Origin: Deltaproteobacteria bacterium
Lineage (GTDB): Bacteria > Desulfobacterota > GWC2-55-46 > UBA9637 > GWC2-42-11
Assembly (NCBI GenBank): GCA_016223005.1
Contig: JACRPW010000006.1
Span: 1-38,492 of the forward strand
Direction of reading: 5' to 3'
DNA length: 38,492 bases
The notes below the pieces were generated by a model. The model did no database searches, was not told the DNA's origin, and was given only the letters and a program-made list of their open reading frames with translations. This document shows, piece by piece, positions 1 through 38,492 of this stretch (position 1 is the first letter of the stretch; each line of letters starts with the position of its first letter). The position numbers were made by a program, and so were the translations under genes.

Positions 1-614
1 TCCTTGTGGCTGCCTATCCTATGGGAATGATGGTTTATACATGGTTTGTTTATAGAAAGAATCAGAAATGGGCAAAGATACTTGGACTTATCTCTATTGT
101 GCTTGCTGTCTGCACCCACTGGTATACAGGTGTGGTAATGCAGTTAAACCCCGGCAGAGACTTAAACCATACTGCTATGGCAGCCCTTATATTCCTGACA
201 GGCGCATTTGTATCAGGTGTTGGTTTTATGATTTTTATGCTCTACATGAGAAATCTTATAGTCCCTGAAGAAAAAAAATACGATATGGATTTAACAATAG
301 AGTTAGGAAGGCTTATGGGTTATGGAATTGCATTTGACTTCTTCCTTATATTCTCAGAATTCCTTCAGATGAGATACGGGACAGCAGAGGAGATATTAGT
401 TCTGGATAGAGTCCTCCTTGGAGTATTTATATGGCCATTTTTCTGGGGGCAGATTCTTATAGGCTTGGCAATACCCCTTATAATCGTCTTCTCACCATTA
501 GGCAAGAAGGCATGGGTAGTTGCCCTTATTGCTGGCTTCCTTACATTTGAAGGAACATGGGGCATGCGTGTGTGGTGGGTGTTGGGCGGGCAGTTTTTAC
601 AGAGTTTTTATTAA
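1..614 (+). CDS. NrfD/PsrC-like membrane subunit (5' partial)
   Basis: The gene enters from the left edge; the reading frame is already open at base 3, so the start is outside the window. The visible 200 or so residues are very hydrophobic and form about five membrane segments separated by short polar loops. Hydrophobic length, a Trp/His-containing loop (THWYTG, NPGRDLNHTAMAAL) and position directly before a molybdoenzyme fit the NrfD/polysulfide-reductase-C family, the quinone-reactive membrane anchor of CISM oxidoreductases. In such complexes it passes electrons between quinone and a periplasmic iron-sulfur subunit. No iron-sulfur subunit is visible here; if present it should lie upstream of the window. 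The gap of 99 bases to the molybdoenzyme holds a double hairpin repeat, so the two genes may not be equally expressed. Family call is good; substrate is unknown. Confidence 0.75.
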   Translation, partial: LVAAYPMGMMVYTWFVYRKNQKWAKILGLISIVLAVCTHWYTGVVMQLNPGRDLNHTAMAALIFLTGAFVSGVGFMIFMLYMRNLIVPEEKKYDMDLTIELGRLMGYGIAFDFFLIFSEFLQMRYGTAEEILVLDRVLLGVFIWPFFWGQILIGLAIPLIIVFSPLGKKAWVVALIAGFLTFEGTWGMRVWWVLGGQFLQSFY

Positions 615-626
615 CACAATGAAAAC

Positions 627-685
627 CTCAAACCTAAAGGTTTGAGTTACCACATATTATATTGTAACTCAAGGCTTTAGCCTTG
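627..685. repeat. Double-hairpin repeat with CTAAAG and CTTTAG cores
   Basis: Two adjacent perfect hairpins are seen: CTCAAACCT/AGGTTTGAG (627-646) and CAAGGCT/AGCCTTG (670-685). They are linked by a longer inverted pair, TGAGTTAC at 643-650 and GTAACTCA at 664-671. A related double hairpin with the same CTTTAG and CTAAAG cores lies at 303-347 of the 28 kb block (28303-28347), so this is a dispersed family rather than a simple terminator. There is no T-tract after it. It sits between the NrfD-like and molybdoenzyme genes. Confidence 0.7.
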
Positions 686-713
686 ATTGCACTATTCATG
701 GGAGGAGATATAG

Positions 714-3320
714 ATGTTAAGGATAAGCAGGAGAAACTTCATAAAGCTCGGTATGTCCACCACAGCAGCCCTTGCCTCCGGTGTTGGTTACAGTAAACTC
801 CTGATGGCAAAGGAGCTTGATTTAGGGGGGCGGAGTTATAATCACATTACTGCGGCAAAGGAGAGAATATCTGTCGGAACCACATGCTCTTTGTGCAGAT
901 ACTATACCTGCGGCGCTCTGGCATTTGTAGAGGAAGGCGCGGTTGTAGCCATGGGCGGCAACCCCATCCATCCATCATCAAGGGCAAGGCTCTGTCCTCT
1001 TGGTAATACCTCCCACCTCAAGATTCATGACCCGGACAGAATCCTCTTTCCATTAAAGAGGATGGGACCAAGGGGTTCTGGCAAGTGGAAGAGGATTACA
1101 TGGGATGATGCTTTAAATGAGGTGGCAGGCAAGGTCAGGGCTGCATTGGATAAAGGCAAACCAGAGGAGATATGCCTTAATTACGGCAGGGATGAGACAG
1201 ACGGGGCTATAAAGAGGTTTATACATACATTAGGTTCAAATTCCATCTTTAACACATCCTGTCACAACAAGAAGGTTGGTATGGAGTCCACATGGGGTGC
1301 TGAGATAGAAACACCTGATTTTGCAAAGACAAGGTATATAATAAACTTTGGGGCAAACATATTTGAGACAGCGTATCCACATGCCAGAAGGACTGCAGCC
1401 AGTATCAGGGAAAATGGAGCAAAGATTGTAACCTTTGACCCAAGATTGTCCAATACCGCTGGCAGGTCAGATGAGTGGTACCCCATCTTTCCCGGAACAG
1501 ATGGACTTGTTGCCCTTGCCATGTCAAATGTCATAATGCAGGAAGGGCTTGCTGATAAGGGCTTTATAGATACATGGACCAATTATCCATACGATGGGCT
1601 TAAAACATATCTTCAACAGTTCACACCTGAGATGGCAGAGGAAAAGAGCGGTGTTAGAGCAGATGTAATCAAAAGGGTTGCCATTGAGTTTGCAAAGGCA
1701 ATGCCCGGCACTGTATTCACCTTCAGGGGTGTAAGCGCCCATCTCTTTGGTGTGTATCAGGAAAGGGCATGCATGCTCCTTCCAATAATCACGGGTAATG
1801 TAGAGATAAAAGGCGGCTACTGTCTGCCAAGGACAATTAAACTCTCACAGCCCGCACCATCTCTATCTGCGGCAGTGTCCACCAATCCTGCATCTGCTGA
1901 ATACCCCTTGCCTGCGGCAGCATCAAGCCACCTTCTGCCTTTCTTTATAAAGGACGGCAGACAGAAGGCAGGTGTCTTGTTTAATTATATGAGTAACCCT
2001 GTGTATAGTTCCCCTGCTGCCAGTTACTGGAGGGATGTCCTAAAGGATGAAAAACTTGTCCCCTATACAGTAGATTTTAGTCCATTTATGAGCGAGACTG
2101 CGGAACTGGCAGATTTGATTCTTCCTGATGCAGTGTCGTTAGAAAGACATGGAATAGTAAGTGTTCCATCAACCCTATTTCCTACGCTTGATGTCAGGCA
2201 GCCTGCGGTAAAACCCATTGGTGAATCTATGGATACCCGGTTTGTTTTACAGAGGATTATCCAATCAATAGACCCTGATGACAAGAAGGGCTTTAAGAAA
2301 CAATGGGATTTCAAGGATGGAGAGGACTGGGTTAAGAAAAATCTTGAAGGCATTAACCTTGCTGACAAATACAAAGACCTGAAAGAGAAGGGGGTTTTGC
2401 CTGTATATGAAAGGCTTGACCCTAAAATAAGGGATATTGTTGATAAGGGTGGTAAACCTATAGAGGCAGAGTATGGAATTTATAAAAAGCCGTTGACTCA
2501 GGGGGAGATGGAAAAGGCAAAGGTAGATTTAAAAAAAGGTGCTGTTATAAAAGATGGCAAGACTATAGGCATTGTGGTCAATGGAGCGAAACTCAAGGGT
2601 TTTGAAACCCCGTCCAGAAAGATAGAGATATATAACAAGGGGTATGAGAAATATGGGTTTAACCCGCTTCCCACATGGGAGGATGTCCCTGCGCACAAGG
2701 GTTTAAAAGACGGTGAGATGGTTCTTGTTACATTCAAGTGGTGGTGTCATAACTCATCTGAGACAGCAAACACAAAATTCCTGTCCGAGACCATCCACTC
2801 TAATCCTGCATGGCTCAACAGAGAAACAGCAAAGAAGATGGGTATAAAGGACGGCAGTCTTATAAGGCTCACCACACCCGCAGGCTATATGATTACAAAG
2901 GTAAAAACCACAGAAGGCATACATCCAAAGGTAGTTGCAGTATCTACATCTGCCGGACACTCGGCACTAGGAAGGGTGGCAAGTATTAATCCTAAGGCCC
3001 ATAATGCAATGTGGTCTTCTGGCAAGGGGGATGAGGATATTAAGGAAAACCTCTGGTGGAAAGATAAAGGGGTTCATCCAAATGATATTATCCCTGTGTC
3101 TTTTGACCCGTTAGGCGGTTCACAGGCATGGTCTGACACAGTAGTTGCTGTCAGTCCTGCTAAAAAGGGTGATAAATATGGAGAGATAAAGGTTGATAAT
3201 GCTGTCCACCATGCCTTTTATAAGGAAACCATAAGGTGGACATACAAAGGCGACATTTATAAAAAGATGATTGAAGACAGGGAGAAGGCAAAGGCAGCAC
3301 CAAAGGAAGAGGAGGGATAG
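714..3320 (+). CDS. Tat-exported molybdopterin oxidoreductase, PsrA/PhsA/TtrA type
   Basis: This is a catalytic subunit of the DMSO reductase superfamily (868 residues). The N-terminus carries a twin-arginine signal (SRRNFIK, residues 5-11), so the folded enzyme is exported to the periplasm. Cysteines 58, 61, 66 and 94 form the [4Fe-4S] binding set; the spacing C-x2-C-x4-C is one residue longer than the usual C-x2-C-x3-C. A Cys-His pair at 183-184 (TSCHNK) is at the place expected for the molybdenum ligand and would make it a cysteine-ligated enzyme. The segment SDEWYPIFPGTDGL (about 262-275) and the C-terminal NPAWLNRETAKKMGIKDG are typical of the polysulfide/thiosulfate/tetrathionate/arsenate branch. 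A strong Shine-Dalgarno, GGAGGAG at 701-707, fixes the start. The next gene follows after 6 bases. The true electron acceptor or donor cannot be read from sequence alone. Confidence 0.9.
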   Translation: MLRISRRNFIKLGMSTTAALASGVGYSKLLMAKELDLGGRSYNHITAAKERISVGTTCSLCRYYTCGALAFVEEGAVVAMGGNPIHPSSRARLCPLGNTSHLKIHDPDRILFPLKRMGPRGSGKWKRITWDDALNEVAGKVRAALDKGKPEEICLNYGRDETDGAIKRFIHTLGSNSIFNTSCHNKKVGMESTWGAEIETPDFAKTRYIINFGANIFETAYPHARRTAASIRENGAKIVTFDPRLSNTAGRSDEWYPIFPGTDGLVALAMSNVIMQEGLADKGFIDTWTNYPYDGLKTYLQQFTPEMAEEKSGVRADVIKRVAIEFAKAMPGTVFTFRGVSAHLFGVYQERACMLLPIITGNVEIKGGYCLPRTIKLSQPAPSLSAAVSTNPASAEYPLPAAASSHLLPFFIKDGRQKAGVLFNYMSNPVYSSPAASYWRDVLKDEKLVPYTVDFSPFMSETAELADLILPDAVSLERHGIVSVPSTLFPTLDVRQPAVKPIGESMDTRFVLQRIIQSIDPDDKKGFKKQWDFKDGEDWVKKNLEGINLADKYKDLKEKGVLPVYERLDPKIRDIVDKGGKPIEAEYGIYKKPLTQGEMEKAKVDLKKGAVIKDGKTIGIVVNGAKLKGFETPSRKIEIYNKGYEKYGFNPLPTWEDVPAHKGLKDGEMVLVTFKWWCHNSSETANTKFLSETIHSNPAWLNRETAKKMGIKDGSLIRLTTPAGYMITKVKTTEGIHPKVVAVSTSAGHSALGRVASINPKAHNAMWSSGKGDEDIKENLWWKDKGVHPNDIIPVSFDPLGGSQAWSDTVVAVSPAKKGDKYGEIKVDNAVHHAFYKETIRWTYKGDIYKKMIEDREKAKAAPKEEEG

Positions 3321-3326
3321 AAAATC

Positions 3327-4022
3327 ATGGAAAGACAAGGCAGTGATAAGATTGATAAGATTATTGAGTTCATTAGCAAAAATAAAGTGTCCATTATCGG
3401 CGGCGGCATTGGAGCCGTTTTAATCCTCCTCATAGCGGTCATTTCCTTCCTTAATCATGGTTCTGTAAACAACCCCAATTTCTGTGCCTTATGCCATGAG
3501 ATAAAATATTCCTATGATGATTACAGACCATACCCCATTACAAAGGCAAACTCAGGGGTCAGGGTTGGATGTGCGGAGTGCCATCCAATGGTCTTTGCTG
3601 AGTATGAAAAGAGCAAGCACTTTAATGGCAGAAATGGTTTAAGACCGGGGTGCACAAGTTGTCATGAGCCGCACACAGTTGGTAAGTTCGCAAATTTTAT
3701 GTTTGTTACAGGTCCAATCTTTACATCTAAGCCCGGTTCAGGACCAGGCGGTGCATTCTGGAATATCGCAGCCCCTATGAATGACAAGGAAAGGTGGGAG
3801 GCTATCAGGCCAGGACTTGCCAAACGGGTAAGGGAAGGGTTTATGAAAAATGACAGCGCCCCTTGCAGAAACTGTCATAATACCGAGATATTGGTTCCAA
3901 AGAGGATTCGCGGCCAGAATGCGCATGAAAAGTTTAAATCCGGAGAAAAGACCTGTATAGAGTGCCACTATAATCTGGTTCATGCAGAAGTGGCATGGAA
4001 TGTTGATAAGAAGAAAAAATAA
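3327..4022 (+). CDS. Membrane-anchored pentaheme cytochrome c (NapC/NirT/NrfH-like)
   Basis: The protein has 231 residues, with one N-terminal membrane helix (about 21-43) and a periplasmic domain bearing five CxxCH heme sites: CALCH 53-57, CAECH 82-86, CTSCH 109-113, CRNCH 180-184 and CIECH 210-214. NapC/NrfH quinol dehydrogenases have an N-terminal anchor and usually four hemes, so this is a five-heme relative with a long heme-free gap (114-179). A likely role is electron transfer between the quinone pool or the NrfD-like subunit and the periplasmic partners. It starts 6 bases after the molybdoenzyme stop with a GGAGGG ribosome site, so the two are translationally linked. Confidence 0.88.
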   Translation: MERQGSDKIDKIIEFISKNKVSIIGGGIGAVLILLIAVISFLNHGSVNNPNFCALCHEIKYSYDDYRPYPITKANSGVRVGCAECHPMVFAEYEKSKHFNGRNGLRPGCTSCHEPHTVGKFANFMFVTGPIFTSKPGSGPGGAFWNIAAPMNDKERWEAIRPGLAKRVREGFMKNDSAPCRNCHNTEILVPKRIRGQNAHEKFKSGEKTCIECHYNLVHAEVAWNVDKKKK

Positions 4023-4035
4023 GACCTGTTTAGAT

Positions 4036-4061
4036 GGGGACAGATTTTATAATCCGTCCCC
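4036..4061. repeat. GGGGACAGATTT palindrome, copy 1
   Basis: An imperfect palindrome with arms GGGGACAGATT and AATCCGTCCCC lies just after the pentaheme gene. It is one of four copies in the window (others at 12553, 28201 and 28995). Here it provides an upstream ATG and in-frame codons ahead of the receiver-like gene, which makes that earlier start suspect. Confidence 0.75.
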
Positions 4062-4081
4062 GGTTTTTGGCGGGGCAAGGC

Positions 4082-4459
4082 ATGGTTGTCATACTCACTG
4101 ATGGGTCAGATAAATTAGAAGAAATTAGTAATTTCCTTTCAACCCATGGCTTAGAATTCCGCATAGTCCCTATTAAGGAGTTTAAAGAAGGGCTTAAAGG
4201 CAATGTTGAGTTTGTCATCTATGACACCTATAACTTCACTTATAAGGATGTGGAGAATATCAAAATAACAAAGGAGTTTAATATCCCGGTGCTTCTTATA
4301 ACTGCATATCCCGAGCAATGGGCTATAGAAACGATATCCAAACTGTGGAGATATGATTTTATAAAGGACTACCTTGTTAAGCCTGTAGATATTAAGAAAC
4401 TGGCGGCATATTTTCCAACTTGTAAGACAGGAGGTGATGCAGAGACCATAAGAATCTAG
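4082..4459 (+). CDS. Small receiver-like (CheY-fold) protein
   Basis: About 125 residues with the outline of a response-regulator receiver domain and nothing else. A beta strand ends in Asp 48 (VIYDTYNF), the candidate phosphorylation site. A strand ends in Thr 74 (LLITAYPE), and a Lys-Pro pair (DYLVKPVD, Lys 100) marks the last strand. The usual acidic pair after strand 1 is weak (ILTDGSD), so it may be a degenerate receiver. I chose ATG 4082 because the alternative ATG at 4034 begins next to a dispersed palindrome and adds residues that do not look native. It lies inside the respiratory cluster between two cytochrome genes, so it could tune expression or assembly of that system; that is inference. 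Confidence 0.65.
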   Translation: MVVILTDGSDKLEEISNFLSTHGLEFRIVPIKEFKEGLKGNVEFVIYDTYNFTYKDVENIKITKEFNIPVLLITAYPEQWAIETISKLWRYDFIKDYLVKPVDIKKLAAYFPTCKTGGDAETIRI

Positions 4460-4502
4460 TGAAACTATTAACAAAAACACTATTTAAAAGGAGGTATTTC
4501 AA

Positions 4503-5837
4503 ATGAAGAGATTTTTAAAGAGTCTTGTTTTTTGTTTCCCGATTACTATTGTTGCCCTTGTATTTCTTACTGCCGGCAGTCTTCAGGCAGGAGAGCCTGA
4601 CTGGGGTAAAATCCCTGAGAGGAAAATAACAGCCTTCAAACCCGGGCAGGCATCATGGGAGTTTGTAGTAGGTGCGGGGCATGGCACAGGCGCAAAGGCA
4701 GTCCAAAAGGGTGAGGAGAGGTGTCTTGACTGCCATAAAGGCGAAGAGGCAGAACTGGTAAAAAATATCCTTGGACCAAAGAAACTTGACCCGGAGCCAG
4801 TTAAAGGGCATACTACAAAGGAAGTGAGTTTAAAGGCTGCCTATGATAATGAAAATATCTATGTAAGACTTGAATGGGCATCCGCAGGCACAGGTATATT
4901 CCCCCAGGACATGTTTAGATACAATGGGAAGGAGTGGGAACTGATAGTGGGTGAGAGGCCCGGGACCCCTGTAGAGGACCTCACAGCAGAGGACAGGGTA
5001 AATATTATGTGGGATGACGGCAGTGTGCCCGGCTTTAAGAAATATGGCTGCTGGCTTACCTGTCATAATGACCTTGTGGACATGCCTAACGAGATAGGTG
5101 ATGAGATAAAGAACAAGAACCCATACTTTGTGAAGAAGAAAAAGAATATAAAGGAGATAACAAAATATCTCCTTCTCACTACAACAAAATCTGATGCGAC
5201 AGGTGGATGGATGAATATAAATGGCTCTGATGAGGAGTTAGACAAGTTAAAGAAAGAGGGCAAGTTCATTGACCTCTGGCACTGGAAGGCAGGGAGGAGT
5301 GGACCGCAGGGTTATGCACAGGACCAGCATATCTTTGTTGACCGTGCAAGTGATAAGGGTAAGGGACCATATACAGCGAACTGGGATAAGGAGAAGAAAC
5401 AGCCAAAGTTTATGTTTAATAAAGCAAAACTCGGCTATAATGGTTTTGAGTGGGGAGATGTAATCAAGATACAGACCCGTAAAAAGAATGTCCCTGCATA
5501 TCTCCTGACCACTGATACATCTGTCCCATTTGACCCCAATGCAGGATGGAAGAAAGGGGATACCCTCCCAGGGTTTACCAATGATATTCCATTAGAGGGT
5601 GGAGCGGACATAAAGGCAAAGGGTGTATGGAAGGACGGGAAGTGGACAGTTGTTATGACAAGGAAGTTAAATACAGGCGATGCACTTGGTGATAAGGTAT
5701 TAAAGGATGGCGGGGTCTATACAATAGGCACCTCTGTCCATGATGATTTTGTTGGTGGACGTTGGCATTATGTTTCATTCCCATTTGATATAGGATTGGG
5801 CGCAAAGGCAGACTATACAGCAACAAAGGTGCAATAA
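4503..5837 (+). CDS. Periplasmic cytochrome c with ethylbenzene-dehydrogenase-like heme domain
   Basis: The protein has 444 residues. A signal peptide spans about 1-29 (cleavage near LQAG). A c-type heme site CLDCH is at 74-78. The rest resembles the EB_dh (ethylbenzene dehydrogenase gamma-like) heme-binding beta-sandwich found in subunits and partners of DMSO-reductase-family enzymes: VSLKAAYDNENIYVRLEW and VNIMWDDGS near 107-174, and a C-terminal strand DDFVGGRWHYVSFP. A second possible heme site, CWLTCH at 183-188, has C-x3-CH spacing rather than C-x2-CH. A strong ribosome site, AGGAGGT at 4489-4495, precedes the ATG. Its place after the molybdoenzyme and pentaheme cytochrome and before a porin suggests a periplasmic electron carrier of the same chain. 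Direction of electron flow is unknown. Confidence 0.8.
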   Translation: MKRFLKSLVFCFPITIVALVFLTAGSLQAGEPDWGKIPERKITAFKPGQASWEFVVGAGHGTGAKAVQKGEERCLDCHKGEEAELVKNILGPKKLDPEPVKGHTTKEVSLKAAYDNENIYVRLEWASAGTGIFPQDMFRYNGKEWELIVGERPGTPVEDLTAEDRVNIMWDDGSVPGFKKYGCWLTCHNDLVDMPNEIGDEIKNKNPYFVKKKKNIKEITKYLLLTTTKSDATGGWMNINGSDEELDKLKKEGKFIDLWHWKAGRSGPQGYAQDQHIFVDRASDKGKGPYTANWDKEKKQPKFMFNKAKLGYNGFEWGDVIKIQTRKKNVPAYLLTTDTSVPFDPNAGWKKGDTLPGFTNDIPLEGGADIKAKGVWKDGKWTVVMTRKLNTGDALGDKVLKDGGVYTIGTSVHDDFVGGRWHYVSFPFDIGLGAKADYTATKVQ

Positions 5838-5855
5838 GAAGATTGCTGGTGTAGT

Positions 5856-5894
5856 TATTCCGGGGGAGATACCTCCATGGTCTCCCTCGGAATA
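5856..5894. other. Long stem-loop between cytochrome and porin genes
   Basis: TATTCCGGGGGAGA (5856-5869) pairs with TCTCCCTCGGAATA (5881-5894) with one G-T wobble, giving a 14-bp stem and an 11-base loop. No T-tract follows, so it is a poor intrinsic terminator. A role as an mRNA processing or stability element between the cytochrome and the porin is more likely. Confidence 0.6.
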
Positions 5895-7228
5895 TGCTAG
5901 TCGTGGGAGGAAAATCAAATGAATAAAGTTTTATTATTTCTTTTTGCAGTAGTTATATGGGCAGCATGGGTATCGTATTCTTATGCAGCACAGGCAAAGG
6001 TCAGCGGTTACTATGAGATAAAGGGATTTGCCTATGACAATGTTGACCTTAACAATGCAGTAGATGATGGTGTGTCAAACACAGGGCATGAATTCAGGCT
6101 GAATATTGATGTTGAAGAGGGTCCGCCAGAATTCCAGTGCATGGAACCGTGAGATGTTCCTTGTCTTTCCTTTAGGCAGCGCCAAACTCAAGGTAGGCAG
6201 GATGTGGGAAGGAGACCCATTTAAAGGGCTCATGTTTATAGATGTAAAGGATGCCCTAACTATTACCTATCCTGTAAATGCGATAAATCTGGTTGCCTCT
6301 ATTGTTAATATGGATGATGATGCCAATAAAAATGACAACTTCTTTTCACTGGTAGGAACTTATGCGCCTGAAGGCTCTGTATTTAGCGGTTCACTCGGCT
6401 TGTATCACCGTGTTACCAATGACAGTTCAACATCAGGAACTTATATAGAGGATAGACCCCAGTATCTTGCAGTCGCACTTGGTATTGCACAGGAGCCGTG
6501 GACATTAGGCATTACAGGTGCATTTATGTTTGGTGATAAGGATATAAATACAGGCGGCGTCAGCACATCCTATGATTACAAGGGATATGCCTTTGATATA
6601 AGGGCAGGGTATGATTTTGCAAAGATATCTAATATTCCTTTAACTGCAGAGGTTATCTTTGGGCTTGGCAGTGGTGATGACAATCCCAATGACAGGGATT
6701 TTGAATCCTTCCAAGGCATTTCACCCGGATATTTTCATGGTGCAATATTTAAGGATGTAGGCGACCCGAGGATTGGCGGCGCCCCTGAGGTATTAAACCA
6801 TGGAGGCATAGAGGCAAATGGGCTTGGCAATCAGAGGATGTTGGCTTTAAACCTCAAATATCAGGCAACAGATGATTTAAGTCTTGGGCTTTTTGGCGGT
6901 ATGTTTTGGCTGACAGAGGATAAGAATGTTAATCTGAATGCCACATCAGGAGGCGCTACCTATCTGAACAACCATATAGGGAATGAGGTTGCCCTTACTG
7001 CTGACTATTCTCTGGCAAAAAACTTGAACCTTCATCTGCAGGCAGCATGGTTTATGGGCGATAACGGAATGTATGATACTACTGCAACAACCACACCCGG
7101 TGATACGGCATCAGAGTATCTTGTAATGCTCGCGCTTGGGAGTTCTAAAAAAACCATAATTAGACTTCGTTTGCTTTGGTCAAATACTGCGTCAAATCTG
7201 TCTGTCCAAATACTCACATACTTAATAG

Positions 7229-7316
7229 GTCAGGCATCTTGCCTGACAAAGTCAGCCGAGACGGCTGACCTATTAGGAAGCCTGACCTATTGTCCCCTGA
7301 TAGAAACTTTCAGGGG
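7229..7316. repeat. Cluster of three hairpins after the porin remnant
   Basis: Three hairpins follow each other: GTCAGGCA/TGCCTGAC (7229-7247), GTCAGCCG/CGGCTGAC (7251-7269), and CCCCTGA/TCAGGGG (7294-7316). AATAGGTCAG before the first pair and CTGACCTATT after the second form an outer inverted pair, so the first two are one compound element. This stretch, 7150-7498, contains no credible gene; besides these repeats and the element at 7345 I see nothing else recognisable in it. Confidence 0.7.
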
Positions 7317-7344
7317 CAGGCTTTGGCTCAAATCTTGCGTTTGC

Positions 7345-7379
7345 ACCCGAAAAATAAAAACCAAATGCATTTTTCGGGT
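7345..7379. repeat. ACCCGAAAAAT hairpin element, copy 1
   Basis: Perfect 11-bp arms ACCCGAAAAAT (7345-7355) and ATTTTTCGGGT (7369-7379) enclose a 13-base loop, AAAAACCAAATGC. An inverted copy with nearly the same loop lies at 24082-24118, so both stem and loop are conserved between copies. Confidence 0.75.
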
Positions 7380-7498
7380 TAACCAATTAAAACAAATTAA
7401 AACACAAATTTGAAAGGGATTTAAAAAATAAGGAACTCTTGCAGCCCATCCCGATTTTATGATTGCAATTTGGCTGGTTCTGATTTATATGACTAACT

Positions 7499-8155
7499 GT
7501 GCATGACAGAGAAATCCACAAGGTTATAAAAATCCTAAAAAGCACTGTCAGAGAATTTTCATCCCCTGCTGTAACTCAAGTATCAAATAAAACGCATGAC
7601 CCGTTTAATGTTTTAATCTCCTGCATATTGAGTTTAAGGACAAAAGATAAGACAACCCTTGAGGCATCAAAAAGGCTTTTTAAACTTGCATCCACACCTC
7701 AAAGAATGCAATCCCTCCCTTTAAAAACTATTGAAAAGGCAATCTATCCTGTTGGTTTTTATCGTGTGAAGGCAGGAAATATCAAGGCGATATGCAATGA
7801 GTTGTGCAACAAATATGATTCAAAAGTCCCTGACACAATTGATGAACTTCTGAAATTAAAGGGCGTTGGCAGAAAAACTGCAAACCTTGTTGTTACATCG
7901 GGCTATGGAAAATATGGAATATGTGTTGATACGCATGTTCATAGAATCACAAACCGATGGGAATATGTAAAAACAAGGTCGCCGCATGAAACAGAGTTTG
8001 CCTTAAGAATAAAACTTCCCCAAAAATACTGGCTCATAATAAATGACCTGCTTGTCCAATTTGGGCAAAATATCTGCAAACCGATTTCTCCATTATGCAG
8101 TAAATGTAGATTGTCTGATTACTGCAATAAAGTAGGTGTTTTAAAAAATAGATAA
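7499..8155 (+). CDS. nth: Endonuclease III (DNA glycosylase/AP lyase)
   Basis: The protein has 218 residues, normal for Nth. It removes oxidised pyrimidines from DNA and cuts the abasic site by beta elimination. The helix-hairpin-helix LKGVGRKTANLVV (120-132) contains the catalytic Lys 126, and the catalytic Asp 144 lies in CVDTHVHR. The C-terminal [4Fe-4S] cluster is complete: Cys 193, 200, 203 and 209 with the canonical C-x6-C-x2-C-x5-C spacing. The start is a GTG with no clear Shine-Dalgarno; nearby alternatives are not better. It follows the repeat-filled gap and so begins a new transcription unit. Confidence 0.93.
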   Translation: MHDREIHKVIKILKSTVREFSSPAVTQVSNKTHDPFNVLISCILSLRTKDKTTLEASKRLFKLASTPQRMQSLPLKTIEKAIYPVGFYRVKAGNIKAICNELCNKYDSKVPDTIDELLKLKGVGRKTANLVVTSGYGKYGICVDTHVHRITNRWEYVKTRSPHETEFALRIKLPQKYWLIINDLLVQFGQNICKPISPLCSKCRLSDYCNKVGVLKNR

Positions 8156-8238
8156 AAATACCTTGAATAAAAACAGATTGTTATGCTATCTTGGTTAAAA
8201 CCCATTGTGCTTCTCTGCAATGGATGGAGGTTATGTTT

Positions 8239-9144
8239 ATGAATACTTATCAGATGGTTATGAGATTATCTTTGGTGTCAATATCTTTTATTATGCTGAC
8301 TGCCTGCACAGGGACAAAGGGTGCTGCAAACAATTCTGCTGCCTCGTCATATTCTGAAGGACTGAGATTTTATCAAAACGGCAGATATGCTAGTGCTATT
8401 GGAAAACTGAAAATGGTCATGGAGGAATATCCGCTTAGTGAAGAGGCTTTAAATGCAGAACTCATTCTGGCAGATGCATATTATGATAGTGAGGAATACG
8501 AGGATGCAGTAGTCTATTATACCGATTTTGTATCACTTCACCCGAGGCATCCGCAAGCACCGTATGCCCAGTTTCAAAAGGGGATGAGTTATTTAAGGCA
8601 GATTTCTACGATAGATAGGGACCAGATTCCTACAAAAAAGGCTTTATTTATATTTCAAGACCTCATTTCCATGTATCCTTCAGGGACATACACTGAAAAG
8701 GCAAAGGAGATGATTCCATTTTTAAGAAAACGGCTTGCAGAAAGAGAACTTTATATTGCCAATTTTTATTTTAAAAATAAGAATTACAAGGGTGCGCTTT
8801 CAAGATATGCAGAGATATTAAAGGAATATCCGGACGTCGGTCTGACTGACAAGACTCTGTATTATATCGGAGAAACCTACATAAAACTTGGGGAAAAGGA
8901 CTTGGCAAAAGATGTATTTTCAAATCTAGTTACAAGTTATCCTGACAGCCCTTTTGCCAAAGATGCCAAGGGGAAAGAATTTAAAAAGGCTTACGAGATG
9001 CATAGTGATTATGATGAAAAGATTGCTGAAATGGACAGGAAGGTTTATCTGACTTCTGACGAAGAGGTTGAAAGGAAAAGGCTGCAAAAACTGAAACTCG
9101 CACAAAAGGATAAGATAGAGGAGATAGTTTCCAAATACAGGTAA
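8239..9144 (+). CDS. bamD: BamD-like outer-membrane assembly lipoprotein (TPR)
   Basis: A lipoprotein signal ends in LTAC with the lipidated Cys at residue 23 from the chosen start. Tetratricopeptide repeats follow (YSEGLRFYQNGRYASAIGKLKMVMEEYP, then several TPR-like pairs) with the outer-membrane lipoprotein BamD architecture. BamD works with BamA in inserting beta-barrel proteins in the outer membrane. The open frame extends back to 8191, but GGAGG at 8226-8230 lies 8 bases before ATG 8239, giving a short clean signal peptide, so I take that start (302 residues). The last 40 residues are a charged helix (EVERKRLQKLKLAQKDKIEE), longer than in E. coli BamD. A YbgF/CpoB-like TPR protein is the alternative. 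Confidence 0.8.
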   Translation: MNTYQMVMRLSLVSISFIMLTACTGTKGAANNSAASSYSEGLRFYQNGRYASAIGKLKMVMEEYPLSEEALNAELILADAYYDSEEYEDAVVYYTDFVSLHPRHPQAPYAQFQKGMSYLRQISTIDRDQIPTKKALFIFQDLISMYPSGTYTEKAKEMIPFLRKRLAERELYIANFYFKNKNYKGALSRYAEILKEYPDVGLTDKTLYYIGETYIKLGEKDLAKDVFSNLVTSYPDSPFAKDAKGKEFKKAYEMHSDYDEKIAEMDRKVYLTSDEEVERKRLQKLKLAQKDKIEEIVSKYR

Positions 9145-9145
9145 T

Positions 9146-9216
9146 AGGCTATAGGCGATGGGTAATAGGAAAAATCCTATAGCCTCTAGCCCATTGCCTA
9201 TAGCCTGCTTTTTTAT
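9146..9216 (+). terminator. Heptamer-repeat hairpin plus T-tract between bamD and ilvD
   Basis: The gap reads as successive 7-base units (AGGCTAT, AGGCGAT, GGGTAAT, AGGAAAA, ATCCTAT, AGCCTCT, AGCCCAT, TGCCTAT, AGCCTGC). The second half is the inverted complement of the first. The hairpin is followed by CTTTTTTATA, so it would act as an intrinsic terminator for bamD. It runs to within a few bases of the ilvD ATG and leaves no Shine-Dalgarno for that gene. Confidence 0.65.
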
Positions 9217-10872
9217 ATGCGAAGCGACAGAATCAAAAAAGGTTTAGAAAGGGTTCCTCATAGGGCGCTCCTTTATGCAACAGGTCTTACAAAAGAGGAA
9301 ATGGCAAAACCCTTCATAGGTGTTGCCACTTCTTTCAATGACCTTGTGCCCGGGCATATCGGCATGAGGACCCTTGAAAGGTTCATTGAAAAGGGTGTGC
9401 ATACAGGGGGAGGGCATTCGTTCTTTTTCGGTGTGCCTGCAATATGCGATGGCATTGCAATGGGGCATACAGGCATGCACTACAGTCTGCCAAGCAGGGA
9501 ACTTATTGCGGACATGATAGAGTCTGTTGCGATGGCTCATGCCCTTGATGGGCTTGTGCTTTTAACAAACTGCGACAAAATCACACCCGGTATGCTCATG
9601 GCTGCTGCAAGGCTTGACATTCCTTCTATAGTTGTTACAGCAGGACCAATGCACACAGGCATGTATAAGATGAAGAGACGCTCATTTGTCCGCGATACTT
9701 ATGAGGCAATAGGCAGATTTAAAAACAAGGAAATCACAGGGCAGGAATTATCTGACTTGGAGTTCTGCGCATGTCCGGGCGGAGGTTCGTGTCAGGGGAT
9801 GTATACTGCTAACACAATGGCATGTGTTACCGAATCTTTAGGCATGTCTCTAGTTGGCTCTGCAACCGGTCTTGAGGGCTCTGCTGAAAAAAGACGAATT
9901 GCATTTGATTCAGGCGTCAGGATTGTTGAAATGGTGAAAGAGGATTTGACGCCGCGTAAAATCATGACAAAAGACGCATTTGAAAACGCCATAAGGATTG
10001 ACATGGCTCTTGGCGGTTCAACAAATACGGCGCTTCATATACCTGCAATTGCCAATGAGGCAGGGATTGAACTGCCTTTAGAGATTTTTGACAGGGTAAG
10101 CAAGGAGACGCCCAACATTGTTAAACTGGAACCGGCAGGCGACCATTTTATGGAGGATTTGGAATATGCAGGCGGCATACCTGCTGTGATGAATAGGTTG
10201 AAGCATCTCTTAAAAGACAATATAACCATTTCCCAAAAAGGCATAAAAGAGATTGCGGAAGATGGAAAGGTCATTGACAGCGATGTTATAAGGACGATTG
10301 AAAACGCATATTATAAAGAAGGCGGCATAGCAGTTTTAAAGGGCAATCTTGCGCCTGACGGATGTGTTGTCAAGCAGACTGCGGTGAATGATAAGGCAAG
10401 ACATTTTACCGGAAAGGCAAGGTGTTTTGATTCAGAAGAATCTGCAATGCAGGCAATACTCGCAGGTAAGATAAAGGCAGGTGATGTGGTTGTTGTAAGA
10501 TATGAGGGGCCGAAGGGTGGACCGGGTATGAGAGAGATGCTTGCGCCTACTGCAACAATTACAGGTATGGGTATGGCGGACAAGGTTGCGCTTATAACGG
10601 ACGGCAGGTTTTCAGGCGGTACACGGGGATCATGCATAGGACATATATCGCCGGAGGCGATGGAGGGCGGGACAATTGCATTTGTCCGGGATGGAGATGA
10701 GATAGAGATAGATATACCGAATAGAAAAATAGAACTGAAAGTTGAGAATGGAGAACTGATCAGAAGAAAAACAAACTGGAAACCGCCTGAGCCAAAGATT
10801 AAAAAAGGGTGGCTTAGCAGATACGCAAAGGTTGTAACATCAGCAAATACAGGGGCGGTAGTGAAGGCATAA
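9217..10872 (+). CDS. ilvD: Dihydroxy-acid dehydratase
   Basis: The protein has 551 residues and makes the 2-keto acids of isoleucine and valine by dehydrating dihydroxy-acids with an iron-sulfur cluster. NCDKITPGM (118-126, Cys 119) and [13 protein letters not shown] (189-201, Cys 192) are cluster-ligand regions. The N-terminal position reads VPGHIGM instead of PCN, as in the E. coli type, which is associated with an oxygen-sensitive [4Fe-4S] cluster; this suits an anaerobe. No Shine-Dalgarno is visible before the ATG because a hairpin repeat occupies the space. It begins the branched-chain amino acid cluster; two toxin-antitoxin-like genes separate it from ilvB. Confidence 0.96.
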
Positions 10873-10878
10873 AAACAA

Positions 10879-11199
10879 ATGACCGCACCATTGGAATTTA
10901 TAAGATGTTTTTCAAAATGTTTGAAATTTACCAGTCATGCAAAAGATGAGATGCTGTACGAAGAATCTGGCGAAATATATGAGATGGAAATAAAAGAGAC
11001 GTTAGCAGAATGCGAAATATTGGAAGAATATTCCGGTGACAAGCCATACCCCAGTTATCTTGTATTTGGAAGAACTAGAAAACAAAGACCATTGCATATT
11101 GTATGCGCACCTGTGCCGGAGGATGAAAAATTGGTTATTATAACAGTATATCAACCTAATCCAGAACTTTGGATTGATTTTAAGAGGAGAAAACTATGA
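10879..11199 (+). CDS. DUF4258 protein, probable toxin half of a TA pair
   Basis: The protein has 106 residues with the DUF4258 outline: an N-terminal FTSHAKDEM segment, EIKETLAECEILEEYSGDKPYPSYLVFGRT, then RPLHIVCAPV and IITVYQPNPELW. DUF4258 is a RelE/BrnT-like small family commonly found beside zinc-finger or HTH antitoxins. The first conserved block usually has arginines after HA..RM; here these positions are Glu and other residues, so activity may be altered. It starts 6 bases after ilvD and overlaps the next gene by 4 bases (ATGA), the usual arrangement of such pairs. Confidence 0.75.
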   Translation: MTAPLEFIRCFSKCLKFTSHAKDEMLYEESGEIYEMEIKETLAECEILEEYSGDKPYPSYLVFGRTRKQRPLHIVCAPVPEDEKLVIITVYQPNPELWIDFKRRKL

Positions 11200-11426
11200 G
11201 ATGTGTATTGTGCGGGGGAGAGACTGAAAAAAAAGTAATTGATGAGGAAATCAGGGTGACTAATGACCATTTCCTTGTCAAGATGGAGTTAGATGTTTGT
11301 AAAAACTGCAATGAAAAATATTATACAGAAGGGCAGGTTGATACCTTAATTCATTTTAAAAAAAGGTTTGAAAAAGAAAAGGTTGGATGTTTGGAAGTTG
11401 GCAAGGTTTATCAAATATCCTCATGA
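11196..11426 (+). CDS. YgiT-type zinc-finger protein, probable antitoxin
   Basis: The protein has 76 residues with two CxxC knuckles (Cys 3/6 and Cys 35/38), as in the N-terminal zinc-binding domain of MqsA/YgiT. The C-terminal helix-turn-helix of full MqsA is absent, so it is the short form that accompanies DUF4258 proteins. ATGA overlap with the preceding gene supports co-translation as a pair. The ilvB leader begins 28 bases after its stop. Confidence 0.78.
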   Translation: MRCVLCGGETEKKVIDEEIRVTNDHFLVKMELDVCKNCNEKYYTEGQVDTLIHFKKRFEKEKVGCLEVGKVYQISS

Positions 11427-11454
11427 CAAAAATATTTTTAAGGAGAATATTAAA

Positions 11455-11532
11455 TTGAACCCCGTTAGAATATTGCAAAATAAAACAATAATTCTAATTG
11501 GGGAAAATCTTATCTTACAAGGAGGATTCTAA
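11455..11532 (+). CDS. Candidate branched-chain leader peptide upstream of ilvB
   Basis: A 25-codon ORF starts at TTG 11455, 9 bases after AAGGAG (11440-11445), and ends with TAA at 11530-11532, four bases before the ilvB GTG. Excluding the initiator, ten codons encode Ile (5), Leu (4) or Val (1), including the run ACA-ATA-ATT-CTA-ATT. Leader peptides rich in these residues control ilv operons in enterobacteria by attenuation. The ORF overlaps the inverted repeat described in the next entry, so ribosome position would change which arms can pair. AT-rich DNA tends to encode Ile and Leu, so this is a candidate only. Confidence 0.35.
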
Positions 11533-11538
11533 CGGGGT
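11459..11538 (+). promoter_or_regulatory. Alternative-hairpin leader reaching the ilvB start codon
   Basis: ACCCCGTTAGAAT (11459-11471) is perfectly complementary to ATTCTAACGGGGT (11526-11538), whose end includes the first two bases of the ilvB GTG. The same left arm can pair, with a mismatch, with ATTCTAATTGGGG (11491-11503). The Shine-Dalgarno AAGGAGG (11519-11525) sits just left of the right arm. One fold would bury the ilvB start and the other would free it. It may instead be just another dispersed palindrome that happens to supply the ilvB start. Confidence 0.5.
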
Positions 11539-13240
11539 GAAACTCACAGGCGCGCAGATATTGATTGAGTCTTTGTTAAGGGAAGGGGTAGATACTGTTT
11601 TCGGCTATCCTGGGGGTGCGGTTTTGCCTATATATGATGTGTTGTATAAGGCTCAATTAAGGCATATACTTGTCCGCCACGAGCAGGGCGCTGTCCACAT
11701 GGCAGACGGCTATGCAAGGGCATCAGGAAAACCGGGTGTGGTGATTGTTACATCGGGTCCTGGCGCTACCAATACTGTTACAGGCATTGCAACCGCATAT
11801 ATGGACTCAATACCTGTTGTAGTCTTTACAGGTCAGGTGCCTACAGCGCTTATAGGCAATGATGCGTTTCAGGAGGCGGATATTGTCGGTATAACAAGAC
11901 CATGCACAAAACACAATTATCTTGTTAAAGATGTTAAAGATATGGCGAGGATTATAAAAGAGGCATTCCATATAGCGACAACAGGCAGACCGGGTCCTGT
12001 GCTTGTTGATCTGCCGAAAGATGTGCTGAATGCAACCGCTGAATTCAAATATCCTGAAAAGGCTGATGTGAGAAGTTATCAGCCCACATATGAAGGGCAT
12101 CCCGGGCAAATCAAAAGGGCGCTCGATGCAATACTTTCTGCAAAAAGGCCCGTGATTTATGCTGGTGGCGGCGTTCGTTTGTCAAATGCGTCGAGAGAAT
12201 TAAAGACACTGGCTGAGAAAGCGAATATCCCTGTAACTCTTACGCTTATGGGACTCGGCAGTTTTCCGGGGACACATCCGCTCTTTCTCGGCATGTTAGG
12301 CATGCACGGCACATATACTGCAAATATGTCTGTAACAAATACAGACTGCCTAATTGCAATCGGCTCAAGGTTTGATGACAGGGTTACAGGAAAGGTAGAT
12401 GAGTTTGCCCCTTATGCAAAAATCATACACATTGACATAGACCCTACATCCATAAGCAAAAATGTCCGTGTTGATGTGCCGATTGTCGGTGATGTTCGTC
12501 ATGTTTTGAAGAATATGCTGAAAGAATTGGATAATTTAAAGCAGCCTAAGGTGGGGACAGATTTAAAATCTGTCCCCAGAGTTCCAGAATGGCATGAGCA
12601 AATCACAAGGTGGAAAGAGACGCATAAACTTTCATATAAACAAAATGCTCAAATCAAACCGCAGTATGTCATAGAAAAACTCTATGAACTTACAAAGGGC
12701 AGCGCGATTATCACAACAGAGGTCGGGCAGAATCAGATGTGGGCAGCGCAATTTTATCTTTATGACAGCCCGCGCCAGTTTTTGACATCAGGCGGACTTG
12801 GCACAATGGGTTATGGATTTCCTGCTGCGATAGGCGCGCAGGCTGCGTTTCCTGACAAGACAGTAATTGACATTGCAGGGGATGGAAGCATTCAGATGAA
12901 CATACAGGAACTTGCCACAGCAGTTCAATATAAACTGCCTGTTAAGGTTGCGATACTCAATAACAGATTTTTAGGCATGGTGCGACAGTGGCAGGAATTT
13001 TTCTATGAAAAGAGATATTCCTATACATGTATGGATGCCGCTCCTGATTTTGTAAAACTTGCAGAGGCTTATGGCGCAGTCGGGCTTCGGGCAGAAAAGC
13101 CTGAAGAGGTTGTGCCTGTTATAAAAGAGGCGCTTAAAGTCAATAGACCTGTGTTTATGGATTTTCAGGTGGACAGGGAAGAGGATGTGTATCCAATGGT
13201 GCCGGCAGGACAGCCTTTGAATAAGATGCTTTTGGTATAA
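11537..13240 (+). CDS. ilvB: Acetolactate synthase, large (catalytic) subunit
   Basis: The enzyme is TPP-dependent and condenses pyruvate with pyruvate or 2-ketobutyrate, the first common step to valine, leucine and isoleucine. The N-terminal TPP domain has the activating Glu 49 ([19 protein letters not shown]); a central FAD/Rossmann-like domain follows; the C-terminal TPP domain has the GDG(S) motif at 448-450, with NN about 26 residues later. I chose GTG 11537 because AAGGAGG (11519-11525) precedes it and the conserved start KLTGAQIL follows at once; a longer ATG at 11498 would add non-native residues. Residues 339-347 (VGTDLKSVP) are encoded by an inserted palindrome in the linker before the last domain. 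It is partnered by ilvH downstream, from which it is separated by HEPN/MNT genes. Confidence 0.95.
12553..12577. repeat. GGGGACAGATTT palindrome inside ilvB, copy 2
   Basis: Perfect 12-bp arms GGGGACAGATTT and AAATCTGTCCCC surround a single base. It lies in frame in the linker between the central and C-terminal domains of IlvB and encodes VGTDLKSVP together with flanking bases. The copy inside valS is read in the same frame. Confidence 0.85.
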
Positions 13241-13327
13241 AAACAAGGATGGTGTTTTAAGGAAAATAAAGGATAGGAGACATTTATCTGAACAGGCAAC
13301 AAATACTGCTTATCAGGATAGGGACAA

Positions 13328-13717
13328 ATGCGAACTCAGGAACAAAATTGGTGGCTGGAATCAAGTAAAGATGATTGGAGGGCGTTTGAGGTGCTTAAAT
13401 CCAGCGGCAACTATTCTCTGGCTGTTTTTCATCTTCAACAATCCGCTGAAAAGGCATTAAAGGCTCTTTGTTTAAAACATGGGAGACCCGGGTATACTCA
13501 CAGTTGTCTGGACCTTCTTAAAAAAATAATTGGCATTGGAGTCAAAGTAGACGAAGCCGTTATTGGATCAACAAAGAGACTTGACCCTCATTATATATTG
13601 TCCAGATATCCTAATGGCGTTGGAGGTATTCCAAGAGATTATTATGATTTGAAACTTGTAGAGGAGATGGAAAAATGCTCAAAGATAATAATGAACTTTG
13701 TGGAATTGAACCTGTAA
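13328..13717 (+). CDS. HEPN-domain protein
   Basis: The protein has 129 residues and is all-helical. The segment YSLAVFHLQQSAEKALKALCLKHG (29-52) is the typical HEPN helix, and SRYPNG (92-97) matches the conserved RYP(D/N) turn of the PF05168 group. The RNase motif R-x4-H-x-Y of HepT toxins is not present; the nearest is RLDPHY (84-89) with shorter spacing, so nuclease activity is uncertain. It overlaps the nucleotidyltransferase gene by 43 bases. Its order, HEPN before MNT, is seen in some but not all HEPN/MNT modules. It sits between ilvB and ilvH. Confidence 0.82.
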   Translation: MRTQEQNWWLESSKDDWRAFEVLKSSGNYSLAVFHLQQSAEKALKALCLKHGRPGYTHSCLDLLKKIIGIGVKVDEAVIGSTKRLDPHYILSRYPNGVGGIPRDYYDLKLVEEMEKCSKIIMNFVELNL

Positions 13718-14028
13718 AAAAAGAATGGGTTGATGATTTAGTTGCTGGTATTGAAAGAGGTTATGGCATTCATATACAAAAGGCTATCCTTTTTGGCTCT
13801 CGCGCTATAAACGAACATATAACATGGAGCGATTACGATATCTGTTTTATATCTGCGGATTTTAAGGGGATGAAACCATGGGAAAGAATGGAAATAATGT
13901 TAGGGGAGTGGCATGGTGAAAGACCCCTCGAACCGATTTGTTATACCCCAGAAGAGTTTAATACACTAAAAATTTCTTTAATTGATGAAATCAAAAATAA
14001 CGGCAGGATAATTTACGGAGGTTTTTGA
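13675..14028 (+). CDS. MNT-type minimal nucleotidyltransferase
   Basis: The protein has 117 residues. The nucleotidyltransferase signature is intact: GSR at 41-43 and the metal-binding pair Asp 53 / Asp 55 (WSDYDICF). In characterised HEPN/MNT systems the MNT protein is the antitoxin and adenylylates its HEPN partner. The start at ATG 13675 lies inside the HEPN gene with GGAGATGG just upstream. Its stop TGA shares one base with the ilvH ATG, so ilvH translation is coupled to the TA-like pair. Confidence 0.85.
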   Translation: MLKDNNELCGIEPVKKEWVDDLVAGIERGYGIHIQKAILFGSRAINEHITWSDYDICFISADFKGMKPWERMEIMLGEWHGERPLEPICYTPEEFNTLKISLIDEIKNNGRIIYGGF

Positions 14029-14513
14029 TGCGTCATACAATATCCATTTTAGTTGACAATGAGTTCGGCGTATTGAGCAGGATTGCAGGGCTCTTTTCTG
14101 GCAGGGGATTTAATATTGAGAGTTTGTGCGTTGCAGAGACTATTGACCCGAAGGTTTCACGAATGACAATAGTAACAACAGGCGATGACCAGATAATAGA
14201 GCAGATAACAAAACATTTGAATAAACTCATAAATGTTATAAAGGTCTCTGACCTTACAGCCGAGGACCATATTGAGCGGGAACTTGCAATGATAAAGGTG
14301 AATGTGAGTGAAAAAGACAGGGCTGAAGTATTGAGCATAGTTGACATATTCAGGGCAAAGGTTGTTGATGTGAGTCCAAAGACATATACAATTGAGATGA
14401 CAGGCGATAATGAAAAGGTAAATGCAATGGTTGAACTTTTAAAGCCGTTCGGCATAAAAGAGATTGCAAAGACAGGAAAGATTGCAATTGCGAGAAGCCC
14501 AAAAAAACCGTGA
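14028..14513 (+). CDS. ilvH: Acetolactate synthase, small (regulatory) subunit
   Basis: The protein has 161 residues, normal for IlvH/IlvN. The N-terminal ACT domain (HTISILVDNEFGVLSRIAGLFSGRG, about 2-75) binds the feedback inhibitor valine, and the C-terminal ALS-SS domain contacts the catalytic subunit. A ribosome site, CGGAGG at 14016-14021, precedes ATG 14028; the TTG three bases earlier is not needed. It overlaps the MNT stop by one base, showing that the HEPN/MNT pair has become part of this operon. Confidence 0.95.
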   Translation: MRHTISILVDNEFGVLSRIAGLFSGRGFNIESLCVAETIDPKVSRMTIVTTGDDQIIEQITKHLNKLINVIKVSDLTAEDHIERELAMIKVNVSEKDRAEVLSIVDIFRAKVVDVSPKTYTIEMTGDNEKVNAMVELLKPFGIKEIAKTGKIAIARSPKKP

Positions 14514-14522
14514 TGCGTTTTA

Positions 14523-14578
14523 CCGTAAGCGGTGAGCCGTGAACAGTAAGCCGTTTACTGCTTACCGCTCACTGTTTA
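14523..14578. repeat. Heptamer array forming a large hairpin upstream of ilvC
   Basis: About eight 7-base units are seen: GTAAGCG, GTGAGCC, GTGAACA, GTAAGCC, then the complementary series GTTTACT, GCTTACC, GCTCACT, GTTTACT. The two halves form a long imperfect hairpin in the ilvH-ilvC gap. No T-tract follows directly. The related unit AGTAAGC/AGTGAGC recurs at 20528-20541. Confidence 0.7.
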
Positions 14579-14621
14579 CTGCTGCACATAACGCACACGA
14601 ATAACGAGAGGAGATAATTAG

Positions 14622-15638
<1,017 letters not shown>

Positions 15639-16274
15639 ATGCGTATTCCAATCGCCAGTGAAGGTTACCCCTTTATACTGGTTTCAATTGTTATAACAAT
15701 ATTTTTTCTGTGGCTAGGATGGAGACCATTTGCCTACATCCTTATTTTATGGACAATATTTGTTATTGCATTTTTCAGGGACCCTGAAAGGGAAATACCG
15801 ACTAATGAAAATGCAATTGTATCGCCTGCAGACGGCAAGGTAATAATTGTCGATAAGGTATTTGAAGACAGATTTCTTAAAAGCGATGCAATCAAAATCA
15901 GCATCTTTATGAATGTCTTCAATGTCCATGTAAACAGAAACCCTGTGTCAGGGAAAGTTACCGGCATTTTTTATAACCAAGGTAAATTCCTTTCTGCAAA
16001 TCTTGACAAGGCTTCTCTGGAAAATGAACAAAATGCGGTTGTTGTAGAATCTTTAGAAGGTAAAAAAATTGTATATGTTCAGATTGCAGGACTTATTGCA
16101 AGAAGGATTGTCTGCTATTTAAAAGAGGGTGATACAGTTGAAAAAGGCAAAAGATTTGGCATGATAAGATTTGGCTCAAGACTGGATGTATATCTTCCGC
16201 CTGAATATAAAATAGATGTAAAGGTTGGCGATAAAGTGAAAGCAGGGAGTTCAATATTAGGCTATTGGCAATAG
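15639..16274 (+). CDS. psd: Phosphatidylserine decarboxylase proenzyme
   Basis: The protein has 211 residues, the short bacterial/archaeal-like PSD form. Two N-terminal membrane-associated hydrophobic stretches (10-27 and 30-46) are followed by SPADGKV (62-68) and FMNVFNVHVNRNPVSG (90-105). The self-cleavage site that yields the pyruvoyl group is GS in RFGSRLD (Gly 179/Ser 180). It makes phosphatidylethanolamine from phosphatidylserine at the inner membrane and is adjacent to pssA, the enzyme supplying its substrate. The ATG directly abuts the ilvC stop. Confidence 0.95.
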   Translation: MRIPIASEGYPFILVSIVITIFFLWLGWRPFAYILILWTIFVIAFFRDPEREIPTNENAIVSPADGKVIIVDKVFEDRFLKSDAIKISIFMNVFNVHVNRNPVSGKVTGIFYNQGKFLSANLDKASLENEQNAVVVESLEGKKIVYVQIAGLIARRIVCYLKEGDTVEKGKRFGMIRFGSRLDVYLPPEYKIDVKVGDKVKAGSSILGYWQ

Positions 16275-16293
16275 GCTGTAGGCTATAGGGTTT
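16269..16293. repeat. Short AATAGGC/TATAGGG heptamer run
   Basis: Three 7-base units of the AGGCTAT type (AATAGGC, TGTAGGC, TATAGGG) span the end of psd and the gap to pssA. The unit is related to the bamD-ilvD hairpin. The first unit overlaps the psd stop codon. Confidence 0.5.
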
Positions 16294-16310
16294 CTACAAC
16301 GGCATTTAAT

Positions 16311-17108
16311 ATGATTGACAGACAGAAACCAAAACCAGAAGGGATAAAAAAAGGGGTTTTCATTCTCCCCAACCTCGTAACCTCAGCAAGTCTATTCGGC
16401 GGTTTTTATTCAATCATTGCTTGCCTTGACGGAGCCTTTGATAGGGCGGCAATAGCAATACTGGTCTCTGCTGTCCTTGACGGGCTTGACGGCAGGATTG
16501 CAAGGCTTACAGGCTCTACAAGTAAATTCGGCGTTGAATATGATTCGCTTGCTGATTTGATTGCCTTTGGTCTTGCCCCCGGAATACTCATATTTACATG
16601 GGCACTCCGACCATTCGGCAGATACGGCTGGCTTGCGGCATTTTTATATGTTGTATGCGGAGCGCTAAGGCTTGCAAGGTTCAATGTTCAGATAACTACC
16701 ATAGAAAGTAAGAGTTTCAATGGTCTGCCAATACCTGCCGCTGCATCTTTGGTTGCCTCAACTGTTATTATATTTTTCTATTTTGGTTATGGAGAAATAA
16801 CAAAGCATGTAACGGTTTTAATACTTGTCTATCTCCTTGCCTTTTTAATGGTCAGCAATACAAAATATTATAGTTTTAAGGAATTAAACCTGACTAAGAA
16901 GATGCCTTTCATGCTTTTGGTTGGTTTGATACTCCTCCTTATAGCAATTGCCGCAGAACCACAGATTGTCCTGTTTGTATTGACATTCGGTTATGTCCTG
17001 TCAGGTCCTGTTACAACAATATTTTTCAGAAAAAGACAGCACAAGGTCATTAAATCAAAGGTTCTTCATCTTCACACCCCTTTGGAGAAAAAGAGACAGG
17101 GGGATTGA
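16311..17108 (+). CDS. pssA: CDP-diacylglycerol-serine O-phosphatidyltransferase
   Basis: A 265-residue membrane enzyme that makes phosphatidylserine. The CDP-alcohol phosphotransferase signature D-G-x2-A-R-x8-G-x3-D-x3-D is complete at 60-82 (DGRIARLTG through LAD). Several membrane helices follow. Its neighbour psd uses its product. There is no obvious Shine-Dalgarno before the ATG. Confidence 0.94.
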   Translation: MIDRQKPKPEGIKKGVFILPNLVTSASLFGGFYSIIACLDGAFDRAAIAILVSAVLDGLDGRIARLTGSTSKFGVEYDSLADLIAFGLAPGILIFTWALRPFGRYGWLAAFLYVVCGALRLARFNVQITTIESKSFNGLPIPAAASLVASTVIIFFYFGYGEITKHVTVLILVYLLAFLMVSNTKYYSFKELNLTKKMPFMLLVGLILLLIAIAAEPQIVLFVLTFGYVLSGPVTTIFFRKRQHKVIKSKVLHLHTPLEKKRQGD

Positions 17109-17123
17109 TTTGGGAGTTTATTT

Positions 17124-18659
17124 ATGAATTATGTCAAAATATTTGATACCACCTTAAGAGACGGCGAACAATCACCGGGCGCTTCTATGAATGTAGAGGA
17201 AAAGGTAATCATTGCAAAGCAACTGGCAAGGCTCGGTGTGGATATAATTGAGGCAGGCTTTGCCATTAGTTCCCCCGGTGATTTTGAGGCTGTCCAGAGG
17301 ATTGCCCATGAGGTAGAGGGACCTATTGTATGCAGCCTTGCGAGGGCAAAACCAGAAGACATAGACAAGGCATGGGAGGCTTTGAAAGGCGCTCCAAAGC
17401 CGCGCATCCACACATTTATATCAACATCAGACATCCATCTTAAGCATCAGTTCAAAATGACAAGGGATGAGGCAAAGAAGCGGGCTATTGAAATGGTTAA
17501 AAGGGCAAGGGGATATGTTGAGGATGTTGAGTTTTCACCAATGGATGCTAGCCGTTCAGAGCCTGCATATCTCTACGAAGTCCTTGAGGCAGTGATAGAT
17601 GCAGGGGCAGCAACATTGAATATACCGGATACTGTGGGGTATGCAATCCCATCAGAGTTTGGGGCATTGATAAAGGGAATCAAGGAGAATGTTCCAAATA
17701 TAGATAAGGCAGTAATAAGTGTTCACTGCCATAATGACCTTGGGCTTGCTGTTGCAAACTCCCTTGCCGCTGTTATGAACGGTGCAAGACAGGTTGAATG
17801 CACAATAAACGGGATTGGCGAAAGGGCTGGGAATGCATCTCTGGAAGAGATTGTTATGATATTAAGGACAAGAAAGGACATACTCAATCTTGCTACCACA
17901 ATTAACACCAAAGAAATATATCCAACCAGCAGGCTTATTAGCAGCATCACAGGGATTATGGTCCAGCCTAATAAGGCGATTGTTGGGGACAATGCCTTTG
18001 CCCATGAGTCAGGGATTCATCAGGATGGACTCCTCAAGGAAAAAACAACCTATGAAATAATGAGGCCCGAATCTGTTGGCATTGCCCAATCAAAACTTGT
18101 AATGGGTAAGCATTCAGGAAGACATGCATTCAAGACTCGTCTCAAAGAACTTGGCTATGAACTATCAGATGAGGATTTAAACAAGGCATTTGAGAGATTT
18201 AAAACCCTCGCTGACCAGAAAAAAGAGGTCTTTGATGAGGACATTGAGGCAATAGTTGCTGATGAGCTCTTGAGGATAGAGATACCAGAGAGGTTTAAAC
18301 TGGACAAGTTAAATGTAGTGAGCGGAACTGAATCTGTGCCAAGTGCAACTGTGGAGATGTTTATAGACGGGAGGCATATAAAAGAGGCTGGTTTTGGCGA
18401 TGGCCCTGTTGACGCTGTTTATAAGACGATTGCAAAAATCACAAAAACAAAGAGCAAATTATTGCGTTATTCAGTCAATGCCATAACAGGCGGGACTGAT
18501 GCGCAGGGTGAGGTTACTGTTCGGCTTCAGGAAGACGAACATATTGTTTTAGGGCAGGGGGCGCATACTGATATAATAGTTGCAAGCGCAAGGGCATATA
18601 TAAACGCCATTAATAAACTGGAATATAAAAAGAGGGAGAAGAAGGTAAGGGTGGTGTAG
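17124..18659 (+). CDS. leuA: 2-isopropylmalate synthase
   Basis: The protein has 511 residues, normal for LeuA1. It condenses acetyl-CoA with 2-ketoisovalerate, the first committed step of leucine synthesis. The HMGL-type barrel begins with [16 protein letters not shown] (7-22) holding Arg 12 and Asp 13. The metal ligands His 201 and His 203 lie in [21 protein letters not shown] and the linker [12 protein letters not shown] follow. The last 130 residues are the leucine-binding regulatory domain ([27 protein letters not shown] region). It ends the branched-chain/phospholipid operon and follows pssA closely. Confidence 0.96.
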
Positions 18660-18684
18660 ATAAGAAATAGGGAGGTGATGTCAA

Positions 18685-20523
18685 ATGACATGGCTGGAAA
18701 GAACTCTGGAAACAATAGAGATAAAAGTTCTTGGCAGATTCAGGCTTGGGACTAAAATCCTTGCGGGTTTTTTAATCACACTCTTTCCTGTAGTCATTGC
18801 ACTTGGATATATCGGCGTTGCAAGTCTTATTGTTGAAAAGACAGTAGATGAGATGAAGTTTATGGATGGCATGGCGGATTCAACTCATCAGGTAATCCAG
18901 TGGACTACAGACTATGCGTTAACGCACGTACCTGATTCCTATAACAAGGTAAATGCATCTGTGGAGAGATACTATAAGAGTTTAGAAACATTAACAGAGG
19001 CAAATCAGAATAAGCCCGATGTGCTTAAAAAGTTAGAGGCAATTGATAAGGTATTTAATGATTACTATAAGTTAAGTCTTGAGATGACAGATGCATATAT
19101 CAAGTATGACCGGGTGGTAGGCAACTCATTTACTGATGAATTTCATAAGAAAAAAGACAATTTGATAAAGAGTATAAATGCCATAAGAATAAATACTGTT
19201 AACAATGTAGAGTCATCATTTAGGAAGGCAAAATTTATGGCAATTCTGGCAAGCGTTGGAATTATAGCAGCCTTGATACTATCTGCCCTGTTTTTTGGCT
19301 GGAGGCTTGGGATTCCTCTTGTCAGGTTAAAAAAGGCTGTAGAAGGTTTTGAAAAAGAGGGGAATAAAATTGAGAATTTGAATATTCAGACTGAAGATGA
19401 GGTCGGCGAACTTGCAGTGTCATTTGTCGGGCTTTCAGAGAGGCTTCATAACACCCGTGAAACACTGGACAATGAACTCCTGAAACTAAAACATCTTGTA
19501 AAGTTTGGCAAACTCATAGGGGACGAGATTTCAGAACCCGAGTGCTACACTATATTCACCAATTTTTTGAATAAGAATTTTGAACTGGATAGGATTGTTG
19601 CAGTGTCTTTTAATAACAGCGAGAATCTGGCAGAACTCATTGCCTCTTATGAAAGGACAAAAGGAGAGATGCCATTATCTGCTTCCACGCAGTATGATAT
19701 GAGGGTGATTCAGGAGGCGGTGCTGTGCAGGGCAGTCAGGTCAGGACAGGAGTTTGTTGTCGGGGATGTGGAAAATGAATACCGCTGTCCGTATCAGGAA
19801 ATAGTTCAGAAAAAGGGGAGTTATGTATGTTTTCCTGTATCAACAGGCGGGGCAATGCTTGGATGGGTTCACCTTGTCAGCAATGAAACAGGTTATTTTA
19901 CACCTGAGCGGTGTTTTACCATAGAGTCATATATTTCATCACTTGCTCCTGCAATAAGCAATATGAGGCTGTTAAATGCCCATAAAAAGTTATCCATAAG
20001 GGATTCACTCACAGGACTTTATAACCGCAGATTCCTTGATAATGTGTTGGAAAAGCAAGCGTCTGTTGCAGGCAGATATAAACAGCCGCTTAGTGTTGTG
20101 ATGATAGATGTAGACCACTTTAAGAAGTTTAATGATACACATGGTCATGCCTTTGGGGATAAGGTCTTGCGTCTTATGGCAGAGGTTTTAACAAGGACTG
20201 TCAGGGAGTCGGACACAGTTGGCAGATGGGGTGGTGAGGAATTTATCCTTGTGCTTCCAAATACTGATGTAGAAGGGGCGTATCATGTTGCTGAAAAGGT
20301 TCGTGCTGCTGTGGAAGGATGTTCTGTTATGGCGGTAAGCGGCATGCCGCAGGGTGTAACCATAAGTCTTGGCATATCTACTTACCCTAATATATCGGGA
20401 GATTTAAAAGAACTTGTAGAGTCAGCAGACAATGCATTGTATCAGTCTAAAGCCACTGGCAGAAACAAGACAACAAAGGCAGTAAGGGCTGAAAAAGAAA
20501 TTTCAGAAGAGGCTGCCAGTTAA
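18685..20523 (+). CDS. Membrane diguanylate cyclase (sensor-HAMP-GAF-GGDEF)
   Basis: A 612-residue protein that synthesises the second messenger c-di-GMP. It has a membrane helix at about 25-50, a four-helix periplasmic sensor (51-182), a second helix (183-205), a HAMP-like linker (206-260), a GAF-like domain (about 280-430) with cysteines near 348, 368 and 382, then GGDEF. The domain opens with DSLTGLYNRRF (440-450), the active site is GGEEF (516-520) and the inhibitory site RESD (507-510) is present five residues before, so product inhibition is expected. GGAGGTGA just upstream supports the ATG. It stands alone between leuA and ubiG. Confidence 0.92.
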   Translation: MTWLERTLETIEIKVLGRFRLGTKILAGFLITLFPVVIALGYIGVASLIVEKTVDEMKFMDGMADSTHQVIQWTTDYALTHVPDSYNKVNASVERYYKSLETLTEANQNKPDVLKKLEAIDKVFNDYYKLSLEMTDAYIKYDRVVGNSFTDEFHKKKDNLIKSINAIRINTVNNVESSFRKAKFMAILASVGIIAALILSALFFGWRLGIPLVRLKKAVEGFEKEGNKIENLNIQTEDEVGELAVSFVGLSERLHNTRETLDNELLKLKHLVKFGKLIGDEISEPECYTIFTNFLNKNFELDRIVAVSFNNSENLAELIASYERTKGEMPLSASTQYDMRVIQEAVLCRAVRSGQEFVVGDVENEYRCPYQEIVQKKGSYVCFPVSTGGAMLGWVHLVSNETGYFTPERCFTIESYISSLAPAISNMRLLNAHKKLSIRDSLTGLYNRRFLDNVLEKQASVAGRYKQPLSVVMIDVDHFKKFNDTHGHAFGDKVLRLMAEVLTRTVRESDTVGRWGGEEFILVLPNTDVEGAYHVAEKVRAAVEGCSVMAVSGMPQGVTISLGISTYPNISGDLKELVESADNALYQSKATGRNKTTKAVRAEKEISEEAAS

Positions 20524-20527
20524 GAAT

Positions 20528-20541
20528 AGTAAGCAGTGAGC
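20528..20541. repeat. Two-unit heptamer repeat AGTAAGC/AGTGAGC
   Basis: Two 7-base units lie in the short gap between the cyclase and ubiG. They match units of the 14523-14578 array. Confidence 0.5.
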
Positions 20542-20551
20542 AGTTTGGTTA

Positions 20552-21286
20552 ATGGAATCTATGGCAGAAATTACAGAATCTCAAAAATTTGATGCATTTG
20601 GCAAAGAGTGGTGGAGTCCGAAAGGCAGGTTTGTATCGCTTCACAGGATTAACCCTTTAAGATTTTCATATTTTTCAGGCAAGGTTGAAGGAGGTCTCAA
20701 GGATAAAAAGGTTCTTGATATAGGCTGCGGGGGCGGCATACTTTCAGAGGAATTTGCAAAGACAGGGGCTTTTGTTACAGGGATTGATTTATCCCCTGTT
20801 GCAATTGATGCTGCAAAAGGACATGCAAAGGAACAAGGACTTGATATTGATTATAAGGTGTCTTCTGTTTCTCAACTCCGAACTCCGAACTCCGAACTCC
20901 GAACTTACTTTGACATCGTTATCTGCGCCGAGGTTCTGGAGCATGTGGATGACCTTTCAAAATTTCTGAAAGACGCATGCAGTCTTTTAAAAATAGGCGG
21001 CTATTTTTTTTTCTCAACTCTGAATAAGACCCTCTCATCAAGGTTTTTTGCCATATTCATGGCAGAGAACATCTTAAACATGGTTCCAAAAGGCACGCAT
21101 GATTTCAAAAGATTTATAAGACCATCTTTTCTTGTAAAACTTTTGCAGGAAAATGGTGTAAGTGTTGAAGAGATTAAAGGAATGAGATTTGACCCCTTGC
21201 TCTTTGATTTCAGGATTTCAGACAATACAAGTATAAACTACTTGGGGTATGGAGTAAAAAATGGGAGGACAAATGGGCATCCTTGA
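20552..21286 (+). CDS. ubiG: UbiG-like SAM-dependent O-methyltransferase
   Basis: The protein has 244 residues. The SAM-binding motif [16 protein letters not shown] (54-69) and [10 protein letters not shown] (123-132) are intact, and the C-terminal half ([35 protein letters not shown]) is characteristic of UbiG, which performs both O-methylations of ubiquinone synthesis. In an anaerobe-like genome the natural substrate could be another phenol. Residues 108-118 ([11 protein letters not shown]) are encoded by a heptamer tandem array inserted between strand 3 and the [10 protein letters not shown] strand, a loop position. ATG 20561 is a possible alternative start. It overlaps fabI by 14 bases. 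Confidence 0.88.
20874..20905. repeat. Heptamer array (AACTCCG) inside ubiG
   Basis: Four perfect copies of AACTCCG (20874-20901) plus a partial fifth are read in frame. Because 7 is not divisible by 3 the array encodes the same cyclic heptapeptide (LRTPNSE) in all three forward frames, and neither strand contains a stop. Confidence 0.92.
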
Positions 21287-22040
21287 TAACAAAAAGGCAA
21301 TAATCTTTGGTGTTGCGAATGAAAGAAGCATTGCATGGGCAATAGCACAGGCTTTGCAAAGAGAAGGCGCTGAACTTGCATTTACATACGCAGGCGCTGT
21401 GCTTGAAAGCAGGGTGAGACCCCTTGCAGAGTCTATTGGTTCAAAACTCATTCTGCCATGCGATGCAACAAACGATGCAGAGATAGATGCTGTTTTTGAA
21501 AATATAAAAAGTCAGTGGGGCGGTCTTGACATCCTTATTCATTCCATTGCATTTGCAAATAAAGAAGAATTAAAAGGCATGTTTGTTGACACATCAAGGG
21601 ATGGATTTAAACTTGCGATGGATGTGAGCGCATATTCCCTTGTGGCTTTGGCAAAGCGGGCATATCCCCTTATGACAAACGGCGGCAGTATAATAACAAT
21701 GACATATTACGGAAGTGAGAAGGTTGTGCCTAACTATAATGTAATGGGTGTTGCAAAGGCGGCATTAGAGGCAAGTGTGAAATATCTTGCAGCAGACTTG
21801 GGGCAGAAAAACATAAGGGTTAATGCCATATCAGCAGGTCCTATTAAAACCCTTGCAGCAATGGGTATAAGCGGATTCAGAGATATGCTGCAGGTTGTTG
21901 AAGGTAAAGCCCCTCTCAAGAGAAATGTTACGACAGAGGATGTGGCAAATACAGCAGTCTATCTGGCAGGCAGTCTTTCAAGCGGCGTAACAGGGGAGAT
22001 TATATATGTTGATGCAGGTTATAACATTGTAGGGATGTAA
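21273..22040 (+). CDS. fabI: Enoyl-[acyl-carrier-protein] reductase (NADH)
   Basis: The protein has 255 residues from ATG 21273, which is preceded by GGGAGG within the end of ubiG; a start 12 bases earlier is less likely. It reduces the trans-2-enoyl-ACP in the last step of each fatty acid elongation cycle. The cofactor motif [24 protein letters not shown], and the catalytic Y-x6-K (YNVMGVAK, Tyr 155/Lys 162) are all present, as is the C-terminal [15 protein letters not shown]. The spacing Y-x6-K is that of FabI rather than the Y-x3-K of other short-chain dehydrogenases. Confidence 0.96.
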
Positions 22041-22054
22041 TACGAAACCCACAT

Positions 22055-22085
22055 GAAAATGGGGAGGATTTAGTCGCCCATTTTC
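22055..22085. other. Hairpin between fabI and the ABC-F gene
   Basis: GAAAATGGG (22055-22063) and CCCATTTTC (22077-22085) form a perfect 9-bp stem. There is no strong T-tract after it. It may separate expression of the two genes. Confidence 0.5.
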
Positions 22086-22119
22086 GGGATAATTCTTATC
22101 GGTTTAAGAAAGGACGGAC

Positions 22120-24060
22120 ATGCTTAAGGTCAGTGGTTTGGAAAAATCATACGGAAGACAGGTGATTTTTGACAATGTGAGTTTTGTAATGAATCCCGGG
22201 GAACGGATTGGATTAGTCGGCAGGAACGGGCACGGCAAAACAACACTCTTCAAGATGATCCTCGGAGAGGAAGAGCCGGACTCAGCCGTTATCAGCATTC
22301 CGAATTATTATACTATCGGTCATCTTTCCCAGCATATCCGTTTTACTGAAGATACTGTTCTGAAAGAGGGATGCATTAGTCTTCCTGTATCTGATGATGG
22401 GATTGATGAAAGTTACAAGGTAAAGAGCATCCTCATGGGTCTCGGATTTTCTACGGATGATTTTGACCGGAGTCCTTCCATGCTCTCCGGCGGATACCAG
22501 ATTCGTTTGAACCTTGCCAAAGTGCTGGTCTCAGAGCCTAACCTCCTCCTTCTTGACGAGCCGACAAATTATCTGGACATTGTATCCGTGCGGTGGCTGA
22601 CGAGGTTTCTCCGCAATTGGAAAGGCGAACTCATAATCATCACACACGACCGTGAATTTATGGACAGCGTAACAACTCACACTATGGGCATTCACCGCTG
22701 CAAGATGAAGAAGATTGCCGGGCCTACCCAAAAATTTTATCAGCAGATAGCGCAGGAAGAAGAAATCCATGAGAAGACCCGCATTGGAGATGAAAGAAAA
22801 CGTGCAGAGGTGGGGGACTTTATAAACCGCTTCAGGGCAAAGGCATCCAAGGCAAAGGCTGTTCAGTCGCGGGTAAAGGCGCTTCTTAAGATGGAAAAAC
22901 TTGACAAACTGTCGGATATACGAACCCTTGATTTTTCATTCAAGTCCGCGCCCTTTCCGGGCAAATGGCTGATGAATGCGGCAAACATATCGTTTTCTTA
23001 CCATCATGATAGTCTGCCGCTTATTAACGGCTTGGACATAGCAGTTGGGAAAAACGACAGGATTGCCATTATAGGCAAAAACGGAAAAGGCAAGACTACC
23101 CTCTTAAGCATACTTGCAGGCGAGTTGCAGCCGCAGACAGGAGCGGTGCAGCACAATCAAAATTTATCTATCGCCTATTTCGGTCAGACCAATATCAACC
23201 GCCTTAACCCTCAAAAAACCGTTGAGATGGAGATTATGGACACGCATTCGGATTGCAATATGGGCGCTGGCCGCAAGATATGCGGAATCATGATGTTTGA
23301 CGGCGACAAGGCTCTTAAAAAGATAGAGGTGCTTTCTGGCGGCGAAAAGAGCAGGGTTTTACTTGGGAAACTGCTGGTAACCCCTGCCAATCTGCTTCTC
23401 TTGGACGAACCTACCAATCATCTGGATATGGACTCTATTGATTCCATGGTTGAGGCTATTGAGGCATTTGACGGCGGTGTGATTATCGTAACTCACAGCG
23501 AGATGATTCTCAACAGTGTAGCCACCCGGCTTATCGTATTTGACAACGGCAAGGTAGAGTTGTTCGAGGGAACCTATCAGGAATTTTTGGATCAGGTAGG
23601 ATGGGAAAGTGAGAGGGCGGAAGAGGCTGACAACAGCCGTCCAATCAGCAAACAAAACAATAATATCAATAAAAAAGAGATGCGGAGGCGGAGGTCTCAA
23701 TTAAACGAAAACCGTTCAAAGATATTAGGACCTCTGCAAAAGATGATTGCTGCTGTTGAAAAGAGCATCATGTTTTTGGAAAAGGATGTGGAAAATGAGA
23801 GCCGAATCCTTGTTGAGGCTTCGGAAAAGGGAGATGGCGAAACCATATCAACGGCATCCGTTTTCATTCATAAATTGAACAGTCAGATTGAAACCCTTTT
23901 TAAGGAGTTGGAGTCCTTAACCAGTGAGCATGATGCGAAGTCCAAAGAATTTGAACAAAGGATGATAGAATTGATAAGTCCTGACTCATCATCATTTACA
24001 TCAACCCCTGCTGTTATGCGCACGGCAGAAACAAGCGACATTCTGTATAAGTCTTCATAA
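22120..24060 (+). CDS. ABC-F family ATPase
   Basis: A 646-residue soluble protein with two ABC domains and no membrane segments. Walker A motifs are GRNGHGKTT (34-42) and GKNGKGKTT (319-327). Signatures LSGGYQIRLNLAKVL and LSGGEKSRVLLGKLL are followed by Walker B LLLLDEPTN in both halves. Between them is the charged linker typical of ABC-F factors (EttA, Uup, YheS or ribosome-protection proteins), which act on the ribosomal E site. A C-terminal coiled coil (about 525-625) resembles Uup/YheS types. GC-rich third positions (for example CTCGGAGAGGAAGAGCCG) look unlike the neighbouring AT-rich genes, which suggests transfer; I did not compute codon statistics. The exact subfamily is uncertain. 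Confidence 0.9.
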   Translation: MLKVSGLEKSYGRQVIFDNVSFVMNPGERIGLVGRNGHGKTTLFKMILGEEEPDSAVISIPNYYTIGHLSQHIRFTEDTVLKEGCISLPVSDDGIDESYKVKSILMGLGFSTDDFDRSPSMLSGGYQIRLNLAKVLVSEPNLLLLDEPTNYLDIVSVRWLTRFLRNWKGELIIITHDREFMDSVTTHTMGIHRCKMKKIAGPTQKFYQQIAQEEEIHEKTRIGDERKRAEVGDFINRFRAKASKAKAVQSRVKALLKMEKLDKLSDIRTLDFSFKSAPFPGKWLMNAANISFSYHHDSLPLINGLDIAVGKNDRIAIIGKNGKGKTTLLSILAGELQPQTGAVQHNQNLSIAYFGQTNINRLNPQKTVEMEIMDTHSDCNMGAGRKICGIMMFDGDKALKKIEVLSGGEKSRVLLGKLLVTPANLLLLDEPTNHLDMDSIDSMVEAIEAFDGGVIIVTHSEMILNSVATRLIVFDNGKVELFEGTYQEFLDQVGWESERAEEADNSRPISKQNNNINKKEMRRRRSQLNENRSKILGPLQKMIAAVEKSIMFLEKDVENESRILVEASEKGDGETISTASVFIHKLNSQIETLFKELESLTSEHDAKSKEFEQRMIELISPDSSSFTSTPAVMRTAETSDILYKSS

Positions 24061-24081
24061 GAAATTAAGGTTAAATGATTA

Positions 24082-24118
24082 ACCCGAAAAATGTATTTGG
24101 TTTTTATTTTTCTGGTTA
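24082..24118. repeat. ACCCGAAAAAT hairpin element, copy 2 (inverted)
   Basis: This is the inverse of the element at 7345-7379, with arms ACCCGAAAAAT and ATTTTTCTGGT and a nearly identical loop. It lies between the convergent ABC-F and nadB genes and reaches the nadB stop codon, so it may also serve as a two-way terminator. Confidence 0.7.
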
Positions 24119-25726
24119 ATTATTTCTTAAGACCGTATCAATCTTCCAGTTTTCATCATCCCTTTCAGGATAGTCAATATTATAATGGAGTCCGCGGCTC
24201 TCCTTTCTTTTTATTGCTGACATTATGATTAAATCTGAAACTGTTGCAATGTTTCTGAGTTCAATCAGGTTGCTTGTTACCACAAAGTTCCGGTAGTACT
24301 CATCTATCTCTTTTTGCAGAAGGTCAATCCTCCGCTTTGCCCTTTCAAGCCTTTTATTGGAACGGACTATGCCAACATAGTTCCACATGAGCCGTCTGAT
24401 TTCATCCCAGTTCTGTGTGATAACAACAGCCTCATCACTGTCAACAGCGCCGCCTGCCTGCCACTCAGGAATATCGGGGATTATGATTGTTTTGTCTTTT
24501 GCAATATCCTTTGCCATGACATACGCCCTGTTGGCAAAGACCATTGCCTCAAGGAGGGAGTTTGACGCAAGTCTGTTTGCCCCGTGCAGACCTGTGCATG
24601 CGGTTTCACCTATGGCAAAAAGCCTCTTGATGTTTGTCTCTCCAAAACTATCTGTTGCTACGCCGCCGCACACATAATGAGCAGCAGGGACAACAGGGAG
24701 CGATTCCTTTGTCATGTCATAACCAAACGACAGGCATTTTTCGTATATATTGGGGAATCTGTCTTTTATAAATTCAGGCTTCTTATGGGTTATATCCAAG
24801 AATACGCAGTCATCACCGCTTTTTTTAAGTTCAAAGTCTATTGCCCTTGCAACAATATCTCTCTGGGCAAGTTCTTTCAAAGGATGATACTTTTCCATAA
24901 ACCTTGTTCCATCTTTAAGCCGCAAAATCCCGCCCTCTCCCCGCACTGCCTCTGATATAAGAAAGTTCTTTGCCTTTGGATGATACAGGCATGTAGGATG
25001 AAACTGGATAAACTCCATATTTGCAACTACTGCCCCTGCCCTGTAACTTACAGCAATGCCGTCTCCTGTTGCCACATCAGGGTTGCTTGTGTATATATAC
25101 ACCTTTCCTGCGCCGCCTGTTGCCAGAATCGTGGTCTTTGCCAGAAATGTATGGATTCCGCCTGTGTTCTTATCAAGGGCATATGCCCCCCAGCACATAT
25201 CCTTTTCGCATTTTTCAACAAATTTTTAATGTGTAATAAGGTCTACAGCAATATGATTTTCGTATATGACAATGTTTTTTTCAGCATCAACTGCCCGGAG
25301 CATTGCCTCTTCAATCTCCCTGCCTGTAAAATCTTCAGCATGGACAATCCTTCTTTTTGAATGCCCGCCTTCTTTGCCTAAATCCAGTTCTGTTTCATCA
25401 TAACCTTTTCTTGTAGTAAATCTTGCCCCAAGGTTAATAAGTTCATATATTCGTTCAGGACCATCATTTACAACAAGTTCAACTATATCAGGATGGCATA
25501 AACCTGCACCTGCCTCTATCGTATCTCTTATATGGTTTTCGAAGGTGTCTTCTTTGCTCAAGACAGAGGCAATGCCTCCCTGTGCATAAAAGGTTGCGGA
25601 TTCAGTCCTCTCCCTTTTTGTGACAACAGAGACACTTCCGTATCTTGCAGCCTTTAATGCAAAGGAAAGCCCGGCAATCCCGCTGCCTATGATAAGAAAG
25701 TCTGTTCTAATCTCCAAAGCGCACAC
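24116..25726 (-). pseudogene. nadB: L-aspartate oxidase interrupted by an in-frame ochre codon
   Basis: The gene for the FAD enzyme that oxidises aspartate to iminoaspartate, first step of NAD synthesis. Read on the minus strand from GTG 25726 it has the FAD motif IIGSGIAGLSFALKAA (12-27), ATFYAQGGIAS, and HAEDFTGREIEEAMLRA. At codon 167 (25226-25228) there is a TAA. The same frame resumes at once ([18 protein letters not shown]) and continues with [31 protein letters not shown] and the C-terminal helical domain to 24116, giving a total length near the usual 540 codons. No frameshift is involved. The options are a real nonsense mutation, a sequencing or assembly error, or split translation restarting at ATG 25198. 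A good promoter lies upstream. The C-terminal part alone lacks the first FAD-binding strand and would probably not fold as an enzyme. Confidence 0.88.
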
Positions 25727-25752
25727 ACCATAAATTTAAGATTTTTTAAAAG

Positions 25753-25780
25753 GTTATGATAAAAACCGATGGTTTGTCAA
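25753..25780 (-). promoter_or_regulatory. Candidate sigma-70 promoter of nadB
   Basis: On the minus strand a perfect TTGACA (25775-25780) lies 16 bases from CATAAC (25753-25758), about 27 bases before the nadB start. The -10 box matches four of six consensus bases. Confidence 0.5.
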
Positions 25781-25812
25781 GGCTGGAAAACGGAAAAAAA
25801 TGGAAAAAACCC

Positions 25813-25840
25813 TTGACTTTGATTGAATTTGGGTGATAAT
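25813..25840 (+). promoter_or_regulatory. Candidate sigma-70 promoter of the response regulator
   Basis: TTGACT (25813-25818) and GATAAT (25835-25840) are separated by 16 bases and lie 56 bases before the downstream ATG. It is divergent from the nadB promoter in the same 170-base gap. Confidence 0.6.
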
Positions 25841-25896
25841 TATGCAAATAATCCTGCACATTTTTAAGGTAATCAACCTATATTACTTGAGGTTTT

Positions 25897-26697
25897 ATGA
25901 CAGGGAAAATACTTTTAGCAGACGACAGCGTAACTATACAGAAGGTTGTTTCGCTTATTCTTGCTGATACAGAATACGAATTGGTTTCTGTTAGTGATGG
26001 CAATTCTGCAATTGAAAAGATATGTGAAACAAAACCTGATATGGTTATAGTGGATGCTGCAATGCCCGGCAAGAATGGCTATGAAGTGTGCAAATATGTA
26101 AAGAATACATCATCTTTAAAGCATATCCCTGTCCTTCTCCTGACAGGAACATTTGAACCAATAAATGAAGAAGAGGCAAAAAGGGCAGGTGTTGATGACA
26201 GTATAGTTAAACCATTTGACTCTCAGGAACTGATAGATAAGATTACAAATCTATTCCTGCACCCCAAAATGGTTGAGGATGAACCTGTAACTATGTCCCC
26301 GACAGAACCTGCCAATTTAACTGATGATTGGGGATTTGTGGACGAGGATAAAGGGGATTTAAAGGCAAGCAGTATTGATGATATTCCGATAATTGAACCG
26401 CTGGAAGAGATAATAGAAGGAACTGATGCTGAATTTGATGCAGATTCTAAACAAGAAACCCATGCACTGAAAGAAACAGAGGAAAGGGTAAAAGAAACCT
26501 TGCTGCAGCCATTGTCTCCATCCTTAGAACCTGCAGGGCTTGAGGCAGCAATAAGTTCGCAACTTGAGTACTCTGTGGAAAAAACAGTTGAAGAGATGGC
26601 TAAAAAAATTATCCCTGACATTGCAGAAAAAGCAGTAAAAAAAGAGATTGAAAAAATCTTTAATGTGCTATTAAAGACAATAAGCACAGGAACTTAA
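25897..26697 (+). CDS. Response regulator with acidic linker and C-terminal helix
   Basis: A 266-residue protein. The N-terminal receiver domain (about 4-120) has Asp 9/10, phosphoacceptor Asp 53 (VIVDAAMPG), Thr 83 and Lys 105. A long acidic, Pro-rich linker (about 125-215) leads to a conserved-looking amphipathic helix (VEKTVEEMAKKIIPDIAEKAVKKEIEKI, about 228-255, quoted in part elsewhere as TVEEMAKKIIPDIAEK). Such receiver proteins with a C-terminal helix are common in Deltaproteobacteria-like genomes and are thought to act by protein-protein contact rather than DNA binding. It ends two bases before the GGDEF gene, so the two are one signalling operon. Confidence 0.85.
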   Translation: MTGKILLADDSVTIQKVVSLILADTEYELVSVSDGNSAIEKICETKPDMVIVDAAMPGKNGYEVCKYVKNTSSLKHIPVLLLTGTFEPINEEEAKRAGVDDSIVKPFDSQELIDKITNLFLHPKMVEDEPVTMSPTEPANLTDDWGFVDEDKGDLKASSIDDIPIIEPLEEIIEGTDAEFDADSKQETHALKETEERVKETLLQPLSPSLEPAGLEAAISSQLEYSVEKTVEEMAKKIIPDIAEKAVKKEIEKIFNVLLKTISTGT

Positions 26698-26699
26698 AA

Positions 26700-28160
26700 A
26701 TGGCCGAGACTATTGAAGATTTAAAGTTTTTAGGTGATAGCAACCTGTTTATCTTTGCCCATAAAGAAAGCAAGGCATTAAAGGAACGATTTTTTGAACT
26801 ATATACCCTTTATAGATTAAGTCAAAATCTAAATCTCTCCCTTCAGGTAACAGAACTCTTTGACAGCACAGTAAAATTTCTAAAAACCTCCCTCAATATT
26901 AAAGATTTCTGCTTTATGCTTCTGGATGAGGAATGCGGCGAACTCAAGGTGTGGAAGGCAAACGGAATCACCCACGATGAAACAGAGGATATAACATTTA
27001 AATTGGGTGAAGGAATTACAGGGATTGTAGCATCTACAGGCGAGTCTATTCTGATTCAGGACATTAGTAAAGATAATAGATGCATAGATTGTAAGGAAAT
27101 TATACCTTCTGTAGGCTCACTTCTGGCAATACCAATGATAAGTAACGGCAATACAGTGGGGGTCATGACCATCCATAAACAGGATATTAATGCCTTTAAA
27201 GAAGATGATAAAAAATTTTTTAGTGCCATAGCATCAACAGTGGCAAATAGCATTGACAGGGCAAGGTCCTATGAAAAGGCACAAAAAGAGTCTATGATTG
27301 ATAGTCTAACAGGACTATACAACAGGAGATTCTTTTCTGACAGCATAATCAGGCAGTCAAGCAGGGCAGTTAGATACGGCGAAACCTTTTCCATTATTAT
27401 GCTGGATATTGACCATTTTAAATATTTTAATGACACATACGGTCATATTGTTGGTGATGAAATACTTAAAAATCTGGCATCAATCATCAGGGCAAATATA
27501 AGACAGAGCGATATCGTTGCCAGATATGGCGGTGAGGAGTTTGTAATACTCCTGCCCAGAATATGTAAGGAGGACGCTGTGCTCACCGCTGAAAAGACAA
27601 GGCTCATGGTTGAGGAGAAACTTGCCCAAAGTATAACAGGTAAAGATATTGAAAAAATAACCATAACTTTAGGTGTGGCAGCATATTCACAGGATGGGAC
27701 TACACCAGAAGAGATTACTAACAGTGCAGACAGATTTATGCTCATGGGCAAACAAAAGGGACGAAATAAGGTGATTTGGAGTTTATCAGGGGACAAGGAA
27801 TATATCGCATATGAAAAGAGGGTATCTACAAGATATGTTACGGTTTTAAAAGGCGCTCAAAATGTCAATGTAAATACAAATCAGGCATCTTCTTTTATTG
27901 AAATCAGGACAGAAGAAGAGTGGAAGATGTGTGTGTTAAAGGATATCAGCAAGACAGGGTTTAGAGGAGAGGTTGAATTTGAAACCAAAATAGAAGATAC
28001 ATATACAGGGAATGTGCCTCTGGCTTCACAAGAGTCTAATCCTTTTTCCATGAAAGTTGTTTATGTAAAGAAAAATCAGCATAACAGATACGAGTTTGGG
28101 GCAGAAGTCATAGAAGGCAGCGAAAACTGGAAAAAGTTTTACATATCAATTTTATATTAA
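26700..28160 (+). CDS. GAF-GGDEF-PilZ protein (diguanylate cyclase with c-di-GMP receptor domain)
   Basis: A 486-residue soluble protein. A GAF domain (about 40-190) is followed by GGDEF (DSLTGLYNRRF 201-211; active site GGEEF 277-281; inhibitory I-site RQSD 268-271). The last 115 residues have PilZ features: RVSTR (374-378, R-x3-R) and DISKTG (415-420, D-x-S-x2-G), the two c-di-GMP contact motifs. The protein could therefore both make and bind c-di-GMP. It follows the response regulator by two bases, and its 3' end is closed by a terminator at 28233. Motif match for PilZ is clear by eye; function of the combination is inferred. Confidence 0.88.
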   Translation: MAETIEDLKFLGDSNLFIFAHKESKALKERFFELYTLYRLSQNLNLSLQVTELFDSTVKFLKTSLNIKDFCFMLLDEECGELKVWKANGITHDETEDITFKLGEGITGIVASTGESILIQDISKDNRCIDCKEIIPSVGSLLAIPMISNGNTVGVMTIHKQDINAFKEDDKKFFSAIASTVANSIDRARSYEKAQKESMIDSLTGLYNRRFFSDSIIRQSSRAVRYGETFSIIMLDIDHFKYFNDTYGHIVGDEILKNLASIIRANIRQSDIVARYGGEEFVILLPRICKEDAVLTAEKTRLMVEEKLAQSITGKDIEKITITLGVAAYSQDGTTPEEITNSADRFMLMGKQKGRNKVIWSLSGDKEYIAYEKRVSTRYVTVLKGAQNVNVNTNQASSFIEIRTEEEWKMCVLKDISKTGFRGEVEFETKIEDTYTGNVPLASQESNPFSMKVVYVKKNQHNRYEFGAEVIEGSENWKKFYISILY

Positions 28161-28200
28161 AAAATACTTGTATCTGCCGATTCATCGGCACTTATTTATC

Positions 28201-28225
28201 AGGGATAGATTTGAAATCTGTCCCT
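28201..28225. repeat. GGGGACAGATTT palindrome, copy 3
   Basis: AGGGATAGATTT and AAATCTGTCCCT flank one base, with one mismatch between arms. It is intergenic here, just after the GAF-GGDEF-PilZ gene. Confidence 0.75.
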
Positions 28226-28232
28226 GATTGAC

Positions 28233-28262
28233 ATGGGGATTATTCTTAATCCCCATTTTTAT
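28233..28262 (+). terminator. Rho-independent terminator after the GAF-GGDEF-PilZ gene
   Basis: ATGGGGATTA (28233-28242) pairs perfectly with TAATCCCCAT (28247-28256), with a TTCT loop and the T-rich tail TTTTTAT. It is the most convincing intrinsic terminator in the window. Confidence 0.75.
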
Positions 28263-28302
28263 ATCTATGGGTAAGAATTTTTTGTAATTGCAGACCTGCA
28301 GC

Positions 28303-28347
28303 CGCAGGCTTTAGCCTGCGTAAAAATATCGCAAACTAAAGTTTGCG
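28303..28347. repeat. Double-hairpin repeat with CTTTAG and CTAAAG cores, copy 2
   Basis: CGCAGGCT/AGCCTGCG (28303-28320) and CGCAAACT/AGTTTGCG (28330-28347) are both perfect with two-base loops. AGCCGCA and TGCGGCT form an outer pair. It ends 15 bases before the valS ATG, leaving only the weak ribosome site AGAGG. With the palindrome at 28201 and the terminator it fills the 200-base gap. Confidence 0.75.
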
Positions 28348-28362
28348 GCTACAAGAGGCTCT

Positions 28363-31085
28363 ATGAACAAAAAAGAACTTAATAAGGTCTATAATCCAAA
28401 AACCATTGAAGAAAAGTGGGCAAGGTTCTGGCTGGATGAAAATATCTTCCATGCTAATACGGAGTCTAAAAAGCCAGCATTTGCAATGGTGATTCCTCCG
28501 CCGAATATCACAGGTTCACTTCATATTGGTCATGCCTTGAATAATTCAATTCAGGACATCCTTGCAAGATACAAACGGATGAAGGGTTTTAAGGTCCTTT
28601 GGCTCCCTGGCACAGACCATGCAGGCATTGCAACCCAAAATGTAGTTGAAAAACAAATTGCGTTAGAAGGCACAGACCGTCACAAAATCGGAAGAGAGAA
28701 ATTTATTGAAAGGGTCTGGAAGTGGAAAGAGGAGTCTGGCGGACAAATCATAAATCAGTTAAAAAGACTCGGCTCATCATGCGATTGGGCAAGGCTTCGT
28801 TTTACAATGGATGAAGGGCTGTCAAAGGCTGTGCGTGAGGTGTTCGTAAGGTTATACAATGAAGGATTGATATACAGAGGGGACTATATCATAAACTGGT
28901 GTCCAAGATGTCATACCGCTTTATCTGATTTAGAGGTTGAGACAGAGGAAACTGACGGCAGCCTTTATTACATAAATTATCCAATCGCAGATGTGGGGAC
29001 AGATTTAAAATCTATCCCCAGTTTTTTGACTGTTGCGACAACAAGACCTGAAACAATGCTCGGCGATACTGCAGTTGCAGTCCATCCAGATGACAAAAGA
29101 TATAAATCGTTTATCGGCAAGACGCTTATCCTGCCGCTCATTGAAAGGGAGATTCCAGTTATTGCGGATTCAACTGTCAGTACGGAGTTTGGCACAGGCG
29201 CAGTCAAGATTACACCGAGCCATGATTTTAATGATTTTGAGATGGCTAGAAGGCATAACCTCCGGTATCTCAAGGTAATGGATTTAGAAGGCAGGATGAA
29301 TGAGAATGCAGGCATCTATAAAGGTATGGACAGGTTTGCATGCCGTAAAAAGGTTGTAGAGGATTTAAAAGAACTGGGGCTTCTGCAAAAAATAGAAAAA
29401 TACAAAATCAATCTCGGACACTGCTACAGGTGCAAAACTGTTGTTGAACCGACAGAATCAAAACAGTGGTTTGTAAAAATCAAGCCTCTGGCAGAGCCAG
29501 CAATAAAGGCTGTGGAGGACGGCAGGACAAGGTTCATTCCAAAGAATTGGGAGAATACATACTTTGACTGGATGAGGAACATCCGTGACTGGTGCATATC
29601 AAGGCAAATCTGGTGGGGGCACAGAATACCTGCATGGTACTGCGAGCAGTGTGATTTTATAACGGTTTCAGCAGAAGAACCAGAGGTCTGCGAAAAATGC
29701 AAATCCCCTGAAATCCAGCAAGAGACCGATGTCCTTGACACATGGTTCTCTTCAGCCCTCTGGCCTTTTTCAACATTAGGCTGGCCAAATGAAACAAAGG
29801 AACTTAAAACCTTCTATCCCACATCAACACTTGTAACGAGTTTTGACATTATATTTTTCTGGGTGGCAAGGATGCTCATGCTCGGTTTAAAATTCATGGA
29901 TGATGTGCCGTTCAGAGATGTGTATATCCACGCACTTATAAGGGATGCCGAAGGGCAGAAGATGAGCAAGTCAAAGGGCAATGTCATTGACCCGCTTGTT
30001 ATGATGGAAAAATACGGAACTGACGCATTCAGATTTACCCTCGCAGCAATGGCTGCGCAGGGAAGGGACATAAAACTTGCAGAGGAGAGGATTGAAGGCT
30101 ACAGAAACTTTGCAAACAAGATTTGGAATCTGGCAAGGTTTACGCTAATGAGTTTAGGAGTTAAAAAATCAACTCCTCAACTCCTCAACCCCTCAACTCC
30201 TCAACTCTCTCTTGCTGATAAATGGATTTTAACCCGCCTGAATAAAACCATTGAAGATGTTACAAAGGGCATTGATGAATATTCTTTTGACCATGCTGCA
30301 AATGCAATCTATCAATTTATATGGCATGAACTCTGCGACTGGTATGTGGAACTTATAAAACCTGATTTAAGGGGAGATAATGGGGATGAGAAAAAAAAGG
30401 ACAGCCAGATGGTTCTGTTAAAGGTCTTGCAGGATTCCATGAAACTACTACACCCATTTATGCCGTTTATAACAGAGGAAATCTGGGAAACTATTACAAG
30501 TCAGGAGTCAGGGGTCAGGAGTCAAGGGTCAGGGAAAAGCATTCAGGATACAGCATTCCCTGAAGTAGATGAAAAAACTATATTTAAAGATGATGAAATC
30601 AAGATGAATAGACTAATGGATGTTATAAAGGCAATAAGGAATTTAAGGAGTGAATTTAATATACCACCATCAGCAAATATAGAGGTAATATGCCATACAG
30701 AAAAAGATGATGAAATAGAATTACTGAAAAGTGAAGATGCTTATGTAAAGACCCTTACAAGGTCTTCAGCCTTCGGCCGTGAAAGGCATGCTTTTCACCC
30801 TTCAACCTTAAAACTTAAAGATGCTGCCACTGCGGTTGTCGGCGGTATAGAGATATTTATACCGCTGAAAGGATTGATAGATATTTCCGAAGAAACCAGC
30901 CGTCTTGGAAAAGAGGTAGAAAAGGTTATGAAAGATATTTCAGGACTTGAAAAGAGGCTCTCAAATGAGGCATTTGTCTCAAAAGCGCCAGCAGAGGTGG
31001 TTGAAAAGGACAAGACAAGATTTACAGAACTTACCATGAAAAAGGCAAAGATTGAGGAAAATATACAAAGGCTGAATGGATTGAG

Positions 31086-31089
<4 letters not shown>
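28363..31089 (+). CDS. valS: Valyl-tRNA synthetase
   Basis: A 908-residue class I synthetase charging tRNA-Val. HIGH is at 54-57 (GSLHIGHALN) and KMSKS at 533-537. The editing domain has VATTRPETMLGDTAVAVHPDD, and a C-terminal coiled coil (DISEETSRLGKEVEKVMKDI onward) is present. Four segments look foreign: VGTDLKSIP (211-219) from a palindrome; about 603-616 from an octamer array; about 713-724 from a heptamer array; and 801-815 from a GCATGC-centred palindrome. All keep the frame and lie in loops or between domains, so the enzyme is probably functional. The stop overlaps the glgA start (ATGA). Confidence 0.96.
28995..29019. repeat. GGGGACAGATTT palindrome inside valS, copy 4
   Basis: Arms GGGGACAGATTT and AAATCTATCCCC enclose one base, with one mismatch. 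It lies in frame in the editing domain and encodes VGTDLKSIP, the same reading frame as the ilvB copy. Confidence 0.85.
30170..30209. repeat. Octamer array (CAACTCCT) inside valS
   Basis: Five 8-base units, CAACTCCT with single changes in the third and fifth, lie between the KMSKS region and the anticodon-binding domain. Read forward the array has no stop; on the other strand AGGAGTTG would contain TGA. Confidence 0.88.
30500..30534. repeat. Heptamer array (GTCAGGA) inside valS
   Basis: Five 7-base units (GTCAGGA, GTCAGGG, GTCAGGA, GTCAAGG, GTCAGGG) encode SQESGVRSQGSG after the conserved EEIWE segment. The unit matches the glgA array 700 bases away. Confidence 0.9.
30765..30805. repeat. GCATGC-centred palindrome inside valS
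   Basis: GTGAAAGGCATGCTTTTCAC (30779-30798) is a near-perfect palindrome within a longer block shared with glgA. It encodes AFGRERHAFHPS, in the same frame as the glgA copy. Confidence 0.85.
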
Positions 31090-32579
<1,490 letters not shown>

Positions 32580-32596
32580 ATTATGAAACCCTTTAC

Positions 32597-32622
32597 CCAA
32601 AAAATGCAGTTGCATTTTTTGG
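32597..32622. repeat. CCAAAAAATGCA hairpin element, copy 1
   Basis: Perfect 12-bp arms CCAAAAAATGCA and TGCATTTTTTGG enclose two bases. It lies 17 bases after the glgA stop and may act as terminator. The inverse copy is at 35758-35783. Confidence 0.75.
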
Positions 32623-32642
32623 CAGTTTAGCCAAATAGTGTC

Positions 32643-32666
32643 AAGGCAAAAATCAAGGCAAAAATC
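32643..32666. repeat. 12-base tandem duplication
   Basis: AAGGCAAAAATC occurs twice in a row directly before the first possible start codon of the DUF3047 gene. Confidence 0.7.
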
Positions 32667-32705
32667 TTGTTGCAATGTGGTAATTACATGTGTAAAATTT
32701 ACCAT

Positions 32706-33392
32706 ATGAACTATATGAACATCAGGTCATTAAAATATATCTTGATATTTTTTGTGTTACTGGGGGTAAATTTTCCCGGCACAATTGATGCTCAGGAGGA
32801 GATAATCCATCTTGCAAGGTTTGCACAAATAAACAGTATTACTATGTCAGGGTGGCAGATAAAAGAGTGGAAAGGACATGCAGATATAAAGGTTGTTAAT
32901 ACTGATGATGCGGGACAGGTTTTACACCTGAAAAGCAGGGGGACATCTACAGCCCTCTACAAGGAGATAGCTCTAAATATAGCAGAAATACCATATCTCA
33001 ACTGGCAGTGGAAGGTGACAAAACTTCCTGATGGCGGAGATGTGAGGATAAAGTCTACAGATGACCAGGCAGCCCAAATTTATATTGTGTTCCCAAAATT
33101 TCCATTACATGTAAACAGCAGAATCATCGGATACATCTGGGACACAAATGCCCCTCAAGGAAGCATTGCAACAAGTCAAAAATTTTCAAAAACGAAATAT
33201 ATTATCTTAAGAAGTGGAAAGAGCGATATGGGCAGGTGGCTGAATGAGAAAAGAAATGTATATGAAGATTATAAGATGTTATTTGGTGAAGAGCCTCCCA
33301 AAATTGGGAAGGTATCTGTTATGATAGATTCAGATGACACAAAGAGCAGTGCCGAGGCATTTGTTGGGGATATATACCTTTCCAGAAACTAA
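32706..33392 (+). CDS. Exported DUF3047 protein
   Basis: About 228 residues from ATG 32706. An N-terminal hydrophobic stretch (YILIFFVLLGVNFPGTIDAQ) is a signal peptide. The mature part matches the DUF3047 outline: FAQINSITMSGWQIKEWKG, LHLKSRGTSTALYKEI, YLNWQWKV, DDQAAQIYIVFPKFP, YIWDTNAPQG and DSDDTKSSAEAFVGDIYLS. This is a jelly-roll-like periplasmic domain of unknown role. The frame is open back to TTG 32667 but the later ATG gives a proper signal peptide; no Shine-Dalgarno marks either. No function should be assigned. Confidence 0.78.
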   Translation: MNYMNIRSLKYILIFFVLLGVNFPGTIDAQEEIIHLARFAQINSITMSGWQIKEWKGHADIKVVNTDDAGQVLHLKSRGTSTALYKEIALNIAEIPYLNWQWKVTKLPDGGDVRIKSTDDQAAQIYIVFPKFPLHVNSRIIGYIWDTNAPQGSIATSQKFSKTKYIILRSGKSDMGRWLNEKRNVYEDYKMLFGEEPPKIGKVSVMIDSDDTKSSAEAFVGDIYLSRN

Positions 33393-33428
33393 CTACTTTT
33401 CTGTAAGTTATCTTTTCATCCCCCTTTG

Positions 33429-33460
33429 CCTGCCTGTGTGTGTTCACACACGCAGACAGG
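33429..33460. repeat. CCTGCCTGTGTGTG hairpin upstream of priA
   Basis: CCTGCCTGTGTGTG and CACACGCAGACAGG pair with two G-T type mismatches around a TTCA loop. It occupies the DUF3047-priA gap, which is otherwise without recognisable signals. Confidence 0.65.
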
Positions 33461-33499
33461 TGAGCCAACAGCTCATGTGGGTTTCATTTTTATAATATC

Positions 33500-35740
33500 T
33501 TGCAAAGCAAAATAGATACAAACCATCACTTCGTTACTTTAGCCCTTCCTATCCCTATACATAAAGAGTTTATCTATAGGATACCTGAAGCATTGTCAGC
33601 CTATGTGTCTGTAGGAAAAAGGATTCTTGTGCCATTTGGCAGAAGGATTACAGCCGGATATGCCGTAGGTTTCCCAAAAGAATCCGATACCGCAGGCATT
33701 AATGATATAAAATACATAATAGATGTTCTGGATGACAAGCCTATATTTGATGAGAGTAGGCTTGAGTTCTACAAATGGATGTCTCTGTACTATTTTTCTC
33801 CGCTTGGAGAGGTACTGAAACTTATTCATCTGCCGCAATCAGATAAAAGATACTTCGCCATAACAGACATGGGTATAGAGTCTTTGCAAAAATCCTTAAA
33901 AGACAGTGAAGCCGATATTCTTAAAGTCATTGCAGGCAAAAAATCAGTTTCACTAAAGGTTATTTCAAAGTATACAAGGATTAAAGACCTGCATTCAATT
34001 ATCTGTGAATTACTGGAAAAGGGACTTATTGCAGAGCTATCAAATACTAAAGACAGTATCAAAGATAAAGAGACCGCATTAGAACAGGGAGACCTTGATG
34101 ATGAAGAAGATATTTTACATGAACCAAATACAGAACAGTCTTATGCTATCAGCAGGATAGCAGAAAAAGTAAAGAGTCAGAGGTTTTCTCCATTTCTGCT
34201 TTACGGTGTTACAGGCAGCGGCAAGACACTTGTTTATCTAAAGGTATTAGAGAAAACTATTGATATGGGTAAAAGGGGTATAGTGCTTGTGCCTGAGATT
34301 GCGCTTACCTATGGGCTTGCCAGATATTTGGTTAAAAGGTTTGAAGACAGGGTTGCTGTTATACACAGCGGACTCTCAGATAAAGAGCGGTATGAACAGT
34401 GGCGGAGGATACGAGATGGGAATATTGATATTGTTGTTGGTGCAAGGTCATCCCTCTTTGTGCCTTTAGATAATATCGGCATTATCATTGTTGATGAGGA
34501 GCATGATACATCCTATAAACAGGAAGAGGGTGTCAGGTATAACGCAAGGGATATCAGCATGATGATGGCAAAAATCCTGAATATAGTGGTTGTGCTTGGT
34601 TCTGCAACACCGTCTGTAGAAACATTCTATAATGCAAAAAGCAGCAAGATCTCTCTTTTGCACCTCTCAATGAGGGTTCTTGACAGGCCTATGCCAGAGA
34701 TAAAAATTGTGGACATGAAAGAAAAAAGTCAGGAGTCAAAAATTTTATCAGAAAGATTCAGAAGTCTTTTAGCAGATGCACTGAGTAAAAAACAGCAGGC
34801 AATACTTTTTTTAAACAGAAGGGGATTCGCAAATTTTATAATCTGCAAAGACTGCGGCTATGTATTTAAATGTCTGAACTGCAATGTGTCAATGACTTTT
34901 CACAAAAAACAGAATATCATCAAATGCCACTATTGTGACCTATCCATGCCCGTTCCGTCATTCTGTCCACAGTGTAACGGATATAATATAGTTGACATGG
35001 GGACTGGCACTGAAAAGGTTGAAGAAGAGATACGGAGATTATTTTCGGATGTTAAGGTTGTTCGGATGGATAGAGACACAACGAGAAAGAAAGGGGCTCA
35101 TAAAAAGATACTTCGGACAGTAGAAAAAGGCGAGGCAGACATCCTTATTGGCACACAAATGGTTGCAAAAGGGCATCATTTTTCCAATGTTACTGTTATG
35201 GGAATAATCTCTGCTGATACCACAATGAACATCCCTGACTTTAGAAGTGCTGAAAAGACATTTCAGATTCTGACACAGGCAGCAGGAAGGGCAGGAAGGG
35301 GAGATATACCTGGTAAGGTTATAATCCAGACACTTAATCCTCACCATTATTGTTTTTTTAGCATTATGAACCATGATTATACATCTTTCTTTAATGAAGA
35401 GATTGGGAAAAGGAAGGAACTTAACTATCCTCCATTCTATAGACTTGTTAACTTGAGAATAGAGGGGAGTAAAGAAGATAAAGTTATAAAGGCAGCAAAT
35501 ACTCTAAAAAGGGTTGCAGATGGATATATAGGGAGATTTAAAGGGGATATAATCTTGTTAGGTCCAGCACCTACTTTTCTTTCATTCTTAAGAGGAAGAT
35601 ACAGGTGGCATATGCTGGTAAAAGGAAAGAATGTAAAAACACTCCATGATTTTATACATTCTATTAAAAATAGGTTTGAGCAAAATAAAATGACAGGCAT
35701 TGAACTTGTCATAGATGTTGACCCTATGACTACAATGTAG
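33500..35740 (+). CDS. priA: Primosomal replication helicase PriA
   Basis: A 746-residue 3'-5' DNA helicase that reloads the replisome at stalled forks. The N-terminal DNA-binding domain (LALPIPIHKEFIYRIPE onward) is followed by Walker A GVTGSGKT (236-243), the DEEH box (332-335), and helicase motifs such as GSATPSVET. Two zinc sites are seen between about 448 and 498 (CKDCGY, CLNCN, CHYCD, CPQCNG). The C-terminal helicase lobe has GTQMVAKGHHF and QAAGRAGRGD. The start is a TTG without a clear ribosome site. A short SQES stretch around 411-415 (bases GTCAGGAGTCA at 34730) resembles two units of the heptamer array, in line with an early or degenerate insertion. Confidence 0.96.
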   Translation: MQSKIDTNHHFVTLALPIPIHKEFIYRIPEALSAYVSVGKRILVPFGRRITAGYAVGFPKESDTAGINDIKYIIDVLDDKPIFDESRLEFYKWMSLYYFSPLGEVLKLIHLPQSDKRYFAITDMGIESLQKSLKDSEADILKVIAGKKSVSLKVISKYTRIKDLHSIICELLEKGLIAELSNTKDSIKDKETALEQGDLDDEEDILHEPNTEQSYAISRIAEKVKSQRFSPFLLYGVTGSGKTLVYLKVLEKTIDMGKRGIVLVPEIALTYGLARYLVKRFEDRVAVIHSGLSDKERYEQWRRIRDGNIDIVVGARSSLFVPLDNIGIIIVDEEHDTSYKQEEGVRYNARDISMMMAKILNIVVVLGSATPSVETFYNAKSSKISLLHLSMRVLDRPMPEIKIVDMKEKSQESKILSERFRSLLADALSKKQQAILFLNRRGFANFIICKDCGYVFKCLNCNVSMTFHKKQNIIKCHYCDLSMPVPSFCPQCNGYNIVDMGTGTEKVEEEIRRLFSDVKVVRMDRDTTRKKGAHKKILRTVEKGEADILIGTQMVAKGHHFSNVTVMGIISADTTMNIPDFRSAEKTFQILTQAAGRAGRGDIPGKVIIQTLNPHHYCFFSIMNHDYTSFFNEEIGKRKELNYPPFYRLVNLRIEGSKEDKVIKAANTLKRVADGYIGRFKGDIILLGPAPTFLSFLRGRYRWHMLVKGKNVKTLHDFIHSIKNRFEQNKMTGIELVIDVDPMTTM

Positions 35741-35757
35741 GGCAATTGTTTTTTCTG

Positions 35758-35783
35758 CCAAAAAATGCAACTGCTTTTTTGGG
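35758..35783. repeat. CCAAAAAATGCA hairpin element, copy 2
   Basis: CTGCCAAAAAATGCAACTGC followed by TTTTTTGGG matches the inverse of 32597-32622 with one base missing from the right arm. It lies between priA and def. Confidence 0.7.
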
Positions 35784-35805
35784 ATAAATAAGGTATTATA
35801 CAATC

Positions 35806-36363
35806 ATGGCTGTCTTTGAGATAGTTAAATATCCCGCCCCTTTACTGAAGAAAAAGGCATTACCTGTAGATACTGTAGATGATGAGATAAGGCAGCTTAT
35901 AAAAGATATGACTGATACAATGTATTTTGCCAAAGGCATAGGACTTGCTGCCAATCAGATTGGTGTTGATAAGAGGGTTATTATAATGGATGTTCCTGAT
36001 AAGGATAACAGAGAAGGATATGAGAAGGGTAAAAATCTTATAGCGGTTATCAATCCTGAAATATTAGAACAAGACGGTAAGATTGAATATGAAGAGGGTT
36101 GTTTGAGCATACCTGGTTTTACTGCTCTGGTAAAGAGGTTTGAAATGATTACAGTTAAGGGGATTGACAGGGATGGCAAAGAGATTGTATTGAAGGCAGA
36201 AGGGCTGTTTGCCATTACATTGCAGCATGAGATTGACCATCTGAACGGGATATTATTTATAGACAGGCTCTCCAGTCTTAAAAGGGAGTTTATAAAGAAG
36301 AAGATTCTAAAGGCATTGGCAGATGAAACCCATAAAGGTCAAACCCAGACAAAAGGGCTATGA
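35806..36363 (+). CDS. def: Peptide deformylase
   Basis: A 185-residue metalloenzyme that removes the formyl group from new proteins. All three motifs are intact: GIGLAANQIG (44-53), EEGCLSIPG (96-104, metal ligand Cys 99) and QHEIDHLNG (140-148, ligands His 141 and His 145, catalytic Glu 142). fmt follows 11 bases after, the usual pairing of enzymes adding and removing the formyl group. Confidence 0.97.
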   Translation: MAVFEIVKYPAPLLKKKALPVDTVDDEIRQLIKDMTDTMYFAKGIGLAANQIGVDKRVIIMDVPDKDNREGYEKGKNLIAVINPEILEQDGKIEYEEGCLSIPGFTALVKRFEMITVKGIDRDGKEIVLKAEGLFAITLQHEIDHLNGILFIDRLSSLKREFIKKKILKALADETHKGQTQTKGL

Positions 36364-36374
36364 AATAAACTGCA

Positions 36375-37328
36375 ATGGCACTATTGTTGAATAAAAGGTT
36401 TAAAATCGTTTTTATGGGCACTCCTGATTTTGCTGCAGAATCACTTCGTGCCATCGTGAAATCATCTGATGAGGTTGCTGTGGTTGTAACCCAGCCTGAT
36501 AAACCAAAAGGCAGGGGTATGGTGTTTACACCCCCTCCTGTAAAGGTTTTGGCACAGGAATATAATATGCCTGTTTTACAGCCTGAAAGGATTAAAGAGG
36601 ATTGGTTTATTGAAAGACTTAAAGATATATCGCCTGATATAATTGTGGTTGCGGCATACGGCAGAATTCTGCCCAAAACTATACTGGAAATCCCTCAAAA
36701 TGGCTGTATAAATGTCCATGCGTCTTTGCTGCCAAAATATCGCGGGGCAGCACCTATAAACTGGGCTATAATAAATGGTGAGAACCAGACAGGTATAACA
36801 ACAATGCTTATGGACGAAGGTATGGATACAGGCAGAATCCTTTTAAAAGAAATGGTTTTGATTTCTAAAGATGATACTGCAGGAACCCTGCATGACAAAC
36901 TAAAGGAGGTTGGCGCTGCTGTCCTCTTAAAGACAATTGATGCCATAAGATGCAATGCCGTGATTCCGATAGAGCAGGATAATTCTATGGCAACATACGC
37001 ACCTGTCTTGAAAAAGATAGATTGCCGTATTGACTGGAATAAGGACGCTGCTTCTATAAGAAATTTTGTGAGGGGACTCAATCCATTACCCTGTGCATTC
37101 ACACATATAGAAAACAGACTGTTTAAGATATACAGCGGTTTTGTGAAATCTGATAAAGTAAAAGAGGCGACTGGCACTGTTGTTGATGTGTCTTCTGACG
37201 GCATTGAAGTTGCTGCAAAAGACAGCATATTTGTAATCACTGAACTTAAGCCTGAGAACAGGGATAAGATGAGCGCTGGAGAATTCATAAGGGGTTATAA
37301 GATTGGGAAAGGTCAAATCCTTAATTGA
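36375..37328 (+). CDS. fmt: Methionyl-tRNA formyltransferase
   Basis: The protein has 317 residues. It formylates initiator Met-tRNA with 10-formyl-tetrahydrofolate. The core begins RFKIVFMGTPDFAAESL. Catalytic residues Asn 113, His 115 and Asp 151 are in INVHASLLPKYRGAAPINW and DEGMDTG. The C-terminal OB-like domain (about 210-317) has FVRGLNPLPCAFT. It overlaps the next gene by 26 bases. Confidence 0.96.
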   Translation: MALLLNKRFKIVFMGTPDFAAESLRAIVKSSDEVAVVVTQPDKPKGRGMVFTPPPVKVLAQEYNMPVLQPERIKEDWFIERLKDISPDIIVVAAYGRILPKTILEIPQNGCINVHASLLPKYRGAAPINWAIINGENQTGITTMLMDEGMDTGRILLKEMVLISKDDTAGTLHDKLKEVGAAVLLKTIDAIRCNAVIPIEQDNSMATYAPVLKKIDCRIDWNKDAASIRNFVRGLNPLPCAFTHIENRLFKIYSGFVKSDKVKEATGTVVDVSSDGIEVAAKDSIFVITELKPENRDKMSAGEFIRGYKIGKGQILN

Positions 37329-38121
37329 CAGAGAAGAAGAGTTTGCAGGACAGGATGGAAGCGTTTCATATAAGCCGCCAAAATCTATATTTATTGCCCT
37401 CCTTGCTGCCACAACATTTATCCTGATAGTTGTTGGATTTTTGTTCTGGTATATACCTGCGGTTGGTCTGAATAACATCCACCCTAGTCTGCCGCTCATC
37501 TTTGGCATTATAGTTTTAACACTAATCCTGTTCATCTCTACAGCGGCATTTGCTGTAACTATTGCTGTAACGAATGGGAAGGACATATTCCGCTCATACA
37601 GATTGAGGGGCATTTTAATAAAGTTCTTTCTGCCGTTAATGGTGATGCTAGGCGGAATCTTAAAGATACCAAGAATAAAGATAGAACAGTCATTTATAGA
37701 TGTAAACAATCAACTTGTACGGGCAATGGGCAGGGTGTTACGACCTGAAAATGTCCTTATCCTCATGCCGCACTGTATCCAGTATGTAAACTGTAAAATC
37801 AAGGTTACACAGGATATAAGGAATTGTGCTGCTTGCGGAATGTGTGAGATAAAGGATTTGCTGGGTATTATGACTGAATTTGGCATAGATATATATGTCC
37901 TGACAGGCGGAACAATTGCCAGAAGAAAGGTGTATGAAAAAAGACCTGATGTTATTGTTGCTGTTGCATGTGAAAGGGATCTGACAAGCGGCATTCAGGA
38001 TGCCTATCCGATACCTGTGATGGGTATAGTCAATAAAAGACCGCAGGGTTACTGCATAGGCACAGGTGTTGATGTCTCAATGGTGAGGGATGCGATAAGG
38101 GGTGTTATTGGCAGGGCTTAA
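37303..38121 (+). CDS. DUF116 membrane protein with cysteine motif
   Basis: The protein has 272 residues. Two membrane helices (about 28-51 and 63-88) are followed by a cytosolic DUF116 domain with Cys 158, Cys 164 and CAACGMC (Cys 175, 178, 181), a likely Fe-S or metal site, and a Rossmann-like segment VYVLTGGTIARR/VIVAVACERDLTSG. The function of DUF116 is not established; it is often next to def-fmt. The start is a TTG inside fmt, so its translation is probably coupled; a start nearer the fmt stop is possible. Its 3' end overlaps the convergent TPR gene by 45 bases. Confidence 0.83.
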   Translation: MGKVKSLIDREEEFAGQDGSVSYKPPKSIFIALLAATTFILIVVGFLFWYIPAVGLNNIHPSLPLIFGIIVLTLILFISTAAFAVTIAVTNGKDIFRSYRLRGILIKFFLPLMVMLGGILKIPRIKIEQSFIDVNNQLVRAMGRVLRPENVLILMPHCIQYVNCKIKVTQDIRNCAACGMCEIKDLLGIMTEFGIDIYVLTGGTIARRKVYEKRPDVIVAVACERDLTSGIQDAYPIPVMGIVNKRPQGYCIGTGVDVSMVRDAIRGVIGRA

Positions 38122-38492
38122 TCCCTTTAGTTTTTCTCTTATCTTTTGTAAATTTTCTTCATCTCCGCTTTTAGCATACAGAGCAATCATATGTGTATAT
38201 ATATGTGCAAGCGAGGAGGCATCTTCAGGCGGGGCAGCATTAAGTGCGTCTTTAAACACCTCTTCTGCTGTTTTAAAATCATTTTTGTATGTATATATGA
38301 CACCTAGTGTATCTGAATAGATATATTTTCTGGAAGGGTCAAGTCTCGCAGCATCCTTTGCAAACCTCTCTGCAGTATTCAAGTCATGCCTGCCGTAAAT
38401 GTAAAGCCATGCAAGGTTATTATAAAACATGCCATTTGACGGGGATTTCTCTATAGCGGACAGATAAGAACTTTCCGCCTCATCATAAGAAC
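38077..38492 (-). CDS. TPR-repeat protein (5' partial)
   Basis: The frame is open to the right edge, so the N-terminus is missing. At least three tetratricopeptide units are visible: SYDEAESSYLSAIEKSPSNG, then AWLYIYGRHDLNTAERFAKDAARLDPSR, and TYKNDFKTAEEVFKDALNAAP, ending with a charged helix. TPR proteins are protein-binding scaffolds; no more can be said. It ends inside the DUF116 gene on the other strand. Confidence 0.75.
   Translation of the reverse strand, partial: SYDEAESSYLSAIEKSPSNGMFYNNLAWLYIYGRHDLNTAERFAKDAARLDPSRKYIYSDTLGVIYTYKNDFKTAEEVFKDALNAAPPEDASSLAHIYTHMIALYAKSGDEENLQKIREKLKGLSPANNTPYRIPHH

Follow-up and report, generated by a model that had tools for sequence, protein, structure and literature searches.

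The window, a 38,492-nucleotide stretch of DNA, opens on a respiratory gene cluster whose first genes continue on a second contig (C25). The features of this cluster are as follows:

Contig C25, L096 1110-247, minus strand: FeS subunit gene (PF13247, 2.1e-20), with the start of nrfD directly after it.
3..614, plus strand: NrfD-like membrane subunit, C-terminal part of about two thirds (PF03916, Pfam NrfD, 1.4e-13).
629..690, no strand: pair of short palindromes in the nrfD-moa intergenic region, with further copies elsewhere in the genome (pattern search).
714..3320, plus strand: MoA, CISM large subunit with a Tat signal (PF00384, 1.9e-31, plus FS0 and dinucleotide domains).
3327..4022, plus strand: NapC5, pentaheme cytochrome of NapC/NirT-like type with a single anchor at the N-terminus (PF03264, 3.4e-34; five CXXCH; alignment).
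4034..4459, plus strand: small putative CheY-like (receiver-like) protein (homolog in L156).
4503..5837, plus strand: EB_dh-domain cytochrome, exported, with CXXCH (74-78) and a conserved CX3CH (183-188) (PF09459, 4e-52; alignments).
5919..7132, plus strand: porin-family gene with a frame change near 6129-6148 and its 3' end absent from the contig (Alginate_exp, 8.7e-11).

The intact cluster genes all lie on the same strand, 6-99 bp apart, and the single transcription direction proposed in the first-pass annotation holds for the cluster genes. The NrfD-like subunit that it named is also present, although the gene is cut by the contig start. Its N-terminal part was found at the edge of contig C25 (L096 229-1, minus strand), and the two pieces cover NrfD profile positions 5-75 on C25 and 131-307 in the window. 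The upstream search that the annotation had suggested for an iron-sulfur subunit found this gene on C25, together with the nrfD N-terminus. The FeS subunit scored 117 bits against the QrcC model (cut-off 400) and 204 bits against the TtrB model (cut-off 416), and it has a C-terminal extension common to the FeS subunits of the seven-member MoA clade described below.

MoA belongs to the CISM superfamily, as indicated by its Molybdopterin, Fe4S4 and dinucleotide-binding Pfam domains and its PsrA-like fold. The predicted structure showed the full fold (pLDDT 88), and its best structural match was PsrA (Foldseek, 2vpw, 6.7e-48). MoA reached no NCBIfam cut-off: the top model was PhsA (306 bits, cut-off 694), the QrcB model scored lower (177 bits, cut-off 440), and the YnfE/F selenate models were far below their cut-offs.

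The Tat signal, this fold with PsrA as best match, four FS0 cysteines (58, 61, 66 and 94), C183 as the single Cys of the Mo loop, and R159, R338 and R495, which several sister copies have lost, would fit a window MoA that has remained catalytic: a Mo/W enzyme belonging to the PsrA/PhsA group whose active site has changed, which would reduce or oxidise a small substrate and be linked to periplasmic carriers by NapC5 and the EB_dh cytochrome. However, the Mo loop is three residues short, and K/R96L, R683E and D715S replace residues that are kept in 97/98, 96/98 and 96/98 relatives, respectively. The window MoA thus lacks the combination expected of catalytic PsrA, PhsA, ArrA and TtrA, namely a Mo-ligand Cys within a loop of the usual length, with K/R following the fourth FS0 Cys. 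The Cys is, moreover, absent from all six other clade members, and neither C6 nor C25 showed a gene for a TorD-type chaperone in the vicinity of the cluster, compared with 65 of 97 catalytic-type loci that have one. Taken together, these results make a catalytic MoA unlikely. The label "PsrA-type molybdoenzyme" stands for the fold but not for the molybdenum site, which is eroded, and the catalytic role that the label implied is doubtful.

Two arguments fall short of proof. The window MoA is changed at 6 of 64 conserved columns, which lies inside the catalytic-type range in a leave-one-out control; this tally was dropped as proof of lost catalysis, and the erosion argument was limited to specific sites and clade membership. 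The missing TorD gene is likewise weak as proof, since 32/97 catalytic-type loci are also without one nearby, several of them on short contigs. A lost Cys ligand alone leaves molybdenum possible; arsenite oxidase has no protein ligand. The window copy may still bind molybdenum.

Phylogenetic analysis placed MoA in a seven-member clade (support 100/100), and the result was the same after the cofactor-site columns were removed. The clade lies outside PsrA, in an uncharacterised family. The outcome named beforehand as refuting, a MoA inside a characterised clade with the same gene neighbourhood, was not found in this tree, which was built without characterised PhsA, TtrA, ArrA, SrdA and SoeA sequences. 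This position and the missed NCBIfam cut-offs support the first-pass annotation in not recognising a described enzyme in this combination; the gene set was not reported in the literature we searched, in which coverage of subscription papers was small. The molybdenum-ligand Cys, retained in 95 of 104 aligned rows at this alignment column, is lost in 6/7 clade members. Three of these members have also lost all FS0 [4Fe-4S] cysteines, and three to four are left in the other four of the seven, with the window copy intermediate in this loss of large-subunit cofactors. The dN/dS of MoA within the clade was 0.09-0.14, compared with 0.127 for a catalytic-type paralog, indicating that the protein is kept for some function. 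NapC5, NrfD and NirS are also under constraint.

NapC5 has the anchor and NapC-type heme domain of the NapC/NirT family, with five CXXCH rather than four, which bears out the pentaheme NapC-like cytochrome of the first-pass annotation. Its EB_dh-type cytochrome was likewise correct: the protein scored 178 bits against a Pfam cut-off of 33. The AlphaFold model of this cytochrome had a mean pLDDT of 53.5 and was left out of the evidence. A cytochrome of this type sits in the corresponding place in a different family of the class (L122/G030) and adjoins a second respiratory complex in the same genome (C45); because of this recurrence, we counted it as a true member, and it does belong to the cluster. 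The product of 4034-4459, previously called a receiver, had no Pfam or NCBIfam match. In L156, a homolog with 32-33% identity follows a kinase/regulator pair and precedes a related FeS-MoA pair, and this context makes a CheY-like assignment plausible.

The porin was only partly as described. A porin-like Alginate_exp stretch is present, but the reading frame at 6106-7413 is not an intact gene: its signal-peptide start lies at 5919 in a different frame, and from about 7132 onward the sequence has no relation to porins. The first 145 bp of contig C94 are 99.3% identical to 6988-7132, and the porin gene ends properly there. In the same window nadB is also split, which indicates assembly errors. 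The genome has at least four paralogous porins, this one included; it was not found next to the sister clusters, and the cluster yielded no multiheme partner in the outer membrane. These results do not uphold the proposal that electrons are exchanged with the outer membrane or with an imported substrate, and an outer-membrane conduit was rejected.

The gene set recurs elsewhere in part. A pentaheme NapC-like cytochrome gene lies downstream of MoA at 7/7 clade loci, while the EB_dh cytochrome is present at only 2/7. Cytochrome-d1-type genes follow at 4/7 (C81, G002, G030 and G139). The C45 locus of the same genome has the same pattern with a different CISM family, and C45-type orthologs keep the Mo-Cys though NapC5 adjoins them. 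The genome also has genes for Rieske and cytochrome b proteins, which lie on C94 together with eight-heme genes, so the complex proposed below would not be the sole route; a stand-in for a missing bc1 complex was rejected on these grounds.

Based on gene order, the clade, the residue losses, purifying selection and recurrence, we slightly favour the reading that the cluster codes for a complex in the membrane that transfers electrons between quinone and cytochrome c, similar to Qrc and Alternative complex III (ACIII) but arisen separately among PsrA/PhsA-like enzymes. NrfD would bind quinone near the periplasmic face and the FeS subunit would carry electrons. MoA, presumably without molybdenum chemistry, would be a former molybdoenzyme kept as a scaffold in contact with these subunits, the window copy perhaps with one FeS cluster as a relay. 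The pentaheme NapC-like subunit would pass electrons to periplasmic carriers, and the acceptor would probably be the EB_dh cytochrome in the window and cytochrome cd1/d1 enzymes at sister loci. The four FS0 cysteines and the Mo-loop Cys kept in the window, and the Cys kept in C45-type orthologs, count against this reading, as do the leave-one-out result and the other route offered by the Rieske and cytochrome b genes.

The direction from quinol to cytochrome is more likely, because sister loci adjoin d1 enzymes. The reverse, in which periplasmic cytochromes fed by a donor through the EB_dh protein reduce the quinone pool, would suit NrfD modules, which are able to run both ways, and a complex with the same parts as Qrc, which runs so in Desulfobacterota (PMC13059093). 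However, the d1 cytochromes at 4/7 sister loci consume cytochrome c electrons and the cluster encodes no donor enzyme, so that we consider the reverse direction improbable. A decaying cluster, made up of pseudogenes or of assembly debris left from an earlier oxyanion reductase, is very improbable: MoA is interrupted by frame changes in C81 and G002, as is the porin in the window, but MoA, NapC5, NrfD and NirS are constrained, 5/7 MoA ORFs are intact, the losses hit cofactor sites, and the split nadB points to assembly errors.

More broadly, the quinone-cytochrome c reading leads to a tentative suggestion, for which we judge the chances somewhat below even: a separately evolved, molybdenum-free CISM class, combining a PsrA/PhsA-like subunit with a pentaheme NapC, may link the quinone pool to cytochrome cd1 and EB_dh cytochromes in this uncultured Desulfobacterota class, the change having occurred more than once (MoA clade, C45 and L162). 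Qrc and ACIII are the known molybdenum-free scaffolds of molybdoenzyme type in quinone-cytochrome bridges, and the MoA clade would be another, with intermediate stages in which most members have lost the Mo-Cys, some the whole FS0, and the window copy lies in between. The path from catalytic enzyme to cofactor-free relay would become testable through paralogs of one genome. The findings also advise caution in annotating metagenomic CISM large subunits across the board as reductases of sulfur, arsenic or selenium oxyanions.

Compared with known systems, the EB_dh domain is shared with the gamma subunits of type II DMSO-reductase-family enzymes (EbdC, NxrC), but the window protein scored 30 bits there (cut-off 170), has CXXCH and CX3CH, is about twice as long, and has a partner that is not a type II enzyme. 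An uncharacterised betaproteobacterial MoA family (Rhodoferax, Aromatoleum, Sulfuricella, an Azoarcus plasmid) shares 48-51% identity and the FeS-NrfD-MoA order; it differs in keeping the Mo-Cys and usually an adjoining TorD-like chaperone, and its loci are without NapC5, with no EB_dh cytochrome of the window type recognised. MoA has its closest relatives by structure and NCBIfam in PsrABC/PhsABC, which likewise have FeS and NrfD partners; it is set apart from them by a score far below the PhsA cut-off, the eroded Mo site and the extra pentaheme and EB_dh cytochromes. ACIII (ActABCDEF) shares the quinol-cytochrome c design and likewise has a subunit with five hemes and a CISM-like one that is poor in cofactors (PMC8076601). 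Its full set of pentaheme ActA, fused ActB, two NrfD-like subunits and ActD/E is not present here: the cluster has a single nrfD and no actD/E/F-like genes, its FeS and MoA are separate genes, unlike ActB, which carries FeS clusters, and no ACIII chains were among the PDB sequence matches. Qrc, the cytochrome c3:menaquinone oxidoreductase of sulfate-reducing Desulfobacterota, likewise combines FeS, NrfD-type, multiheme cytochrome c and CISM large subunits, but MoA scored lower against QrcB than against PhsA. QrcA has six hemes and ActA five (PMC8076601); NapC5 has five and belongs to the NapC/NirT family. QrcB is without redox cofactors (PMC13059093), whereas FS0 cysteines are left in more than half of the clade's MoA proteins.

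The genome of the window comprises 1.82 Mb in 102 contigs, and the left edge of contig C6, the window, falls within nrfD. All cluster genes in the first 7.4 kb lie on one strand, and the intact genes are spaced 6-99 bp apart.

Genes of the respiratory cluster in the window
3-614, same strand as the rest of the cluster, NrfD C-terminus
714-3320, same strand as the rest of the cluster, molybdoenzyme-superfamily (CISM) large subunit, MoA
3327-4022, same strand as the rest of the cluster, pentaheme NapC-like cytochrome, NapC5
4034-4459, same strand as the rest of the cluster, small receiver-like protein
4503-5837, same strand as the rest of the cluster, EB_dh cytochrome
from 5919, same strand as the rest of the cluster, porin-family gene

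We searched the same genome with FeS and NrfD profiles and located the missing FeS gene and the nrfD start at the very start of contig C25. This contig carries the FeS gene and then NrfD profile positions 5-75 up to its end, and C6 picks up at position 131. The two contigs would thus join across nrfD with about 100 bp absent, as gauged on the paralog on C81, a contig of this genome with a related cluster. On C25, genes for a small lipoprotein-like product and for a sensor kinase with its response regulator come before the FeS gene. Between nrfD and moa (629-690) lie two short palindromes, AAGGCTTTAGCCTTG and CAAACCTAAAGGTTTGAG; as a pair they form an interspersed repeat of the genome, also found at L097 10788, L098 6155 and 8076, and L180 10290.

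The first-pass annotation had listed NrfD, a PsrA-type molybdoenzyme, a NapC-like cytochrome, a receiver, an EB_dh cytochrome and a porin in one direction. This gene set stands, with the corrections that nrfD is cut by the contig edge and that the start and 3' part of the porin ORF were wrong. The annotated ORF (6106-7413) opens at a TTG internal to the gene, and the signal-peptide start lies at 5919 in another frame. Judged by paralogs on contigs C93, C76 and C46, coding sequence is missing and the frame switches at about 6129-6148. Downstream of about 7132 the sequence loses its porin likeness. Positions 1-145 of contig C94 (L179) match window 6988-7132 (145 bp, 99.3% identity), and both contigs diverge beyond; C94 completes the porin with a terminal GWYF, followed by Rieske, cytochrome b and eight-heme cytochrome genes. 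The window to the right of 7133 may therefore be a different or wrong join, or a strain variant. Rieske genes in relatives come after apparent ammonium-transporter genes, so neither gene order is proved. A nadB-like gene, named from reading the sequence (24116-25726), is split over two ORFs, suggestive of frame errors in the assembly of C6.

We then compared the cofactor sites of MoA. A Cys occupied the molybdenum-ligand column of PsrA (Mo-Cys) in 95 of 104 aligned rows, the nine exceptions being six members of the clade described below, the MoA of contig C45, L162 and L163; MoA of genome G139 likewise lacked it. The window MoA keeps C183 with a Mo loop three residues shorter, and was scored as an exception as its own Cys sits in the shortened loop and does not align. 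Its [4Fe-4S] (FS0) cysteines are present (C58, C61 and C66, CX2CX4C, plus C94), and all of them are gone in G030, G004 and G139. The window also has L96, E683 and S715, at sites that are K/R in 97, R in 96 and D in 96 of 98 relatives, respectively. Position 96, after the fourth FS0 cysteine, presumably matches the site where NapA and formate dehydrogenase have a basic residue that lies between cluster and pterin. The total of changed conserved columns in the window (6/64) was unexceptional by leave-one-out control, and the case therefore rests on the identity of the changed sites and on the clade. The third FS0 cysteine is aspartate in 70 of 98 relatives (CX2CX3D...C, aligned to window 58-94; L002-L051 and other MoA); these proteins form an otherwise intact, widespread, uncharacterised betaproteobacterial family.

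NCBIfam models assigned MoA to the PsrA/PhsA portion of the CISM superfamily, far under every curated cut-off (bits/cut-off: PhsA 306/694, QrcB 177/440, ArrA 153/1600, TtrA 103/1750). PsrA was the closest solved structure by sequence and also the closest fold (AlphaFold model, mean pLDDT 88). Scanning the genome collection gave 80 loci, the majority from the betaproteobacterial family, whose MoA are 47-51% identical to that of the window. Two trees, one of 36 proteins and one of 25 from which the FS0, Mo-loop and R683 columns had been taken out, both recovered one clade with 100/100 support, containing the window, C81, G001, G002, G004, G030 and, in the second tree only, G139. The first-pass view that this gene combination matches no described enzyme holds. 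The sister group of this seven-member clade is catalytic-type MoA from the same class. A pentaheme NapC gene recurs closely downstream of MoA in all seven members, with one small ORF in between in C81. By profile search, NapC5 occurred in 5 of the 63 genomes of the class, and in a sample of 395 genomes from the phylum no genome outside the class other than G139 carried it. In the clade, the FeS subunits have a C-terminal extension of about 40-55 residues, which two catalytic-type FeS partners lack. The twin-arginine motif was retained in 7/7 clade MoA. Rough dN/dS values, with synonymous sites partly saturated (dS 0.7-1.5), were 0.09-0.14 for MoA, about 0.10 for NapC5, 0.07 for NrfD and 0.05 for NirS, and 0.127 for a catalytic-type MoA paralog; the low values speak against decay of the clade genes.

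A gene with at least four CXXCH motifs lay within 250 bp in 1 of 85 rows with Mo-Cys and visible downstream sequence, and in 6 of the 8 rows counted without it. The remaining two were C81, with NapC5 about 440 bp off, and L163, close to a contig edge. Because many rows are related, the association represents few independent events. Outside the clade, L162 (G087:C109, 4304-9454) has a Mo-Cys-less MoA adjoining FeS, NrfD and 12-heme cytochrome genes, possibly an independent case of the same change. A second cluster of this genome, on C45 (L119 2642-13663), comprises a pentaheme NapC, MoA, FeS, NrfD, an SPFH protein, an EB_dh cytochrome and a two-component system. Its MoA is of another CISM family, with ArrA as the top-scoring model (428/1600 bits); its EB_dh cytochrome is 41% identical to that of the window and shares an insertion of about 80-90 residues. 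Mo-Cys is absent in C45 MoA and present in the G001 and G002 orthologs, yet NapC5 also adjoins the latter, so the association of Cys loss with NapC5 is not strict. On C81 (L097 252-17999), an enzyme of the type II DMSO-reductase family (853 bits against a cut-off of 985), its FeS partner and a porin-like gene lie upstream of the NirS-like genes and of the MoA cluster sister to that of the window; the enzyme is probably a nitrate reductase of the periplasm, or a related one, next to a cd1 system. Two small ORFs among these genes (L097 9440-9775 and 14230-14595) show a putative resemblance to four-helix-bundle proteins of the 23S intervening-sequence type.

The window encodes UbiG (20552-21286; 244 bits, cut-off 103), and on contig C35 (L201 840-2292) a UbiA gene adjoins a chorismate-lyase-like ORF. 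A ubiquinone pathway outside Pseudomonadota is likely in this genome, which fits the pathway reported in Desulfobacterota class GWC2-55-46 (PMC13386864). NapC5 is followed by d1-type genes, which encode a NirS-like c-d1 protein, another c-d1 protein or a d1 propeller, in C81, G002, G030 and G139, and by EB_dh in the window and G030. Alignment of EB_dh homologs of the class showed conserved CXXCH, CX3CH, H413, R420 and H422; of these, CX3CH is an unusual heme motif already known, for example, from ImcH (PMC6295460). In the proposed mechanism, quinol would be oxidised at NrfD/FeS and electrons would pass to NapC5 and on to EB_dh or d1 enzymes. The data show the parts and their order, the residue changes, the selection and the recurrence; we infer the electron path and its direction, along with subunit contacts and the absence of molybdenum.

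NrfD, FeS and multiheme complexes of Methanoperedenaceae have been proposed to be menaquinone:cytochrome c oxidoreductases (PMC7327174). QrcB of Qrc has no redox cofactors (PMC13059093), and ActA of ACIII has five hemes (PMC8076601, Table 1). Qrc and ACIII are two precedents for a Mo-free CISM large subunit adjoining FeS, NrfD and multiheme c subunits. The window cluster has such parts too, from a different branch. By function, it is best grouped with Qrc and ACIII as a new form that stems from the PsrA/PhsA-like family, and we do not count it as a member of Qrc, ACIII or Psr.
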